Of a stretch of 64,000 bases of DNA, positions 1 through 64,000 are shown piece after piece. The notes under the pieces are model-generated. The model ran no database searches, was not told the origin of the DNA, and worked only from the letters and a program-made list of their open reading frames with translations. The stretch is from contig NZ_RJJW01000008.1 of the NCBI RefSeq assembly GCF_003781945.1, positions 1-64,000 on the forward strand. Reading direction: 5' to 3'. Position 1 is the stretch's first letter. Every line of letters begins with the position of its first letter. This DNA is from Halorubrum sp. CSM-61 (GTDB lineage: Archaea > Halobacteriota > Halobacteria > Halobacteriales > Haloferacaceae). The position numbers and the translations under genes are program-made.

Positions 1-136
1 GTCTACCGCCCCACTAATCGGACAATATCGGGATTCCCTTGATTCCAAACGGAAGACACCCTCTTCCGTGTCGGAACAGGGGTGTAGCAGTAAAAAGTAC
101 CTCCGAATCCCATGGCGGGATAGGAGTAACGGCTGA

Positions 137-244
137 TTGGCACAGCCAGTAGCCGTCATCGAGGCGACTACAAACCTTGAACATCCCAAACCGGCGGCAC
201 GGTGCCGTGGGAATCTTCGCCCTTCAAGGCGGAGAGGATGTCAA
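137..244 (+). mobile_element. Decayed right end of an IS200/IS605-family (TnpB-type) element
   Basis: The stretch ends in GGAGAGGATGTCAA (231-244), preceded by a small hairpin, TTCGCC (216-221) pairing with GGCGGA (228-233). Haloarchaeal IS1341-type TnpB elements typically finish with such a hairpin followed by GAGGATGTCAA, which also forms the 3' scaffold of the TnpB-associated RNA. The open frame running into it is short and no TnpB catalytic motif precedes it, so only the terminus survives here; the rest may lie left of the window or be lost. Family assignment is from memory of the end sequence. A chance resemblance is possible. Confidence 0.5.
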
Positions 245-252
245 ATCCCTGT

Positions 253-377
253 GCGGTGGCGTCGCCGGCGTAGCCACCGGCTGCAAGCGAGAGCTCCGCT
301 TCTCGCCCCGTGTGCGACTCGCGCCCGGCGGGCGCTCGTCGGCACGCGCGAGGGAGTCGCGACTGGGGCTTTGGAGG
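253..377 (+). repeat. Dispersed repeat family, copy A (truncated)
   Basis: It starts with GCGGTGGCG (253-261) and ends with CTGGGGCTTTGGAGG (363-377), the two outer signatures shared with copies C, D and E. It also keeps the GCACGCGCGAGGGAGTCGCG block seen in copy E. The two central blocks present in the longer copies are absent, so this is an internally deleted copy. It directly follows the IS200/IS605-like terminus. Frames reading through it are low-complexity Arg/Ala/Pro sequence and are not credible genes. Confidence 0.7.
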
Positions 378-497
378 TGCCCGCCGGCGAGTCACCGATC
401 ACGCAGTACCGAACTCGTCGAGCCCGTCGCTCGGCAGTGCTACTGCTCCGAAACGAACTATCTTGAAAACGGAACGATCACTGCGACGCCGGCGCGT

Positions 498-671
498 TCA
501 CTCTTCGGTGGCCTCGTACACCTCGCCGGTGGTCTCGACGAGCCGGCCGATGGGGACGTTGATACCGAGTTGCTTGCGGGCGAAGACGGCCACCGGGAAC
601 AGCGAGATCCCGACGGCGACGGTCGCCTGGTGCAGCCCGAAGAGGGCCGCCGTACGGATGCGGTCGAACAT
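498..671 (-). CDS. Small conserved-looking membrane-associated protein (57 aa)
   Basis: I read this frame directly. It opens with ATG at 671 (MFDRIRTAALFGLHQATVAV), continues through a hydrophobic stretch (GISLFPVAVFA, residues about 21-31) and ends in an acidic tail (TGEVYEATEE) before TGA. The codons show strong G/C third-position bias. A TATA-like palindrome at 699-710 lies about 30 bases upstream, fitting a leaderless transcript. Short haloarchaeal proteins with this layout are common, but I cannot name a function. The hydrophobic segment suggests peripheral or single-pass membrane association. The overlapping 85-residue frame on the same strand is Arg/Pro-rich and is its shadow. Confidence 0.65.
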   Translation of the reverse strand: MFDRIRTAALFGLHQATVAVGISLFPVAVFARKQLGINVPIGRLVETTGEVYEATEE

Positions 672-981
672 GGGTCTTCGAGCGAGTCAAGCGGAGGCGT
701 ATATATATACTTTCCGGGCCGTGTGATTCGTACAACCCGACGCAGTCATGTGGTTTCGGATCGTAAATTAACGATTATGAAATATATTCGGCGAGGCGTT
801 GCGATCCGGATATCCACGGCGGTGCGAACCCGGCTCGTTTCCATAAGTTATGCGTATCCATCGCGCCTCGTGCGCCTCGCATCCGTGGTCTCTGTGGAGT
901 CACGGCGAGGTCCGGGCCGGCTCGATCGGCTCCGGTCACGGACCGAACGCGATTTAACCGGTCCGCCGCTTATCTCGCGGC
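672..981. other. Divergent intergenic region
   Basis: About 310 bases between the leftward 57-aa gene and the rightward glycosylase-family gene. It holds the palindromic TATA at 699-710, an AT-rich patch around 760-790, and GATTTAACC near 950-958, which sits about 28 bases before the GTG at 982 and is the likely promoter of the right-hand gene. I see no credible reading frame or RNA fold here. Confidence 0.5.
699..710 (-). promoter_or_regulatory. Palindromic TATA element GTATATATATAC
   Basis: A perfect 12-base palindrome in an otherwise GC-rich stretch, 28-39 bases upstream of the 57-aa gene's start at 671. Position and composition fit a haloarchaeal TATA box on the minus strand. Being symmetrical it could also drive rightward transcription, but no gene starts close by on that side. 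Confidence 0.55.
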
Positions 982-1644
982 GTGCAGAACGTCACGGACC
1001 GAACGCGGAACCCGTTCGGGATGCGCCCGGACTGCGAGTCGTTCGTCCCCGGCTACGGCGACGCCAACGCGGAGTTCCACGTGATCGGCGACCGCCCCGG
1101 CGTTCACGGCGGCGTCGACGCCGGCGTCCCGTTCACCGGTGAGCCGTGGTCGGCCGCGTTCCTCTCCGCGTTGGCCGAGGGAGGCCTGATCGCGGAGTTC
1201 GACGAGGAACCACCGACCGACGGCGGCGAGGGCTCCTATCCGATCCGGGCCGACGGGACGTTCTTCTCGTACCTCCACATGTGCGTCACCGAGGGAGTAC
1301 CGGACGAGGCGTCGTACGACGACATGGAGCGGTTCTTCGACGCGGAGCTCCGGGCGATCGCCGCCCACGTCCTTCTCCCGGTCGGCCCGCGCGCGACCGA
1401 CCACGTCCTCCGGCAGTACACCTCGCGGGCGCACAAGACGGCGATCGACATGGACGCGCTTCACGCCGAGGAGCTGCTCGGCTCCGGCTGGCTCGTCCTC
1501 CCGATCAAGGATCCCGCCGAGTGGACCGACGGCGACGGCGACCGGCTCGCCGCGGCGCTCCGCGAGCTCCGTTCGACGGACTTCCGCCGCGAGAGCGACC
1601 TCGGGCGCTTCATCGCCGGCAGCGACCCGTACCTCGTCAGGTGA
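982..1644 (+). CDS. Uracil-DNA glycosylase superfamily protein
   Basis: A 220-residue protein whose N-terminal third carries VPGYGDANAEFHVIGDRPG followed by GVPFTG (residues about 22-53). This resembles the glycosylase-superfamily pattern of a beta-strand, a Gly-Asp/Ala-x-Pro-Gly loop and a later G-x-PF-x-G element. The expected activity is removal of uracil or another damaged base from DNA, but the usual 4Fe-4S cysteines of family-4 enzymes are not evident. It may be a divergent subgroup known mainly from haloarchaea. It starts at GTG (982) because GATTTAACC about 28 bases upstream gives a leaderless fit. The gene stands alone. Confidence 0.7.
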   Translation: MQNVTDRTRNPFGMRPDCESFVPGYGDANAEFHVIGDRPGVHGGVDAGVPFTGEPWSAAFLSALAEGGLIAEFDEEPPTDGGEGSYPIRADGTFFSYLHMCVTEGVPDEASYDDMERFFDAELRAIAAHVLLPVGPRATDHVLRQYTSRAHKTAIDMDALHAEELLGSGWLVLPIKDPAEWTDGDGDRLAAALRELRSTDFRRESDLGRFIAGSDPYLVR

Positions 1645-1835
1645 CGCGTCGCTTGCTTTCCCCGTCCGCTCCTCCGGCGGATGGATGTGCGGTTCCGGTG
1701 CGTCTACGTGAATCCGATCGGATCCTTCGGGAGGAATATCCGAAATTAGTGTTCGAACGTCATTCATTCGTAGGATGACGGTGTCATATTTGTCACTACT
1801 CCCTGAATTTTATACCAGTCACCGTTATCCGTCAG

Positions 1836-1921
1836 TAGGCGCCCGACCGATCGGGCGTCGGCCGTAGGACTGGTACTCCATACGGCGGCTTGGTCAGCAC
1901 CGGCCCTCACGGGCCGTTTTT
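1836..1921 (+). ncRNA. Candidate structured small RNA with its own terminator
   Basis: TTTTATA at 1808-1814 predicts a transcription start near 1836-1840. Three hairpins follow in close succession. The first is CGCCCGA (1840-1846) with TCGGGCG (1851-1857), loop CCGA. The second is GCCGTAGGA (1861-1869) with TCC-A-TACGGC (1877-1886), one bulged A. The third is CGGCCC (1901-1906) with GGGCCG (1911-1916), followed by TTTTT. The region between genes carries no reading frame. A promoter-spaced start, compact helices and a T-tract end are what an independent small RNA would show. I do not recognise the family. It ends 23 bases from the stop of the convergent asparagine-synthase-like gene. Confidence 0.55.
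1901..1921 (+). terminator. Hairpin plus T-tract terminator
   Basis: CGGCCC-TCAC-GGGCCG followed by five T residues. It would end rightward transcription coming from the small RNA or the glycosylase-family gene before the convergent gene whose stop is at 1944. Confidence 0.6.
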
Positions 1922-1943
1922 CGCGCGTATCGGTCCCCGTCTC

Positions 1944-3143
1944 TCACTCGGACAGCAGCGCGTCGAGGTACCGCCCGACGTGGTCGTCCATGCGCCGCTT
2001 GAACCCCGCCCGCCGCGCGAGTCGGTCGAGCTCCCTGGAGACGTACGTCCCGTACTGGACCGCCTTCTTGTCGGCCGTGCGGACCGACTCGGGCACGCGT
2101 CCGGCCGCCGCCCGCCGGAGCGCGATCTTGCGCTCGCCGTCGCTCGCGAGCAGTTCGCCGGGCAGCGCGAGCGCGGCCGCGACGATCCGGTCGTCGAGCA
2201 GGGGCGCGACCGGTTCGACCCCGGCGGCGCGGAGCGCGAGCACGTCGCGTTCGAGCTGGTCGGGGAGCGAGCGGACCGTTTCGGTCCGCGCGCCCCGCAC
2301 CGTCTCCGCCGCGACGCGGTCGTCACCGACGGGATCGGCGACCTTGCTGTAGCCGCCGAACAGCTCGTCGGCGCCCTGCCCGACCGCGAGCCGACGGACT
2401 CCGTCGGCCGCGGCCGCCTCCGCGGCGAGATACAGCGGGACCGCGATCGCGACGTCCATCGGATTTCGCCGCCCCGTCGCCGCGGCGACCTCGCGCACCG
2501 CGCGCAGGAGGTCGTCGTGGGTGACCTCGACGACGCGGAGGTCCAGGTCCATCGCCGCGGCGGCCTCGCGGGCGGCCGCGACGTCGTGACACCCCTCGAA
2601 CCCGGCGACGTAACACGGCGCGTCCGGGACCGCGGCGGCGACGACGCCGGAGTCGACGCCGCCGGAGAAGGCGACCGCGAGATCCTCACTCGCTCCCGTT
2701 TCGAGATCGCCCGCGCCGAGATCGCCGAGCGCGGCGTCGATCGCCCCGTCGACCGCGGCCTGTCCGGGCTCCGGATCGACCGGCCCGTCGTCCGGAAGAG
2801 ACCAGACGCGCTCGGTCCCCGCGCTCGACGCGAGGGAACCGGCCGGAACCGGCTCCGGATCGTCGAGGTCGGTCCGGTCGAAGCTCCACGCGTCGGGCGC
2901 CGTGGGGTCGGGCGCCGCGGGGTCGGGTGCGGTCGCCGGGTCCGCGGCGCCGCGCTCGACGAACAGCGGCTGGCGACCGAGCGCGTCTCTGACGAGCACC
3001 GGACCCTCGCGGTCCGGCGGATCGCGGAAGAGGCCGGCGAAGCCGCGCCCGCCGGGGAGCGGGTCGCCGTCGCGGAGGGCGTCGCGGACGCGCTCCGGCG
3101 ACGCACCGCGCAGATCGAGATCGGGGGAGGAAGGAGTCGTCAT
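1944..3143 (-). CDS. Asparagine synthase-like ATP-pyrophosphatase domain protein
   Basis: A 399-residue protein. The central AFSGGVDSG motif (residues about 160-170) is the PP-loop of asparagine synthase C-terminal domains, and GQGADELFGGYSK further on matches the conserved segment of that family. The N-terminal part lacks the Cys-2 glutaminase domain of AsnB and looks like a degenerate amidotransferase half, so glutamine hydrolysis is unlikely; ammonia use or another amidation is possible. ATG at 3143 is chosen over a longer upstream frame because the PHP gene upstream ends at 3149, giving a tight two-gene operon. The substrate cannot be told from sequence. Confidence 0.8.
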   Translation of the reverse strand: MTTPSSPDLDLRGASPERVRDALRDGDPLPGGRGFAGLFRDPPDREGPVLVRDALGRQPLFVERGAADPATAPDPAAPDPTAPDAWSFDRTDLDDPEPVPAGSLASSAGTERVWSLPDDGPVDPEPGQAAVDGAIDAALGDLGAGDLETGASEDLAVAFSGGVDSGVVAAAVPDAPCYVAGFEGCHDVAAAREAAAAMDLDLRVVEVTHDDLLRAVREVAAATGRRNPMDVAIAVPLYLAAEAAAADGVRRLAVGQGADELFGGYSKVADPVGDDRVAAETVRGARTETVRSLPDQLERDVLALRAAGVEPVAPLLDDRIVAAALALPGELLASDGERKIALRRAAAGRVPESVRTADKKAVQYGTYVSRELDRLARRAGFKRRMDDHVGRYLDALLSE

Positions 3144-3148
3144 CGCGG

Positions 3149-3832
3149 TCAGCGGAGCGCGTTCAGCGCGCGGAGCGCGCGGCGCTTGGCCCCGCCGCCG
3201 AACTGGCGGAGCGAGATGCGCCACGGGGTCCGCTTCCCGACGACGCTGGTCCGGCCCTCGGCGATGCCGTCGAGGATCGCCGCGGCCGAGCGCTCGTCGG
3301 CGCCGACCTCGGTCACGGCCTGTCCGACCATCTCCGAGATGTGGGCGTCGCTGCCGGCGGTCATCGGCATGCGGTTCCGGATCGCGAACGTCTCGGCCTG
3401 CCGGTTCGAGCGCCCGGTGAACAGCCGGGAGTTGTACACCTCGAGGGCGTCGGCGCTCGCCAGCTGCTCGTCGCTGATGTGGGCGGCGACCCCGTGGCGG
3501 GACTTCTGGAAGGGGTGGGGAACCACCGCGATCCCGCCCTGATCGCGGATCCGGTCGAGCGTCTCGTCGAAGGGGAGCCCGCTCTCGACGCGCTCGGTGA
3601 TGCCGAACGCGAGGACGTGGCCGGCCGCGCTCGTCACCTCCATGCCGACGATGCCGACGAGCCCGTAGTCGGGGGCCTTCTCGGCCGCCTCGATGCTGGC
3701 GTCGATCTCGTCGTGGTCCGTGACGGCGAGCGCGTCCAGTCCGACCGCCGCCGCCTGCTCCAAGAGGAGGTCGATCGGATCGCGCCCGTCGTAGGACAGC
3801 TCGGAGTGCGCGTGCAGCTCGACCGATAGCAC
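3149..3832 (-). CDS. PHP-domain metal-dependent phosphoesterase
   Basis: A 227-residue protein with the PHP metal-site series in order: HAHSELSYDG at the N-terminus, TDHDEID, GMEVTS, PHPFQ and GSDAH near residue 180. PHP proteins hydrolyse phosphoesters at a polynuclear metal centre; this stand-alone type is related to histidinol phosphatases and the RNase AM/TrpH group. GTG at 3832 is chosen because a TTTTTAAG box lies about 25 bases upstream (3853-3862), whereas the longer upstream frame reads into repeat copy B and is Arg/Pro-rich. It ends five bases before the asparagine-synthase-like gene, so the two are probably co-transcribed. Confidence 0.85.
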   Translation of the reverse strand: MLSVELHAHSELSYDGRDPIDLLLEQAAAVGLDALAVTDHDEIDASIEAAEKAPDYGLVGIVGMEVTSAAGHVLAFGITERVESGLPFDETLDRIRDQGGIAVVPHPFQKSRHGVAAHISDEQLASADALEVYNSRLFTGRSNRQAETFAIRNRMPMTAGSDAHISEMVGQAVTEVGADERSAAAILDGIAEGRTSVVGKRTPWRISLRQFGGGAKRRALRALNALR

Positions 3833-3944
3833 GCCTCCACCTTCGACGGTCGTCTTAAAAAGCGCCCCGGTCCGCGGCGGTTCCACCCCCACGTGCGTGT
3901 CTCCCACCCAGCCACCAGCGACGGACCATTGAAAAGGATCGAGC

Positions 3945-4240
3945 GACGGCGCGCCGCCGAGCGGCCGCTCTCGGCGGCCGCGAGGTGCCCGCGAGGGAGG
4001 GCGGCGGCGGCCGCGCCGCGGTGCGGTTCCGCGGCCGCCGCCGACCGAGGCTGGGGAGGCGTGAGGCTGCGGCGCTGGGCTGTGTGGGGCGGGACTCGAA
4101 GGGGCAGCCGCGAGGCGGGCGCAGGCGACGCGAGCACCACAGGGAGTGAGCGGAGCGAACGACCGAGGAGCGCGGCGAGCGTGCACCCGCCTCGCGGCTG
4201 GGGCTTCGAAGGCGTTCGTGTCGATCGCCGGTTTATAACC
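3945..4240 (+). repeat. Dispersed repeat family, copy B
   Basis: It contains GAGGCTGGGGAGGCGTGAGG (4047-4066), GGGACTCGAAGGGGCAG (about 4091-4107), a run of GAGCGGAGCGAACGA-type phrases and GGCTGGGGCTTCGAAGG (4197-4213), then TTTATAAC (4232-4239). The blocks appear in the same order as in copies C, D and E, with single-base changes (CGAAGG for TTGGAGG). The left part is replaced by a low-complexity GGCGGCGGC stretch. It fills the gap between the PHP gene and the gene ending at 4284; no coding sequence is credible inside. Confidence 0.75.
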
Positions 4241-4283
4241 GATCAGCGCGACGACACCGGAAAAACGACTCCGCGAGAACCGA

Positions 4284-4550
4284 TCAGAACGCGCTCTCGC
4301 CGACCGTCTCCCGGTACGTCCCGGTGCCGCGGTGGGCCGCCTCGTCCCACGAGTCGACCGCGACCAGCACGCGGGTGTTCACGGCGCCGCTCGGCGCGTC
4401 CTCGATCCGGAGCGTCGAGTCGCCGATGCGGGCGACGGCCTCGCCGCCCTCCGCGCCGGTGACCATCACCTCGATCACGTCGCCGGGCTCGTAGTCGGGC
4501 GTCGACCCCCGGAACGAGAACCCGGCGAAGAACTTGTCGAGGCGGCTCAT
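4284..4550 (-). CDS. Small beta-rich protein, possibly TRAM/OB-like
   Basis: An 88-residue protein with the pattern PDYEPGDVIEVMVTGA then GEAVARIGDSTLRIEDAP, which suggests a small beta-barrel like a TRAM domain (function word xPGDxxxVxV...G.GvaRi). The acidic C-terminus (TYRETVGESAF) is unassigned. Its ATG overlaps the stop of the upstream NhaC gene by four bases (ATGA), so the two are translationally coupled; a functional link to the antiporter is not evident. The TRAM assignment is tentative, from pattern only. Confidence 0.65.
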   Translation of the reverse strand: MSRLDKFFAGFSFRGSTPDYEPGDVIEVMVTGAEGGEAVARIGDSTLRIEDAPSGAVNTRVLVAVDSWDEAAHRGTGTYRETVGESAF

Positions 4551-6121
4551 GCGCGCGACACCTCCTCGGAGGTGCGGTCGGGAATGTACTCACGGCCGAA
4601 CCCGGTGATCGCGGCCAGCAGGAAGACGATCACGAGGAACCAGCCGTGGAACACGTACGGCACCACGTCGATGGGGTTGACCACCATCTCGGGGCCGTAC
4701 TCGGCGCCGAGCCCCTCGGGGCCGACCATCACCTGGTACCCGACGAGGACGCCGCCGGCCCACGGGAAGATGTACCCGAGCGCCGACGTGTTGGCGTCCA
4801 AGATGTTCGCGCGGCGGTAGCCGTTGATGTTGAACTTCTCGCCGATCCGCGCGATGTACGGGGCGATCGCGATCTCCGCGGCGGTGTTGATCGTGATCAT
4901 CCCGTTGATCGTCGCCGTGCCGAGCACCATCGTCAGCTCGGCCCGCCGGACGTTCGTCGCGACGACGTTCAGGAGGAACTCCTGAATCGCCGCGAAGCCG
5001 CCGCCGCGGATCATGATCTGCGCCATCGATACGATCAGCAGCGTCAACACGATGAGCGGGAAGAAGCCGATCGCACCGGCGTAGAGGCTCCCGCCCACGC
5101 CCGCGGCGTCTCCGACCACGACGAACGGGAGCGCCGTGAACGTCCCGTCCTCGGTCACCGTGAACGCGAGGATGTCGCTCACCGACGAGAGACCGAAGAT
5201 GAGGTTGAACGCGACGGCGACGACGATCCCCCACGAGATCGCCTCGACGATGTGGCGGCCCGCGACCGCCGTCACGATGACGATACCCATCGAGAGCAGG
5301 TGGACGAGTCCGGCCGCGGTCGCCGTGTCTCGGAGCGCGGCGGATCCCTCCAGGCTCACGCCAGCCATGGCGGAGCCCGCGATCAGGTACGCGATGAACG
5401 CCGGGATCGCCGCCGCGATCGCGTACTTGAACCGCGAGGCGACGACGCCGCCGATGTCGGCGTCCTGCGTCACCGCGCTCACGATCGTGGTGTCGCTCAC
5501 GGGGGCGAGGTTGTCGCCGAAGACGGCGCCCGATAAGATTGCGGCGAACAGCAGCACGGGGTTCGCGCCGATCAGCACGCCGGCCGGGAAAAAGAGGGTC
5601 ACGAACGCGACGGTGGCGCCGTACCCCGTCCCGATCCCGGTCGCGAGCAGGCCGCAGAGGACGAACGCGGCCGCGGGGAACGTGGTCGCGCCGACGTTCA
5701 GCGCGTCGGCGGCGAAGATGAGCCCCTCCACGAAGCCGCCGACCTGGAGCGTCTCCGCGAACATGCCGGCCCACAGCCACGCGACGATCGCGGTCGCGGC
5801 GACGCGCTGGGTCATCCCCTCGAAGATGGTGTCGGCGTACGCCTTCCAGTCCCCGCGCACGAAGAACATCCCGAGGATCGTCCCGATCAGCGCGCCGATC
5901 ACCAGCCCGTTCGTGTCGCCGATGCCGAGGACGCCGCTCTGGAAGATGGCCCAGCAGATGAAGAAGGCGAGCGGGATCGTGCTCGCCCACTTCCCGCCGT
6001 AGAAGTCGATTCGCGGGGCGTCGTCTTGGTCGTCCATCCCGTCACCAACGCCGAACTCGCTGCCGTCCGGTGGCTCCCCGCCGTCCGTCGCGGACGGGTC
6101 GCCGTCTTCTGTTTCGGTCAT
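4547..6121 (-). CDS. nhaC: NhaC-family Na+/H+ antiporter
   Basis: A 524-residue membrane protein with about eleven to twelve hydrophobic segments after an acidic 45-residue N-terminal tail. SGAVFGDNLAPVSDTTIVSA (near residue 250) is the NhaC-family signature; the later stretches INGMITINTAAEIAIAPYI and SALGYIFPWAGG also belong to this family. NhaC proteins exchange Na+ for H+ across the cytoplasmic membrane, relevant to ion balance in a halophile. ATG at 6121 is chosen over a longer frame from 6355 that lacks membrane character. GATTTACG about 33 bases upstream may be its TATA box. Confidence 0.88.
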   Translation of the reverse strand: MTETEDGDPSATDGGEPPDGSEFGVGDGMDDQDDAPRIDFYGGKWASTIPLAFFICWAIFQSGVLGIGDTNGLVIGALIGTILGMFFVRGDWKAYADTIFEGMTQRVAATAIVAWLWAGMFAETLQVGGFVEGLIFAADALNVGATTFPAAAFVLCGLLATGIGTGYGATVAFVTLFFPAGVLIGANPVLLFAAILSGAVFGDNLAPVSDTTIVSAVTQDADIGGVVASRFKYAIAAAIPAFIAYLIAGSAMAGVSLEGSAALRDTATAAGLVHLLSMGIVIVTAVAGRHIVEAISWGIVVAVAFNLIFGLSSVSDILAFTVTEDGTFTALPFVVVGDAAGVGGSLYAGAIGFFPLIVLTLLIVSMAQIMIRGGGFAAIQEFLLNVVATNVRRAELTMVLGTATINGMITINTAAEIAIAPYIARIGEKFNINGYRRANILDANTSALGYIFPWAGGVLVGYQVMVGPEGLGAEYGPEMVVNPIDVVPYVFHGWFLVIVFLLAAITGFGREYIPDRTSEEVSRA

Positions 6122-6553
6122 CAGTCTCTCACACGCCCTCGGTCGCCAACCACCCACGTAAATCCTCGTCTCTCTCCCCCGTCCGAGAGAAATCCGCCTG
6201 CGTGATCGGCCACACGCTCTCGCGGTCCGCGATCGTCCGCCGTCGCCCGCGATCGTCCCCCGCTCTCCGTGGAGGCCCGGAGTCCGACGACCGACGTCGG
6301 CCCACAAGAACACCCTTAAGAGGGGCGACGACGACCCCACACACGGGAACAGCACAGCTGCAGATCCGACGCGCCGGGGTCTCTTCGCCCACGGCTTGGG
6401 AATGTAGCAGTGCGCCGACGCCTCCGGCGTCGCGGTCGGACTCCCCGCACGTGCGGGCCGTCCGGTCGGACAGCTCGATCCGCGAGCGTCCGTCAGCCGC
6501 GTCGCGCGGAGTCGCGGTCACGTTGCGGTTGTGCCGTTCCAACCAGATACACA
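6122..6553 (+). promoter_or_regulatory. Divergent region with long structured leader of rps15
   Basis: CCCTTAAGAG (6313-6322) is the only good TATA-like box for the rightward ribosomal operon; transcription would start near 6345, giving about 210 untranslated bases. The leader holds three hairpins in a row: CGACGCC/GGCGTCG (6416-6432), the perfect palindrome CCCGCACGTGCGGG (6444-6457) and GTCC/GGAC (6460-6471). Most haloarchaeal messages are leaderless, so this is unusual and may serve feedback control by a ribosomal protein. The left 200 bases hold the leftward nhaC promoter and nothing else that I can see. Confidence 0.45.
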
Positions 6554-7024
6554 ATGGCACGAATGCACACGCGCCGTCGCGGTTCGTCCGGTTCGGACAA
6601 GCCGGCGACGGACGAGAACCCGGAGTGGAGCGACGTCGACGCCGAGGACATCGAGTCCCGCGTCGTCGAACTGGCGGAGCAGGGCCACGACCCCAGCGTC
6701 ATCGGACTCAAGCTCCGTGACGAGGGCGTCAAGGGCGTTCCGGTGCCCGACGTGAAGCTGGCCACCGGCAAGAAGGTCACCGAGATCCTCGAGGAGCACG
6801 ACGCGGACTCGGAGCTCCCCGAGGACCTCCGCAACCTCATGCGTCAGGCCATCCGCCTGCGCGAGCACATGGCGGAGAACGGACAGGACCACCAGAACAA
6901 GCGCGCGCTCCAGAACACGGAGTCGAAGATCCGCCGCCTCGCGAACTACTACCGCGGCGACGAGATCGACGAGGAGTTCACGTACACCTACGAGAACGCC
7001 GCCGAGCTCCTCGGCGACGAGTAA
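6554..7024 (+). CDS. rps15: Small ribosomal subunit protein uS15
   Basis: A 156-residue protein with the archaeal/eukaryotic S15 layout: N-terminal MARMHTRRRGSSGSDKP extension, the GHDPSVIGLKLRDEG segment, and the S15 core ending HMAENGQDHQNKRALQ and KIRRLANYYR. It binds 16S rRNA in the platform of the small subunit. The start is the ATG at 6554, which gives the standard MARMH N-terminus; the longer frame from 6410 reads through the leader. It is the first gene of the rps15 - RecJ-like - pcc1 - rps3ae cluster, an arrangement familiar from haloarchaea. Confidence 0.97.
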   Translation: MARMHTRRRGSSGSDKPATDENPEWSDVDAEDIESRVVELAEQGHDPSVIGLKLRDEGVKGVPVPDVKLATGKKVTEILEEHDADSELPEDLRNLMRQAIRLREHMAENGQDHQNKRALQNTESKIRRLANYYRGDEIDEEFTYTYENAAELLGDE

Positions 7025-7157
7025 CGACGCAGACGAACGCCACTCCGACGGGACCGGCTCCGAGGAGTAACCGACGCGACGCAGCGACACACGACGCAGC
7101 GATCACGATCCGACGGACGCACCGACACACGACCGCACTCACAGACCGCACCCACCG

Positions 7158-8435
7158 ATGACCGAAGCCACATCCGCCACGCCCGCCCCCGACGCCCTCG
7201 CCGGCGTCCTCGCGGACGCGCCGTTCGCACGGCTCGTCGCGACCGACGACGGCGACGCGCTAGCGGCGGCCGCGCTCCTCGCGCGGGCACTGCGAGCGGT
7301 CGGCACGCCGTTTCAGGTCCGCGTGTCCCGCGACCCGGTCCCCGACGCCGGCGACGACGCCGTCGCGGTGACCGTCGGCGCGGACCGCGGTCCGCACGCG
7401 ATCCCCGGCGCGGGGCGCCCGGCGAGCACGGACGCGTTCGCGACGGCTCGCGCGCTCGGCGACGACCCCGATCCGGTCGTCGCCCTCGCCGGCGTCGTCG
7501 CGGCCGGTTCCGTGCCCGGCACGGACGGCTCCGGCGACGCGCTGGAGGCGGCCGAGCGCGCGGAGCTCGTCCGCCGACGCCCGGGCGTCGCGCTCCCGAC
7601 CGCCGATCTGGCGGACGGGCTCGCGGCCTCGACGCTCGTCCGAACACGGTACTCCGGCGACCCGGAGGCCGCGCGCGCGGCGCTCGCAGAGCTCGGGCTC
7701 CCGGCGGACCTCGACGACGACGCCCACCGACGCCTCGCGTCGCTGATCGCCGTCGACGTCGCGGACGCGGAGGACGCGAGCGCGCGGGCCGCCTCGGCGG
7801 TCGAGCGCGCGCTCCGCCCGTACGCGACGGCCGAGGACGCGGCGCCGTTCGAGACGGTCGGCGGCTACGCCGACGCGCTCGACGCGCTCGCCCGCGAGGC
7901 CCCCGGAACGGGGGTCGCACTGGCGCTCGACACCGACCCGAGCGACGGGCTTCGGACCGCCGCGCTCGACGCGTGGCGGACCCACGGGCTCGCCGCGCAC
8001 CGCGCGCTCGGCGCCGCGACGACCGGCCGGTATGACGGCTGTTTCGTCGCGCGCGTGGACCTCGCGGGGGGCGGCACCGGAGGCGGAGCGACCGACGAGG
8101 CCGACGAGACCGCGCCCGACGCGGCCGGCGTTCTCCCGACGATCGCCCGGCTCGCCCGGGATTTCCGGTCGCCGGAGCCGGTCGCGGTCGCGGTCGACGA
8201 GACCGCGGGTCAGCTGGCCGCCGCGGCCACCGATCCGATCGGTCTCGGCGACGCCTGCCGGTCCGCGGCGGGCGAGGTCGGCGGCGAGGGCTGGGGGACC
8301 GCCGACCGCGGCGGGATCGCGGTCGGCGCCGCCGACGGTGCGGACGAGGCGGACGGAGCGAACGGAAACGGCTCCGAGAGCGAGACCGACGGCGACATCA
8401 CGAGCGCGCTCGCCGCGCTCAGGGAGGCGCTATGA
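7158..8435 (+). CDS. RecJ/DHH-like protein, probably degenerate
   Basis: A 425-residue protein. The N-terminus, ATDDGDALAAAALLARAL, resembles DHH-superfamily motif I (DxDG followed by an Ala/Leu helix), and the length and position match a gene often labelled RecJ-like exonuclease beside S15 in haloarchaea. I do not find the DHH triad or the other metal ligands, so nuclease activity is doubtful; it may be a structural or regulatory paralogue. The C-terminal 45 residues are low-complexity acidic sequence. It starts 134 bases after rps15 and overlaps pcc1 by four bases, so it belongs to the same operon. Confidence 0.7.
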   Translation: MTEATSATPAPDALAGVLADAPFARLVATDDGDALAAAALLARALRAVGTPFQVRVSRDPVPDAGDDAVAVTVGADRGPHAIPGAGRPASTDAFATARALGDDPDPVVALAGVVAAGSVPGTDGSGDALEAAERAELVRRRPGVALPTADLADGLAASTLVRTRYSGDPEAARAALAELGLPADLDDDAHRRLASLIAVDVADAEDASARAASAVERALRPYATAEDAAPFETVGGYADALDALAREAPGTGVALALDTDPSDGLRTAALDAWRTHGLAAHRALGAATTGRYDGCFVARVDLAGGGTGGGATDEADETAPDAAGVLPTIARLARDFRSPEPVAVAVDETAGQLAAAATDPIGLGDACRSAAGEVGGEGWGTADRGGIAVGAADGADEADGANGNGSESETDGDITSALAALREAL

Positions 8436-8764
8436 GCGGGGAGTCCGCTCGGGGCGGAGAGTCCGCCCCCGGCGAGGCGTCGACCCGGACGGCCACCGTC
8501 CGGACGACCCACGCCGACGCCGCCCTCGTCGCCGCCGCGCTCGCACCCGACGAGACCGACTCGATGGCCACGCGCGTCGACGGCGACGCGATCGAGTGCG
8601 TCGTCGAGCGGCCCACCACCGGCGGACTGCGGTCGACCGTGGACGACCACGTCGTGAACCTGCGCGTCGCGGACCGAATCGTCGAGCGCGCGAGCGAGCA
8701 CCTCGCGGCCGACGACGGAGCGCGCCGCTCCGACACCAACGGCGACACAGACACCAACACATGA
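8432..8764 (+). CDS. pcc1: KEOPS complex subunit Pcc1
   Basis: A 110-residue protein whose core (TVRTTHADAALVAAALAPDE, then MATRVDGDAIECVVE, then RSTVDDHVVNLRVADRIVE) matches Pcc1, the dimerising subunit of KEOPS. KEOPS makes the t6A modification at position 37 of ANN-decoding tRNAs, with Kae1, Bud32 and Cgi121. The first 20 residues are an acidic, Gly-rich extension. It overlaps both neighbours by ATGA, so translation of a tRNA-modification subunit is coupled to a ribosomal protein gene. The other KEOPS subunits are not in this window. Confidence 0.9.
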   Translation: MSGESARGGESAPGEASTRTATVRTTHADAALVAAALAPDETDSMATRVDGDAIECVVERPTTGGLRSTVDDHVVNLRVADRIVERASEHLAADDGARRSDTNGDTDTNT

Positions 8765-9408
8765 GCGAACGATCCGTATCCAAGAGCAGAGAACAGAAGC
8801 GCTGGTACACCGTGCTGGCGCCCGAACAGTTCGACCGGCAGGAGCTCGGCGAGACGCTCGCCGAGGAGCCCGACCAGGTCGTCGGCCGCACGATCACGAC
8901 GACGCTGGGCGAGCTGACCGGCGACTCCGGCGCGAACAACACGAAGCTCACGTTCAAGATCACCGACGTGGGCAGCGACACGGCCTACACCGAGTTCATC
9001 AAGTACGAGCTCACGCGGGACTACCTGCGCTCGCTCGTCCGCCGCGGCGCCTCGAAGGTCGAGGCGTCGATCACGGTGCTGACGACGGACGACTACCGCA
9101 TCCGCGTCCAGCCCGTCGCGCTGACGACGAAGAAGGCCGACCGCTCGCAGGAGAAGGCGATCCGCCGCGTCATGATCGACAAGGTCCACGCGGCCGCCGA
9201 GGACCGCACGTTCGAGTCGTTCGTCGACGCCATCGTCGAGGGGAACCTCTCGTCGGCGATCTACGGCGACGCGAAGCTCATCTACCCGCTTCGCCGCGTC
9301 GAGGTCCAGAAGCTGACCCTCGAGGCGCGCCCGTCCGAGGTCGCCGCCGAAGAGGAGACCGCCGTCGACGTCGACGCCGACGAAGTCGCCGTCGACACCG
9401 ACGAGTAA
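8761..9408 (+). CDS. rps3ae: Small ribosomal subunit protein eS1 (S3Ae)
   Basis: A 215-residue protein beginning MSERSVSKSREQKRWYTVLA and containing VVGRTITTTLGELTGD, YELTRDYLRSLVRRGASKVE and IYPLRRVEVQKLTLEARP, all characteristic of archaeal S3Ae. It sits at the mRNA exit side of the small subunit. The tail is strongly acidic (repeated VDVDADE). ATG at 8761 overlaps the pcc1 stop by four bases. The ribosomal operon appears to end here; T-rich stretches at about 9432-9442 (GTTTTCCCGTTTATC) may terminate it. Confidence 0.96.
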   Translation: MSERSVSKSREQKRWYTVLAPEQFDRQELGETLAEEPDQVVGRTITTTLGELTGDSGANNTKLTFKITDVGSDTAYTEFIKYELTRDYLRSLVRRGASKVEASITVLTTDDYRIRVQPVALTTKKADRSQEKAIRRVMIDKVHAAAEDRTFESFVDAIVEGNLSSAIYGDAKLIYPLRRVEVQKLTLEARPSEVAAEEETAVDVDADEVAVDTDE

Positions 9409-9489
9409 CGCCGCTCCGAGCGAACCCGCAGTTTTCCCGTTTATCAGTCGCGTAGCGGCGGCGATGTCCAGAGAGAGTGCAGATCGGAT

Positions 9490-9866
9490 GCGGTGGCGCG
9501 TGCCTGCGAGGCCGCGGTGCGGCCGAGCAGCACGCGCGAGGTCGTCGGGCTTCGGCCGACTGCCAGAGGGACCTTCGGTCCCTCGCTGGACGCGGTGAGC
9601 GCTCGAAGAGCGCGAACCGCGAGGCTGGGGAGGCATGAGGTTGCGGTGTTGGGCGGGACTCAAAGGGGCAGTCGGCTCCGCGAAGACGGGCGACGTAAGC
9701 AGCGTGGCGCTACGCGCCACGGGCAGCCGGCGGCTCCGCCGCCGGCGACACTGCAACGAGGGAGCGAAGCGACTGAGTGACGAGGAGCGCAGCGAGCGTG
9801 CACAGCCCTCAGCGGCTGGGGCTTTGGAGGTCGTCGCCGTATCGACGCCGCTCACTTATAAACAGC
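9490..9866 (+). repeat. Dispersed repeat family, copy C (long)
   Basis: Blocks in order: GCGGTGGCG (9490-9498); GCACGCGCGAGGTCGTCGGG; the perfect 8-bp hairpin GAGGGACC-TTC-GGTCCCTC (9566-9584); GAGGCTGGGGAGGCATGAGG (9621-9640); GGGACTCAAAGGGGCAG (9655-9671); GTGACGAGGAGCGCAGCGAG (9776-9795); GGCTGGGGCTTTGGAGG (9814-9830); and CTTATAAAC (9855-9863). Together with copy D it is the most complete member. Frames reading through it are Arg-rich with no family features. It lies between rps3ae and the gene ending at 9988. Confidence 0.8.
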
Positions 9867-9887
9867 CGCCAGCAGCACCACTCGATC

Positions 9888-9932
9888 ACGTATAAATCTC
9901 CGATCAACCAATTTGCGATACCTACTCCCGCT
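9888..9932 (+). repeat. Terminal module of the repeat family, at the right of copy C
   Basis: CGTATAAATC (9889-9898) followed 20 bases later by TTTGCGATACCTACTCCCG (9912-9930). The same pair, with near-identical spacing, occurs at 29569-29613 and 41459-41503. Here it lies after the 3' end of copy C, whereas at copy D it lies next to the opposite end of the body, so the module can flank either side. Confidence 0.6.
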
Positions 9933-9987
9933 ATCAATCAAAAGGCGGTCAGCAGCGAACGGCTGTTTCACGCCGTACCGTGTCTAA

Positions 9988-10791
9988 CTACGACAGGAAC
10001 TCGCCGATCCCGCGTGCGGGGTAGCCGACCACGTGGTCCACGCCGGCCTCGCGGAGGTCGGCGACGCGCTCCCGGACGGTCTCCGGCGACCCGACGAGCG
10101 CGAAGTCACGCGCGGCGGCCGAGAGCACCTCGCGGGCGCGGCCGCTGGCCTCCGAGTCGGTCGCCGGCCCGTCGCCCTCGCCTCCGCTCCCGTCCGGGAG
10201 CGCGCGGGCGACGGGCCGGCGTCGGGAGACGTACGCACCCACGGCGTCGAGGACGGCGTCCTCGTCGTCAGTCAGGACGGTGGGCGCGTAGACGGCGACC
10301 TCGCCGTCGAACCCGGCGGCGCGGAGCGCGCGCACGTCGCGGTCGGTCGACCGGGAGAGCAGTTCGAACTGGGTCCCGCCCGTCGCCAGCGCGACGCGCT
10401 CGACGCCCTCCGTCCCGACCCACGCGTCGGGGGCGGCGCGCCGCGCGGCCCCGAGCCGCGGGGCGACCGCGCGCGACGACTCCTCGTCGGTGAGGTACGC
10501 GCCGTGGCCCGCGACGAGCACCCGCCGGGCCGCGTCCGGGATCCGGGCGGTCAGCGAGTCGTCGCCGAGCGGGTCGAACCCGTCCGCCCGCACCGGGGTG
10601 GTGACGTACAGCTCCGCCTCCGCGGCCAGCCGGTCGAGCGTCTCCGCGTCCGGGAGGTGCTCGCGGCCCTCGTAGTCGATCGTCACGCGATCGACCGGGA
10701 GCTCGCCCGCCCGCGACACGTCGCACTCGGCGGGCTTCAGCGCCGCGGCGTCGATGCCGGTCCGGGCGACCGCCTCGCGGCCGGTCAACAT
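9988..10791 (-). CDS. Uncharacterised haloarchaeal protein, LLM-like C-terminus
   Basis: A 267-residue protein without a clear catalytic motif. The C-terminal 45 residues (DFALVGSPETVRERVADLRE, then AGVDHVVGYP) resemble the end of luciferase-like F420-dependent oxidoreductases, where SPETVRERV is a common phrase. The N-terminal half (LPVDRVTIDYEGREHLPD, VTTPVRADGFDPLGD) does not carry their flavin-binding pattern as far as I can see. A TIM-barrel fold is plausible. The start is ATG at 10791; no strong TATA box is visible upstream. The gene is monocistronic and its stop lies just right of the repeat C region. Confidence 0.55.
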   Translation of the reverse strand: MLTGREAVARTGIDAAALKPAECDVSRAGELPVDRVTIDYEGREHLPDAETLDRLAAEAELYVTTPVRADGFDPLGDDSLTARIPDAARRVLVAGHGAYLTDEESSRAVAPRLGAARRAAPDAWVGTEGVERVALATGGTQFELLSRSTDRDVRALRAAGFDGEVAVYAPTVLTDDEDAVLDAVGAYVSRRRPVARALPDGSGGEGDGPATDSEASGRAREVLSAAARDFALVGSPETVRERVADLREAGVDHVVGYPARGIGEFLS

Positions 10792-11050
10792 CGGGCGGCC
10801 ACCTCGGGCGGCGGCGCGGCTCGCGGAGCGACCGCTCTCGGATGCGGCACGTTCGTTCGGCGCGTAGTGTCGATACTCACGGAGAAGACCCCATCACGAT
10901 CGCGGAACGCGATCCATCGCCTGTGCGGCCATGACTGGATACCGGTAGTCGCGTGGGTTTCTTAAACCCGTCGCGGCGCGGCAATACTGCCGGCGGCGCG
11001 CGGGTTCGGCCGAGGGGATCGGAGACGGGTGACACGCGCGTCCCCGCCCA

Positions 11051-11058
11051 CGTTATGG
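11051..11058 (+). promoter_or_regulatory. TATA-like box of the GST-family gene
   Basis: CGTTATGG is centred about 28 bases before the ATG at 11082. It decides the start: the longer frame from 10953 would begin upstream of this promoter. Confidence 0.5.
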
Positions 11059-11081
11059 GGCTCGCGACCGTACGATCCGGT

Positions 11082-12113
11082 ATGAACCAGCTCGTCGACG
11101 GTGAATGGCGGACCGACGCGTACGAGACGACCGACGAGGAGGGCTCGTTCCAGCGCGGCGAGACGACGTTCCGGAACTGGATCGCCGGCAGCGACGTGCC
11201 CGAGGGCGTCGACGCCGAGCCGGACGAGCGGTTCCGGCCCGAGGCGGGCCGGTACCACCTGTACGTCTCGTACGCCTGCCCGTGGGCGCACCGGACCCTG
11301 CTCGCCCGGTCGCTGCTCGGGCTGGAGGACGCGATCGACGTCTCGGTCGTGGACCCGTACCGCGCCGAGGACGGCTGGCAGTTCACCCCCGAGAAGGAGG
11401 GGTGTACGCCCGACAAGCTTCACGGCAGCGACTACCTCCGCGAGCTCTACGTCGAGGCCGACCCCGACGCCACCTGTCGGGTGACCGTCCCCGTGCTGTG
11501 GGACACCGAGGAGGAGACGATCGTCAACAACGAGTCGCGCGAGGTACTCCGGATGCTCTCGACCGCGTTCGACGAGTTCGGCAACGGCGCGTCGCTGCTC
11601 CCCGGTCCCGACGACGAGGCCACCGTCGCGGACGTCGACCGGGTTATCACCGATATCTACGAGCCCGTCAACAACGGCGTCTACCGCGCCGGGTTCGCGA
11701 CGTCGCAGGGGGCCTACGACGAGGCGATCGACGAGCTGTTCGACGCGCTCGACCGGTGGAACGACCGCCTCGCCGACCGGCGCTACCTCGTCGGCGACTC
11801 GCTGACCGAGGCGGACGTCTGCATGTTCACGACGCTGGTCCGGTTCGATCAGGTGTACCACACCCACTTCATGTGTAACAAGCAGTACATCCACCAGTAC
11901 GAGCACCTCTGGCCGTACCTGCGCGACCTCTACCAGACCGAGGGCATCGCGGAGACGGTGAACATGAGCCACATCAAGGAGCACTACTACACGACGCATC
12001 CGGACGTGACCCCCTCCGGGATCATCGCTCGCGGCCCGGACCTCGACTTCGAGGCGGACCACGACCGCGATCGGCTCGGCGGTGAGGCGCCGACGCCGGA
12101 CGCGGCGGACTGA
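11082..12113 (+). CDS. Glutathione S-transferase family, glutathionyl-hydroquinone reductase type
   Basis: A 343-residue protein with the active-site segment YVSYACPWAHRTLLARSLLG (residues about 59-78); the Cys in CPWAH is the catalytic residue of the omega-like/ECM4 class that reduces glutathionyl-hydroquinones. FTPEKEGCTPDKLHGSDYLRE, TVPVLWDTEEETIVNNESRE and the C-terminal helical part (RYLVGDSLTEADVCMFTTLV) fit that class in length and order. Haloarchaea contain gamma-glutamylcysteine rather than glutathione, so the natural thiol is probably that. ATG at 11082 is preferred because the TATA-like box lies about 28 bases upstream. Confidence 0.9.
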   Translation: MNQLVDGEWRTDAYETTDEEGSFQRGETTFRNWIAGSDVPEGVDAEPDERFRPEAGRYHLYVSYACPWAHRTLLARSLLGLEDAIDVSVVDPYRAEDGWQFTPEKEGCTPDKLHGSDYLRELYVEADPDATCRVTVPVLWDTEEETIVNNESREVLRMLSTAFDEFGNGASLLPGPDDEATVADVDRVITDIYEPVNNGVYRAGFATSQGAYDEAIDELFDALDRWNDRLADRRYLVGDSLTEADVCMFTTLVRFDQVYHTHFMCNKQYIHQYEHLWPYLRDLYQTEGIAETVNMSHIKEHYYTTHPDVTPSGIIARGPDLDFEADHDRDRLGGEAPTPDAAD

Positions 12114-12202
12114 GCCCCGAGGGGCACCGCCAGTCCAATCGAGAATCGGACAACTGGGCGGTTTTCTGGCCGTCTGTGGTTCGAGCTGCCGTCCGGGCGA
12201 AA

Positions 12203-13303
12203 CTACGCGACGACGCGCTCCGGCGCCACGACCGCCTCGCCCTCGGCGTCGAACACGCGGAGCGCGGACTCGTCGAACCGAACCGGTACCGTATCGCCGA
12301 CGGCGGGTTCGACATCGGCGGTGACTCGCGCGAGGAAGCTGTCCGCAACGTCGAGATGGACGTAGTTGTCCGACCCGACCGGTTCGACGACTTCGACCGT
12401 CGCTTCGAATTCTCCGCGGTCGATGAAGACGTCTTCCGGACGGATCCCGACTGTGTAGTCACCCTCCGGCGTCAGTGTCTCAGCGAGCGGACTCGTGAGC
12501 CGCGCTCTGAACGGACCGTTCGGATCGGTGAGCGTGATTCCGTCCTCGACATGATTCGTCGTTGCGTCGATGAAGTTCATACTCGGTGACCCGACGAACC
12601 CGCCGACGAACGCGTTGTCGGGGTGCCGATAGACTTCCTTCGGCGGCCCGACCTGTTGGAGGACGCCGTCTTTGAGTATCGCCATCCGGTCCCCCATAGT
12701 CATCGCTTCCTCTTGGTCGTGGGTGACGTACACGGCCGTGATGTCGAGCTCGTCTTGGAGCCGCTGGATCTCCGTGCGCATCTCCACGCGGAGCTTCGCG
12801 TCGAGGTTCGAGAGCGGCTCGTCGAAGAGGAACACGTCGGGCTCTCGGACGATCGCTCGACCGAGAGCGACGCGCTGCTTCTGTCCTCCGGAGAGCTCGT
12901 CCGGATTGTCGTCGAGGAGTTCGGGGATGTCCATCATCTCCGCCGCCCACTCGACCTTCTCCCGTCGCTCGGCCCCGTCCAAATCGGTCGACATCCGCAG
13001 GCCGAACTCCATGTTCTCGAAGACGGTTTTGTGCGGGTACAGCGCGTAGTTCTGGAACACCATCGCGACGTCCCGCTTGCGCGCACTCAAGTCAGTCACG
13101 TCCTCGTCCCCGATATACACCCGACCGTCGGTCGCTCGTTCAAGCCCGGCGATCATCCGGAGCGTAGTCGACTTCCCACACCCCGATGGGCCGACCACTG
13201 CGAGGAACTCCCCGTCCTCGACCGTGAGACTAATATCGTCGACTGCGACGATGTCCCCCGCGTCGAACTCCTTACGTAGGTTCTCGAGCCGTACGGTAGC
13301 CAT
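12203..13303 (-). CDS. malK: Sugar ABC transporter ATPase, MalK/UgpC type
   Basis: A 366-residue ATPase with Walker [10 protein letters not shown] (residues about 38-46), Q-loop VFQNYALYPH, signature LSGGQKQR, Walker B VFLFDEPLSNLDAKLR and H-loop VTHDQEEA, followed by a C-terminal regulatory OB/TOBE region (GIRPEDVFI) typical of MalK/UgpC proteins. It would energise the permease pair encoded at 16.8-18.9 kb. GAACTATACC (about 13330-13337) is centred some 30 bases before the ATG. It lies downstream of the GH13 gene on the same strand, with its own promoter in the 101-base AT-rich gap. Confidence 0.92.
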   Translation of the reverse strand: MATVRLENLRKEFDAGDIVAVDDISLTVEDGEFLAVVGPSGCGKSTTLRMIAGLERATDGRVYIGDEDVTDLSARKRDVAMVFQNYALYPHKTVFENMEFGLRMSTDLDGAERREKVEWAAEMMDIPELLDDNPDELSGGQKQRVALGRAIVREPDVFLFDEPLSNLDAKLRVEMRTEIQRLQDELDITAVYVTHDQEEAMTMGDRMAILKDGVLQQVGPPKEVYRHPDNAFVGGFVGSPSMNFIDATTNHVEDGITLTDPNGPFRARLTSPLAETLTPEGDYTVGIRPEDVFIDRGEFEATVEVVEPVGSDNYVHLDVADSFLARVTADVEPAVGDTVPVRFDESALRVFDAEGEAVVAPERVVA

Positions 13304-13404
13304 ATACTGTGTGTGGAGGAATCACGCGGTATAGTTCTTTCCATTTTTCAGAATTTATGAAGTGATTTTTCGTATATTCTTCTTTCAGAGATAGAGCACC
13401 CGGC

Positions 13405-15168
13405 TCAGCGAGTGACGACGCCTGACGAGGGAGACAGGAGATGGTCACCGCTGTCCGCCGATCGCACGGCGTCCGACCCGGTCGAGAGGACAATCATTTC
13501 GTCGTCAAGAGCGTCGGCCGGCAGTCGAACCGGATCGGAACCACGGTTGATCGCGACCGCGACTGAACCGTCGTCGGACCGCCGACGATACACGAGGCGA
13601 TCCCCGTCCGTCAGATCGCGGTCGAACGAGAGGCTGCCCCGCCGAAGCGGGTGCGTGTCGGTCCGAAGAGAGATTAGTCGGCGTACGAATGCGAGCAGGT
13701 CCCGATTCTGCTCCGTCTCGTCCCACACCATCGTGCGACGACAGTCCGGATCGTCGCCGCCCGTCATGCCGACCTCGTCGCCGTAGTACACACACGGAGC
13801 TCCGGGATACGTGAACAGCAACAGCATTGCGAGTCGGAACGTCCGTTCGTCGCCGCCGCACCGATGGAGGAGTCGTTCGGTGTCGTGACTGCCGAGCAGG
13901 TTGAACAGCGATCGGTTCGTCCGGTCGGGATAGCGCATCAGGAACCGAGTACACTTGTCCGCGAACGTCGACGCATCGATCTCCGCCTCGGTAAGAAATT
14001 CGTACACCGCGTAACTGAATGGATAGTTCATTACGGCGTCGAACTGATCTCCGTGGAGCCACGGTCTGGCGTCGTGCCACACCTCGCCCAAGATGTACGT
14101 GTCGGGGTCGATGGCCTTCACCTCGCGACGGAGGTCCCGCCAGAAGGCGTGGTCGACCTCGTTAGCCACGTCGAGTCGCCACCCGTCGATGCCGAACTCC
14201 TCGACCCAGTACGTCGCGACGTCAAGGAGGTACGACCGGACCTCCGGATTTTCGGTATTGAGCTTCGGCATGTATGGCTCGAAACCAAACGCGTCGTAGC
14301 TGGGACGCGGCTCGAAAGAAATCGGGAACTCGTGGACGTGGAACCAGTCGGCGTACTCCGAGTCGGCCCCGTGTTCAACGACATCCTGAAACGGTTCGAA
14401 CCGTCGACCGCAGTGATTGAACACCCCGTCGAGCATGACGCGGATATCTAAGTCATGTGCGGCCTCGACGAGCTCTCGAAGCGTCTCCTCGTCGCCGAAC
14501 TGCGGGTCGATCCGAGTGTAGTCCGTGGTGTTGTACTTGTGGTTCGAACTCGACTCGAACACTGGGGTGAGATACAGCGCGGTGACTCCGAGATCATCCA
14601 AATGATCGAGCCGATCGATGATCCCCTGTAAATCGCCACCGAAAAAGGAGTCGCTGGTGGGCGAGTCACCCCAGTCCGCGACCGAGTCCGGATTTCGCGA
14701 GGGGTCTCCGTTCTCGAAACGCTCCGGGAATATCTGATAAAACACGGCGTCTTGGACCCAATCCGGTGGATCCGCGACGTTGGACGGATGGAGAAAGGGG
14801 AATTCAAAGTAGTGAAGCGACCGTCGCTCGCCTGCAGTCGGGAGGTCGTCGATCGTTCCCGCCTCGAACCCCCACTCGGTGAGCCAGAGCCGTTCTTCCC
14901 CGCTTTTCAGGTGGAACGCGTAACAGAGCCGGCGATTCGGGGGCGTCACGGCCAGTTGCCAGTAGTCGTACTGTTCGTCGTGACCGACCAGTCGCATCGG
15001 CGTCCTGGTTGCGCTCTCGGGCCAGTCGAACTTATCGGCATGGAGCAGACGAACCCGCTCGACGTTCCCTCGTTTCGTCTTGAGTCTGACGTGGACCGTC
15101 TCCTCGTCGTGAGCGTAGACATCGCTGTTGGTGGGCCGATGATCGACGGCCGCACGGTCGATGCTCAT
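13405..15168 (-). CDS. GH13 cyclomaltodextrinase/neopullulanase-type alpha-glucan hydrolase
   Basis: A 587-residue enzyme. An N-terminal beta domain of about 120 residues (DEETVHVRLKTKRGNVERVR) precedes a GH13 barrel with the four conserved regions: DGVFNHCG, DGWRLDVANEVDH (nucleophile Asp), ILGEVWHDA (acid/base Glu) and LLGSHDTER (third carboxylate). The N-terminal domain and DWVQDAVFYQIFPERFENGD mark the GH13_20 group that opens cyclodextrins and cleaves short maltodextrins. There is no signal peptide, so it acts in the cytoplasm on imported oligosaccharides. It is encoded divergently from the binding protein and beside malK, forming a maltodextrin uptake-and-use module. Its GC is visibly lower than flanking genes. 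Confidence 0.9.
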   Translation of the reverse strand: MSIDRAAVDHRPTNSDVYAHDEETVHVRLKTKRGNVERVRLLHADKFDWPESATRTPMRLVGHDEQYDYWQLAVTPPNRRLCYAFHLKSGEERLWLTEWGFEAGTIDDLPTAGERRSLHYFEFPFLHPSNVADPPDWVQDAVFYQIFPERFENGDPSRNPDSVADWGDSPTSDSFFGGDLQGIIDRLDHLDDLGVTALYLTPVFESSSNHKYNTTDYTRIDPQFGDEETLRELVEAAHDLDIRVMLDGVFNHCGRRFEPFQDVVEHGADSEYADWFHVHEFPISFEPRPSYDAFGFEPYMPKLNTENPEVRSYLLDVATYWVEEFGIDGWRLDVANEVDHAFWRDLRREVKAIDPDTYILGEVWHDARPWLHGDQFDAVMNYPFSYAVYEFLTEAEIDASTFADKCTRFLMRYPDRTNRSLFNLLGSHDTERLLHRCGGDERTFRLAMLLLFTYPGAPCVYYGDEVGMTGGDDPDCRRTMVWDETEQNRDLLAFVRRLISLRTDTHPLRRGSLSFDRDLTDGDRLVYRRRSDDGSVAVAINRGSDPVRLPADALDDEMIVLSTGSDAVRSADSGDHLLSPSSGVVTR

Positions 15169-15510
15169 TGGACCGGCTCGGCGCAGCGTGAGCGGTCTCG
15201 AACGGATCCACGGGCCGACCGCACGGCGTCGGGAGAGTTCGAGCGGTAGCGTCCTTGATGAATTCCCACCCGCCGTCTCGGCGATCTTGAATGGTTCATT
15301 TATGTACGCTTTTAAAATCTATCCCGAGTCACTAAAACGTTCTTCTATTTATAGAATATATGAGGTAGATGTTCATCCATAATTTTAGAAGTAAGATATT
15401 GGGTATAGAGGGCCTCTAAACAGGGAAAATAACTTATTTGCATTTTTCTGCACCTGAATCTGTACCCAACGTATTAATAAGAGAAGATAATATTCATCAT
15501 TGATTCACAT
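15169..15510. promoter_or_regulatory. AT-rich divergent control region of the maltodextrin module
   Basis: About 340 bases, far richer in A+T than the rest of the window. TATTAATAAG (near 15472-15481) is placed about 33 bases before the binding-protein ATG at 15511. ATTTTAAAAGCG, read leftward around 15310-15320, is a candidate promoter for the GH13 gene but would leave a leader of about 120 bases. I looked for a TrmB-type site (TACT, seven or eight bases, GAGTA) and did not find a clear one. Confidence 0.5.
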
Positions 15511-16785
15511 ATGGCTTGGAATCGGCGGAAACTACTGGGTGCATTGGCTGGGAGTAGCGTCGTCAGCATCGCTGGGTGTGCCAGCGTTGAGGACGACGGC
15601 AGCGCAGACGATGGAAGTGCCGCCGACGGCGGTTCGAACGGCGACAGTACGGAAGACGGAAGTTCGGACGACGGTGAGAGCGGCGGCGAATCGGAACTCT
15701 GGTACGACTTCCAAGAGGGTGAACTCATTATCATGGAGGACGCCCTCGAGAGCTATCACGAACAGAGCAGTAACCAGATCGAGGGCGTCGACGTGACCGA
15801 GATGCAGGACCGACTCACGAGTGCGATCCCGACCGGCGAGGGTCCGGACTCGTTCATGTGGGCCCACGACTGGGCGGGCGACTTTTCCGAGAGCGGATTC
15901 CTTGAGGCGCAGACTGGAAACTTCGATGTCGATCTGGATCAGTTCACTTCGCCGGCACAGCAGGCGGTCACGTTCGAGGACGAGGTCTGGGGGCTACCGG
16001 TGAGCGCTGAGACAGTTGGACTGTTGTACAACAAAGAAATGGTCGACGAGCCTCCCGAGACGATCTCGGAGATGAAGTCGATCATGGACGAGTACCATGA
16101 TCCAGCAAACAACCAGTACGGCCTCTCGTTCAACATCGACGCCTACTTCGTCAGCGGATACGCGCACGCGTTCGGTGGCTTCTACTACCAGGCCGACGGC
16201 CACGAGCTCGGATTGACGAAACAGGAGACTATCGATGGCCTCCGAATCGTCACCGACGAGCTCGACGAGTACAGCCCGAACGACTACGACTACGGTCCAC
16301 AGGCGGCCGTGTTCGCTGAGGGACGGGCGCCGTTCGCGATCAACGGGCCGTGGGAACTGGGTAACGCCGACTTTGACGCCGGCGTCGCGAAGCTCCCCGC
16401 GCCGGAAGGCGGCACGCCGGCACCGTACTCCGGTGTGCAGATGTTCTACTTCGCTGACGGCGTCAGCGACGACCCGGAGAGCGCCGACGCGGCTCGCGAC
16501 TTCGCCGAGTGGTACGCGACGAACACGGACCTACTCTCCCGGCTCGCGGAGGACCAGGGCTTCATTCCGGTCCTCGACGAGCTGGCCGGAACCGACGACC
16601 TGCCGGAGACAGTCAAGGGCTTCTCGGCGTCGGCCGCCGACGGTACTCCGATGCCGGCCGACCCCCGAATGAACCAAGTCTGGAGCCCGACCGAAGACGC
16701 CATTCTCAACGCGATCACCGGTGGGGAAGAGCTTGAGGCGGCGCTGGAGGAAGCAGAGAGCCGTATCCGCGATAACTGGGAATAA
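15511..16785 (+). CDS. malE: Maltodextrin ABC transporter substrate-binding lipoprotein
   Basis: A 424-residue extracellular solute-binding protein. The N-terminus NRRKLLGALAG is a twin-arginine signal and SIAGC at residues 20-24 is a lipobox, so it is exported folded and lipid-anchored. An acidic Asp/Gly/Ser linker of about 40 residues follows. The body (TSAIPTGEGPDSFMWAHDW, GLPVSAETVGLLYNKEMVDE, FAINGPWELGN) matches maltose/maltodextrin-binding proteins of cluster B. First gene of malE-F-G, followed four bases later by the first permease. Ligand specificity is inferred from the neighbouring GH13 enzyme. Confidence 0.9.
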   Translation: MAWNRRKLLGALAGSSVVSIAGCASVEDDGSADDGSAADGGSNGDSTEDGSSDDGESGGESELWYDFQEGELIIMEDALESYHEQSSNQIEGVDVTEMQDRLTSAIPTGEGPDSFMWAHDWAGDFSESGFLEAQTGNFDVDLDQFTSPAQQAVTFEDEVWGLPVSAETVGLLYNKEMVDEPPETISEMKSIMDEYHDPANNQYGLSFNIDAYFVSGYAHAFGGFYYQADGHELGLTKQETIDGLRIVTDELDEYSPNDYDYGPQAAVFAEGRAPFAINGPWELGNADFDAGVAKLPAPEGGTPAPYSGVQMFYFADGVSDDPESADAARDFAEWYATNTDLLSRLAEDQGFIPVLDELAGTDDLPETVKGFSASAADGTPMPADPRMNQVWSPTEDAILNAITGGEELEAALEEAESRIRDNWE

Positions 16786-16789
16786 ACCG

Positions 16790-17755
16790 ATGGCGACCTC
16801 AGATGTGGTAAAGCGGGTTCGCAAATATGAGGCCCCGAGGTGGTTGACGGAAAACCTCTCGTTAGCGCTGGTGCTGCCGGGACTGTTCTTTTTCCTCTCG
16901 TTCGTCGCCATCCCGCTCGCCTACCTCATCGGGCTCTCGTTAACGAACGCGACCCTCGGAACCATGTTCCAAGACGCACCGGGACTGTGGGGAACGGTCT
17001 TCGGCGAGGCCGAGTTCGTTGGTGTCGATAACTACGCGAGCCTGTTGACCGACGGTCAGTTCTACCGCTCGTTCGGTGTCACGTGGCTGTTCGTCGCGAC
17101 GAGCGTCGTCGGAAAAGTGGTTCTCGGAGTGGGTATCGCCGTCGTATTGACACACCACTGGGTACGCGGGAAGCGGCTGATGCGTGCCCTGGTCATCCTT
17201 CCGATGGGGCTCCCCGCGATCTTCACGATCACCGTCTGGCGGGGCGTCTTCTCGTCAGCACGGTTCGGGCTCGCAAACCAGTTCCTCGGCGCGTTCGGAT
17301 TCGAATCGATCGCGTGGTTCAGCCGACGGTGGCTCGCGTTCGTCTCGTACAACGTCACCGAGATGTGGCTGGCGTACCCGTTCATGGTGATTATTACCGT
17401 GAGCGCGCTCCAGAACGTCTCCGGCGAACTTCACGAGGCCGCGAAGGTGGACGGCGCCGGATTCATCAATCGCTTTCGACACGTCACGATGCCGTCGATC
17501 AAGCGTCCCGTGATGTTCGCGTCAATCCTCACCGCCGCGGCGTCGTTCCAGCAGTTCCTGATTCCGTTCGTGTTCAACCGGGGCGGCCCGGCACGCGCGA
17601 ACGAACTCATTCTGCTGTACGGATACCGCGAGGCGTTCGAGTTCCGCGCGTTCGGTGAGGGCTCCGCGATCATGCTCACGGCGATAACGATCATCGGGCT
17701 CTTCATGATCGTCGCGGCGACGAAGGGAGAGCTCGCGGAGGGAGCACACGAATGA
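16790..17755 (+). CDS. malF: Maltodextrin ABC transporter permease, MalF type
   Basis: A 321-residue permease with about six transmembrane helices. The first begins near residue 25 (LALVLPGLFFFLSFVAIPLA) and the EAA loop is ELHEAAKVDGAGFINRFRHV near residue 225, where it docks on the MalK ATPase. ATG at 16790 is chosen over a longer frame from 16721 because that extension is merely the out-of-frame end of malE. The gene begins four bases after the malE stop and its own stop overlaps malG by four bases, so the three are one transcript. Confidence 0.9.
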   Translation: MATSDVVKRVRKYEAPRWLTENLSLALVLPGLFFFLSFVAIPLAYLIGLSLTNATLGTMFQDAPGLWGTVFGEAEFVGVDNYASLLTDGQFYRSFGVTWLFVATSVVGKVVLGVGIAVVLTHHWVRGKRLMRALVILPMGLPAIFTITVWRGVFSSARFGLANQFLGAFGFESIAWFSRRWLAFVSYNVTEMWLAYPFMVIITVSALQNVSGELHEAAKVDGAGFINRFRHVTMPSIKRPVMFASILTAAASFQQFLIPFVFNRGGPARANELILLYGYREAFEFRAFGEGSAIMLTAITIIGLFMIVAATKGELAEGAHE

Positions 17756-18867
17756 CCCTGATCCAATCGATCACACGAAAAATCAAATCCGACATCCGAG
17801 CTATCCCGGCTGCGATCGTCGGCTGGTATCGGAACACTCAGTACAAGCTCGATCTCTACCGTCGCGGGAAGATCGGCACGCTGCAGCTTCTCGCGCCGGT
17901 GTTCTCGACAGCCGGCGCGCTCGCGCTCGTCTCGATACTCATGTTCCCGGTGTACTGGATCGCGCTCGCGGCGCTGTCGGGAGAGGGAGCGTCGCTGTAC
18001 TCGGCCGGAGGACTACAGCTCCTTCCGGCCGGGTTCAATCCCTGGTTGCTGATCACCGAGGGCGATCTCTGGATGGGAATGGATCTGACACCCTTCGTCT
18101 GGGTGATCGGAGATCTCATTATCCCGAGCCTCCGGATATCGATCCCGTTTACCGGAAGCAGCATCGTCACTTCGGAAGTCGTTCTGCTCGAGGCCGCCAA
18201 CTACGGCGTCGAGCGGCCGTCCGCATTCAAACAGTACGCGTGGAACTCTCTCACCGTCGCAATCCCAACGGTAATGATGACCATGGCGGTGATCATTCCC
18301 GCCTCCTACGCGCTCTCGCGGAAGGAGTTCCTCATGCGCAAGAAGGTGCTATACGGCTACATTCTCTTCACGCAGGTCGGCGGCGGTCTCGGCCTTGCGA
18401 TGCTGATCGCCGTGTTCGCGATCTTCTCCGCATTCGGATGGACAAACGACAAGTTCATGCTCGCCGTTTATTACTCAGCGATGGCTGTGCCGTTCAACAC
18501 GTGGCTATTGAAGACGTTCATGGACTCGATACCGCCCTCCTACGAGGAGGCCGCAGTCATCGACGGCGCGCCGCCGTGGCGGGTCGTCTGGGAGATCATC
18601 CTCCCGCTCTCGAAGGCGGGTCTCGCGGCCGTGCTCATCTTTGTGTTTCTCGCGGGCTGGATGGAGTTTATTGTCGCACAGACGGTGCTCCGCCCGGAGA
18701 ACTACACCCTACCAGTGGGACTGTTCGCGCTCATTGACGAGTACACCGTTCCGTGGGCTCGGTTCTCCGCGTTCGCGTTGCTGTTCGCCGCACCGGTTGT
18801 GGTCATCTATCTCTTCGCGCAGCGGTATATCGAATCTGGCCTCTCGTTCGGCGGGATGGAAGGCTGA
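17752..18867 (+). CDS. malG: Maltodextrin ABC transporter permease, MalG type
   Basis: A 371-residue permease with about six membrane segments and the EAA loop SYEEAAVIDGAPPWRVVWEI near residue 265. A periplasm-facing insertion of about 100 residues follows the first helix (LPAGFNPWLLITEGDLWMG), longer than in Escherichia coli MalG (296 residues) and common in archaeal sugar permeases. It overlaps malF by ATGA. With malE, malF and malK it completes a CUT1 importer. Confidence 0.9.
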   Translation: MTLIQSITRKIKSDIRAIPAAIVGWYRNTQYKLDLYRRGKIGTLQLLAPVFSTAGALALVSILMFPVYWIALAALSGEGASLYSAGGLQLLPAGFNPWLLITEGDLWMGMDLTPFVWVIGDLIIPSLRISIPFTGSSIVTSEVVLLEAANYGVERPSAFKQYAWNSLTVAIPTVMMTMAVIIPASYALSRKEFLMRKKVLYGYILFTQVGGGLGLAMLIAVFAIFSAFGWTNDKFMLAVYYSAMAVPFNTWLLKTFMDSIPPSYEEAAVIDGAPPWRVVWEIILPLSKAGLAAVLIFVFLAGWMEFIVAQTVLRPENYTLPVGLFALIDEYTVPWARFSAFALLFAAPVVVIYLFAQRYIESGLSFGGMEG

Positions 18868-18954
18868 CCGCCATTGAGGGGCCGGACCTGACTCGATCGG
18901 CCGATCCGGGCGCTGGGGACGGGTTGAAGTGATCGCTCGCCTGAACCGAAGGCA

Positions 18955-21276
18955 ATGGAGCCGCCGAACATCGAGCGGTTGGACGAGCGGACCGTCCAGC
19001 GCATCGCGGCCGGCGAGGTCGTCGAGCGCCCGGCCAGCGTCGTCAAGGAGCTGATCGAGAACAGCCTCGACGCGGGCGCGACGCGCGTGGCCGTGTCCGT
19101 CGAGGCCGGCGGCACCGAGGGGATCCGCGTCCGCGACGACGGCGTGGGCATCCCCGAAGGCCAACTGGAGGCCGCGGTCGCCGAACACGCCACCTCGAAG
19201 ATCGGCGACATCGCGGACCTCGACCGCGGCGTCGGCACCCTCGGCTTCCGCGGCGAGGCGCTGTACACCGTCGGCGCCGTCTCGCGGCTCACCGTCCGGT
19301 CGAAGCCGCCCGGCGCCGACGCAGGTGCCGAGATCACCGTCGAGGGCGGCGCGGTGGGCGAGGCGCGCCCCGCGGGCTGTCCCGAGGGGACGACCGTGGA
19401 GGTGGAGGACCTCTTCTATAACACCCCCGCCCGCAAGAAGTTCCTCAAGCGGACCGCGACCGAGTTCGACCGGATCAACACCGTCGTCACCGGCTACGCG
19501 CTCGCCAATCCCGATGTGGCCGTCTCGCTGGAGCACGACGGGCGAGAGACGTTCGCGACCGAGGGGAACGGCGACCTCCGGTCGACCGTCTTGGCCGTCT
19601 ACGGCCGCGAGGTCGCGGAGGCGATGGTGGACGTGGAGTGGGAACCGAGTGATTCGAAGGCCGACCCCCCCGTTCGCGGCGTCAGCGGTCTCGTCTCCCA
19701 CCCCGGGACGACCCGGTCGACCCGCGAGTACCTCGCGACCTACGTCAACGGTCGGTTCGTCACCGCGAGCGCCCTCCGCGAGGCCGTCCTCGACGCGTAC
19801 GGCGGCCAGCTCGCGCCCGACCGGTACCCCTTCGCGGTGCTCTTCGTCGAGGTCCCGCCCGGCGACATCGACGTGAACGTCCACCCGCGCAAGCTGGAAG
19901 TCCGGTTCGACGAGGAGCCGGCGGTGCGCGAGGCCGTCGAAGACGCCGTGGAGGAGGCCCTGCTGGACCACGGGCTGATCCGCTCGACGGCCCCCAGAGG
20001 GCGGTCCGCACCGGACGAGACGGCGGTCGCTCCCGAAACACCCGAGACCGAGGCCGTCGGCGGCGCCGGAACCGACCACGAGCGCGCGGCCCTCGGCGAC
20101 AGGAACGACGGCGACCGAGAGGGCGGCGACCGAGGGGGCGACGACAAAAGCGGCGGCGTCCGGGACGGAAATGGCAGTCCGACCGCCGGCTCCGCGGCCG
20201 GTGCCTCAGAGCTCGACCCCACGGACGAGGAGGCGTGGGCGGTCGGCGACGTGGGGTCGGGCGACGACGTGGGGTCGGGCGACGACCAGATGGACGACGG
20301 CGGCGGCGTGGGCCCGGATACCGTCGGTTCCGCCGGGTCCGCCGGGTCCGCGTCCGATCGTCCCTCGCCGCGGAGCTGGCAGTCGGACCCGGACGAGGGC
20401 GAGGGGGACGCAGGGGACGACGCTGACGCGGTCGCCAGCGCAGATACCGACACCGAAAGCGACGCGAGGGAGGCCGACGGGCTCGGTCGGTTCGGCGGTT
20501 CGGATGGCGACGGCTCCGACTCGACCGACACCGAGACTGCGACGGAGGCCACCGCCAGCGGGTCGGAGGCGGGGCGAGCACCGTCGCCCGCCTCGCGCTC
20601 GACCGCGACCGCCCAGCGGACCCTCGACGGCGAGCCGACGAGCGCGGAGCGCACCTACGACTCGCTCCCGCCGCTGCGGGTGCTCGGCCAGCTCCACGAG
20701 ACGTACGTCGTCGCCGAGGCGCCCGACGGGCTCGTGTTGATCGACCAGCACGCCGCCGACGAGCGGGTGAACTACGAGCGCCTGCAGGCCGCGTTCGCCG
20801 ACGGCGCCGACGCGCAGGCGCTCGCCGAGCCCGTCCGGATCGAGCTCACCGCGCGGGAGGCGGCGCTGTTCGAGGAGTTCGTCGAGGACCTCGCTGGGGT
20901 CGGCTTCCGCGCCGAGCGCGCGGGCGAGCGCGAGGTGGTCGTCGAGTCGGTCCCGGCGGTGTTCGACGCCGCGCTCGACCCCGGGCTCGTCCGAGACGTG
21001 CTCTCCGCGCTCGTCGGCGACGCGACCGCGGGCGACGAGCCGGTGACGGACGTGGTCGACGAGCTGCTCGCGGATCTGGCGTGTTACCCCTCCGTGACCG
21101 GGAACACCTCGCTGACGGAGGGGTCGGTCGTCGACCTGCTCGACCGCCTCGACGCGTGCGAGAACCCGTACGCCTGCCCGCACGGGCGCCCGGTCGTGAT
21201 CCGACTCGACCGCGACGAGATCGGCTCGCGGTTCGAGCGCGACTACCCCGGTCACGCCGGGCGTCGCGCGGAGTGA
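18955..21276 (+). CDS. mutL: DNA mismatch repair protein MutL
   Basis: A 773-residue protein. The N-terminal GHKL ATPase has ENSLDAGATRV, DDGVGIP and GTLGFRGEALYT in order (residues about 35-105). The C-terminal dimerisation/endonuclease domain has DQHAADERVNYE (the DQHAx2Ex4E metal motif) near residue 600 and CPHGRP near residue 740, so it should nick DNA like other endonuclease MutLs. Between them runs a linker of about 220 residues made almost only of Asp, Gly, Ser, Thr and Ala (residues about 345-560), longer than usual. ATG at 18955 gives the standard N-terminus. No mutS is in the window. Confidence 0.95.
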   Translation: MEPPNIERLDERTVQRIAAGEVVERPASVVKELIENSLDAGATRVAVSVEAGGTEGIRVRDDGVGIPEGQLEAAVAEHATSKIGDIADLDRGVGTLGFRGEALYTVGAVSRLTVRSKPPGADAGAEITVEGGAVGEARPAGCPEGTTVEVEDLFYNTPARKKFLKRTATEFDRINTVVTGYALANPDVAVSLEHDGRETFATEGNGDLRSTVLAVYGREVAEAMVDVEWEPSDSKADPPVRGVSGLVSHPGTTRSTREYLATYVNGRFVTASALREAVLDAYGGQLAPDRYPFAVLFVEVPPGDIDVNVHPRKLEVRFDEEPAVREAVEDAVEEALLDHGLIRSTAPRGRSAPDETAVAPETPETEAVGGAGTDHERAALGDRNDGDREGGDRGGDDKSGGVRDGNGSPTAGSAAGASELDPTDEEAWAVGDVGSGDDVGSGDDQMDDGGGVGPDTVGSAGSAGSASDRPSPRSWQSDPDEGEGDAGDDADAVASADTDTESDAREADGLGRFGGSDGDGSDSTDTETATEATASGSEAGRAPSPASRSTATAQRTLDGEPTSAERTYDSLPPLRVLGQLHETYVVAEAPDGLVLIDQHAADERVNYERLQAAFADGADAQALAEPVRIELTAREAALFEEFVEDLAGVGFRAERAGEREVVVESVPAVFDAALDPGLVRDVLSALVGDATAGDEPVTDVVDELLADLACYPSVTGNTSLTEGSVVDLLDRLDACENPYACPHGRPVVIRLDRDEIGSRFERDYPGHAGRRAE

Positions 21277-21355
21277 GCCGGAGGGACAGGGGGCGGTCGG
21301 CCGCCCGGCGGCCACAGAGAGGTACCCTTTAGGCGGGCGCCGTGGTCCCACGCGT

Positions 21356-22516
21356 ATGGAACGCGTAGCGATCATCGGCGCGTCGATGACCCGGTTCGGG
21401 CAGCGCGACGCCTGGGTGCGCGAGCTGCTGGCCGAGGCGGGCGCGGCCGCGCTCGACGACGCCGGGATCGGCGGCGACGACCTCGATCACCTGTACGTCT
21501 CGAACATGGCCAGCGGCGAGTTCGAGGGCCAGACCGGCGTCCCGAACGCGCTCGCCCACGATCTGGCCGCACAGCCCGCCTACACCGCCCGTATCGACCA
21601 GACATCCTCGTCGGGCGGGGCGGGCGTGTACGCCGCGTGGCAGTCGGTCGCCTCCGGCGCGAGCGACCTCACCATGCTGGTCGGCGGCGAGAAGATGACC
21701 CACCGAACGACCGCGGAGGCGACCGACGTGATCGCGTCGCTCACCCATCCGGTCGAGTACAAACAGGGCGTGACGCTCCCCTCCTTCGCGGGGCTCACGG
21801 CGCGGCTCTACCTCGACGAGTACGACGCCCCCCGCGAGAGTCTCGGGAAGGTCGCGGTGAAGAACCACAAAAACGGCGTGGACAACCCCCACGCGCAGTT
21901 TCAGAAGGAGGTCGACCTCGACACGGTGCTCGAGTCGCCGATCGTCGCCGATCCGCTCCGGCTGTACGACTTCTGTCCGATCACGGACGGCTCCGCCGCG
22001 CTCGTGTTCTGTCCGGAGTCGGTCGCCGCGGAGTACGTCCCCGAGGACGAGTACGCGGTCGTCTCGGGGATCGGCGGCGCGACCGACACCCACGTCGTCC
22101 ACGAGCGCGCGGACCCGACGACGATGGGCGGGGTCGTCGACTCCTCCGACATCGCCTACGAGATGGCCGGAATCGGTCCGGACGACGTCGACGTGGCGGA
22201 GCTCCACGACATGTTCACCATCCTCGAGTTCCTCCAGAGCGAGGACCTCGGGTTCTTCGAGAAGGGCGAGGGGTGGAAGGCGGTCGAGGAGGGCGTCACC
22301 GACCGCGACGGCGAGCTCCCGATCAACACCTCCGGCGGGCTCAAGTCGAAGGGCCACCCCCTCGGCGCCAGCGGGGTCGCACAGGTGTACGAGATATTCG
22401 AACAGGTCACCGGCAACGCCGGCCCGCGGCAGGTCGAGGCCGACACGGGGCTCGCCTGCAACGTCGGCGGGTTCGGGAACTGCGTGACCACGACGATCCT
22501 GGAGGGCACCCAATGA
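21356..22516 (+). CDS. Thiolase-family protein lacking the canonical nucleophilic Cys
   Basis: A 386-residue thiolase-fold protein (MERVAIIGASMTRFGQRD start). KSKGHPLGASGVAQVYEIFE holds the conserved His, and LACNVGGFGNCV is the C-terminal Cys/Gly-rich motif. At the usual Cys position (C-x-S-G-G) I read TSSSGG at residues 83-88, so the acyl-accepting Cys appears to be Ser84. Archaeal thiolases pair with a DUF35 OB-fold protein, and the next gene is exactly that, overlapping by four bases. The pair may act in acyl-CoA condensation, or the thiolase may be non-catalytic. TATA-like CCCTTTAGG lies about 30 bases before the ATG. Confidence 0.85.
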   Translation: MERVAIIGASMTRFGQRDAWVRELLAEAGAAALDDAGIGGDDLDHLYVSNMASGEFEGQTGVPNALAHDLAAQPAYTARIDQTSSSGGAGVYAAWQSVASGASDLTMLVGGEKMTHRTTAEATDVIASLTHPVEYKQGVTLPSFAGLTARLYLDEYDAPRESLGKVAVKNHKNGVDNPHAQFQKEVDLDTVLESPIVADPLRLYDFCPITDGSAALVFCPESVAAEYVPEDEYAVVSGIGGATDTHVVHERADPTTMGGVVDSSDIAYEMAGIGPDDVDVAELHDMFTILEFLQSEDLGFFEKGEGWKAVEEGVTDRDGELPINTSGGLKSKGHPLGASGVAQVYEIFEQVTGNAGPRQVEADTGLACNVGGFGNCVTTTILEGTQ

Positions 22517-22971
22517 GCGACAACGAAGCGGCCGATACGAGAGTCGACGATCAGACGGACAGCGCCGAGCCGGCCTTCGAGGCCGCCGAGTACGCGGACG
22601 GCACGGTCACGTACCCGCCACACACCGTGAGCCCGAACGGCGCCGAGCGCGTCGGTACGGTCGACCTCCGAGAGTACGAAGGTCGGGTCCTCACGTGGAC
22701 GACCTCGACGGCGACGCCGCCGGGCGTCCGCGAGCCGAACACCCTCGCGATCGTCGAGTTCGAGATGGGCGACGGGTACGACGGCCCGGCGGTCCGTGCG
22801 CTCGGCCAGATCGCCGAGCGCGAGGACGGCTCCGGGGAGACCTTCGACGTCGACATCGGCGACCGCGTCGAGCCCGTCTACGCCGACGAGCTGCGCGAGC
22901 CGGGCGCCGGCATCCGCGAGCCCGAGAGCCAGGACTGGGACGGGTTCCGGTTCCGGCCCGTCGAGGAGTAG
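22513..22971 (+). CDS. DUF35-type OB-fold partner of the thiolase
   Basis: A 152-residue protein whose second half (GRVLTWTTSTATPPGVREPN, then LAIVEFEMGDG, then IGDRVEPVYADELRE) follows the DUF35 OB-fold. DUF35 proteins normally begin with a four-Cys zinc ribbon; here there is no Cys at all, only YPPHTVSPNGAERVG where the ribbon should be. In methanogens the DUF35 protein bridges thiolase and HMG-CoA synthase and channels acetoacetyl-CoA; HMG-CoA synthase is not next door here. It overlaps the thiolase stop by ATGA and is followed by convergent rpe. Confidence 0.8.
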   Translation: MSDNEAADTRVDDQTDSAEPAFEAAEYADGTVTYPPHTVSPNGAERVGTVDLREYEGRVLTWTTSTATPPGVREPNTLAIVEFEMGDGYDGPAVRALGQIAEREDGSGETFDVDIGDRVEPVYADELREPGAGIREPESQDWDGFRFRPVEE

Positions 22972-22999
22972 TCGCGGTCGTTTTCGGCTTTTCGTCGGT

Positions 23000-23776
23000 T
23001 CACACCCGCCGGTAGTCCCCGAGCCGCGTCCCGTCGAGCAGGTACGCGTCGCCGGCCGGGAGCGCGTCGGGGAGGAACGGCGCGAGGAACGACTGGCCGT
23101 CGACGTTGACCCACGTCCCGCCGGAGCGCTCGTTGAACGCGGGGAAGACGACGAGTTCGGGCGGGTCGGAGCGGTCGCGCTCGTTTCCGTCCTCCTCGAC
23201 GAACGCTCCCGGATCGAGCGTCCCGCGCAGCCACGCGCGCTCGACCCGCGAGCCGCCGACCGCGTCCTCCAGTCGCACTTGGGGGTGCTCGTGACCCATA
23301 CAGACCACGTCGGCGTCGAGGAGCGCGGGGTCGGGCCACGTGTGGCCGTGGACGACGCCGACGCTATCTCCGAGCACGTCCCCGCCCGCCCCGATCACGT
23401 CGAGGTCGGCGACGAACGCCTCGGCGACGCCGGCGTCGTGGTTCCCCTCGACGAGCGTTATCGGGACGCGGTCCGTGACCGTCCGGATCAGCTCGACGAG
23501 CTCCTCGCGCTCGTCGCCCTCCGGCGCCGCGATCCGGTGCGCGAGGTCACCGAGGACCACCACACGGTCGGCGTCGGTCTCCGCGATCAGGGCGCAGAGC
23601 CGCTCCCGTCGCTCGTCGGCGCGGCTGTCGAGCTCGACGCCGCGCTCGTACCGGAGCCCGACCTCGATACCGGCGTGCACGTCGGCGACCAGGAGCGCGC
23701 GCTCGCTCCCGAGGTCGGCCACGGCCGCGGGCTCGCCGACCACCGGTTCGACGGCGGGCGACGCGGCGGGCGCCAT
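23000..23776 (-). CDS. rpe: Calcineurin-like phosphoesterase of the rpa1 operon
   Basis: A 258-residue metallophosphoesterase with LLVADVHAGIE, VVVLGDLAHRIA, LVEGNHDAG and VVHGHTWPD followed by CMGHEHPQV, the D-x-H / GDxxH-like / GNHD / GHxH series binding two metals. Third gene of rpa1-rpap1-rpe, overlapping rpap1 by four bases; the same three-gene order is described for Haloferax volcanii rpa1. The start is ATG at 23776 because a longer frame would extend into rpap1. Its in vivo substrate is unknown; a link to single-strand DNA metabolism is inferred from the operon. Confidence 0.88.
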   Translation of the reverse strand: MAPAASPAVEPVVGEPAAVADLGSERALLVADVHAGIEVGLRYERGVELDSRADERRERLCALIAETDADRVVVLGDLAHRIAAPEGDEREELVELIRTVTDRVPITLVEGNHDAGVAEAFVADLDVIGAGGDVLGDSVGVVHGHTWPDPALLDADVVCMGHEHPQVRLEDAVGGSRVERAWLRGTLDPGAFVEEDGNERDRSDPPELVVFPAFNERSGGTWVNVDGQSFLAPFLPDALPAGDAYLLDGTRLGDYRRV

Positions 23777-25467
23777 CAGATCGGCTTGAGCACGCCGTCG
23801 CCGGGCTCGTAGCACTTCCCGCTCATCAGCGCGTCCTGGATCGCGTCCTCGACCGCGTCGGCGCCGACGCCGTGGTCGTCGACGACCGCCTCCACGACGG
23901 CCTCGCGGTCGGCGCCGTCGCCGTCGTCGAGCTCGCCCATCGCGTCGATGACCGCGACTTCGAGGTCGAGATCGTCGGCCGCCTCGCCGTCGTCGCCGGC
24001 TGGATCCGCGCTCTCCGGGTCCGCGTCGGTCGCGTCCGGCTCCTGAGCGTCCGGTTCCGCCGCGGTCGCATCAGCGGCCGCGTCGGCCTCCGCGGACTCC
24101 GCGGTGCCCTCCTCGGCCGAGGGCTCGTCGATCTCCTCGGGCTCCGGCACGTCGATGTCGGCCTCACCGGGGTCGTCGACCTCGCTCCCGGTGGAGAAGT
24201 CGGTGCCGAACTCGGACTCGATCTCCTCGCGCTCCTCCTCGTCGAGCTCGTACATCTCGTCGGACGCGGGCTCGGTCGGCGGTTCGTCGAGGTCGGCATC
24301 GCCGTCGTCTCCGCCGGATTCGTCGGCCTCGGTGTCGTCCGTCCCGACGTCGTCCGTCCCGGCGTCGAAGTCGCCGAGACCGTCGCTCTCGTCGTCGAGC
24401 TCGGTGGCAGGATCGGGTTCCGACTCGGAGCCGGCGGATTCCGACTCGGTCTCGGAGGGATCGGTGTCGGCGGCCGCGGCGTCGACGGTGTCGGCGGTGT
24501 CGGCAGTGTCGGCGACGTCGGCAGGCTCGGAACCGATCGAGTCGGTATCGGTCGAGTCGGCGTCGGCCGATCCGGAATCGTCCGTCTCGGTGACTTCAGC
24601 CGTTTCGGCCGTTTCGTCGCCTGTCGCCGCGGGTTCCGGCTCGGACTCGGAGGCAGCCTCGTCCGATTCGGAGGCGACCGGCTCGGGTTCCGATTCTTCC
24701 GTCCCTTCGTCGCCGACCGGCTCCGCCGGCGTCTCGATCGTCACGTCCGTCTCCGGAAGCGCGCCGACGGCGACCTCGCCGCCCTCGTCGGGCGCGATTT
24801 CGAGCGCGCGCACCTCGTCTCGGTCGCCGGCGATCAGCTCTAAGGCGTCGATCGCGAGCCGCCGGAGCGCCTCGACGTAGGCGGGCGAGGTGTCGTAGTG
24901 AGCGATCGCCTTCGGGATTCCCGCCGCCAGCGACGCGGGCGCGCCGCCCGATTCGAGGGCCGCGCGGAGCTCCTCGCCGCGGAGGTCGGAGCCGAGCGCC
25001 TTCTCGAAGACCGCGAGCCGGTCGAGGGTGGCCTCCGCGGCGGAGACGACCCACCGGTCGCGGGTGTCGGCGTCGACCGCGTTGAGGCTCTCGGGCCGGA
25101 CCGAGGTGAACACGCGGTCGGAGTCCTCCGGCTCGAAGGTGCGCGCCTTCCCCGTGAGCGCGACGAACGACGGCGGGTCGGCGCGCTCCAAGAACGTCTG
25201 CGCCTCCGGCTGGTACTGCCCGGCGTAGGTGACGAACGCGCCGGAGGGGTCGACGACGCGCCCGCGGCGCGTCTCGTCGTTCACGCGCTCGATCTCGGTG
25301 AGCACGCCGGCGACGAACAGCCGGTTCACGCGGGCCCCCGTGGGGGTAACCACGTAGTTCGGGGCGCGCTCCTCGTCGCTCTCGGAGTACGAGAGGGAGG
25401 CGTCGTCGAACTCGGCGGCGAACAGCCGGTGGGCGACCTCGCGGGCGCCCGGCCCGTCGTCGCTCAT
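23776..25467 (-). CDS. rpap1: RPA-associated protein (RPAP family)
   Basis: A 563-residue protein. The N-terminal 200 residues carry an OB-fold-like domain (NYVVTPTGARVNRLFVAGVL, RGRVVDPSGAFVTYAGQYQPE, FVALTGKA) typical of the COG3390 RPA-associated family, which forms a complex with its cognate RPA in Haloferax. Then comes a linker of about 250 residues made of Asp, Glu, Ser, Thr and Ala, and a short C-terminal helical domain (VVEAVVDDHGVGADAVEDAI, then SGKCYEPGDG), plausibly a winged helix. ATG at 25467 overlaps the rpa1 stop by four bases. The acidic linker is unusually long. Confidence 0.9.
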   Translation of the reverse strand: MSDDGPGAREVAHRLFAAEFDDASLSYSESDEERAPNYVVTPTGARVNRLFVAGVLTEIERVNDETRRGRVVDPSGAFVTYAGQYQPEAQTFLERADPPSFVALTGKARTFEPEDSDRVFTSVRPESLNAVDADTRDRWVVSAAEATLDRLAVFEKALGSDLRGEELRAALESGGAPASLAAGIPKAIAHYDTSPAYVEALRRLAIDALELIAGDRDEVRALEIAPDEGGEVAVGALPETDVTIETPAEPVGDEGTEESEPEPVASESDEAASESEPEPAATGDETAETAEVTETDDSGSADADSTDTDSIGSEPADVADTADTADTVDAAAADTDPSETESESAGSESEPDPATELDDESDGLGDFDAGTDDVGTDDTEADESGGDDGDADLDEPPTEPASDEMYELDEEEREEIESEFGTDFSTGSEVDDPGEADIDVPEPEEIDEPSAEEGTAESAEADAAADATAAEPDAQEPDATDADPESADPAGDDGEAADDLDLEVAVIDAMGELDDGDGADREAVVEAVVDDHGVGADAVEDAIQDALMSGKCYEPGDGVLKPI

Positions 25468-26738
25468 TCGCCCACCTCCGCGAGCGCGGCGCGGGCGTGG
25501 TCGGCCGGGTCGTCGTCCGCGAGTTCGAACTCGCTCGCGTCGAGGTTGGCGCCGTAGTCGTCGACCGAGAGGTTCCCGCGGACGCGGTACGCGCGCCCGA
25601 CCAGCGAGTCGGCGATCGCCTCGGCGACGACCTCCTTGTCCATCGCGTCCTTCGCGGCGTCGAGGGCGTCCTCGAGCCCGCCGCCGTACACCTCGGCGGT
25701 GAGCTCGTCGTCCAAGACGACGGTGACGGTGTCGGTGCCGTCGTCGACGATCGCCTTCACGCGCAGGTCGTCCTCGCCGTCCACGTCGCCGTGGCTCCGG
25801 CACTGACCGTTCTGGACCACGCGGCCGCACTCCGGACAGCGCTCGATGAGCCCGGAGCCGTCCCGGATCTCTAAGACGTTCCCGACGACCTCCACGTCGA
25901 ACATCCCGCCGGAGCCGACCGCCTCGGCGACCGACAGGCGGGGCGCGTCCTCCGCGACCTCCACGGGGTCGGGGAGGGGCGTCACCGTCGAGAACTCGGT
26001 GAGGTTGATCGACGGGACCCCGCGGAACTCCCGGACGTACACGTCCTCGATCCGGAGGTCGGCGCCCGGCTTCAGCTCCGACCGGGGCTGCCAGTCGGTG
26101 AAGGGAAGCTTCGCGGTGGCGTCGCCGACGACGCCCTCCAGGATCTCCGTCTCGCCGTCGCGTCCGGAGATCGTCTTCTCGTCGACCTCCAGCACGCGGA
26201 CCTCCACGTTACGGCCGCGGTCGCCCGCGTCGATGTCGACGAGGCTCCGGTCGCCGCCGACCTCGTGGTCGACTTCGACCTCCTCGTCGGCGATGGCGAC
26301 GGTGGTCGAGTCGTTGAGGTTGAGCTCCGGCGCGCCCTCCCACTCCCGGACGCCGGCGTTGCCGATCGTCAGGGAGTCGCCCGGCTCGAACCCGAAGTCC
26401 TGCCACGCGGTGTAGGAGATGACGCCGGTCTCGTCGGCGACCTCCCCCTCGCGGATCGTGAGGTCGTCGCCCTGGTACCGGATCGTCCGCGTCCCCTGCG
26501 TGAGCACGCGGACGGTGACCGTCACGCCGTCGTGGTCGGTGGTGATCTCGCCCACGTCGACCGAATCGGGCGTCGGCGTCGAGCCGCCGCCTCCGCCCCC
26601 GTGTTTCCGGCGGACGCTCTGTTTGGCCTCGTCGATCGGGACGCTGTACTCCAGTAAGTTCTGCAGGTCGGCTTTGACCTCCTCTTTGTCGACGCCGAGG
26701 TCGGAGGCGAGTTCCTCGGCATGGCTGTTGACGTCCAT
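25464..26738 (-). CDS. rpa1: Single-stranded DNA-binding replication protein A
   Basis: A 424-residue protein with an N-terminal helical part (MDVNSHAEELASDLGVDKEE) and three OB folds (starting near residues 65, 170 and 280). A C-terminal zinc finger, RCPECGRVVQNGQCRSHG, follows near residue 310. It coats single-stranded DNA in replication and repair. Length and the downstream rpap/rpe genes match RPA1 of Haloferax volcanii, hence the symbol. ATG at 26738 is chosen because the longer frame reads upstream into promoter sequence; CCCTTTTGTG about 25-30 bases upstream may be the TATA box. Confidence 0.93.
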   Translation of the reverse strand: MDVNSHAEELASDLGVDKEEVKADLQNLLEYSVPIDEAKQSVRRKHGGGGGGSTPTPDSVDVGEITTDHDGVTVTVRVLTQGTRTIRYQGDDLTIREGEVADETGVISYTAWQDFGFEPGDSLTIGNAGVREWEGAPELNLNDSTTVAIADEEVEVDHEVGGDRSLVDIDAGDRGRNVEVRVLEVDEKTISGRDGETEILEGVVGDATAKLPFTDWQPRSELKPGADLRIEDVYVREFRGVPSINLTEFSTVTPLPDPVEVAEDAPRLSVAEAVGSGGMFDVEVVGNVLEIRDGSGLIERCPECGRVVQNGQCRSHGDVDGEDDLRVKAIVDDGTDTVTVVLDDELTAEVYGGGLEDALDAAKDAMDKEVVAEAIADSLVGRAYRVRGNLSVDDYGANLDASEFELADDDPADHARAALAEVGE

Positions 26739-26904
26739 CGGGTCGAGGTTCGACGCGACCGCACAAAAGGGTTCACCACCCCTCGCGCGGCTGACCTCCG
26801 CGAGGTCGTCTCCCGCTCGGCCGATCCCCACGGAGCCGTCTCCTGCGAGGCCATCCCGCGCGACGGCCGGTAGGGCTAAACCGCCCCCGTCCGCAACGTG
26901 GGGC

Positions 26905-27285
26905 ATGGACGAGATCGACATCGACGCGCGCGTCACGGGGGAGCGGACCGTCATCGACGTGACCGGGACCCGCGACGTCGCCGTCGTCGTTCGCTCCGCG
27001 AGCGGCGAGCGGATCTACCTCCCACCGGAGAGCTTCGACGAGCCGATGTCGAGCTCGCCGTACACCTCGCCGTATCAGGGCGGGAGCGGAATCGACGGCG
27101 AGGAGAGCCCGTACGGCGGGGGATCGGGGAGCACCCGCGGCGTGATCGAGACCGCGGACGGGTTCCGGGTCACCCACCCGGAGACGGCCACCGAGTTCAA
27201 CGTGTACCGCGGCGACGACGACGGCGACGGTGACGACGACGGCGACGGTGACGACGACAACGACAACGGCGACGGCGAGGAGTAG
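26905..27285 (+). CDS. Uncharacterised haloarchaeal protein with Asp/Gly tail
   Basis: A 126-residue protein beginning MDEIDIDARVTGERTVIDVT. The first 105 residues look like a small beta-rich domain (RDVAVVVRSASGERIYLPPE, then TADGFRVTHPETATEFNVY) with a Ser/Pro/Tyr/Gly loop in the middle; the last 20 are (D/G/N)-repeats ending GEE. No catalytic motif is visible and I cannot name a function. GGGCTAAACCG (about 26873-26883) is a TATA-like element about 28 bases before the ATG. It is divergent from rpa1. Confidence 0.6.
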   Translation: MDEIDIDARVTGERTVIDVTGTRDVAVVVRSASGERIYLPPESFDEPMSSSPYTSPYQGGSGIDGEESPYGGGSGSTRGVIETADGFRVTHPETATEFNVYRGDDDGDGDDDGDGDDDNDNGDGEE

Positions 27286-27376
27286 CGGGAGGAGGAGGGC
27301 AAGAGCGAGTAGCAGCGACGACGAGTCGGCGGCGGCGAGAGAAGCGAGTCGAGGGGGACGGCGGCGTCCGCGCGTT

Positions 27377-28423
27377 TTACGCCACGTCTTCGTACACGGC
27401 CAGCGTGTCCTCGGTGACGTCCGACCACTCGCGGCGCTCGTACTCCGGGGGACCCTCGCGGTCGAGCGCGACCGTGATCCCCTCGACGATCGACTCCGAG
27501 TCGACCTCGACCTCGACCAGGCAGTCGTCGGGGAGCACCTCCGCGACGCCCGACCGGGTGGCGACGACCTGCGTCCCGGACTCCAGCGCCTCGGTGATCG
27601 TGATCCCGAACGGCTCCGCGTACGAGGGCGAGACGAACGCGTCGGCGGCGGCGTAGTAGTCGCCGAGCTCCGCCTCCGGGACGTAGCCGACGAACTCGAC
27701 GCGGTCCTCGATCCCGAGCAGCTCGGTGAATCGCTTCAGCTGGTCGGTCTGGTGACCCGACCCGCCGACGACGAGGGTCACGCCCGGACGGTGGAGCTTC
27801 CGCATCGCGTACAGCAGGTGCGAGATCCCCTTCTGATCGGTGTGTCGACCGACGAAAAACAGCATCTCCCCGTCGATTCCGAGGTCCTCGCGGACGTCCT
27901 TCCCGGAGAACGTCGGCGTCGAGAAACCGTTGTACACGACCCGCGAGTCGGCGTCGTACAGCTCCCGGATGTCCTCGCGGACGAGCTCGCTGACCGCGAT
28001 GTTGGTGTCCGCGGCGTTCGCGAGGCGGCGCTCGGTCTCGACCTCGCGGGTCGGCGGGTCGATGTTGCGGTCGCTCGCCAGCGAGTGGAACGACGACACC
28101 CACGTCGCGTCCGACGCGCGGGCGGCCTGTCGACCGGGCCCGTACCCGAACCAGTCGTGCGTGTGGATCACGTCGTGGTCTGGAGCGAGCTCGGCGAACC
28201 GGTCGCTGAGCCGGTCGACGCGGGCGGCGACGTCCCCCTCGCCGGTCTCGACGGGCTCGATCCCCGGCTCGTCGTCCGGCGCGAACTCCGCGGGCAACAC
28301 GAGGGTGGCCTCCACCCCGAAGTCGTCGCGGAGCCCCGAGAACAGTTCGCCGACGTGGACGTCGAGCCCGCCGGTGATGTTCGGCGGGTACCCCCATCCC
28401 AGCATGAGTACGCTCGGCGGCAT
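27377..28423 (-). CDS. Family 4 glycosyltransferase
   Basis: A 348-residue GT-B enzyme. The N-terminal half starts MLGWGYPPNITGGLDVHVGE, a motif of glycogen-synthase-like GT4 enzymes that bind the acceptor, and holds VIHTHDWFGY. The C-terminal half has FVGRHTDQKG, VVGGSGH and the retaining E-x7-E element SPSYAEPFGITITEALESGT. It probably transfers an NDP-sugar to a glycan or lipid acceptor; the substrate is not evident and no glycan operon surrounds it. ATG at 28423 lies in a short GC-poor gap with GAGTCGGCACTTAGG read leftward upstream. Confidence 0.85.
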   Translation of the reverse strand: MPPSVLMLGWGYPPNITGGLDVHVGELFSGLRDDFGVEATLVLPAEFAPDDEPGIEPVETGEGDVAARVDRLSDRFAELAPDHDVIHTHDWFGYGPGRQAARASDATWVSSFHSLASDRNIDPPTREVETERRLANAADTNIAVSELVREDIRELYDADSRVVYNGFSTPTFSGKDVREDLGIDGEMLFFVGRHTDQKGISHLLYAMRKLHRPGVTLVVGGSGHQTDQLKRFTELLGIEDRVEFVGYVPEAELGDYYAAADAFVSPSYAEPFGITITEALESGTQVVATRSGVAEVLPDDCLVEVEVDSESIVEGITVALDREGPPEYERREWSDVTEDTLAVYEDVA

Positions 28424-28547
28424 ACCTCCCCGTTTTGGGAGTCGGCACTTAGGTATGCCCCTCGTATCCCGGCCGAGCGGCTCGCGGGAAGTCGAAAGCG
28501 TGTGAAAAACCGGTCGAGAACTCCCGTCGATCCGCGTTTGGACCGGC

Positions 28548-28826
28548 TCAGGCCGCCTTCACGGCGTCGCGCAGCGCGTCCGTGCGTTCGGTGATCGACT
28601 CGGCGGCGTCGGCGAGCACGTCGAGCGGGTCGCCGGACTCCGATTTCACCGTTAGCACCGGCTCCGTCTGACCGCCGGACTGTTCGGGGTTCATGTCGTA
28701 GGTCGCGGCCGCGACGTCGTCGGTCTCCAGCAGGACGCCCTTCAACACGTTCATGAACGTGTGGTCCTCGCCGGCGATCTCGATGCGGAGTTCCGTGTCG
28801 GTCTTCTCGATGACCCGCAGTTCCAT
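28548..28826 (-). CDS. rpoL: DNA-directed RNA polymerase subunit Rpo11 (L)
   Basis: A 92-residue protein with the Rpb11/RpoL signature: [20 protein letters not shown] then [19 protein letters not shown], and a C-terminal helix ([18 protein letters not shown]). It pairs with Rpo3 to form the assembly platform equivalent to the alpha dimer. ATG at 28826 is chosen since family members begin MEL(R/K)V; the longer frame from 28898 reads through the promoter. It stands alone, divergent from the GNAT gene. Confidence 0.95.
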
Positions 28827-28939
28827 GTTCGTGACGTCGAGCGAGCGGCGTTTCAAGCTTTCGTCTCCCGTATATCGGGAGCTGCGACCGACCCGCACGC
28901 GACCCGAAAGCGTATGCCGCCGGCTCCGGTGGCCGCCGT

Positions 28940-29527
28940 ATGGAGATCCGACGCCTGTCGGCCGACGAGGAGGCCCTCCGTCGCTACGCGGCGGAGCTGT
29001 GGCTCCCCTACCACCGCGATCTCGAAGCGAACGTGGCGACGCACGCGCTGGCGGACCGACCCGACGAGGAGCTGATCGCGGCGGAGACCCGGTTCCGGCT
29101 CGACCTGCTCCGCGAGGACGCGGACCGTCGCCTCTGGGTCGTCGCGGTCGACGCCGGGGTCAACGGGGACGGTGTCGACCGCGAGGACTTCGACCCCGAG
29201 CGCCTCGACCCCGGGAATCCCGCGGCTCCCGGTGCACCCGGCTCCGACCGCGGTCTCGTAGCGTTCGTCTCGACGAGCGTCGACGAGTGTCCCACCGTGT
29301 TCGACCGGCCCGATCGGCTCGTGGTCGGCGACATCTACGTCAGCGAGCCGTACCGCGGGACCGGGATCGCGAGCCGGCTGATGGAGCGCGCCGTGATCGA
29401 TGCCCGCGAGGCGGACTGCGGCGAGCTCCGGCTCGACGTCGACGTCGACAACGAGCGGGCGATGGCGTTCTACGAGAAACAGGGGTTCGAGCCGTATCGC
29501 AAGCAGCTGACGCGGGAGGTGGAGTAG
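28940..29527 (+). CDS. GNAT-family N-acetyltransferase
   Basis: A 195-residue protein. [20 protein letters not shown] (residues about 131-150) contains the acetyl-CoA pyrophosphate loop RGTGIA, and [20 protein letters not shown] is the usual C-terminal GNAT strand-helix. The N-terminal part ([20 protein letters not shown]) is standard. An Asp/Pro/Gly insertion (residues about 80-105) is unusual. The acceptor is unknown. The ATG at 28940 begins 114 bases from the divergent rpoL start, so the two genes share a promoter region. Confidence 0.85.
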
Positions 29528-29534
29528 GTGGACG

Positions 29535-29615
29535 GGTTATAAGCGATCATTGCCGTCGCTCACAGTTCTTTTAAATACCGATGCGCGAACACCGATCTGC
29601 GATACCCACTCCCCT
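29535..29615 (+). repeat. Solo terminal module of the dispersed repeat family
   Basis: TTATAAGCGATC (29537-29548), TTTTAAATAC (29569-29578) and ATCTGCGATACCCACTCCC (29595-29613). The same three elements occur at 41428-41503 with the same spacing (32-33 bases between the AT boxes, 21 bases from the second box to the ACCGATCTGC segment), but there they adjoin the body of copy D. Here no body follows on either side, so this is an isolated end. It occupies the gap between the GNAT gene and the FAD oxidoreductase. Confidence 0.65.
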
Positions 29616-29747
29616 AATCTCCCGCCGCGTGTCTGTACTGATCGCAGCCGGACCCGGCTGTGCTCGCTACCGAGGGTTTCAACGGGCCCGTCGGCCCTCG
29701 GAGGCGCCCGCCCTCGTTTTTAAGGCGTATCGGTGACAGGCGAGCGC

Positions 29748-31013
<1,266 letters not shown>

Positions 31014-31022
31014 GGAGTCGTC

Positions 31023-31469
31023 TCAGGCGTCGTCGGCCGCGTCGAAGTCCGCCTCGTCGTCCTCCTCTACCACTTCCACGTCGCGTCCGTCGTCCTTCTT
31101 CGGGATCTCGACCTGAAGGGTGCCGTTCCGCGTGAGCGTCGCGTTCGCGCCCCGCGGCGTCACGTTCGCGTCGGGGGGGAGCTCGGCGCTGCCCGAGAGC
31201 GAGACGCCGCGACCCGGGAACAGCATCTCGTAGCCGTCGTAGAAGTCGCGGAACCGGTCGAGCTGGACCTCGACGGTGTGATCGAGGAACGTCACGTTCA
31301 GGTCCTCGCCGCGGACGCCCGGGGCGTCGAAGACGACGAGGTACGCGTCGTCGCTCTCCAAGAGGTCGTACGAGAGCGGGCGGCGCTCCTGCATCTTGCT
31401 CCACCCGCGGCCGAGGCGTTCGAGCGCGCGGCGGACGATCGACCGCCCGGCCTCGACGAGTTCGCTCAC
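31023..31469 (-). CDS. Hsp20/alpha-crystallin family small heat-shock protein
   Basis: A 148-residue protein with an alpha-crystallin-like domain: LVVFDAPGVRGEDLNVTFLD, then SLSGSAELPPDANVTPRGAN, then LTRNGTLQVEIPKKD, where G-x-L-x-V/I-x-I-P is the family's closing motif. The N-terminal helix (SIVRRALERLGRGWSKMQER) may mediate assembly; the C-terminus is an acidic tail. It would hold unfolding proteins in the cytoplasm. It starts with GTG at 31469, three bases after the stop of the zinc-ribbon gene, so they form a two-gene operon. Confidence 0.85.
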   Translation of the reverse strand: MSELVEAGRSIVRRALERLGRGWSKMQERRPLSYDLLESDDAYLVVFDAPGVRGEDLNVTFLDHTVEVQLDRFRDFYDGYEMLFPGRGVSLSGSAELPPDANVTPRGANATLTRNGTLQVEIPKKDDGRDVEVVEEDDEADFDAADDA

Positions 31470-31472
31470 GGG

Positions 31473-31628
31473 CTACACCTCGATCTCGGCGAGGTCGCTC
31501 CCGCCGCAGTACGGGCACGACAGGTCCTCGACCGCGTGGTCGTCGGGCACGTCGTAGGTGTAGTGGTTCTCGAACATGTCGAGCTCGCAGTCGTCGCTCT
31601 CGCATTTGACCTCCATCGTCGATGGCAT
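31473..31628 (-). CDS. Small zinc-ribbon protein (47-51 aa)
   Basis: Read directly from the sequence. From the internal Met the protein begins MEVKCESDDCELDMFENHYT and has a second Cys pair, SCPYCGGSDL, ending in AEIEV: a CxxxxC ... CxxC zinc-binding layout. Two in-frame ATGs are possible, 31628 (adding MPST) and 31616. GTTTAAGCCC (about 31653-31662) puts transcription start near 31632, which favours 31628 slightly. Short proteins of this pattern are conserved in haloarchaea without known function. The gene lies directly upstream of the Hsp20 gene with only three bases between. Confidence 0.75.
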   Translation of the reverse strand: MPSTMEVKCESDDCELDMFENHYTYDVPDDHAVEDLSCPYCGGSDLAEIEV

Positions 31629-31726
31629 ATACCGACGTGTTGTGTCGGCGAGGGCTTAAACGGCGTGGCGGCGGCGGTCGAGGCGCGCGGAGCGTGCCCG
31701 TCGTGGCGGTGTGGCCGCCGTGGCGA

Positions 31727-32122
31727 TCAGACCCCAGGTCCGCGAAGCCGCTTGGGGACGACGGTTCGCTCGGCGAGCAACGTGACGAGGATCCCGAGCG
31801 CGACCCCCGCCCAGACGCCCGGACCGTACGGGAAAAGCGCCGGGGCGAGCGCGAGCGACACGCCGAGCCAGACGGACGCGAGGAGGATCCCCGCGCCAGC
31901 GGCGACGTACGCCAGCGTCTCGCGGCGGTCGCTCGGAACCCGGTCCCGCGCTAGCCACGCGATCGGTCCGAAGACGAGGGCGGTCCCGGCCGCCCACGCG
32001 GTCGCGACTCCCCACGGGCGCGGTTCGGCGGCGTAGAACTGTCCCGCGGCGAAGAGGCAGACGCCGGCGATCACGACGTACTGCACGACGCGCAGTCGGG
32101 TCGAAACCGTCTCGGAGGGCAT
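31727..32122 (-). CDS. Four-helix membrane protein, uncharacterised
   Basis: A 131-residue protein with four hydrophobic segments (VVQYVVIAGVCLFAAGQFY; GVATAWAAGTALVFGPIAWL; TLAYVAAGAGILLASVWLGV; GVWAGVALGILVTLLAE) and no recognisable motif. ATG at 32122 is chosen because the first helix begins about 12 residues later; the longer frame from 32464 overlaps the divergent radical-SAM gene. CCGATATAAGCG (about 32144-32155), read leftward, is a plausible promoter. Confidence 0.65.
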   Translation of the reverse strand: MPSETVSTRLRVVQYVVIAGVCLFAAGQFYAAEPRPWGVATAWAAGTALVFGPIAWLARDRVPSDRRETLAYVAAGAGILLASVWLGVSLALAPALFPYGPGVWAGVALGILVTLLAERTVVPKRLRGPGV

Positions 32123-32236
32123 GAGTCTCGATCCCGGGCGGTCCGATATAAGCGATTCCCCGCCGCGTTCCGGGCTGTGCGTTCCGCCCTCGCGTTCCGC
32201 ACGCTTTTCCCGTCTCGGCCGACTACGGTGGGTAAC

Positions 32237-34114
32237 ATGACCGATTCGCCCGCGTCGGGCCGGGGCTCGCTCCCGCCCGACCCGAACGACCTCTCCGTCA
32301 CCGTCGTCGACGGCTACGTCGACGAGCCGGCCCACTTCGGCGTGCCGCCGTACATCTCGACGTATCCGCGGTACACGGCCGGCGCGCTCGTCGACGCGGG
32401 CGTCCCCGAGTCGCAGGTCACCTACCACACTATCGACGAGCTCCGCGACGACCGGAGCAAGCACGCCGACGTCGCGAACGCGGACCTCATGGTGTACGTC
32501 GGCGGGATGACGGTCCCCGGGAAGTACGTCGGCGGCACCCCCGCCGAGCCGGACGAGGTGCGCGAGCTGGGGTGGACCGCCGACGGCGTCACCCTGCTGG
32601 GCGGCCCCGTGCGGTTCGGGGTCGGCGACGAGAACGCGGGCGCGACCGAGACCGAGCGCGACGACCTCGACTACGACTTCGTCGCCATGGGCGACGTGGA
32701 GGCGGCCGCGTACGACCTCGTCAGCGAGGGGTTAGAGGGGTTCGGCAACCGGATGCGCGACAACGCCGAGATCGACCGGTGGGCCGAGAAGGGGGCGTTC
32801 GTCGTCGAGCAACATCCGAACCACCCCGACTACCTCATCTGCGAGATGGAGACCTCTCGCGGCTGCGCCTACCGGTGTTCCTTCTGCACGGAGCCGCTCT
32901 ACGGCAGCCCGGCGTTCCGCGAGGCGCGGTCGGTCGTCGACGAGGTCGACGCGCTCTCCGACCGGGGAGTCAAACACTTCCGGCTCGGCCGGCAGGCCGA
33001 CATCCTCGCGTTCGGCGGCGACGGCGAAGCACCGAATCCCGACGCGCTCCGGGAGCTGTACGGCGGGATCCGTGAGGTCGCCCCCGACCTCCGGACGCTC
33101 CACCTCGACAACATGAACCCGGTGACGATCACGGACTACCCGGAGGCCTCGCGCGAGGCGATCCGCGTGATCGCCGAGCACAACACGCCCGGCGACACCG
33201 CGGCGTTCGGACTCGAGTCGGCGGACCCGGTCGTCCAAGAAGAGAACAACCTGCTCGTCACCGCCGAGGAGTGTCTGGAAGCCGTCCGCGTCGTCAACGA
33301 GGAGGGCGGCTGGCGGCCGGGCGACGCGCCGGAGACGACGCCCGGCGACGACGACCGGGTGACCGGTCCCTCGACCGGCCCCGACGCCTCGCCGCGGCTC
33401 CCGAAGCTCCTCCCGGGGATCAACCTCGTCCACGGGCTCGCGGGCGAGCGTCCGGAGACCTACGAGCACAACAAGGAGTTCCTCCAGACCGTCTACGACG
33501 AGGGGCTGATGCTCCGCCGGATCAACATCCGGCAGGTGATGGCGTTCGCGGGCACGGAGATGGCCGAGACGGGCGCCGACATCGCACAGGAGCACAAAGA
33601 CCAGTTCCAGGCGTACAAGAAGGAGGTGCGCGAGACGGTCGACAACCCCATGCTCGACCGCGTCGTCCCGCCGGGGACGGTCCTCCCCGACGTGCACTTG
33701 GAGTACCACCAGGACGGCAAGACGTTCGGGCGCCAGCTCGGCACGTACGCGCTCCTCGTCGCCGTCCCCGGCGAGCGCGAGCTCGGCACCGCGATCGACG
33801 TGGCGATCACGGACCACGGCTACCGCTCCGTCACGGGCGTCCCGTACCCCCTCGACGTCAACGCGGCGTCGATGGACGAGCTGACCGCGATTCCCGGCAT
33901 CAACCGGAGCAAGGCGGGAGACGTCGTGGTGGGGCGGCCGTACGGCTCGATCGACGAGGTCGACTCCGGCGTCGCCGACCTCTCGCGGTTCGCCGTCGCC
34001 GACGACACGGACGTTCCGATCCCGGGCCGCGACCGCGCCGGGTCCGGTCCCGGGCCCGCCGCGCGCTCGCTGCTCGACCGGCGCGACGGCTCCTCCGTCG
34101 GCCGCGGGGACTGA
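32237..34114 (+). CDS. Radical SAM protein with C-terminal helix-hairpin-helix
   Basis: A 625-residue protein. The 4Fe-4S/SAM site is SRGCAYRCSFCTEP (CxxxCxxC, residues about 211-221), followed by a radical-SAM barrel (HFRLGRQADILAFGGDG, LHLDNMNPVTI, FGLESADPVVQEENN). Near residue 555 NAASMDELTAIPGINRSKAG is a helix-hairpin-helix, suggesting binding of nucleic acid. The domain order resembles COG1031, an archaeal group of unknown substrate. ATG at 32237 follows CGCTTTTCCC by about 30 bases. The downstream MBL gene begins four bases after its stop, so the two are co-transcribed. Confidence 0.85.
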   Translation: MTDSPASGRGSLPPDPNDLSVTVVDGYVDEPAHFGVPPYISTYPRYTAGALVDAGVPESQVTYHTIDELRDDRSKHADVANADLMVYVGGMTVPGKYVGGTPAEPDEVRELGWTADGVTLLGGPVRFGVGDENAGATETERDDLDYDFVAMGDVEAAAYDLVSEGLEGFGNRMRDNAEIDRWAEKGAFVVEQHPNHPDYLICEMETSRGCAYRCSFCTEPLYGSPAFREARSVVDEVDALSDRGVKHFRLGRQADILAFGGDGEAPNPDALRELYGGIREVAPDLRTLHLDNMNPVTITDYPEASREAIRVIAEHNTPGDTAAFGLESADPVVQEENNLLVTAEECLEAVRVVNEEGGWRPGDAPETTPGDDDRVTGPSTGPDASPRLPKLLPGINLVHGLAGERPETYEHNKEFLQTVYDEGLMLRRINIRQVMAFAGTEMAETGADIAQEHKDQFQAYKKEVRETVDNPMLDRVVPPGTVLPDVHLEYHQDGKTFGRQLGTYALLVAVPGERELGTAIDVAITDHGYRSVTGVPYPLDVNAASMDELTAIPGINRSKAGDVVVGRPYGSIDEVDSGVADLSRFAVADDTDVPIPGRDRAGSGPGPAARSLLDRRDGSSVGRGD

Positions 34115-34118
34115 GCCG

Positions 34119-35015
34119 ATGGCGGCGCCGGATCCGGACTCGCCGATCGAGCGCGTCGAGATCCCGGTCGACACCCGCGCGCCCGGCGGGACGACGAACG
34201 CGTACCTCGCGGCCGGTCTCCTCGTCGACCCCGCGGCCCGGACGGGCGCGCTCGACGCGGCGGTCGGCGTGGGCGGGGCGGGCGATGACGAAACGGGCGA
34301 CGACGAAACGGGCGATGACGAAACGGGAGGGACCGCGATAGACGCGATCGCCGTCACTCACACGCATCCGGACCACGTCGGGGCGGTCGCCGAGTACGCC
34401 GACCTGACCGGTGCGCCCGTGTTCGCGCACGCGGCCCACGTCGATCGGTTCGTCGCGGCGACCGGCCTCGAACCGGACGGGACGTACCGCGACGGCGACC
34501 GCGTCGGCGACACCACCGTCCGCGCGGTCGAGACGTCGGGGCACGCCTCGGACCACGTCGCGTTCGCGGTGGCGGGAGGGGGCGCGCGAGACGACGAGCG
34601 GGAAGGCGGTGGACGCGCACTCCTCTGCGGCGACCTCGCCGTCGCCGAGGGGAGCGTCGTCGTCGGCGCCCCCGACGGCGATCTCCGCGAGTACCTGGAC
34701 AGCCTCGAACGGGTCCGCGAGGCGCGGTACGACCGACTGCATCCCGGACACGGTCCGGCGATCGACGACCCGGAGGCCGTCTGTCGGCGCCTGATCGACC
34801 ACCGGCTGGACCGCGAGCGGGCGGTCCTCGACGCGGTCGAGGCCGGCGCGAGCGACGTGGAGGGCGCGGTCGACGCCGCCTACGAGAAGGACCTGACCGG
34901 CGTCGCGGACCTCGCGCGGGCGACGGTCGTCGCGCACCTCGAAAAGCTGCTCGCGGAGGGTCGGATCGGTCGGGAGTGGGCGGCTCGCATCGACGGGGAG
35001 ACGACCGGCGAGTAG
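34119..35015 (+). CDS. MBL-fold metallo-hydrolase
   Basis: A 298-residue protein with the metallo-beta-lactamase-fold motif THTHPDHVG (residues about 78-86), then GHASDHVAF, LLCGDLAV and LHPGHGP supplying the remaining metal ligands. The C-terminal 90 residues are helical (DHRLDRERAVLDAVEAGASD) like the winged-helix tail of lactamase-B2-type proteins. A three-fold GDDET repeat sits just before the HxHxDH motif. It is co-transcribed with the radical-SAM gene; possible roles are thioester or phosphodiester hydrolysis, not resolvable here. Confidence 0.85.
   Translation: MAAPDPDSPIERVEIPVDTRAPGGTTNAYLAAGLLVDPAARTGALDAAVGVGGAGDDETGDDETGDDETGGTAIDAIAVTHTHPDHVGAVAEYADLTGAPVFAHAAHVDRFVAATGLEPDGTYRDGDRVGDTTVRAVETSGHASDHVAFAVAGGGARDDEREGGGRALLCGDLAVAEGSVVVGAPDGDLREYLDSLERVREARYDRLHPGHGPAIDDPEAVCRRLIDHRLDRERAVLDAVEAGASDVEGAVDAAYEKDLTGVADLARATVVAHLEKLLAEGRIGREWAARIDGETTGE
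34284..34328 (+). repeat. Three tandem 15-bp units inside the MBL gene
   Basis: GATGACGAAACGGGC, GACGACGAAACGGGC and GATGACGAAACGGGA encode three DDETG units in a loop before the metal site. The unit length keeps the frame, so copy number may vary between strains without breaking the gene. Confidence 0.85.
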
Positions 35016-35040
35016 GCGTTCCGGCGGGACGCCGCGCGGT

Positions 35041-35661
35041 TCACGGCTCCGCTTCGAGGTGGGCCGCCAGCTCGTCGAGCGGGGTCTCCGTCACGTCGAC
35101 GAACCGGCCGCCGACGTCTTCGACGCCGCCGTCGGTCTGGGAGTCGTCGCCGACGTGGACCAGCGACGCCGGGGCGACGCCGAGCGCCTCGGCCGCCGCC
35201 TCGAACGCCTTCGGGTGGGGCTTCCGCCAGCCGCAGCCGACGCTCGTCGTGACCGCGTCGAACTCCCCGCGGAGGCCGGCTCGGATCAGCGTCTTGGGCA
35301 CCAGCTCCGGCACCGCGCAGTCCGAGAGGAGGCCGACCGGTCCGCGCTCGCCGACGTCGCGGACGGCCTCCAGCGCGCCGTCGCGTCGCGTCACGTCCGG
35401 GTCGAACGCCGCGACGACGGCGTGCCGGACGACGTTGTCCGCGGCCTCCACGCCGCGGGATTCGAGCGCGTGCGCCACGTGGGCGGGGAGGGGAACCTCG
35501 GCGCCCGTCGGGGCGTCGACGTGTCGCTCGCCGTACGCGACGTGCCAGTCGTCCGGCACCTCAACGCCGCGCGACTCCAGCTCGCGGGCGACGATCTCCG
35601 CGGGGTCGGACGGGTACTCGACGTCGACGAGGGTCCCGAACAGGTCGAAGGTGACTGCCAC
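35041..35661 (-). CDS. HAD-superfamily hydrolase
   Basis: A 206-residue protein with HAD motif I FDLFGTLVD, motif II LLSDC, motif III GWRKPHPKAFEAAAEALGV and motif IV VHVGDDSQTDGGVEDVGG. The cap between motifs I and II is a helical bundle, as in phosphoglycolate-phosphatase-like members. Note that motif I reads D-L-F-G-T, with Phe in place of the second Asp in DxDxT; this FDLFGTL variant is frequent in the haloacid dehalogenase branch. It starts at GTG 35661 since the longer frame from 36171 runs antisense through the next gene. The substrate is unknown. Confidence 0.85.
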   Translation of the reverse strand: MAVTFDLFGTLVDVEYPSDPAEIVARELESRGVEVPDDWHVAYGERHVDAPTGAEVPLPAHVAHALESRGVEAADNVVRHAVVAAFDPDVTRRDGALEAVRDVGERGPVGLLSDCAVPELVPKTLIRAGLRGEFDAVTTSVGCGWRKPHPKAFEAAAEALGVAPASLVHVGDDSQTDGGVEDVGGRFVDVTETPLDELAAHLEAEP

Positions 35662-35765
35662 AGTATCGGAACTACGGCGAAAACGGGATTGAACCTGTCG
35701 GTCGGTGCGGTCGATGCCGGGTTCCGAGCCTGCCCGGGAGCCGGACGTCCATCGGGGAACGCCCG

Positions 35766-36248
35766 TCAGAACATCGGCGCGATGTGAAGCGCGTAGAGCC
35801 GGTAGAGTCCGGTCACCCACGCGCACAGCCAGAGGAGCATGAACCCGGCCACGCCCGCCCGGAGCCGCGCCCGCCAGTGGCCCATGTCCTCGTGGATCTC
35901 GTCGATGTCGACGTCGGGGTCCTCGTAGGCGTCGGCGTTGCGCTTCGCCTGGAGGATGCGGACGATCCCGGTGAGCGCGAACGCCAGCAGCGCGTACGCC
36001 TGCACCCCCAGGAACGCGTGGATCACGGCGATCCCGGAGAGATGGAGGAAGAGCCGCGGGATCATCCACCCGACGATCGGGACGGTCGTGAGCACCAGCC
36101 CGACGGCGATGTACCGCAGGTGGCGCATGAGCACGGTCCACGTCACGGTCTCGGTGTCGATCATGATCCACGCCCCGTACAGCAGGAACGGGAGGCTCGC
36201 CGTCACCGACAGCCCGGCCGCCGCAGCGATAACCGACTCGTCGACCAT
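35766..36248 (-). CDS. Membrane protein next to the bc complex cluster (DUF7321-like)
   Basis: A 160-residue protein with four hydrophobic segments (SLPFLLYGAWIMI; YIAVGLVLTTVPIVGWMIPR; AVIHAFLGVQAYALLAFALT; AGFMLLWLCAWVTGLYRLYA) and an acidic loop DAYEDPDVDIDEIHEDMG. Several His residues lie near membrane edges (HLRYIA, FLHLSGIAVIHAF), so heme ligation is conceivable. It is divergently encoded from the cluster beginning at 36415. From memory this family is placed beside haloarchaeal cytochrome bc genes; the DUF number is recalled, not checked. Confidence 0.65.
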   Translation of the reverse strand: MVDESVIAAAAGLSVTASLPFLLYGAWIMIDTETVTWTVLMRHLRYIAVGLVLTTVPIVGWMIPRLFLHLSGIAVIHAFLGVQAYALLAFALTGIVRILQAKRNADAYEDPDVDIDEIHEDMGHWRARLRAGVAGFMLLWLCAWVTGLYRLYALHIAPMF

Positions 36249-36414
36249 TACCAGCGGTTGGATCTCCGGCGCGTAAAGCCCCGCGATCCGCGGCTCCGCG
36301 GTCGGGACGTTCCCGCGCCGATCGCTCGGACCGTCGCGGTCCGGTTCCCCCGAGCCCCGATCCGCCAGCCCGTAGACGAAAACCGTTAGCGTCCGGAGCA
36401 CGTATCGCCGGGCA

Positions 36415-37248
36415 ATGGAGGACACCTCGACGGAACCGGATCCGGTGTCGCGGCCGGACCGGACGCCGGACGAGTCCGAGGGCGACGCTCCCGCCGACGC
36501 GTCCGATGGTCTCGACGCCGACGACGACGCGGACGACCTCGCCGCGCTCCGCGAACGGGTCGAAGCGGAGTACGACTTCGACGAGTTCGGCCCCTCGGAC
36601 ATGGCCCGGATGAGCGCCGAGGAGTGGGACGCCGCGTTCGATCCCGAGTCGTGGATCACCGGCGACCGGCTGCTCGATCGCGCCGAGGCGGAGCTGAAGT
36701 CCCGGATCGCGCGGCGGGAGGTGTTCGGCGTGTTAGAGCGCGTCCGCGAGGACGGCGAGGAGCGGATCCTCGTGTACTCGGACGAGGGGTACGCGATCGT
36801 CCGACCGTCGGGCGAGGTGAGCGGTCAGGGGACCGTGCTCCGCGACATCGAGCCGATCGTCGCGCTGGCGGCGATGGAGTCGTACGACGTGCCCGAACCA
36901 CCGGACGACTGGTCGCTCCCGCATCCCGACACCGTCCCCGAGGGCTCGGGCGAGTTCGGCAACCTGATGGTACAGGTGATCGCGGTCGTGCAGGTGCTCG
37001 CCGGCGCGGCGCTGCTCGTCGCCTCGCTGGTCGCCGACCTGAACACCATCGTCGCGCCGGCGGTGGGGATCGTGTTCCTCGTCATCGGCCTACTGTTATT
37101 CGTCATGGTCGCGAACGCGCGCCTCTCCGATCGGTTCCGTTCGGAGGAGTACCGCGACCGCCTGCGGGCCCTCCGCCAGGCCAAGGAGCGCCCCGACTTC
37201 GTCCCCGTCGAAGGCGGGGTCGTGAACGAGGACGAGCGCGAGGAGTGA
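36415..37248 (+). CDS. bc-cluster membrane protein (DUF7319-like)
   Basis: A 277-residue protein. An acidic, disordered N-terminus of about 45 residues is followed by a soluble domain (EERILVYSDEGYAIVRPSGE, PIVALAAMESYDVPEPPDDW) and two transmembrane helices (VIAVVQVLAGAALLVASLVA; IVAPAVGIVFLVIGLLLFVM), then a cytoplasmic tail. There are no cofactor ligands in an evident motif. It lies just upstream of the halocyanin gene and is probably an accessory subunit or assembly factor of the same complex. CCGTTAGCG (36383-36391) is a weak TATA-like element. Confidence 0.6.
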   Translation: MEDTSTEPDPVSRPDRTPDESEGDAPADASDGLDADDDADDLAALRERVEAEYDFDEFGPSDMARMSAEEWDAAFDPESWITGDRLLDRAEAELKSRIARREVFGVLERVREDGEERILVYSDEGYAIVRPSGEVSGQGTVLRDIEPIVALAAMESYDVPEPPDDWSLPHPDTVPEGSGEFGNLMVQVIAVVQVLAGAALLVASLVADLNTIVAPAVGIVFLVIGLLLFVMVANARLSDRFRSEEYRDRLRALRQAKERPDFVPVEGGVVNEDEREE

Positions 37249-37343
37249 ATCGCCGATATCGACGGCTACAGGCCTTGTAAAGCCCTCCCCGTCGACGGGT
37301 TCAGTCGGTGGGTTTAAGCGCACCCCGTCCCGAGTGAGACTGT

Positions 37344-37982
37344 ATGAAAAGGCGGGAATTTGTGCGGACGGCCGGCGGCGCCAGCGCCGCGGTCGCGGCC
37401 TCGGCCGGGGCGACCGGAACGGCCGCCGCACAGGAGGCGGAACCGGACTGGCCGAGCGGGGTCTCCGACGGGAACCTCGGAGAGTACCAGGACGCCCGCG
37501 GCGAGAGCGAGGTCACCGTCGAGGTCGGGGCCGGCAGCGACGGGCTCGCGTTCGCACCGACCCAGCTGTGGGTCGACACCGGCACGACGATCACGTTCGA
37601 GTGGACCGGGGCCGGGGGCGACCACAACGTCGTCACGGTGGAGGGCGAGGCCGCCCTCGACAGCGGCGACCCGGTCGGCGAGGAGGGGTACACCTACGAG
37701 TACGAGGTGACCGAGGAGGACGCCGGTATCACCCACTACCACTGCGTTCCCCACGACGCGGTCGGGATGCACGCCGGCATCGCCGTCGGCGAGGACGTTC
37801 CCACCGTCGAGACCGGCGGGAACACCGGATGGCCGGAGAACATCGCCCACGTCGGCGTCCCGCTGCACGCCCACTGGGTCGGCATCGCGGCGATACTCGG
37901 GATCGCGCTGACCTTCGTGTTCACGTTCTACCTGCTGAAGTACGGTGAGTCGGCACACACCGGCCACGGAGGGAACCAATGA
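37344..37982 (+). CDS. Halocyanin-type blue copper protein, membrane-anchored
   Basis: A 212-residue protein. MKRREFVRTAGGASAAVAAS is a twin-arginine signal. The cupredoxin domain has the first copper ligand in GGDHNVVTV and the Cys-His-Met set in HYHCVPHDAVGMHAG (type-1 copper). Unlike soluble halocyanins it ends with a transmembrane helix (IAAILGIALTFVFTFYLLKY), which fixes it on the outer face beside cytochrome b. GGGTTTAAGCG is placed about 28 bases before the ATG. It overlaps the next gene by ATGA. It likely receives electrons from the bc complex, perhaps instead of cytochrome c1. Confidence 0.9.
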   Translation: MKRREFVRTAGGASAAVAASAGATGTAAAQEAEPDWPSGVSDGNLGEYQDARGESEVTVEVGAGSDGLAFAPTQLWVDTGTTITFEWTGAGGDHNVVTVEGEAALDSGDPVGEEGYTYEYEVTEEDAGITHYHCVPHDAVGMHAGIAVGEDVPTVETGGNTGWPENIAHVGVPLHAHWVGIAAILGIALTFVFTFYLLKYGESAHTGHGGNQ

Positions 37983-38368
37983 GCTCCGGCGGCTCCTCGT
38001 ACGGCGACATCCACCGGTACGAGCCCGCACGCGAGAGCACCGCCGCCGCGATCGCGATCGTGCTCCTCACCGTCATCGAGGTCGTGTTCGTCTCCCTGTT
38101 CGTCTACGGGCTCATGTCCGCCTGGGCCTCGACGGAGTTCGGGAACATGTTCACCGGCGCGCTGCTGGCGATGATCTTCATCGATCTGGCCTTCATCCTC
38201 CTGTTGTACCGCAAGGAGTTCCTGCCCGACGTGATGATCGTGAAGAAGCGCCGCCGCAAGTGGGAGGACCTCTACGTCCGCGAAGAGGAGAAAGACGGCG
38301 TCGGCGTCGACACCGGGAACCTGACCGAGACGCTCAAGCGGGCCGTCTACCCGTACTACAAGAAGTAA
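37979..38368 (+). CDS. bc-complex small membrane subunit (DUF7318-like)
   Basis: A 129-residue protein with two transmembrane helices (AAAIAIVLLTVIEVVFVSLF; MFTGALLAMIFIDLAFILLL) and a basic cytoplasmic patch (VKKRRRKWEDLYV). It lies between the halocyanin and cytochrome b genes, overlapping the former by four bases and ending six bases before the latter. No cofactor motif is seen. Its position argues for a structural subunit of the complex. The DUF label is from memory. Confidence 0.7.
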   Translation: MSSGGSSYGDIHRYEPARESTAAAIAIVLLTVIEVVFVSLFVYGLMSAWASTEFGNMFTGALLAMIFIDLAFILLLYRKEFLPDVMIVKKRRRKWEDLYVREEEKDGVGVDTGNLTETLKRAVYPYYKK

Positions 38369-38374
38369 CACACA

Positions 38375-39184
38375 ATGAGCCTCAAAAAACAAGACGAGAT
38401 GGACCACAACGCGTGGCTCAAAAAGCAGGACCTGACGGTCATCGAGACCGCCTTCCTGACTACGCTCATCTGGCTCGACAAGCGGCTCCGCATCGTCGAC
38501 TACCTCGAACTGCTGGAGACGATGTACTACCGCGCGAACCTCCAGATGCCGAAGAGCCACACCGAACAGTACGACCTCGACAACAAGTTCTGGTACTGGT
38601 ACCCCCTGTACTCGCTCGGCTCCCTGTCGATCGTCGCGTACCTCGTCGCCGCGGTCTCCGGCGCGCTGCTGGGCTTCTACTACGCCCCGTCGACCGCCGG
38701 CGCCGCCGCGCAGGGCGACCCGACGGCCGCGTACGACTCCCTCGTGATGATCATGACGGACGTGCAGTTCGGGTACATGCTCCGCTCCATCCACCGCTGG
38801 GCCGCCCAGTTCATGGTGGCGGCGGTGTTCCTGCACATGCTTCGCGTCTACTTCACCGGCTCTTACAAGGAGCCCCGCGAGGTCAACTGGATCCTCGGGA
38901 TCGTCCTCATCGGCCTGACGCTTTTGTTCGGGTTCTCCGGATACGTGCTCCCGTGGAAGCAGCTGTCCTTCTGGGCCGCACAGATCGGCGTCGAGATGGC
39001 GCTCGCGACGCCCCTCGTGGGCGAGTGGGCGGCACAGCTCCTGTTCGGCGGCTTCACGCTCGGACAGGCGACGCTCGTGAGAATGTACATCCTGCACGTG
39101 TTCGTGCTGCCGTTCGTGGTAACGGGGCTCATCGCCCTCCACGTCGGCATCGTCTGGGTGCAGGGCATCGCGGAGCCGCACTAA
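38375..39184 (+). CDS. petB: Cytochrome b, N-terminal (b6-like) subunit
   Basis: A 269-residue protein with four core transmembrane helices. Two His pairs for the b hemes are visible: RSIHRWAAQFMVAAVFLHML (helix B) and RMYILHVFVLPFVVTGLIAL followed by HVG (helix D), each with His residues about 14 apart. FGFSGYVLPWKQLSFWA matches the quinol-site region. It passes electrons from menaquinol across the membrane. The N-terminal 90 residues include the motif MDHNAWLKKQDLTVIE not found in bacterial b6. It is followed four bases later by the petD-like gene. Confidence 0.93.
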   Translation: MSLKKQDEMDHNAWLKKQDLTVIETAFLTTLIWLDKRLRIVDYLELLETMYYRANLQMPKSHTEQYDLDNKFWYWYPLYSLGSLSIVAYLVAAVSGALLGFYYAPSTAGAAAQGDPTAAYDSLVMIMTDVQFGYMLRSIHRWAAQFMVAAVFLHMLRVYFTGSYKEPREVNWILGIVLIGLTLLFGFSGYVLPWKQLSFWAAQIGVEMALATPLVGEWAAQLLFGGFTLGQATLVRMYILHVFVLPFVVTGLIALHVGIVWVQGIAEPH

Positions 39185-39188
39185 TCCA

Positions 39189-39977
39189 ATGACCGACGAC
39201 GACACCCCCATGACGGACGGAGGAACCGACGCGGAAGCGCGCACGGACGGCGGTCCGCCGGCCACCGTGCCGCCGGACGACGAGACGCCCACCTGGTCTG
39301 ACCGCAAGGAGCGCTCGCAGGGGCTCGCACAGCTCACCTACCAGTACTTCGAGCGCTCGCGCCGCGAGGACGAGGACCTCCGGGCGGAGTCGACGTACGT
39401 CGAGCGCGACGTGCTCGGCTTCCCGACGTGGCCCCACGAGACGCTCCGGAACCTCGCGATCACGAGTTTCTTCGTCGGGATCATGATCCTCGTCGCGGCG
39501 CTGATGCCGGCGCACTTCGGCGAGCCCGCAAACCCCGGCTCGACGCCGGCGATCATCCTCCCCGACTGGTACCTCTACTGGTCGTTCGGCCTACTGAAGC
39601 TCAATCCGCTCAACCCTGAGCTGGCCGTGCTCGGCGGCAACATCGTGATGTCGAACGAGCTGCTCGGCATCGTCGCCCACGGGATCGTCTTCGGCGTCAT
39701 CGGGCTCGTGCCGTTCCTCAACAAGGGGAGCGCGCGCCGCCCCGTCGAACAGCCGTTCTGGGCCGCCGTCGGCGTCACGGGCGTCATCCTGGCGTTCACG
39801 CTCGCGGCGCTCGCGATCCAGAACTTCTTCCCGATCTCGCTCGACCTGCTCATCACCCTCACGTTCGTCCTGCCGGTGCTGGGGGGTATCATCACCTACG
39901 CGGTGTTGAAGACGATGCGTGAAGGGTACATGTACGACCTGAACCGGCGGTACTACATGCTGCGGCCCCCGAAGTAA
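39189..39977 (+). CDS. petD: Cytochrome bc complex C-terminal (subunit IV-like) protein
   Basis: A 262-residue protein. A hydrophilic 85-residue N-terminus (SDRKERSQGLAQLTYQYFER) precedes three transmembrane helices. ILPDWYLYWSFGLLKL carries the PDWY form of the PEWY quinol-oxidation motif (Asp for Glu), as in menaquinol-using complexes. With petB it reconstitutes a split cytochrome b. It is followed 38 bases later by two small membrane-protein genes. No Rieske protein is encoded in this cluster. Confidence 0.92.
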   Translation: MTDDDTPMTDGGTDAEARTDGGPPATVPPDDETPTWSDRKERSQGLAQLTYQYFERSRREDEDLRAESTYVERDVLGFPTWPHETLRNLAITSFFVGIMILVAALMPAHFGEPANPGSTPAIILPDWYLYWSFGLLKLNPLNPELAVLGGNIVMSNELLGIVAHGIVFGVIGLVPFLNKGSARRPVEQPFWAAVGVTGVILAFTLAALAIQNFFPISLDLLITLTFVLPVLGGIITYAVLKTMREGYMYDLNRRYYMLRPPK

Positions 39978-40015
39978 CGGGTCGAACCGTCCCGATTTTG
40001 CGGTCTCCGTCACCG

Positions 40016-40456
40016 ATGTCACCACCACCCGACAACGACGACACGCAGGCGTACGACGAGACGGGCGATCCCGTCGCGAAGGACGCCGAGGACGCCGAAC
40101 GGGACCCGCGAGACGAACCGACCGGGCCGCGCGTCGGCTCAGACGGTCGGGAGATCGTCGTCCCGTTTCGGCTGTACAAGGCCGTCACCGTCTTCTCGAC
40201 GCTCGCCGCCGTGATCGCGTACCTGATCGGATTCACGCTGATCGACGCGGCGACGCTGCAGATCAGCTTCGTCCGGACGGCGATCGTCTACCTGCTCAAC
40301 AGCGCCGGCCTCTACCCGTCCGACGACCTGCTGGTCGCGGCGCTCGCGATCACCGGTATCGGGTTCCTCGTCGCGGGAACGGCGGTGTACGTTCTCGGGA
40401 CGCGGTTCCGTGGACAGGGGATGGGAAAGCCTCAAGGCGATTCCAGCGAAACCTGA
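40016..40456 (+). CDS. bc-cluster membrane protein (DUF7315-like)
   Basis: A 146-residue protein: acidic N-terminal 45 residues, then two or three transmembrane segments (VTVFSTLAAVIAYLIGFTLI; SFVRTAIVYLLNSAGLY; ALAITGIGFLVAGTAVYVLG). The start is ATG at 40016; an upstream in-frame start would overlap the intergenic spacer. It has no ligand motif and is probably an accessory subunit of the complex. The gene ends four bases before the next small gene, so it is co-transcribed. Confidence 0.65.
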   Translation: MSPPPDNDDTQAYDETGDPVAKDAEDAERDPRDEPTGPRVGSDGREIVVPFRLYKAVTVFSTLAAVIAYLIGFTLIDAATLQISFVRTAIVYLLNSAGLYPSDDLLVAALAITGIGFLVAGTAVYVLGTRFRGQGMGKPQGDSSET

Positions 40457-40460
40457 GATA

Positions 40461-40745
40461 ATGGCAGACGAGTTCATCAAGGGGTTCACCCTCTTCACGC
40501 TCGGCGGTCTCGGATGGCTCACCTTCGGCGGCTGGTACCGGACGCCCTCGTACTACGAAATCGTCCAGCTCGTCAACCCGGCCGAGGGGGTCAACACGGC
40601 CTACGGCGAGATCGGGCTGGTCCTCGGCGACGCGTCCTTCTGGGTGATGATCCTCGGTGCGCTCACGTTCTGGGTGTTCATCCCGGCGAGCCGTCAGCTC
40701 CGCGACGCGCTCGGCTCTGACGCCGACGCCGACGCCGCGAACTGA
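40461..40745 (+). CDS. Last small membrane protein of the bc cluster (DUF7314-like)
   Basis: A 94-residue protein starting MADEFIKGFTLFTLGGLGWL. One hydrophobic segment lies at the N-terminus and another near the end (FWVMILGALTFWVFIPASRQ). Between them lies a loop with GGWYRTPSYYEIVQL. ATG at 40461 follows the previous stop by four bases. The T-rich stretch after it marks the end of the operon. Confidence 0.65.
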   Translation: MADEFIKGFTLFTLGGLGWLTFGGWYRTPSYYEIVQLVNPAEGVNTAYGEIGLVLGDASFWVMILGALTFWVFIPASRQLRDALGSDADADAAN

Positions 40746-40777
40746 CCGCGACCGCTCCGGTTCCGCTTCCGACTCCG

Positions 40778-40799
40778 TTTTCACCCTCTGCCCGTTTTT
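40778..40799 (+). terminator. T-rich terminator of the bc operon
   Basis: TTTT (40778-40781) and TTTTT (40795-40799) lie 33-54 bases after the last stop codon of the bc cluster. Oligo-T runs like these act as intrinsic terminators in archaea. Confidence 0.5.
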
Positions 40800-41030
40800 C
40801 GTCGTAGTGCCTGCTCCGCGTTTCGACCCCGCCGGCTCGCTGTTGCCGTCGCCGTGTTTCCGATCTGACTCGAAAGCGTTCGAAACTGCGTCGTTAGCCC
40901 GCGTTGCTTCGTTGTATCTCCACCAGACATCCTCTCGTCCGGAATAGCCGATTAATTGACGACGGGAGTACGTCTCGCACGTTTGTGAGGTAGTTGTTTA
41001 TAAGTCGAACTGTTAGGGTGCTGTCGGCTG
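40800..41030. other. Intergenic stretch without recognisable genes
   Basis: This stretch precedes repeat copy D. It contains an extra TTTATAAG (40997-41004) 34 bases left of the one that ends copy D. I see no open frame with haloarchaeal codon bias and no clear hairpin. Confidence 0.5.
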
Positions 41031-41434
41031 TTTATAAGCGATCGGTAGTGTTGCGGTGAAGGCCTGCAAAGCCCCAGCCGCGCTCGACTCCCACAGCTCG
41101 CTGCGCTCCTCGTCACTCGCGGTGCTCGTTCCTGCGGTGCTTACGTCGCTGGGGTTCGCCGAGCGCGGCTGCCCCTTTGAGTCCCGCCCAATCCCGCACC
41201 GCAACCGCGCCTCACACCTCCCCAGCCTCGCGGCTCACGACTTGCGGCTTCGCCGCTCGCGTTCGCCGCGTCCAGCGAGGGACCGAAGGTCCCTCTGGCA
41301 GTCGGGCTTCGCCCGACGACCTCGCGCGTGCTCCTCGCGCCCAGTGGGCGCTCGGAGGCACGCAGGGAGACGCAACGCGCCTCTTGCAGCCGGCGGCTCT
41401 GCCGCCGGCGACGCCACCGCATGTTCTTTATAAG
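41031..41434 (-). repeat. Dispersed repeat family, copy D (long, reverse orientation)
   Basis: Reading leftward from 41434: CTTATAAA; GCGGTGGCG (41412-41420); the hairpin GAGGGACC-TTC-GGTCCCTC (41277-41295); CCGCGAGGCTGGGGAGGTGT (around 41216-41234); GGGACTCAAAGGGGCAG (about 41170-41186); GTGACGAGGAGCGCAGCGAG; GGCTGGGGCTTTGCAGG (41062-41078); and CTTATAAACAG (41030-41040). Order, hairpin and loop sequence are the same as in copy C although the two lie 31 kb apart and in opposite orientation. It lies between the bc cluster and the actin-like gene. Confidence 0.8.
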
Positions 41435-41458
41435 CGATCGTCACTGCTGGTCATTCTC

Positions 41459-41503
41459 ATTTAAATACTCTCTCGCCGCCACCGATCTGCAACACTCACT
41501 CCC
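41459..41503 (+). repeat. Terminal module of the repeat family, beside copy D
   Basis: ATTTAAATAC (41459-41468) and ATCTGCAACACTCACTCCC (41485-41503), spaced exactly as in the solo copy at 29569-29613. It adjoins the end of copy D that begins with GCGGTGGCG. Confidence 0.65.
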
Positions 41504-41595
41504 GTAGCCGATCAAGAAACAGTCATCGTTGACGGGGTACGTCACCGCTACGAGGAAGATAATTTCGATAAATATACAGAAAACAGGCCGGCCGC

Positions 41596-42651
41596 TCAGA
41601 TCAGGCGCTCGGCGATCCGACCGGCGCCCTCCGCGGCGGCGGTCGCGGGGTCGTCGGGGGAGACGACCTCGACGTCGCGGTCGAGCTCGGCGGAGAGCCG
41701 CTTCTCGAACTCCTCGGTGAGGCCGGGGATGCAGGCCATGCCGCCGGTCGCCGCGACGGGGCGGCCCAAGGCGAGCTGGTACGGCTTCATGTGGTCGTTC
41801 GCGAGCTCCGGGAGGAACTCGTTGGCGACGACGTCGACCGCCTCGTCGATGTACCGGTCGACGGGCTCGCGCACGCCGCGGTCGACGGTGAACTCGTGGC
41901 TCCCGCCGCCGGGCTGTTGGATCACGTCCGTGAACGGCTCGAAGTCGTACACGTCGGCGTGTTCCTCCTTGTACTCCCGGGCGGTCGTCCGGTCGATGTG
42001 GACGCGACCCTGGCTCTCCTCCTCGACGGCGGCGACGATCCGGCGGTCGACCTCGTTGCCCGTCACCGAGCCGGTCGAGAACGGCGAGAGCTGCTCGCCG
42101 CGTCGGTAGGCGCACGCCTCCAGCGTCGTGGACCCCATGTTGACGGAGACGAACACCTCGTCGATGGCGGACAGGTCGTCGCCGTAGGCGGGGATCGCCC
42201 CGCACAGCGACTCGGGGTAGCTCCGCGTCTCGACCCCTCCGATCGAGGAGCCCTCGATCACCGACTTGAGGTTGTTCACGCCCGCCTCGTTGTCGATGGT
42301 GGGGACCGCGTAGACGACCGCGCTGTCCTCGGGCACGTCGTGGGCGTCCACGAGCGCCTCGAAGAAGCGCTCCGCGTCGGCGACGCTCTCGTCGTCCTCC
42401 GGGAGCCCCGAGCGGAGCATAAAGCGCACCGTGTCGGGGTACTCGATCGCGGCCTCGTGGCCGAACAGGACCTTCTCCTCGCCCGTGATGGCGTCCTCGT
42501 AGGTCGCCAGACACGTCAGCGTCGAGTGTCGCTCGCGACCGCCCCGCCCGTCGGGGAGGTCGAGCACCGTCCGGGTGCTGCCGAGTTTCACGCCGACCGC
42601 TTCCGGGCCGTCTGTACCGTTGATGTCCGTGGATTCGTCGTCGTCGCTCAT
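41596..42651 (-). CDS. Actin-superfamily protein, salactin-like
   Basis: A 351-residue actin/Hsp70-superfamily protein. Phosphate-1 loop: VGVKLGSTRTVLDLPDG (residues about 19-35). Phosphate-2 loop: VFVSVNMGSTTLEACAY. Adenosine motif: ATGGMACIPGLTEEFEKRL near residue 300. VYAVPTIDNEAGVNNLKSVI resembles the MreB/ParM group. It matches my recollection of haloarchaeal salactin, an actin homologue in Halobacterium that forms dynamic polar filaments; identity was not checked. ATG at 42651 overlaps the stop of the upstream FlaD/E-domain gene by four bases, so the two proteins are made together. Confidence 0.85.
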   Translation of the reverse strand: MSDDDESTDINGTDGPEAVGVKLGSTRTVLDLPDGRGGRERHSTLTCLATYEDAITGEEKVLFGHEAAIEYPDTVRFMLRSGLPEDDESVADAERFFEALVDAHDVPEDSAVVYAVPTIDNEAGVNNLKSVIEGSSIGGVETRSYPESLCGAIPAYGDDLSAIDEVFVSVNMGSTTLEACAYRRGEQLSPFSTGSVTGNEVDRRIVAAVEEESQGRVHIDRTTAREYKEEHADVYDFEPFTDVIQQPGGGSHEFTVDRGVREPVDRYIDEAVDVVANEFLPELANDHMKPYQLALGRPVAATGGMACIPGLTEEFEKRLSAELDRDVEVVSPDDPATAAAEGAGRIAERLI

Positions 42652-43145
42652 GATTCACTCGCACACGAAGCGATCCGGACGATGGAGACGAGGCTGATCC
42701 GGTGGTCGGCGGGGGTGAATGGCCGGTCGTACCGCGGGGCGTCGAACCCCTCCAACCGGCGCCGGAGGGCCGCGACCGCGTCGTCGTCGACCCAGCCGAG
42801 CTCGGCGTAGTACGCTAACGCGTCCCGGCTCCGCACGTGGCCGCCCACGTCGACGAGGTAGCCGAGCCACTCGCCGATCTCGTGTTCCGCCTCCGGGGAC
42901 GCCGGGATCGCCGTCAGGTACGGCCGATCGCCGGCGTCGGATCGGTCCCCGTCGCCGGAGAGCCGCAGCCCCCGCTGACGCTGGAGCAGCTCGGTGAACG
43001 CGGCCGAGCGGGCGGCCTGCTCCGCTCGGTTCCGGTTCGGCTGACGAAGCGACCGCTCCCGAGGCGCTCCGTCGGCGCCGTCCCGCGGTGCGTCCGCGAT
43101 CCGGCGCAGCTCCCGCACGTCGTATTGCCGTGGATTCAGACTCAT
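42648..43145 (-). CDS. FlaD/E-domain protein coupled to the actin-like gene
   Basis: A 165-residue protein. The C-terminal half, YLTAIPASPEAEHEIGEWLG followed by YLVDVGGHVRSRDALAYYAE and LGWVDDDAVAALRRRLEGF, follows the FlaD/FlaE domain of archaellum accessory proteins (YLt.lP.s..a......WL..L......AL.YY..igWi...v...L...L.g). The N-terminal 80 residues are charged and probably disordered. No archaellum genes lie nearby. Overlap with the actin-like gene (ATGA) suggests a joint role, perhaps polar anchoring; that is inference. Leftward TATA candidate: CATATAGCC near 43189-43197. Confidence 0.75.
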   Translation of the reverse strand: MSLNPRQYDVRELRRIADAPRDGADGAPRERSLRQPNRNRAEQAARSAAFTELLQRQRGLRLSGDGDRSDAGDRPYLTAIPASPEAEHEIGEWLGYLVDVGGHVRSRDALAYYAELGWVDDDAVAALRRRLEGFDAPRYDRPFTPADHRISLVSIVRIASCASES

Positions 43146-43276
43146 GTTCCGTCCGTCGTTCGCGTCCGTACCGGGACGCTCACGGGCCGGCTATATGATA
43201 GTTGCCACGCAGTTATCAGGTGTGAGAAACTACCGCGGCCGAACTCGCGGGCTGCGACGCGCTCGCCTCCTCGAAG

Positions 43277-43798
43277 TCACTCGGCGTCGGCCCACGGGAG
43301 GGGCTCGGTACACCAGTGACAGAAGTCGAGGTCGGCGTCGGTCTCCTTGCCGCAGTACGGGCACTCGACCTCCGACGGTCCGGGGGCGCTCTCGGCGACG
43401 GCCCCGGTCGAGGCGCTCGCGCCGCCGAGATCTCCGGTCGTCTCGCCGTCGTCGCTCGCGGCGCGGCGCCGGATCGCCTCGGCGGTCGCGTCGGCCCGTT
43501 GCCGCTCGGCGACGTCGGCGCGCCCGACGAGGTAGGCGTCGACCGCGGAGAGACCGTACAGGACGGCGATCGGGAGGGTCACGTCCGTCGGGAGCGCGGC
43601 GGCCGTCTCGGCCGCCTCCGTCACCGAAACCGACGACTCGACGGGCACGTCGTAGAGGGCGAACAGCGCCACGCCGCCGCCGACGATGGTCAGGTGCCAC
43701 AGCAGCGCCCGCCCCCACCGGCGCAGGGTGAGATGGCCGAGGCCCGGCAGCGCCATCGCCAGCAGCGCGGCGAGCAGGGGACGGAACTGGTCTCGCAT
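43277..43798 (-). CDS. Zinc-ribbon membrane protein, uncharacterised
   Basis: A 173-residue protein. A membrane-associated N-terminus (LLAALLAMALPGLGHLTLRR, LWHLTIVGGGVALFALYD) is followed by a third hydrophobic stretch (LPIAVLYGLSAVDAYLVG), a charged linker and a C-terminal double-CxxC zinc ribbon (VECPYCGKETDADLDFCHWC). ATG at 43798 is supported by CCTAAATACC, read leftward about 28 bases upstream. Similar modest proteins are common in haloarchaea; no function is known to me. Confidence 0.7.
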   Translation of the reverse strand: MRDQFRPLLAALLAMALPGLGHLTLRRWGRALLWHLTIVGGGVALFALYDVPVESSVSVTEAAETAAALPTDVTLPIAVLYGLSAVDAYLVGRADVAERQRADATAEAIRRRAASDDGETTGDLGGASASTGAVAESAPGPSEVECPYCGKETDADLDFCHWCTEPLPWADAE

Positions 43799-43892
43799 AC
43801 TCCGCCGGTTTGGCCGGGCGGTATTTAGGCCTGCGGTGTCGGCGTCGCCGCGGATAACAACCGTTAATCGACGGCCACCCGTCCGACGCGCC

Positions 43893-44741
43893 ATGAGCAG
43901 GCAGCGGGCGACCGCGTTCGTTCCCGGTCACGTCACCGCCTTCTTCAGCGCGCACCCGGCCGAGCGTCCCGCGGCCGCCGGCTCGCGCGGCGCCGGGGTG
44001 ACGCTCACCGACGGGGTGACGGTCCGGGTGTCGGCGAGGGGCGACCGCTCGTCGCCCCGTCGGACGATCGACGGCGAGCCGGGGACGATCGGCGCGGTCG
44101 ACGACGCGCTCGCGGAACTGGGGGCGTCCGGCGTCGACGTCGCCGTCGAGACGGACCTCCCGATCGGCGCCGGCTTCGGCGTCTCGGGCGCCGCGGCGCT
44201 CGGGGCCGCGCTCGCCGCGAACGACGCCCTCGACCGCGGCCGGTCCGAGAACGAGCTGGTCCGGATCGCCCACGAGGCGGAGGTGGGTCGCGGCACCGGC
44301 CTCGGCGACGTGGTCGCGCAGGCGCGCGGCGGGGTCCCGATCCGGGTAGAGCCCGGCGCGCCGGGGATCGGTGAGCTCGACGGGATCCCGGCGACCGCGC
44401 GCGTCGAGTACGTCACGTTCGGCGAGCTGTCGACCGAGGAGGTGTTGGGCGGGGACACGGCGGCCCTCTCCGCCGCCGGCGAGGACGGGCTCGACCGTCT
44501 CCGCGCGGATCCGCGGCTCACGACGATGATGGGCGAGGCCCGCGCGTTCGCCCGGGAGGCGGACCTCCTCGTTCCCGAGGTCGCGGAAGCGGTCGACGCC
44601 GTCGACGCGGTCGGCGGCGAGGCGGCGATGGCGATGCTCGGCCGCACCGTCTTCGCGCTCGGCACCGGCCTCTCCGACGCGGGCTACGACCCCGAGGTCT
44701 GTCGGATCGACGCCGCGGGCGCGCGGATCGTCGAGCGATGA
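43893..44741 (+). CDS. Pantoate kinase (archaeal coenzyme A pathway)
   Basis: A 282-residue GHMP-superfamily kinase. AFVPGHVTAFFSAHP at the N-terminus and the phosphate-binding loop DLPIGAGFGVSGAAALGAAL near residue 90 (P-x-G-x-G-x-S-x-A pattern) match archaeal pantoate kinase, which with phosphopantothenate synthetase replaces bacterial PanC/PanK. EVGRGTGLGDVVAQARGGVP is also characteristic. ATG at 43893 is chosen; GATAACAACCGTTAATC just upstream supplies the likely promoter. It is divergent from the zinc-ribbon membrane protein gene. Confidence 0.9.
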   Translation: MSRQRATAFVPGHVTAFFSAHPAERPAAAGSRGAGVTLTDGVTVRVSARGDRSSPRRTIDGEPGTIGAVDDALAELGASGVDVAVETDLPIGAGFGVSGAAALGAALAANDALDRGRSENELVRIAHEAEVGRGTGLGDVVAQARGGVPIRVEPGAPGIGELDGIPATARVEYVTFGELSTEEVLGGDTAALSAAGEDGLDRLRADPRLTTMMGEARAFAREADLLVPEVAEAVDAVDAVGGEAAMAMLGRTVFALGTGLSDAGYDPEVCRIDAAGARIVER

Positions 44742-44792
44742 GATCCGTGGGGCAACAGTTTGCTCGCACCGCTTGGTCCCCCGCTGAGTAAT

Positions 44793-44806
44793 ACTTATTT
44801 ATTATT
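44793..44806 (+). promoter_or_regulatory. AT-rich promoter of the toxin-antitoxin pair
   Basis: CTTATTTATTATTA, centred about 29 bases before the antitoxin ATG at 44829. It is a strong AT-rich patch between GC-rich genes, and AbrB antitoxins usually bind their own promoter, so this is also the expected operator. Confidence 0.5.
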
Positions 44807-44828
44807 ACTTCAAAAGTACCGGTAGAGC

Positions 44829-45131
44829 ATGCCCCGAGTTACCACGAAGGGACAGGTCACCATCCCGAAAGAGATTCGGGATGCGCTCGGGATCGAACCC
44901 GGAGACGAAGTCGACTTCGAGCGGGTCGGTTCCGAGTATCGACTCCGGAAACGGGCCCCGACCACCGAAGACGGCGAAGACCCGTTCGAGAAGCACCGTG
45001 GCAGCGCAGACGGCGACGAGACGATGCCGGATCGGATGCGTCGGCTCCGCGGCGAGTATCCGCGCGAGACGAACGGATCGCTTCCGGTCGACGAGTCGTC
45101 CGACGACGAGCAGACGGGTGCCGACTCGTGA
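44829..45131 (+). CDS. AbrB/VapB-type antitoxin
   Basis: A 100-residue protein. The first 45 residues, MPRVTTKGQVTIPKEIRDAL then GIEPGDEVDFERVGSEYRLR, are an AbrB/SpoVT swapped-hairpin DNA-binding domain. The remaining acidic tail (MPDRMRRLRGEYPRETNG) is the part expected to wrap and inhibit the toxin. The stop overlaps the start of the PIN gene by four bases (GTGA), the usual antitoxin-first arrangement. It likely represses its own promoter. Confidence 0.9.
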   Translation: MPRVTTKGQVTIPKEIRDALGIEPGDEVDFERVGSEYRLRKRAPTTEDGEDPFEKHRGSADGDETMPDRMRRLRGEYPRETNGSLPVDESSDDEQTGADS

Positions 45132-45604
45132 CGACGGCCGTCGACACGAACGCGTTCCTCGCGCTGCTGTACGACGACGAGTACGCAGACGCTAGCGAAG
45201 CGGCCCTCAGGCACGCGTACCGAGAGGGAGCGGTGGTCGTCACGCCCGTCGTGTACGCCGAACTTTCGGCCGACGGCCACTTCGACTCGGCCGCCGACCT
45301 CGATCGATTCCTCGAGGATTTCAGCGTCCGAGTCGTGGAGCCCTCGCGTGAGGCGCGCTTCGAGGCGGGCGATCGGTTCCGAGAATACGCGGACTGCCGA
45401 TCGGACGGGATCCAGTGTCCAGCGTGTGGTGAGAAGCGATCCGTCGACTGCGAGGAGTGTGGCGAGGCGCTCTCGCCGCGGCAGCACATCGCCGCCGACT
45501 TTCTCATCGGTGCGCACGCCGCCATCGACTGCGACGGCTTGATCAGCTTCGATGAGGGGTTTTACTCGACGTACTTCCCGTCGCTTCCCGTGTTTCCGGA
45601 CTGA
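45128..45604 (+). CDS. PIN-domain toxin (VapC-like) with inserted zinc ribbon
   Basis: A 158-residue PIN nuclease. TTAVDTNAFLALLYDDEY supplies the first acidic residue, VTPVVYAELSAD the second, and HIAADFLIGAHAAIDCDGLI the third and fourth (D and the end-of-domain acidic region). Between residues 97 and 117 lies QCPACGEKRSVDCEECGEAL, a four-Cys zinc-ribbon insertion before the third acidic residue, giving a longer protein than the usual 120-135. VapC toxins cut tRNA or rRNA. GTG start at 45128, overlapping the antitoxin stop. Confidence 0.88.
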   Translation: MTTAVDTNAFLALLYDDEYADASEAALRHAYREGAVVVTPVVYAELSADGHFDSAADLDRFLEDFSVRVVEPSREARFEAGDRFREYADCRSDGIQCPACGEKRSVDCEECGEALSPRQHIAADFLIGAHAAIDCDGLISFDEGFYSTYFPSLPVFPD

Positions 45605-45694
45605 ACCGATCGCCGTCTCGGCTGCCTCCTTCGACCGATCTTCGGCGACGCCGACGAACAAAGCTTTACCGCGTCGACCACCTATCTCCGGCAA

Positions 45695-47086
45695 ATGGTA
45701 CTCGACGACCTCGGTACGTCCCTCCGGAGCAGCCTCGACAAGCTCCAGGGGAAGTCCCGACTCTCCGAGAGCGACGTCGAGGAGATCGTCAAGGAGATCC
45801 AGCGCTCGCTCCTCTCCGCCGACGTCGACGTCTCCCTCGTGATGGAGCTGTCGGACTCGATCAAGACCCGCGCGCTCGAAGAGGAGCCGCCGGGCGGCAC
45901 GACCGCGAAGGACCACGTCCTCAAGATCGTCTACGAGGAGATGGTCGAGCTGGTCGGCGACTCCACGGAGCTCCCCCTCGAAAACCAGACGATCCTGCTG
46001 GCCGGCCTGCAGGGATCGGGGAAGACCACCTCCGCGGCCAAGATGGCGTGGTGGTTCTCGAAGAAGGGGCTCCGCCCCGCCGTCATCCAGACCGACACCT
46101 TCCGGCCGGGCGCGTACGACCAGGCCAAGCAGATGTGCGAGCGCGCGGAGGTCGACTTCTACGGCGACCCCGACAACGACGATCCGGTCGACATCGCCCG
46201 GACGGGGCTGGAAGAGACCGAGGACGCCGACATCCACATCGTGGACACGGCCGGGCGCCACGCGCTCGAAGACGACCTCATCGCGGAGATCGAGGAGATC
46301 GAGCGGGCCGTCGACCCGGACCGCTCGCTCCTCGTCTTAGACGCCGCGATCGGGCAGGGCGCGAAGGAGCAGGCCCGCCAGTTCGAGGAGTCGATCGGCA
46401 TCGAGGGCGTGATGATCACCAAGCTCGACGGGACCGCGAAGGGTGGCGGAGCCCTGACCGCGGTCAACGAGACCGACTCCTCGATCGCCTTCCTCGGGAC
46501 CGGCGAGACCGTCCAGGACATCGAGCGGTTCGAGCCCTCCGGGTTCATCTCCCGGCTGCTCGGGATGGGCGACTTAAAGCAGCTCTCCGAGCGCGTCGAG
46601 CGCGCGATGGCGGAGGCCCAGGAGGAGGACGAGGACTGGGACCCCGAGGACATGCTGCAGGGCGAGTTCACCCTGAAGGACATGAAAAAGCAGATGGACG
46701 CGATGAACCGGATGGGACCGCTCGACCAGGTGATGGACATGATCCCCGGCATGGGCGGCGGGATGATGGACCAGCTCCCGGACGACGCGATGGACGTGAC
46801 CCAAGACCGGATGCGCCGCTTCGAGCGCATCATGGACTCGATGACCGAGGAGGAGCTGGAGAACCCCCGCGTCGTCGGCCAGTCGCGCACGGAGCGGATC
46901 GCGCGCGGCTCCGGCACCGACGAGGAGACGGTCCGGCAGCTCTTGGAGCAGCACTCGATGATGGAAGAGACGATCGGCCAGTTCCAGGGGATGGGCGAGG
47001 GCGACATGCAGCGCATGATGAAGAAGATGGGCGGCGACGGCGGCGGCCTCGGCGACATGATGGGCGGCGGCAAGGGACCGTTCTGA
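45695..47086 (+). CDS. srp54: Signal recognition particle protein Srp54
   Basis: A 463-residue GTPase with N domain ([20 protein letters not shown]), G domain motifs [37 protein letters not shown] and [13 protein letters not shown], and a Met-rich M domain ([26 protein letters not shown]) that binds signal sequences and 7S RNA. It directs ribosomes to the membrane with FtsY. Length is typical. AAGCTTTACCGCG lies about 28 bases before the ATG. The gene stands alone; repeat copy E begins 85 bases after it. Confidence 0.97.
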
Positions 47087-47170
47087 GGAGTCGATCGCGG
47101 GCGGTTACTTATGAGTGGACGTTGTCGACGGCGGATCGACGAGAAACGCTTGCACAGCTCTGGCTGTTCG

Positions 47171-47506
47171 CTTATAAGCGGTTGTCTGCGGATCGACGGT
47201 GAACACCTCCAAAGCCCCAGTCGCTCGGTAGTACGTGATCGACGACTCTGGATCAGACACTTCCAAAGCCCCAGCCGCGAGGCGGACAGACGCTTGTTGC
47301 GCTCCTCGTCACTCGCTGCGCTCGTTCCTGCGGTGCTTACTGCGCCTCTGTCCGCCTCGCGGCTGCCCCTTTGAGTCCCGCCCCGCACAGCCCCGCGCCT
47401 CACGCCTCCCCAGCCTCGTCGCTCACTGCGTTCGCGACTCCCTCGCGCGTGCACCTCGCGCCCTCCGGGCGCTCGGCGGCACGCGCCACCGCAACGGTTT
47501 ATAAAG
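47171..47506 (-). repeat. Dispersed repeat family, copy E (reverse orientation)
   Basis: Reading leftward from 47506: CTTTATAAA (47498-47506); GCGGTGGCG (47483-47491); GCACGCGCGAGGGAGTCGCG; GAGGCTGGGGAGGCGTGAGG (47399-47418); GGGACTCAAAGGGGCAG (around 47364-47380); GTGACGAGGAGCGCAACAAG; GGCTGGGGCTTTGGAAG (47260-47276); a second CTGGGGCTTTGGAGG (47206-47220); and CTTATAAG (47171-47178). The end signature is duplicated here. The right-hand TTATAA supplies the stop codon of the CMI4-like gene, so repeat and gene end overlap. The rest of 47087-47498 holds nothing else I can see. Confidence 0.8.
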
Positions 47507-48128
47507 AAACGTCGGTCTCCATGTCCTCGGTCGCCTCTTCGAGTCCGTCCTCGCGGGCGGCCTCGGCGTGCGAGCCCTCGATCTCGGCGTCGGTGAGGAG
47601 GTCGCGGAACTCGTCGCGGAACCGGTCGTTCGCCCGGGTGGAGGTCAGGTCCACGCGGGCGACGCGGGCGTGTTTCGCGACGAGGTCGGGGTCGGCGTCG
47701 AGGGCGTCGGCGCAGTCGGCGACGGAACGTCCCTCCGCGGTCAGCTGCTTCAGGTCGTCGTACTCGAAGGCGGCGTCGTCGACCTCGCGGTCGGCCTCCC
47801 GGACGAGGTGGAGGTCGAACCGGGCGTCTCTGACCGTCGCGGGGTCGACTCTCTCCCCGCCGCGCTCCTCGGCGATCGCGGTCGCGATCGCCTCGTCGTC
47901 CTCCTCGAAGCGTCCGCGAGCTATCCGGGCGTATGTCGCGTCGTCGAGATCGGTCGAGAAGTCGTACCGCTCGCGCATCGCGGCGACGAGCTCGCGGACG
48001 CGCTCTTCGACCGCCGCCTCGTCGCGGTCGGTGAGCGTCCCGCGCGACTCCGCCTGCCGCTCGGTCACCGTCTCGGATCCGGTGGTCTCGACGAAGATGT
48101 CGCGGAGCTCGGAGGTCTTCTCGTCCAT
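47499..48128 (-). CDS. Conditioned medium-induced protein 4-like protein
   Basis: A 209-residue helical, acidic protein beginning MDEKTSELRDIFVETTGSET. The C-terminal half (LKQLTAEGRSVADCADALDA, DPDLVAKHARVARVDLTSTR) resembles a helix-turn-helix-like segment. I associate it with the haloarchaeal CMI4 family, named for induction by spent medium; this is recollection. ATG at 48128 is supported by GGCTTATTTGTCG read leftward about 30 bases upstream. Its TAA stop (47499-47501) lies within the TTATAA end of repeat copy E, so the last residues may have been altered by the repeat. Confidence 0.7.
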   Translation of the reverse strand: MDEKTSELRDIFVETTGSETVTERQAESRGTLTDRDEAAVEERVRELVAAMRERYDFSTDLDDATYARIARGRFEEDDEAIATAIAEERGGERVDPATVRDARFDLHLVREADREVDDAAFEYDDLKQLTAEGRSVADCADALDADPDLVAKHARVARVDLTSTRANDRFRDEFRDLLTDAEIEGSHAEAAREDGLEEATEDMETDVSL

Positions 48129-48267
48129 GGGCGGGGGTGTACGTGCCGACGACAAATAAGCCTCGCGTCCGGTCCTGAGCGGGTTCCGAGACATCGACCG
48201 GGAGTCGCGGCCACCGACGTCGTCGTCAACCAGTATCTTCAAGTCGGTTTACGAGGGTGTCGGAGAC

Positions 48268-48849
48268 ATGGCAACCAACACGGAGTCCGTGGATCTCGTC
48301 GGCGACGAGGCCGCGACGAACCTCGCCCGCGCGGCGCTTTTCGCCGCGCTCGTCGGCGCGTTCGCGTACGTGACGTTCCCCAATCCCGTCTCGCCCGTCT
48401 CGGTGACGCTCCAGGTGCTCGGCGTGTTCCTCGCCGGGATCTACCTCGGCCCGGTGTGGGGGGCCGCGTCGCTCGTGCTCTACCTCGCGGCCGGCGCGGT
48501 CGGCGCCCCGGTGTTCGAGGGCGGCTCCGCCGGCGTCGGCGCGCTCGTCGGCCAGTCGGCGGGCTACCTCTGGTCGTACCCGCTGGCCGCCGCCGCCGTC
48601 GGCGCGGTCGTCCACCGCGGCGTGACCCTCCGCGACCTCGACGCCGTCGGGCTCCCGACGCTCGTTGGCGCGATGGTCCTCGGCACCGCCGTCATCTACG
48701 CGCTCGGCGTCGCCGGACTCGCGTACGTGCTCTCGCTCGGTCCCGTCGAGGCCGTGACCGTCGGCGCGGTCGCGTTCCTCCCCGCGGAGGCGCTGAAGAT
48801 CGCCGCCGCGGTCGGCATCGTGCGCTCCGACGCGGTCGCGGCCGCCTGA
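48268..48849 (+). CDS. bioY: Biotin transporter S component BioY
   Basis: A 193-residue membrane protein with six hydrophobic segments and the BioY features PNPVSPVSVTLQVLGVFLAG (residues about 37-56), GGSAGVGALVGQSAGYLWSY and, near the end, FLPAEALKIAAAVGI. BioY captures biotin and delivers it with an energy-coupling module. First gene of bioY-ecfA-ecfT, followed four bases later by the ATPase. GGTTTACGAG (48244-48253) is placed about 20 bases before the ATG. The region is shared with the divergent CMI4-like gene. Confidence 0.92.
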   Translation: MATNTESVDLVGDEAATNLARAALFAALVGAFAYVTFPNPVSPVSVTLQVLGVFLAGIYLGPVWGAASLVLYLAAGAVGAPVFEGGSAGVGALVGQSAGYLWSYPLAAAAVGAVVHRGVTLRDLDAVGLPTLVGAMVLGTAVIYALGVAGLAYVLSLGPVEAVTVGAVAFLPAEALKIAAAVGIVRSDAVAAA

Positions 48850-48853
48850 ACCC

Positions 48854-49642
48854 GTGATCGACGCCACCGGCGTCACCTGTCGGTTCGGTGGTGGCGGCGG
48901 GAGCGGCGCGGCCGACGGTGACGGCGTCGTCGCGGTCGACGACGTGACCCTCTCGATCGGCGACGGCGAGTTCCTGATCGTCGCGGGCGCGAACGGCTCC
49001 GGCAAGACGACGCTCGTCAGGACCTTCAACGGGCTCGTCGAGCCCGACGCCGGAACGGTCGCCGTCAACGGAACCCCCGTGAGCGGCGACCTCGTCGCCG
49101 CGCGCTCGGCGGTCGGCATGGTGTTCCAGGACCCCCGCGACCAGCTGGTCGCCGCGACCGTCGGCGCCGACGTGGCGTTCGGCCCGGAGAACCTCGGCTG
49201 CTCGCACGCCGAGATCGACCGGCGGGTCGCCGACGCGCTGGCGGCGGTGAACATGGAGGGGCGCTCCGAGGACCGGATCGCGAGCCTCTCCGGCGGCGAG
49301 CGCGAGCGCGTCGCGATCGCGGGCGCGCTCGCGATGGAACCCGATCACCTCGTCCTCGACGAGCCGTTCACCGGGCTCGACGAGCCGGCCCGCCGGTCGG
49401 TGCTCGACCGCCTGCGAGAGCTCCACCGAGAGGGGACGAGCGTGATCGTCGTCACCCACGACCTCCGCGACGTGCTCGGGCTCGCGGACCGGGTGGTGGG
49501 GCTGTCCGCGGGGCGGGTCGCCGTCGACGACGCGCCGCGGGAGGCGGTCGAGAAGCTGCCGGGGCTGGACGTGCGGGTGCCGGCAGAGTTCGAGGACCGG
49601 CCCGCGGACGCCGCCGTCACCGGCGACACCGCCGACCCGTGA
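48854..49642 (+). CDS. ecfA: ECF transporter ATPase (BioM/EcfA)
   Basis: A 262-residue ABC ATPase with Walker A GANGSGKTTLVRTFNG (residues about 45-60), Q-loop VFQDPRDQLV, signature LSGGERERVAIAGAL, Walker B LVLDEPFTGLD and H-loop VTHDLRDV. The FQDP-x-DQ phrase is characteristic of ECF ATPases. GTG start at 48854, four bases after bioY; it overlaps ecfT by four bases. Only one ATPase gene is present, as in BioMNY systems, so it should work as a homodimer. Confidence 0.92.
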   Translation: MIDATGVTCRFGGGGGSGAADGDGVVAVDDVTLSIGDGEFLIVAGANGSGKTTLVRTFNGLVEPDAGTVAVNGTPVSGDLVAARSAVGMVFQDPRDQLVAATVGADVAFGPENLGCSHAEIDRRVADALAAVNMEGRSEDRIASLSGGERERVAIAGALAMEPDHLVLDEPFTGLDEPARRSVLDRLRELHREGTSVIVVTHDLRDVLGLADRVVGLSAGRVAVDDAPREAVEKLPGLDVRVPAEFEDRPADAAVTGDTADP

Positions 49643-50361
49643 CCCTCTCGTACGTCCCCGGCGACTCGCTCGCCCACCGGCTCGATCCCCGGTCAAAGCT
49701 CCTCGTGCAGGCCGGGTTCGCGGCCGCCGCGTACGCGTACACGACGCCTCGCGGACTCGCCGCGCTCACCTTCCTCGCCGTCGCCTGCCTCGCGCTCGCG
49801 GGGGGCGGGCCGCGCGACCTGTGGACCTACCGGGCCGCGTTCCCGGTGCTCCTCGTCGCCCCCCTCGTCGCCGGCGCGACGCTCGGGGCGCCGTGGTTCC
49901 GGGTCGAGCGCGCCGCGACCACGGGGCTCGCGAGCTACCGCGTCCTGCTGATCCTCGTCGTCGCCGCCGGCTACGTCAGGTCGACACCGGTCCGGGACTC
50001 GCGGGCGGCGATCCAGCGCGCGGTTCCGGGAAAGCCCGGGCAGTTTCTCGGGGTCGGCGTCGCGCTCGTGTTCCGGTTCCTCCCCCTCCTGAAGCGCGAC
50101 CTGCTGACGGCGCGGGAGGCGGTCCGGGCGCGCGGGGGCGAGGCGCTCCCGGTCCGCGAGCGCGTCCGGCTCGTCGGCGTCGCGGGGATCAACAGGGCGT
50201 TCGGGCGGGCCGACCGGCTCGGGACCGCCCTGAACGCCCGGTGTTTCGCGTGGAATCCGACGCTCCCGCGGCTCGCGCTCGGCCCCGCGGACTACCCGGC
50301 GCTCGCGGTCGGCGGGGGGTTGCTGGCGGCGGCCGTGGCGGCCGCGGTGGGGGCGGTGTAG
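49639..50361 (+). CDS. ecfT: ECF transporter T component (BioN/EcfT)
   Basis: A 240-residue membrane protein with four to five hydrophobic segments. It starts with the EcfT phrase YVPGDSLAHRLDPRSKLLVQ. The coupling helices carrying Ala-Arg-Gly-like motifs are VRARGGEALPVRERV and RADRLGTALNARCFAWNPT. GTG start at 49639, overlapping ecfA. With bioY and ecfA it completes a dedicated biotin importer. The end is followed by about 65 bases before the next promoter. Confidence 0.88.
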   Translation: MTLSYVPGDSLAHRLDPRSKLLVQAGFAAAAYAYTTPRGLAALTFLAVACLALAGGGPRDLWTYRAAFPVLLVAPLVAGATLGAPWFRVERAATTGLASYRVLLILVVAAGYVRSTPVRDSRAAIQRAVPGKPGQFLGVGVALVFRFLPLLKRDLLTAREAVRARGGEALPVRERVRLVGVAGINRAFGRADRLGTALNARCFAWNPTLPRLALGPADYPALAVGGGLLAAAVAAAVGAV

Positions 50362-50461
50362 CCGGCCGGGCGACGGTCGGCCTCCGGTCGTCCCGGAAAC
50401 GCCCGACGACGCACTCCGTGTTGTGGCAAGTTTTAACCCCGCCGTATCCGCCTGATCGATC

Positions 50462-52687
50462 ATGACTCCGCTGCAGGCGGCCACCCGGGAGACGTTCTGG
50501 ACGATCGGCCCGGTCGGGAAGGCCGCGTTCTACTGGCTCGCCGCGGTCGCGATCCTCGTGTTCCTGTACGGGGTGTACGCCCGGTTCGCGACGTACGCGC
50601 GCGGGAGCGAGGACCCGCGCGACCGCCTGTCGAACCTCCCCGCCCGGACGGTCGCGGCGACGAAGACGGTGCTCTCGAACGAGAACCAGTTCGATCGGGA
50701 CCTGTACGCGGGCGTGATGCACACGTTCGTCATGTGGGGTTTTCTTACTTTGCTCGTCGCGACGACCATCCTCGGGTTCGACATCGACGTGTACCGCCCG
50801 ATCGCGGGCGAGTCGTTCTGGGTCGGTGACTTCTATTTAGCCTACCAGTTCACGGTCGACGCGTTCGGCCTGCTGTTCGTCGTCGGCGTCGGCATGGCCG
50901 CCTACCGCCGCTACCGTGACCGCGACGGGCGGCTGTGGGGAAAACACACCTCGCTGGAGGACGACGCGTTCGTCTGGACCCTCTTCCTCCTCGGCTTCGG
51001 CGGCTTCGTCGTGCAGGCGCTCGGGATCGTCGGCCAGCCCGCGCGGGCGACCGAGACGGTGAGCTTCGTCGGGATGGCGATGGCGGCCGGGTTCCGATGG
51101 GCCGGGCTGACGACCGCGGGCGCGGAGGCGGTCTACGGCGTCGTCTGGTGGAGCCACTCGCTCCTGGCGTTCGCGTTCATCGCGTGGATCCCGTACGCGA
51201 AGCCGTTCCACATGATCTCCTCGTTCGCGAATGTCGTCGCCCGCGACGAGGACGCGGGCGCGCGGCTCCCCAACGTCCCGGCCGACCTCGATCACACCAA
51301 CGCCGAGTCGCTCGAGGACTTCACCTGGAAGGAGCTCATGGACGGCGACGCCTGCACGAAGTGCGGTCGGTGTACCGACGCCTGCCCGGCCGAAACGGTC
51401 GGTCGGCCCCTCGACCCGCGGGACGTAATCCTCGACCTGAAGGCGTACCGCGAGTCCGTGAGCGACGATCCGGTGGCGGGTGCGGGCGGCGGGAGGTCGG
51501 TCGCGACCGATGGTGGCCGCGCAACCGACGACGCGGCCACCGACGGCGGCGTGGCCGGCTCCGCCGCCGTCAACGACGGCGGGACAGTCCCCATCGTCGC
51601 CGACGAGGGCGGCGTGATCGACCGCGAGTCGATGGAGTCCTGTATGTCGTGTATGGCCTGCATGGACGCCTGTCCCGTCGACATCGAGCACCTCACGTCG
51701 TTTACCAAGATGCGGCGGCAGCTCGTCGACGAGGGGGCGGTCGACTCGAACCTCCAAGACGTGTTCCAGGACGTGATGCAGAAGGGGAACACCTTCGGCG
51801 AGTCGCAGTCGACTCGGGGCGACTGGGCGGACGAACTGGACGGCGTCGAGGTCCCGGACGCCCGCGAGCGCGAGGTGGAGTACCTCTGGTACGTCGGCGA
51901 CTACCCGAGCTTCGACGATCGGAACAAGAAGGTCGCCCGCGCGCTCGCTCGCCTGTTCGACGAGGCCGACGTGTCGTTCGGTATCCTCTTCGACGACGAG
52001 AAGACCGACGGCAACGACGTCCGCCGGATCGGCGAGGAGTTCCTCTACCTCGAACTGGCCGGCCACCACGTCGAGACGTTCGCGGACTGCGAGTTCGACT
52101 CGATCGTCTGTACCGATCCCCACTCGTACAACACCATCAAAAACGAGTACCCCGAGGTCGACTTCGCGGAGTTCGCCGACGACCCGATGATGCCGTTCGA
52201 CCGCGAGGAGCCGTGGAACCCGGAGGGAGAGGTCGACGTGTTCCACTGGACGCAGGTGGTGGAGGAACTCGTCGACGAGGGCCGGCTGGACCTGTCGGGC
52301 GACGAACTCGACTACACCGTCACCTACCACGACCCCTGTCACCTCGGGCGGTACAACGACGAGTACGAGGCCCCCCGCGAGCTAATCGAAGCGACCGGCG
52401 CCGACCTCTACGAGATGCCGCGCTCGCGCGACGAGTCGTTCTGCTGTGGCGGCGGCGGCGGCGGGCTCTGGACCGAACACGACGAGGCGGTCAAGCCGAG
52501 CGAGGAGCGGCTCCGCGAGGCGGTCGAGGACACCGACGCGGGCGCCGATATCGAGAAGTTCGTCGTCGCCTGTCCGATGTGCACGACGATGTTCGAGGAC
52601 GGTCGGAAGACGGGGAACTTCGAAGACGAGGTCGAGATCGTCGACGTCGCGGAACTTCTGATCGAGGCGGTGGAGGCGGGGTCGTAG
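50462..52687 (+). CDS. Membrane cytochrome b / Fe-S / CCG-domain oxidoreductase (HdrDE/EMO-like)
   Basis: A 741-residue fusion. Residues 1-270 hold about five transmembrane helices with His residues suited to b-heme (VMHTFVMWGF, WSHSLLAFAF), like NarI/HdrE. Next come two 4Fe-4S motifs, CTKCGRCTDACP at residue 298 and CMSCMACMDACP at residue 394, separated by an 80-residue insert with a Gly/Asp/Ala-rich core. Two CCG-type modules follow, with HDPCHLG and SFCCGGGGGGLW near residues 625-665. This layout fits electron-transfer-flavoprotein:menaquinone oxidoreductases and LldE-like proteins; the electron donor is not encoded here. AGTTTTAACC lies about 28 bases before the ATG. Confidence 0.85.
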   Translation: MTPLQAATRETFWTIGPVGKAAFYWLAAVAILVFLYGVYARFATYARGSEDPRDRLSNLPARTVAATKTVLSNENQFDRDLYAGVMHTFVMWGFLTLLVATTILGFDIDVYRPIAGESFWVGDFYLAYQFTVDAFGLLFVVGVGMAAYRRYRDRDGRLWGKHTSLEDDAFVWTLFLLGFGGFVVQALGIVGQPARATETVSFVGMAMAAGFRWAGLTTAGAEAVYGVVWWSHSLLAFAFIAWIPYAKPFHMISSFANVVARDEDAGARLPNVPADLDHTNAESLEDFTWKELMDGDACTKCGRCTDACPAETVGRPLDPRDVILDLKAYRESVSDDPVAGAGGGRSVATDGGRATDDAATDGGVAGSAAVNDGGTVPIVADEGGVIDRESMESCMSCMACMDACPVDIEHLTSFTKMRRQLVDEGAVDSNLQDVFQDVMQKGNTFGESQSTRGDWADELDGVEVPDAREREVEYLWYVGDYPSFDDRNKKVARALARLFDEADVSFGILFDDEKTDGNDVRRIGEEFLYLELAGHHVETFADCEFDSIVCTDPHSYNTIKNEYPEVDFAEFADDPMMPFDREEPWNPEGEVDVFHWTQVVEELVDEGRLDLSGDELDYTVTYHDPCHLGRYNDEYEAPRELIEATGADLYEMPRSRDESFCCGGGGGGLWTEHDEAVKPSEERLREAVEDTDAGADIEKFVVACPMCTTMFEDGRKTGNFEDEVEIVDVAELLIEAVEAGS

Positions 52688-52714
52688 TCGGGTCGAACCG
52701 AAGCAGCGTCCGGC

Positions 52715-53041
52715 TCAGACGTTCGAGTCGGCGGGCGACGCCGAGCGGTCGTCGGGTTCGACCGCGTCGTCGATCCGACGCAGCAGCGCCCGCCCCGGCG
52801 CGCGGTCGCGGACGGGCGCGTCGCCGAGGTAATCGATCAGGGCGTCGCGGAGGAGGACGGCGTCCCGGGGCGCGAGCGGGCGGCCGCGCTCGATGCGGCG
52901 GATCGGTCGGTGCTGGGGCGGCGCGTCGTCGCCGGCGTCGAAGGCGGCCTCGCCCGCGTCGAGGAGGGCGGCGTGGGCGACCCACGCCTCCTCTCGCGAC
53001 GGCGAGAGCGGGATCGGGTCCCCGGTCGTCGGTGGGGTCAT
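52715..53041 (-). CDS. Small uncharacterised haloarchaeal protein
   Basis: A 108-residue, mostly helical, charged protein (EEAWVAHAALLDAGEAAFDA, LAPRDAVLLRDALIDYLGDA, RALLRRIDDAVEPDD). No Cys and no membrane segment. CCGTATTTTTAAGACCC, read leftward at about 53063-53079, is a good TATA box about 27 bases before the ATG at 53041, so this is a real expressed unit. Function unknown. It is divergent from the phosphate operon. Confidence 0.65.
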   Translation of the reverse strand: MTPPTTGDPIPLSPSREEAWVAHAALLDAGEAAFDAGDDAPPQHRPIRRIERGRPLAPRDAVLLRDALIDYLGDAPVRDRAPGRALLRRIDDAVEPDDRSASPADSNV

Positions 53042-53138
53042 CGTCCGGGTCTTCGCACGGAGGGTCTTAAAAATACGGTCGGATCGCCGATCCGTGACGG
53101 AACCGTGCGACGCGAACTGCGGTGCCCGTCGATCGGGT

Positions 53139-53155
53139 CTATATAGTATATATAG
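53139..53155. promoter_or_regulatory. Palindrome CTATATAGTATATATAG upstream of pstS
   Basis: A perfect inverted repeat, seven bases on each side of GTA, in the divergent region between the 108-aa gene (start 53041) and pstS (start 53231). A TATA-like element, ACTACTTATG (53197-53206), lies closer to pstS and fits a leaderless start. The palindrome, about 45 bases upstream of that box, is placed like an operator or activator site, possibly for phosphate control. Confidence 0.45.
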
Positions 53156-53230
53156 CGACGGGGAGCGATACTGCGTCGGTCGTACCGCTCATAGCATACT
53201 ACTTATGTCGAAGACGCTCTCGATCAGGTG

Positions 53231-54301
53231 ATGGCATCAAGCCACGACGCGGATACCGAGGGGATCACGCGGCGGAAATCGCTCGCGGCGCTCGCCGGGG
53301 CTGGCGCGCTGGCGCTCGCGGGTTGTACCGAGACCGAGGGCGAAGACGGTTCCGACGGCTCGGACGGTTCCGACGGCTCGGACGGTTCCGACGGCTCGGA
53401 CGGTTCCGACGGCTCGGACGGATCTGACGGCTCGGACTCGCTTTCCGGATCCATCAACATCGCCGGGTCGTCGACCGTCTTCCCGCTGATGAGCGCGGTG
53501 GCCGAGGACTTCGCGGCGGACAACCCGGAGGTATCGATCGATATCAGTTCGACCGGCTCCGGCGGCGGCTTCTCGAACTTCTTCTGCGTCGGCGAGACCG
53601 ACTTCAACAACGCGAGCCGACCGATCCAGCCCGAAGAGGAGGAGCTCTGCGCCGACAACGGCGTCGAGTACGTCGAGCTGGTCGCCGCGACGGACGCGCT
53701 GACGGTCGTGATCAACAACGACAACGACTTCGCGACGGAGATGACCGTCGACGAGCTCTCGCAGATCTGGCAGTCCGACGCCGCGGAGCTGTGGAGCGAC
53801 GTGCGCGACGAGTGGCCCGACGAGGAGATAGAGCGGTTCGGCGCCGCCGACACCTCGGGGACGTACGACTACTTCGTCGAGAACGTCATGGGAGAGGACG
53901 GCCACACCGACGACTACCAGGCGACCGAGCAGGACAACACCATCGCCTCCGGCGTCGAGGGCAGCGAGTACGCGATCGGCTACTTCGGGTTCGCGTACTG
54001 GTTCCAGAACCAGGACCAGATCACGCCGGTCGCGATCGACAACGGCAACGGCCCGGTTGAGCCGAGCCTCGAAACCGCGTCTTCCGGCGAGTACGCTCCC
54101 CTCTCGCGGCCGCTGTTCACGTACCCCTCGATCGAGTCGCTCGGCGAGGAACACGTCGCGGAGTTCGCCCGCTACTTCGTCAGCCAGACCACCAACGAGG
54201 ACCTCGTCGCCGGCGACGTCGGATACGTCCCCGCGACCGAAGAGACGCAGGAAGAGCAGATGGGTATCCTCGAAGACGCGATCGAGCAGGCGCAGGGCTG
54301 A
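53231..54301 (+). CDS. pstS: Phosphate ABC transporter substrate-binding lipoprotein PstS
   Basis: A 356-residue protein. RRKSLAALAGAGALALAGC is a twin-arginine signal ending in a lipobox, giving a lipid-anchored extracellular protein. Ten GSD triplets form a linker (residues about 40-69). The binding domain has INIAGSSTVFPLMSAVAEDF and STGSGGGFSNFF, the phosphate-contacting loops of PstS, and GAADTSGTYDYF. ATG at 53231 is chosen over GTG at 53228. First gene of pstSCAB-phoU and expected to be induced by phosphate limitation. Confidence 0.93.
   Translation: MASSHDADTEGITRRKSLAALAGAGALALAGCTETEGEDGSDGSDGSDGSDGSDGSDGSDGSDGSDGSDSLSGSINIAGSSTVFPLMSAVAEDFAADNPEVSIDISSTGSGGGFSNFFCVGETDFNNASRPIQPEEEELCADNGVEYVELVAATDALTVVINNDNDFATEMTVDELSQIWQSDAAELWSDVRDEWPDEEIERFGAADTSGTYDYFVENVMGEDGHTDDYQATEQDNTIASGVEGSEYAIGYFGFAYWFQNQDQITPVAIDNGNGPVEPSLETASSGEYAPLSRPLFTYPSIESLGEEHVAEFARYFVSQTTNEDLVAGDVGYVPATEETQEEQMGILEDAIEQAQG
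53348..53437 (+). repeat. Five tandem 18-bp units encoding (GSD)10 in pstS
   Basis: GGTTCCGACGGCTCGGAC is repeated four times, and a fifth unit has GGATCTGAC in its first half. Each unit keeps the frame. The array forms the flexible linker between lipid anchor and phosphate-binding domain, and its low sequence divergence suggests recent expansion. Confidence 0.9.
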
Positions 54302-54358
54302 GACCCGCGCGATGAACCGGTGTATTGATTTACGACAGCGTTCGATCTCCGACCGTCC

Positions 54359-55333
54359 GTGACAGATAGCACCGAGAGTCCGGATCTACAGCGCCGGAGC
54401 GGGCTCACACGACTGAAGGAGGGAACCTACGGGGGGTTCTTCGCCGCCTGCGCGGCGATCACCCTGCTCACGACGGTCGCCATCATCGTGACCCTGCTGT
54501 CGGACGCAGTGGCGTTTTTCTCTCAAGTACCGATCACCGAATTCCTGACGAGCACCAGCTGGAGTCCGAACCCGCGCGGAGGCGGCCAGACGTTCGGGAT
54601 CGTCGCGCTGGTCATCGGAACGCTCACCGTGACGATCACGGCGGCGTTCGTCGCGATTCCGGTCGGAACGCTGACCGCGATCTACCTCAGCGAGTACGCG
54701 ACGCCGAACGCGCGCTCGATACTGAAACCGCTCTTGGAGATCCTCGCCGGGATCCCGACGGTCGTGTACGGGTACTTCGCGCTCGTGTACATCACGCCGG
54801 CGCTGAAGGCGACGCTGTTCCCGGAGATGAGCACGTTCAACGCGCTGTCGGCGTCGCTCATGGTCGGGATCATGACGATCCCGATGGTCTCGTCGATCTC
54901 GGAAGACGCCATGAGCGCGGTGCCGGACGACCTGCGGCAGGCCGGATACGGGCTCGGCGCGACGAAATTCGAGGTGTCGACGGGGATCGTCGTCCCCGCC
55001 TCGATCTCCGGGATCGCCTCCTCGTACATCCTCGCCGTTTCGCGCGCGATCGGTGAGACGATGATCGTCGTCGTCGCGATGGGCGCACAGGCGCGGATGC
55101 CGACCGTCGGTGAGACGGTTCTCGGGATTCCGTTCATCAACCCCGCCGACGTCCTGCTCGACTCCGGAATGACGATCACGGTCGCGATGGTCCAGATCGC
55201 CGGCGGCGACCTGACGGGAGGGACGCTCCCGTACGACGCGATGTTCGCGCTCGGACTCACGCTGTTCGTGGTGACTCTCGTAATGAACGTACTCAGTGAC
55301 ATCATCGCGGAACGCTACCGGGAGGAGTACTGA
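54359..55333 (+). CDS. pstC: Phosphate ABC transporter permease PstC
   Basis: A 324-residue permease with six transmembrane helices. The family signature is FVAIPVGTLTAIYLSEYATP (residues about 100-119), then EILAGIPTVVYGYFAL. The EAA loop SVSEDAMSAVP-type region reads DAMSAVPDDLRQAGYGLGAT. GTG start at 54359, 57 bases after pstS; TGATTTACG about 30 bases upstream could give a second start of transcription. It overlaps pstA by one base (TGATG). Confidence 0.93.
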   Translation: MTDSTESPDLQRRSGLTRLKEGTYGGFFAACAAITLLTTVAIIVTLLSDAVAFFSQVPITEFLTSTSWSPNPRGGGQTFGIVALVIGTLTVTITAAFVAIPVGTLTAIYLSEYATPNARSILKPLLEILAGIPTVVYGYFALVYITPALKATLFPEMSTFNALSASLMVGIMTIPMVSSISEDAMSAVPDDLRQAGYGLGATKFEVSTGIVVPASISGIASSYILAVSRAIGETMIVVVAMGAQARMPTVGETVLGIPFINPADVLLDSGMTITVAMVQIAGGDLTGGTLPYDAMFALGLTLFVVTLVMNVLSDIIAERYREEY

Positions 55334-57111
55334 TGGCGACCGACACCGACACCGCTCGGATCGAGGGATTCGGGGAAGTGAGCCGCGTCCGCGGGATCAT
55401 CTTCGAGTACCTCTCGCTCGGGGCCTCAGTGCTCGGCATCTTCGCGCTCGCGGTGCTGCTCGTCTACGTCACGATCGACGCCTTCGACCTGGCGGGAACG
55501 AGCCCCCTGTGGTTACTGACGTACTTCGTCACGCTCGTGGTTCCGTTCCTCGCCTTCTGTCTGTACAGCGCCCGCGACCGCGAAGTGACCCGTCGCGCGG
55601 TCACAGTGGCCGGCGGCGGCCTCGTCGCGGTCGCCGCGGTCTTCACCGCGATCGAGACGTTCGTCGGTCAGATCCCGCGACTCAACTGGCAGCTCGCGTA
55701 TCTCTTCGTCGTCGTCGCTCCGCTCACCGGATATCTCGTATATATGGGAGCGCGCGGTCGGCCCGGAGCGGTCGGGTTCGGACTCGTCGGACGGCTGATC
55801 GGCGGCGCTGCGATCGGACTCGCGTTCTCCGTCCTCTTTTTAGTGTTCGACGAACGGCTGTGGTTCCTCGCGTACACGCTCGGAATCGTCCCGGGGCTCT
55901 TCGCGTACGCGTACGGTCAGCTTCGGAACTCGTCGACCGCCGTGACTGCCGCCCTTCCGGTGAGTCTCGTCGGAGTGGTACTCGCCGTGTTCGTCCGGGA
56001 CGTACTCCGGACGTACCCGACGACGACGTTCATCTACCTCTGGACGTTAGCGATCCCGATCGCGGCGGCCGGTGCCCTAGTGGTGAACGCTCGGGGGAGC
56101 CGGACGGCGGCGCTGGCCGCGGGAGGCGTCCCGCTCGCGCTCGCGGCTGTCGTCGGACTGTTCGGACGGGCCATAGGGCTCGGGGTCGGCGGGCCGAACG
56201 CGCTGCTGGTCATCGCCCTAGCGGGCGTGCCGGTCGCCGTCTACCTCCATCGCGTGTTCGACGTCGGCGAGGGGGTGACGGGACTGGGACTTCCCGTCCT
56301 GCTCGTCGGCGGGGCACTTGCCGGAGCACTGGTCGTCGAGACGTTCGGGATTCCGACGCCGAACTCGTGGGTGAGCGGAACGTTCCTCACGGAGGCGCCC
56401 TCCCGGAACGCCCGGGACGCCGGATTGTACCCGGCAATCGTCGGCTCGGTGATCATCATCGCGATGGTCGCCGTGCTGTCGTTCGTCCTCGGGGTCGCGA
56501 CGTCGGTGTTCTTAGAGGAGTACACCGCAGACAGCGGCGTCGTCGGCGCGCTGACGCGGCTGCTCCAGATCAACATCGCGAACCTCGCGGCGGTTCCGTC
56601 CGTCGTTTACGGCCTGCTCGGACTGGGGCTGTTCGCGAACCTCCTCGGGTTCGGCTTCGGGACCGCTGTGACGGTGTCGCTGACGCTGTCGCTGCTTATT
56701 CTCCCGATCACGATCATCTCCGCACAGGAGGCCATCCGATCGGTTCCGGACGACCTGCGCCGGGGGTCGGACGCGATGGGTGCGACGCGCTGGCAGACGA
56801 CGAAGAACGTCGTCCTCCCGGAGGCGTTCCCCGGCATCCTGACCGGAACGATCCTCGCGCTCGGGCGGGCGATCGGCGAGACCGCGCCGCTCATCATGGT
56901 CGGCGCGGCGACGACGGTGTTCAGCGCGCCGAGCAGCCTGTTCAGCAAGTTCAGCGCGATGCCGATGCAGATCTACGCGTGGGCGAACTTCCCGCAGGCG
57001 GAGTTCCGGTACGGGGTCGTCGCCGCGGGCGTGATCACGCTACTGACCATTCTCGTGGGCATGAACGGGACGGCGATACTGCTGCGGAACCGCGCGGAAC
57101 GGGGGAGCTAA
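55333..57111 (+). CDS. pstA: Phosphate permease PstA with large N-terminal membrane extension
   Basis: A 592-residue protein, about twice the usual length. The C-terminal 300 residues are a normal PstA ([40 protein letters not shown], and the EAA loop [20 protein letters not shown]). The N-terminal half adds about seven further hydrophobic segments ([39 protein letters not shown] and others) without ABC-permease motifs. Extended PstA proteins occur in haloarchaea; the role of the extra domain is unknown. pstB starts two bases after the stop. Confidence 0.9.
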
Positions 57112-57112
57112 C

Positions 57113-57967
57113 ATGAGTAACACAGAATCCGAGACACAGACCGAAACCGAAGCGAGCGACTCGCTCATCACGACGGACGTAGAGACCGGATCGAACGGCC
57201 GATCGGCGCCTTCGAATCGGACGGCGGTCGCCGCGCGCGACCTGAACGTATTCTACGGCGACGAACAGGCGATCGACGACGTAACGATGGAGATCCCCGA
57301 AAACCGGGTGACCGCGCTGATCGGTCCCTCGGGCTGCGGGAAGTCGACGTTCCTCCGGACGATTAACCGGATGAACGACATGATCGAGGTGTGTCGCGTC
57401 GAGGGCGACGTGGAGTTCGGCGGGAAGAACGTCTACGACGACGACGTGGACCCGGTCGCCCTGCGCCGGAAGATCGGGATGGTGTTCCAGAAGCCGAACC
57501 CGTTCCCGAAGTCGATCCGCGACAACGTCGCCTACGGCCTGAAGATCCAGGGGTTCGACGGCGACGTCGACGAGCGCGTCGAGGAGTCGCTGAAGGGCGC
57601 CGCGCTGTGGGACGAGGTGAAAGACCAGCTCGACTCGTCGGGGCTCGATCTGTCGGGCGGCCAGCAGCAGCGTCTCTGTATCGCTCGCGCCATCGCGCCC
57701 GACCCGGAGGTCATCCTGATGGACGAGCCGACCTCCGCGCTCGACCCCGTCGCGGCCTCGAAGATCGAGGACCTCATCGACGACCTCGCCGAGGAGTACA
57801 CGGTGATCATCGTCACCCACAACATGCAGCAGGCGGCCCGGATCTCCGACCGGACCGCGGTGTTCCTCACCGGCGGCCGGCTCGTCGAGTACGACGACAC
57901 GACGAAGATCTTCGAGGACCCGGAGGAACAGCGCGTCGAGGACTACATCACGGGGAAGTTCGGATAG
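57113..57967 (+). CDS. pstB: Phosphate ABC transporter ATPase PstB
   Basis: A 284-residue ATPase: acidic N-terminus ([20 protein letters not shown]), then [20 protein letters not shown], Walker [21 protein letters not shown]-loop [12 protein letters not shown], signature [15 protein letters not shown], Walker [21 protein letters not shown] and H-loop VTHNMQQA. The phrase FQKPNPFP is diagnostic of PstB. It ends directly before phoU with no gap. Confidence 0.95.
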
Positions 57968-58675
57968 ATGCCCCGCGAGAACTACCAGGAGAAGCTCGAC
58001 GGGCTCCGGGACGACGTGGTCGCGATGGGCGAGCTGGTCGGCGCGCGGTACGCGTCAGCGATCGAGGCGGCCGCGACCGGCGACGACGAGCTCGCCGAGG
58101 AGGTCGTCGAGGGCGACCACGAGGTGAACGAGACGTACCTCGGGTTGGAGGACGAGTGCACCGAGCTGCTCGCGCTCCAGCAGCCCGTCGCGGGCGACCT
58201 CCGGTTAGTGACCGCCTCGTTCAAGGTGATCACCGACCTCGAACGCGTCGCCGACCTGGCGACCAACCTCGCCGAGTACGGCGGTCCGGACGGGGGCGTC
58301 CACCCGGCCGTGGAGTTCCGCGAACTCGGCGAGGACGCCGGCGAGATGGTCGCCGACGCGGTCGCGGCCTACGAGGCGGGCGACGCCGAGGCCTGCCGCG
58401 AGATCGCGGCCCGCGACGACGACTTCGACGAGCGGTGCCGGCGCGCGAGCGAGGCGGTCGTCCGCGAGCTGCTGGAGGCCGACCGCGCCCGCAACGAGGC
58501 GGCGCTCGGCGAGACCGGCGCCGACGCCGACGCCGAGGCGCTTGAGGCCTCGCTCGACGAGGTCTCCCGCGCGCTGCTCGCGGTGCGCGACCTCGAACGC
58601 GTCGCCGACCACGCGGTCAACGTGGCGGCGCGCACCCTGTACATGGTCGAGAACGACGACGAGCTGATCTACTGA
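57968..58675 (+). CDS. phoU: Phosphate signalling protein PhoU
   Basis: A 235-residue all-helical protein with two PhoU domains. The first has EEVVEGDHEVNETYLGLEDE and LRLVTASFKVITDLERVADL (residues about 77-96); the second has AREIAARDDDF-like and VRDLERVADHAVNVAARTLY near the end. The E-R-x-A-D motif of each bundle binds metal. PhoU links transporter activity to gene regulation. ATG follows the pstB stop immediately, and its own stop overlaps the next gene by one base. Confidence 0.92.
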   Translation: MPRENYQEKLDGLRDDVVAMGELVGARYASAIEAAATGDDELAEEVVEGDHEVNETYLGLEDECTELLALQQPVAGDLRLVTASFKVITDLERVADLATNLAEYGGPDGGVHPAVEFRELGEDAGEMVADAVAAYEAGDAEACREIAARDDDFDERCRRASEAVVRELLEADRARNEAALGETGADADAEALEASLDEVSRALLAVRDLERVADHAVNVAARTLYMVENDDELIY

Positions 58676-59094
58676 TGGCGACAACTCTCACCTTCATGTG
58701 CGTCCGCAACGCCGGGCGGAGCCAGATGGCGACCGCCTTCGCGGAGCGCGAGCGCGACCGGCGCGGCCTCGGCGATCGCGTCGATATCGTGACGGGCGGC
58801 ACGATGCCCGCCGACAGCGTCCACGACGTGGTCGTGGAGGCGCTCGCGGAGGTCGGGCTCGACGTGAACGGACGGACGCCGCAGTCCATCTCCGACGAGA
58901 CGCTCGAAGGCTCCGACTTCGTCGCCACGATGGGCTGTTCGACGCTGGAGCTGGACGGCGTCGACACCGACGACTGGGACTTAGACGACCCCGGCGAGCG
59001 CCCGATCGAGGAGGTCCGCGAGATCCGCGACGAGATCGAGCGCCGCGTGATCGCCGTCTTCGACGAGCGGTTCGGCGAATACGACGGCGAGTAG
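58675..59094 (+). CDS. Low-molecular-weight protein phosphatase / ArsC-like protein
   Basis: A 139-residue protein with the P-loop MCVRNAGRSQMATAFAERER (C-x5-R: CVRNAGR) and the general-acid region DWDLDDPGERPIEEVREIRD (DP motif), the layout of LMW tyrosine phosphatases and of thioredoxin/mycothiol-type arsenate reductases. Its place at the end of pst-phoU, overlapping phoU by one base, suggests either a phosphatase in phosphate control or removal of arsenate that enters through Pst. I cannot separate these by sequence. Confidence 0.85.
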   Translation: MATTLTFMCVRNAGRSQMATAFAERERDRRGLGDRVDIVTGGTMPADSVHDVVVEALAEVGLDVNGRTPQSISDETLEGSDFVATMGCSTLELDGVDTDDWDLDDPGERPIEEVREIRDEIERRVIAVFDERFGEYDGE

Positions 59095-59120
59095 GGCCCT
59101 CGGGTCGACGACGGACTCCC

Positions 59121-59126
59121 TTTTTT
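59121..59126 (+). terminator. T6 terminator of the pst operon
   Basis: TTTTTT preceded by GGACTCCC and followed by CTCGCG, 27 bases after the last stop codon of the operon. Its position and composition fit an archaeal oligo-T terminator. Confidence 0.5.
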
Positions 59127-59173
59127 CTCGCGCCTCCGGAAGCCCTAATCGACTTCGGACCCAGTGACGAGAC

Positions 59174-60226
59174 GTGACTGTACTGCAGGAGCTCGTCGGA
59201 GACCAGTCGCTCGCCGTCTGGATCGCGCTGGGCGCGATCGGGTTCCTGTTGACCTGGAAGGGCGCGAACGTCATCGAGTCGACGACCTCGAAGATCAGCG
59301 ACCACTTCGGCGTCTCGCAGGCGATCCAGGGCGGGCTCATCGTCGCGGCGGCGACGTCGTTCCCCGAGCTCGCGATCATCGTCATCTCGGTGGTCGTGCT
59401 CGGCGACTTCGGCGTCGGCGCCGGGGCGCTCATCGGGACGGCGGTGTTCAACATTCTCGTCATCCCGGCCGCCGTCTCTATCACGAGCGGCGACACGACG
59501 ACGACGCAGGGGATCGTCTACCGCGACGCCATCTTCTACATGGTCGCCGTCCTCGCCCTCTTCGGCGTGATCGCGCTCGGGGTCCTCGGGACCGACGGGC
59601 GCGAGCTCGCGCGGATCACCCCGCAGATGGGCGTCGGCCTGCTGGTGCTGTACGGCGTGTACGTGATCCTCCTCGTCGGGGGCAAGAGCGGCGCGTCGGA
59701 CCTGGAGCGGACCGAATCGACGAACCTCCCGAAGCAGTCCGGGCTGTTCGCGGCCGGACTGATCGTCGTGCTCGTCGGGGTCGAGTCGATGGTCGGCATG
59801 ACCATGGAGATCTCGGACGCGCTCGACGCGCCGCCGTTCCTCATCTCCGTGACGGTGCTGTCTGTGATGAGCTCGTTCCCCGACCTGCTCGTCGGCGTGA
59901 AGATGGGCGAGGCCGGCGACAAGCGGGCGGCGATCGCGAACGTCTTCGGAACGAACACGTTCAACCTCGTCGCGGCGCTGCCGATCGGCGTCATCCTCGC
60001 CGGCGGCGTCTCGATCGGCTTCCTCACGTCCGTGCCGCTAATGTTATTCCTCTTCTACACCACCCTCGTCGTCGTGGTGCTGTCAGCGACGGACTTCGAG
60101 ATCACCACCGAGGAGGGATACGTCCTCCTCGCGATGTACCTCGCCTTCCTCGGCTGGATGACGACCGAGGCGCTCGGAATCACCGCGCTGCTGACCGAGT
60201 CGACGCTCCGGACGATCGTCACCTGA
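59174..60226 (+). CDS. Sodium/calcium exchanger family (CaCA) antiporter
   Basis: A 350-residue membrane protein with about ten transmembrane helices and two inverted alpha-repeats, GGLIVAAATSFPELAIIVIS (residues about 53-72) and FLISVTVLSVMSSFPDLLVG (near residue 220), matching the GTSxPE / GTxxPD cation-binding repeats. FGTNTFNLVAALPIGVILAG is the second half's conserved helix. It exchanges Na+ for Ca2+ or another cation. GTG start at 59174. The gene is monocistronic. Confidence 0.87.
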   Translation: MTVLQELVGDQSLAVWIALGAIGFLLTWKGANVIESTTSKISDHFGVSQAIQGGLIVAAATSFPELAIIVISVVVLGDFGVGAGALIGTAVFNILVIPAAVSITSGDTTTTQGIVYRDAIFYMVAVLALFGVIALGVLGTDGRELARITPQMGVGLLVLYGVYVILLVGGKSGASDLERTESTNLPKQSGLFAAGLIVVLVGVESMVGMTMEISDALDAPPFLISVTVLSVMSSFPDLLVGVKMGEAGDKRAAIANVFGTNTFNLVAALPIGVILAGGVSIGFLTSVPLMLFLFYTTLVVVVLSATDFEITTEEGYVLLAMYLAFLGWMTTEALGITALLTESTLRTIVT

Positions 60227-60244
60227 CCGGCCCGCGGAGATCGG

Positions 60245-61144
60245 CTACGGCGTCCGAACGCGCACTTCGATCCCGTCGGCGTCCGTCACGGCGATCCCCT
60301 CGTCTCGCTCGTCGACAGTGAACTCAACGTCGCCGCCGACCGCGGCTTCGTCGAGTCGCTCTCGGAGCGCTTCCAGCGCGGCCGCGTCGGGAACCACGAC
60401 CTCGAACCACGCGAGTCCTCGTCCCGCGGCGGGCGTCGTCCGCCCCCGCCACGTGTTCGCGCCGAGGTGGTGGTGGTAGCCGCCGGCCGCGACGAACCGG
60501 ACGTTCGGCCCGGTCATGCCGACCTCGAAGCCGAACCCGTCGACGTACACCGCCTCGAACGCCGACAGCGAGGTGACTTCGAGGTGCATGTGACCCACGT
60601 CGGTGCCGGGCGGGACGCGGTCGGCGGGGCCGTCGTCCGAACCGCCCGCCGCCCCGGTGACCCCTTCGACATCGAGCGGCTCGGTCGCCATCCGGACCGT
60701 TCCGTCGTCGTCGACGGGCCACTCCTCGCGGGGGCGGTCGCGGTAGATCTCCACGCCGTTGCCCTCGGGGTCGTCGAGGTACAGCGCCTCGCTGACGAGG
60801 TGGTCCGAGGCGCCGTCGAGGCGCCACCGGTCCCGCACGCGGGCCAGCGCCTCGCCGAGCGCGGCGCGGGAGGGAACCCGGAACGCGGTGTGAAAGAGGC
60901 CGGCGTCGGTTCGAGCGCGCTCCGGGCGGTCGGGCTCTTCTTCCAGCACGAGCAGAGTCGTTCCGTCGACGCCGAGGACCGCCGTCGGTCGGTCTCCGCC
61001 GTCGCGATCGAGCACCGCGAGACCGACCACGTCGCGGTAGAACGCGGTCGTCTCGTTGAGGTCGGCGACGCGGAGCGCGGCCCGACCGATCCGCGTCTCG
61101 GCGGGGAGCCGGCCGTCGGACGGAGCTGGAGCGTCGAAGTCCAT
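60245..61144 (-). CDS. VOC-family dioxygenase-like protein, two domains
   Basis: A 299-residue protein with paired glyoxalase/bleomycin-resistance domains. The first starts RIGRAALRVADLNETTAFYR and has DAGLFHTAFRVPSRAAL and LYLDDPEGNGVEIYRDRP. The second has GHMHLEVTSLSAFEAVYVDG and GGYHHHLGANTWRGRTTPAA. His and Glu ligands for a divalent metal are present (HTAF, EIY, HMHLEV). It resembles CatE-type catechol 2,3-dioxygenases. ATG at 61144 is chosen because homologues start close to the first domain; the longer frame adds 27 unrelated residues. The substrate is unknown. Confidence 0.85.
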   Translation of the reverse strand: MDFDAPAPSDGRLPAETRIGRAALRVADLNETTAFYRDVVGLAVLDRDGGDRPTAVLGVDGTTLLVLEEEPDRPERARTDAGLFHTAFRVPSRAALGEALARVRDRWRLDGASDHLVSEALYLDDPEGNGVEIYRDRPREEWPVDDDGTVRMATEPLDVEGVTGAAGGSDDGPADRVPPGTDVGHMHLEVTSLSAFEAVYVDGFGFEVGMTGPNVRFVAAGGYHHHLGANTWRGRTTPAAGRGLAWFEVVVPDAAALEALRERLDEAAVGGDVEFTVDERDEGIAVTDADGIEVRVRTP

Positions 61145-61272
61145 GCGGTTCGGTACCACCGCTAGCGCGTTGAACGCGTCGGTCCCGGAAGGGCGCGATT
61201 GCTGGTCGCTGTCCAACCGAACCATCCCGAACGTCCGTTAGAATCAAACGGTCACGCGACGGACAGTCGGGT

Positions 61273-61692
61273 ATGAGCGCCGAACAGGAGACGCGAGCCG
61301 TCCGCTGTCTGGTCGCCAAGGTCGGGCTCGACGGCCACGACCGGGGCGCACACGTGATCGCGCGGGCGTTCCGGGACGCCGGGTTCGAGGTCGTCTACTC
61401 CGGGCTCCACCGCGCGCCCGAGGAGATCGTGCAGGCGGCGGTCCAGGAGGACGTGGACGTACTGGGTATTTCGATCCTCTCGGGGGCGCACAACACGCTC
61501 GTCCCGAAGGTGATCGAGGGGCTCAAAGAGTACGACGCGTTCGAGGACACCCTCGTGTTGGTCGGCGGGATCATCCCCGACGACGACGAGGACGACCTCA
61601 AGGAGCTCGGCGTCGCAGAGGTGTTCGGCCCCGGCACGCCGATGGAGGAGACGATCGAGTTCATCCGGAACAACCTCCCGGAGCGCGCGTAG
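61273..61692 (+). CDS. Methylmalonyl-CoA mutase small subunit (cobalamin-binding)
   Basis: A 139-residue B12-binding domain: VAKVGLDGHDRGAHVIARAF holds the DxHxxG motif whose His replaces the lower ligand of cobalamin; LGISILSGAHNTLVP and LVLVGGIIPDDD are the S-x-L and GG loops. Archaeal mutases are split into a large catalytic subunit and this small one; the large subunit is not in the window. It is directly followed by meaB, zero bases apart, so the two are one operon. GAATCAAACG about 30 bases upstream may be its promoter. Confidence 0.93.
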   Translation: MSAEQETRAVRCLVAKVGLDGHDRGAHVIARAFRDAGFEVVYSGLHRAPEEIVQAAVQEDVDVLGISILSGAHNTLVPKVIEGLKEYDAFEDTLVLVGGIIPDDDEDDLKELGVAEVFGPGTPMEETIEFIRNNLPERA

Positions 61693-62835
61693 ATGGGCGG
61701 GACGGAACGCGACGCCTCGGCGACGCCGCGATCGCCGGAGCTGAGCGACGGCGACGCCGCGCTCGTCGAGGACCTCCTCGCCGGAAGCCACCGAGCGCTC
61801 GCCCGCGTCATCACTCGGATCGAGGACCGCGCGGCCGGCTACCGCGGGATCGTCGCCGCGCTCCACGAGCACACCGGCGACGCCGACGTGATCGGGGTCA
61901 CGGGAGCGCCCGGCGCCGGGAAGTCGACGCTCGTCGACAAGCTCGCGGCCGCCTACCGCGAGCGCGGCGACACCGTCGGCGTGGTCGCCGTCGACCCCTC
62001 CTCGCCGTACACGGGCGGCGCGGTGCTCGGCGACCGGATCCGGATGGCGTCGAACGTCGGCGACATGGACGTGTTCTTCCGGTCGATGAGCGCGCGCGGC
62101 CAGCTCGGCGGGCTGTCGATGGCGACCGCGGACGCCGTGAAGGCGCTCGACGCCTTCGGGAAGGACGTCGTCATCATCGAAACGGTCGGCGCCGGCCAGA
62201 ACGAGGTCGACGTGGTCCGGACCGCCGACACCGTCGCGGTGCTGGTCCAGCCCGGCTCCGGCGACGACGTGCAGACCCTGAAGGCCGGCATCCTGGAGAT
62301 CGGCGACGTGTTCGTCGTCAACAAGGCAGACATGGACGGCGCGGAGCGAACCCTCGCCGAGTTAGAGGAGATGGTCCACCGGCGCGAGGGGCCGACGAAG
62401 GGGCTCGACGGGGGACACCACGGGTTCGAGGTTCCGGAGCACCCGGACGACGGGGGCGAGGAGCGGGACAGCGGCGACGGGGACGGAGGCGGCGGGGACG
62501 ACGGAGACGAGCCGCCGGAGTGGACCCCCGAAGTGCTCCGAACCGTCGCGAACACCGGCGAAGGCGTCGGAGAGCTGATCGAGACGTTCGACGCGCACGC
62601 GACCCACCTCCGCGAGTCGGGCGCGATCGAGGCGACGAAGCGCCGGCGTTACGCCGAGGAGATCCGCACGCTGATCCGCTCGGACGTGGGCGCGCTCGCG
62701 ACCGCCGAGATCGAGCGCCGAGGCGGGATCGAGGCGCTCGCCGACTCGGTCCGGCGTCGGGAGACGGACCCGTACAGCCTCGCCGCGGAGATCGTCGAGC
62801 CGATCGCGGAGTGCGTCGACTCGGACGCGACGTGA
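61693..62835 (+). CDS. meaB: Methylmalonyl-CoA mutase-associated GTPase MeaB
   Basis: A 380-residue G3E-family GTPase: Walker A TGAPGAGKSTLVDKLAAAYR (residues about 74-93), VAVDPSSPYTGGAVLGDRIR, ETVGAGQNEVDVV and VNKADMDG (NKxD). It guards and reactivates the B12-dependent mutase. A Gly/Asp-rich insert (residues about 245-275) lengthens it beyond the usual 330. The C-terminal dimerisation arm (TKRRRYAEEIRTLIRSD) is present. ATG directly after the small-subunit stop supports coupling. Confidence 0.93.
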   Translation: MGGTERDASATPRSPELSDGDAALVEDLLAGSHRALARVITRIEDRAAGYRGIVAALHEHTGDADVIGVTGAPGAGKSTLVDKLAAAYRERGDTVGVVAVDPSSPYTGGAVLGDRIRMASNVGDMDVFFRSMSARGQLGGLSMATADAVKALDAFGKDVVIIETVGAGQNEVDVVRTADTVAVLVQPGSGDDVQTLKAGILEIGDVFVVNKADMDGAERTLAELEEMVHRREGPTKGLDGGHHGFEVPEHPDDGGEERDSGDGDGGGGDDGDEPPEWTPEVLRTVANTGEGVGELIETFDAHATHLRESGAIEATKRRRYAEEIRTLIRSDVGALATAEIERRGGIEALADSVRRRETDPYSLAAEIVEPIAECVDSDAT

Positions 62836-62904
62836 GGCTACCGCGGCCCGAGAGAGCCGCTCGAGCCCACGAGGTATAAGTCGCCAGCGGACCAACAGGT
62901 TTCC

Positions 62905-63861
62905 ATGAAGCTCACCAAGGTCGCCGGGACCGCCCTCCTCGGCGTCGGCGCGGTCGCCGCCCTCAACACCGGGCTCCGATACGAAGGGGAGTTGGAGTCG
63001 CCGCTCGACGGCGACGACGGCACGTTCCGCTGGCTCGGGATGGACGTGGCCTACACCGAGGCGGGCGACCCCGACGACCCCGACCTCGTACTCCTCCACG
63101 GCGTCAACGCCGCCGGGTCCGCGGGCGAGTGGCGCGAGGTGTTCGACGACCTGGCCGAAGAGCACCACGTCGTCGCCCCCGACCTGCCGGGGTTCGGGCG
63201 GTCCGACCGCCCGCCGCTGCGTTACTCCGCGGCGCTGTACGAAGACTTCGTCCGCGACTTCCTCGCCGACTTCGATCGGCCCGCGGTCGTCGCCTCGTCG
63301 CTGTCGGCGGCGTACGCGGCCGCGGCGATCGACGACGCCGGATCGGGGGCGGACGACGTGTCGATCCGGGGGTTCGTCGGCGTCTGCCCGACGACCGTCG
63401 CCGGACCGAGCCCGCCGAAATCGTGGCTCCGGGAGCTGATCCGGGCGCCGCTCGTCGGTACCGCGCTGTTCAACGCGATCGCCTCGAAGCCGTCGATCCG
63501 GTATTTCAACGCCGACCACGGCTACGACGACCCGACGAACCCCAGCGACGAGTGGACCGACTACGAGTGGCGGACGAGCCACGTCGAGAACGCGCGGTTC
63601 GCGCCCGCGTCGTTCGTCTCGGGATACCTCAACAGCGACCTCGACCTCGCGGCCGCGCTCGCCGGGATGGACGCCGCGCCGACGATCGTCTGGGGCCGCG
63701 AGGCCGACGTGAGCCCACTGTCCGACGGGCGCGAGCTCGCCGACGCGTCCGACGCCCGGCTCGTCGTCTTCGACCGCGCCAAGCTGTTGCCGCACGTCGA
63801 GCACCCAGACCGGTTCGTGGAGACCGTCGAAGAGAGCCTCGTCGCGGGCGCGACGGCGTGA
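62905..63861 (+). CDS. Alpha/beta hydrolase
   Basis: A 318-residue protein with the alpha/beta-hydrolase series: LVLLHGVNAAGSAGEWREVF (oxyanion loop), VVAPDLPGFGRSDRPP, the nucleophile elbow VVASSLSAAYAAAA (A-S-S-L-S in place of the usual GxSxG), IVWGREADVSPLSDG with a catalytic Asp, and LLPHVEHPDRFVE with the His. The N-terminus (TALLGVGAVAALNTGLR) is a possible membrane anchor. AGGTATAAGTC (62870-62880) is a TATA box about 30 bases before the ATG. The substrate is not evident. Confidence 0.85.
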   Translation: MKLTKVAGTALLGVGAVAALNTGLRYEGELESPLDGDDGTFRWLGMDVAYTEAGDPDDPDLVLLHGVNAAGSAGEWREVFDDLAEEHHVVAPDLPGFGRSDRPPLRYSAALYEDFVRDFLADFDRPAVVASSLSAAYAAAAIDDAGSGADDVSIRGFVGVCPTTVAGPSPPKSWLRELIRAPLVGTALFNAIASKPSIRYFNADHGYDDPTNPSDEWTDYEWRTSHVENARFAPASFVSGYLNSDLDLAAALAGMDAAPTIVWGREADVSPLSDGRELADASDARLVVFDRAKLLPHVEHPDRFVETVEESLVAGATA

Positions 63862-63916
63862 CCGGTCGGTATCTGTCTGAGCATCGGAGGGAACGGTTTC
63901 GCCGGGAGGCCTGCAC

Positions 63917-64000
63917 TCACTCGTCGCGCCGGACGTACAGCGTCTTCTCGCAGGCCGCGTGGACCGTCCCGCTCTCGTCGACGAGCGAGACGAGGTACCG
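63917..64000 (-). CDS. C-terminal end of a gene cut by the window edge
   Basis: Only the last 27 codons are visible, ending TLYVRRDE before TGA. The upstream residues RYLVSLVDESGTVHAACEKT read as an amphipathic strand-turn-strand with good haloarchaeal codon bias. The frame stays open to the window edge. It is convergent with the alpha/beta hydrolase, with 55 bases between stops. Too little is present to name the family. Confidence 0.5.
   Translation of the reverse strand, partial: RYLVSLVDESGTVHAACEKTLYVRRDE

Follow-up and report, generated by a model that had tools for sequence, protein, structure and literature searches.

An actin gene paired with the archaellum gene arlD: salactin probably serves the polar swimming apparatus of Halobacteria

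A pair of overlapping genes in Halorubrum sp. CSM-61 raises the question of what an archaeal actin is doing beside a protein with an archaellum-type domain. The pair lies on the minus strand of a 64-kb window, the whole stretch of DNA analysed here (contig C20 of genome G000; position 1 is the first letter of the window). Its downstream gene (41596..42651, start ATG) encodes a 351-residue actin homologue that the earlier note had called salactin-like. The match to curated models is nearly full-length: in a profile search it scores 582.7 bits against PF25229 over residues 17-351 (cut-off 27.1, E=2.6e-175) and 567.9 bits against the NCBIfam salactin equivalog NF053533 (cut-off 400). By their salactins, the closest named genomes are Halorubrum, at 97-99% identity. 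Volactin was not found in this genome, so salactin is the only one there of the two described haloarchaeal actins.

The upstream gene (42648..43145, start ATG) encodes 165 residues and shares the four bases ATGA at 42648..42651 with salactin, a stop/start overlap that probably couples their translation. The 131-bp gap on its 5′ side (43146..43276, minus strand, from ORF boundaries) may hold a promoter of arlD's own; the A+T-rich CATATAG at 43191-43197 is, as a motif, not beyond chance, and a bacterial-type promoter scan was uninformative. Judging ORFs by eye, we noticed no other motility-like genes within several kb of the pair. Genes adjacent to each other at 44829-45604 on the plus strand resemble, also by eye, an AbrB-type antitoxin and a PIN-type toxin (MPRVTTKGQVTIPKEIRDALGI...).

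The identity of the partner

The earlier note had read a FlaD/FlaE pattern in the C-terminal half of the upstream protein, and profile comparison upheld it: residues 73-159 (42669..42929, minus strand) match the Arch_fla_DE family PF04659 with 59.7 bits (cut-off 21, E=2.7e-16). The genome holds only one other PF04659 gene, a 619-residue arlCE that belongs to the archaellum cluster of contig C21. The pair is indeed far from the archaellum genes, as had been remarked, but the cluster is without an arlD of its own. It comprises archaellin, cheY, a cheC-like gene, cheD, arlCE, arlF, arlG, arlH, arlI and arlJ, labels that rest on synteny, protein recognition and similarity rather than on curated models; a separate arlD was not found in it.

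In a Halobacterium-like genome, arlD sits in the cluster directly 5′ of arlCE and its product begins MTLNPREYDPEELR. The window protein begins MSLNPRQYDVRELR, and the motif NPxxYDxxELR is common to both. This N-terminal stretch (MSLNPRQYDVRELRR, 43101..43145, minus strand) is kept in ArlD and missing from ArlCE: among the fetched loci, duplicates included, 111 of the 122 FlaD/E ORFs linked to salactin carry the motif, against 0 of 48 ArlCE proteins, and P5, Y8, D9 and R14 are invariant in the ArlD alignment. In a tree of 159 FlaD/E domains, the ArlCE domains group in a single clade (support 0.91) that leaves out nearly all ArlD genes, whether salactin-linked, orphan or from the Halobacterium cluster; the tree has moderate support and, because it is built on a domain of ~90 residues, its deeper branching is weak. 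Because of the N-terminal motif, the tree and the lack of an arlD in the genome's own cluster, we conclude from sequence that the most likely identity of the partner is arlD (flaD), the gene for an archaellum switch-complex protein, moved out of the archaellum cluster and divergent (37-38% identity to Halobacterium-type ArlD).

Two other identities were discarded, a new FlaD/E paralogue by the N-terminal motif together with the cluster lacking arlD, and an ArlCE derivative by the domain tree. The window gene lies outside an archaellum cluster and the salactin-linked arlD of Haloferax lies with one, but cluster position is no strict requirement of the ArlD family. In Haloferax volcanii, ArlD is part of the switch complex and is needed for archaella and swimming (PMC6509185). 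Sequence searches of the PDB gave no match for either window protein; the AlphaFold model of ArlD is confident in its C-terminal helical domain and poor in its middle, and a Foldseek search of the PDB with this model returned no meaningful relative. Four genomes (G108, G061, G066 and G098) have an archaellum arlCE and lack both a second FlaD/E gene, the arlD candidate, and salactin.

Linkage to arlD and co-occurrence with archaella

Of the 71 Halobacteria genomes that carry salactin, 56 have arlD immediately upstream of it in the same orientation (hand tally). The two are unlinked in 13, seven of these in the family that contains Halobacterium-like genomes, and in one (G110) the FlaD/E gene is a convergent neighbour of salactin. 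Most salactin-bearing Halobacteria genomes thus have the two genes linked, the opposite of what the earlier note had said would refute its reading. Among 80 named loci, a FlaD/E ORF stands upstream of salactin in all except L110, L112 and L140. Of 69 loci measured, 28 have the four-base overlap, every one of them Halorubrum or near-identical, and outside Halorubrum the gap ranges from 2 to 350 nt, mostly below 150. With one locus taken per genus, a FlaD/E gene is at position -1 in 17 of ~25 genera and no other family exceeds eight. arlD is the only widely conserved neighbour of salactin in Halobacteria, the other neighbours of the pair being reshuffled from genus to genus, and the two genes are a conserved haloarchaeal unit.

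In the paper that first described salactin, synteny was called poor "even within the Halobacterium genus" (PMC10746226). That genus, in which its discoverers worked, is one where the link to arlD is broken, so that no usable gene context was found. The open literature that we searched contains no mention of the linkage, of its tie to archaella or of the pair as a system, in agreement with the earlier note. The families are already known; the conserved unit and its archaellum tie appear undescribed in the open literature.

Scoring salactin against FlaD/E is in part a test of the partner, so we repeated the comparison with archaellin and took volactin, another haloarchaeal actin, as a negative control. 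With phylogeny corrected for only partly, salactin is present in 71 of 117 Halobacteria genomes with archaellins and in 0 of 28 without (p=4e-10, 145 genomes); by genus, in 24 of 49 archaellated and 0 of 9 non-archaellated (p=0.007). Volactin has no such bias (66/117 versus 20/28, p=0.2); following archaella is therefore not a general trait of actins. Second volactin copies in open frames of ~770-1340 residues, possibly large multidomain volactin proteins, occur in many genomes of family f4 (for example G118:C2:40973-41923 and G137:C1:710374-711321).

Losses run the same way. Among 170 genomes of the window's own family, all 20 without FlaD/E are also without salactin; nine of the 20 belong to otherwise salactin-bearing genera, a co-loss with a stratified exact p=1.6e-5 that is weakened by several FlaD/E-less assemblies being incomplete. 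G014 has lost salactin along with archaella and retained volactin, and in G419 salactin is a frameshifted remnant inside a decaying archaellum island. A strict rule that salactin occurs only with archaella is weakened by G434, which has salactin and no archaellin match, and by G439, which keeps salactin and arlD with archaellin only as a pseudogene. Forty-six of the 117 archaellated genomes lack salactin, among them every sampled member of family f4, and G457, G486 and G502 have kept arlD and archaella and lost it. Salactin is almost confined to archaellum-bearing species in Halobacteria. In G502 a 331-residue protein with no Pfam match takes salactin's place directly behind arlD in the archaellum island (L236:7464-8459).

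This distribution bears on the view that salactin works chiefly like ParM, as a filament that segregates chromosomes and is needed when ploidy is low, with arlD a mere neighbour or a second cargo adaptor. All 28 non-archaellated genomes have chromosomes to segregate and none has salactin. Its conserved neighbour is a motor protein, with no conserved DNA-binding neighbour seen. ParA-like genes do occur near the pair in some lineages, but there ParA is followed by a CheW-domain protein and not by ParB. Among the points for segregation, an H. salinarum strain without salactin swims normally but in low phosphate has uneven DNA content and loses viability, and the other known dynamically unstable filaments are DNA partitioners (PMC10746226). 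We consider segregation unlikely as the main function. A ParM-type system would have a DNA-binding adaptor and a centromere-like repeat site; in ArlD, the adaptor candidate here, the profile search found a FlaD/E domain only.

Motility and type IV filament neighbourhoods

In Haloferax the pair lies within an archaellum/chemotaxis island, in the order cheY, cheC, cheD, arlD, salactin, beside archaellins and arlCE to arlJ (L193, L196, L197). An H. volcanii RNA-seq study of 2026 lists a unit "ArlD/HVO_1202" that is up with other archaellum units in a csmR deletion, and leaves HVO_1202 nameless (PMC13286277); from Haloferax synteny we infer that HVO_1202 is the salactin gene. The locus tag HVO_1202 is mentioned in no other paper of the open literature searched. 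Haloferax also has a third, divergent FlaD/E-domain gene (L193:17010-17459, L197:16583-17038, L113:12943-13524, L110:9101-9583), which lies either ~3 kb past salactin or, in G076 contig C4 (L195), immediately after a second copy of salactin.

One of the 71 salactin genomes, G117, has two salactins inside a partly duplicated arl operon, which suggests a second motor or actin variant. Its order is arlCE-arlF-arlG-salactin-arlCE-arlH-salactin-arlCE-arlH-arlI-arlJ (L194:7574-12123).

At ~19 named loci of Haloarculaceae (Haloarcula, Halomicrobium, Halomicroarcula, Halorhabdus and others), a divergently oriented gene for a ParA ATPase (PF13614/PF01656) lies beside the pair, and the gene after it encodes a protein with a CheW domain (PF01584) at its C-terminus. 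The ParA-CheW pair is absent from the window, and it remains with arlD where salactin has moved away (L148, L153, L154, L198).

Such company might mark salactin as a general filament of the polar hub, acting with MinD/ParA proteins on archaellum motors, chemosensory arrays and DNA alike, so that arlD would mark only one of its cargoes. CheC, CheD, ParA-CheW and MinD neighbours besides arlD would fit, as would the fact that DNA and polar phenotypes are both known (PMC10746226). A general hub, however, would not predict the near-absence of salactin from non-archaellated Halobacteria, and arlD is far more conserved as a neighbour than all the others; we consider this reading improbable.

Outside Halobacteria, salactin can occur without a FlaD/E match, in genomes whose Archaeoglobi-like and Methanocella-like labels are our assignment, partly from the lineages listed in PMC10746226. 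Most Archaeoglobi-like genomes have three consecutive genes, for salactin, a coiled-coil protein and a MinD/ParA ATPase (L217-L232). Directly upstream of this triad, L222 carries T2SSE (a PilB3-like type IV secretion ATPase), T2SSF and a pilin-like gene, and T2SSF lies downstream of it in L218, L221, L224 and L230. In three of four Methanocella-like genomes, a type IV prepilin peptidase is directly 3′ of salactin. The Archaeoglobi-like coiled-coil protein was considered as FlaC_arch and discounted, its match (4.9e-5) being below cut-off and one among many coiled-coil matches.

These neighbourhoods also speak to whether the linkage is historical, arlD having landed 5′ of salactin once in an ancestor and been inherited there without functional meaning. 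Against such an accident stand the reshuffling of all other neighbours between genera, the different place of salactin in G117, within the arl operon, the recurrence of a link to other type IV filament genes in two more lineages, and the loss of salactin with archaella even where volactin stays (G014). Although most linked cases in Halobacteria could stem from one event and some arlD genes persist after salactin moved off or was lost, we regard a linkage of purely historical origin as very improbable.

A proposed role, and comparison with known systems

Because of the linkage to arlD and the near-confinement to archaellated species, we propose that salactin, a little-understood cytoskeletal element, probably works for the polar swimming apparatus. 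On balance we lean towards a role for salactin as the cytoskeletal partner, at the pole, of the archaellum machinery: it would place, hold or share out motors, with ArlD as its likely adaptor and arlD-salactin as a conserved unit. The earlier note had likewise suggested a tie between the actin and the polar archaellum through the FlaD/E protein. That much is favoured by what the genes are, by their conserved linkage, by co-occurrence and co-loss, and by the motility or type IV filament genes nearby in several lineages; the partner, for its part, is best read as the known ArlD and not as a new FlaD/E-like accessory. We infer a physical interaction between ArlD and salactin, a direction of action, and a role in positioning or inheritance.

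Published imaging offers the parts of a mechanism. ArlD-GFP forms polar foci, of which small ones are mobile and sometimes travel from pole to pole, and an arlD deletion is without archaella (PMC6509185); MinD2 and MinD4 of H. volcanii affect the polar placement of ArlD foci and archaella (PMC11588486); and salactin foci in H. salinarum are polar, with filaments that grow out of them and then collapse (PMC10746226). ArlD, as a cytosolic motor protein with mobile polar foci, could tie salactin filaments to motor complexes or nucleate them there, so that polar complexes containing ArlD would anchor or nucleate salactin. Filaments growing from the pole and collapsing might then place, hold or share out archaellum motors before division, and chemosensory arrays may perhaps be placed by salactin as well, together with ParA/MinD ATPases.

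The H. salinarum deletion, with its normal motility and its DNA-partition defect in low phosphate, counts against an archaellum role (PMC10746226). The absence of a motility defect favours placement or inheritance under some conditions over rotation, or redundancy with MinD, and the deletion leaves room for a general polar-hub role that includes DNA. Salactin might even be the first actin system dedicated to positioning type IV filament motors and distributing them. ArlD-bound archaellum complexes would then nucleate or ride its dynamically unstable filaments between the poles, and the same actin would serve pilus-like machines in Archaeoglobi-like and Methanocella-like archaea; this wider claim we put forward tentatively, as possible but doubtful.

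Dynamics have been observed for few archaeal actins, salactin among them. The conserved operon gives it a partner that already has a name, a tag and workable genetics, since ArlD-GFP and deletions of arlD exist in H. volcanii. The cargo of salactin and the placement and inheritance of polar archaella thereby come within reach of direct experiment, and the link also suggests that the DNA defect in low phosphate may reflect only one part of salactin function. The open literature that we found names no filament system for archaellum placement.

Among known systems, the bacterial ParC/ParP polar chemosensory-array system resembles the Haloarculaceae loci, which likewise pair a ParA-like ATPase with a C-terminal CheW-domain protein; the resemblance to ParP lies in the CheW domain, and ParC/ParP has no actin. 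The MamK filament positions an organelle, the magnetosome, and differs from the window pair in cargo, the pair having no magnetosome genes. By published phylogeny, MamK is the nearest actin relative of salactin (PMC10746226). MinD2 and MinD4 of Haloferax volcanii (PMC11588486) are ParA/MinD ATPases that act on polar placement, whereas salactin is a filament. The ArlD/FlaD of the ArlCDE switch complex (PMC6509185, PMC2666748) shares with the window protein a C-terminal FlaD/E domain, an NPxxYDxxELR N-terminus and, in most genomes, its occurrence as one such gene per genome besides arlCE; the window gene differs in lying outside the archaellum cluster, in being coupled to an actin gene and in its divergent sequence.

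The H. salinarum salactin (Zheng et al. 2023, PMC10746226) belongs by curated models to the same family as that of the window. Its polar, dynamically unstable filaments are known for that species only. There, salactin is unlinked to arlD, was reported to have poor synteny and was read as a DNA-segregation filament; in the window it stands in an operon with arlD, a linkage that is widespread outside Halobacterium.
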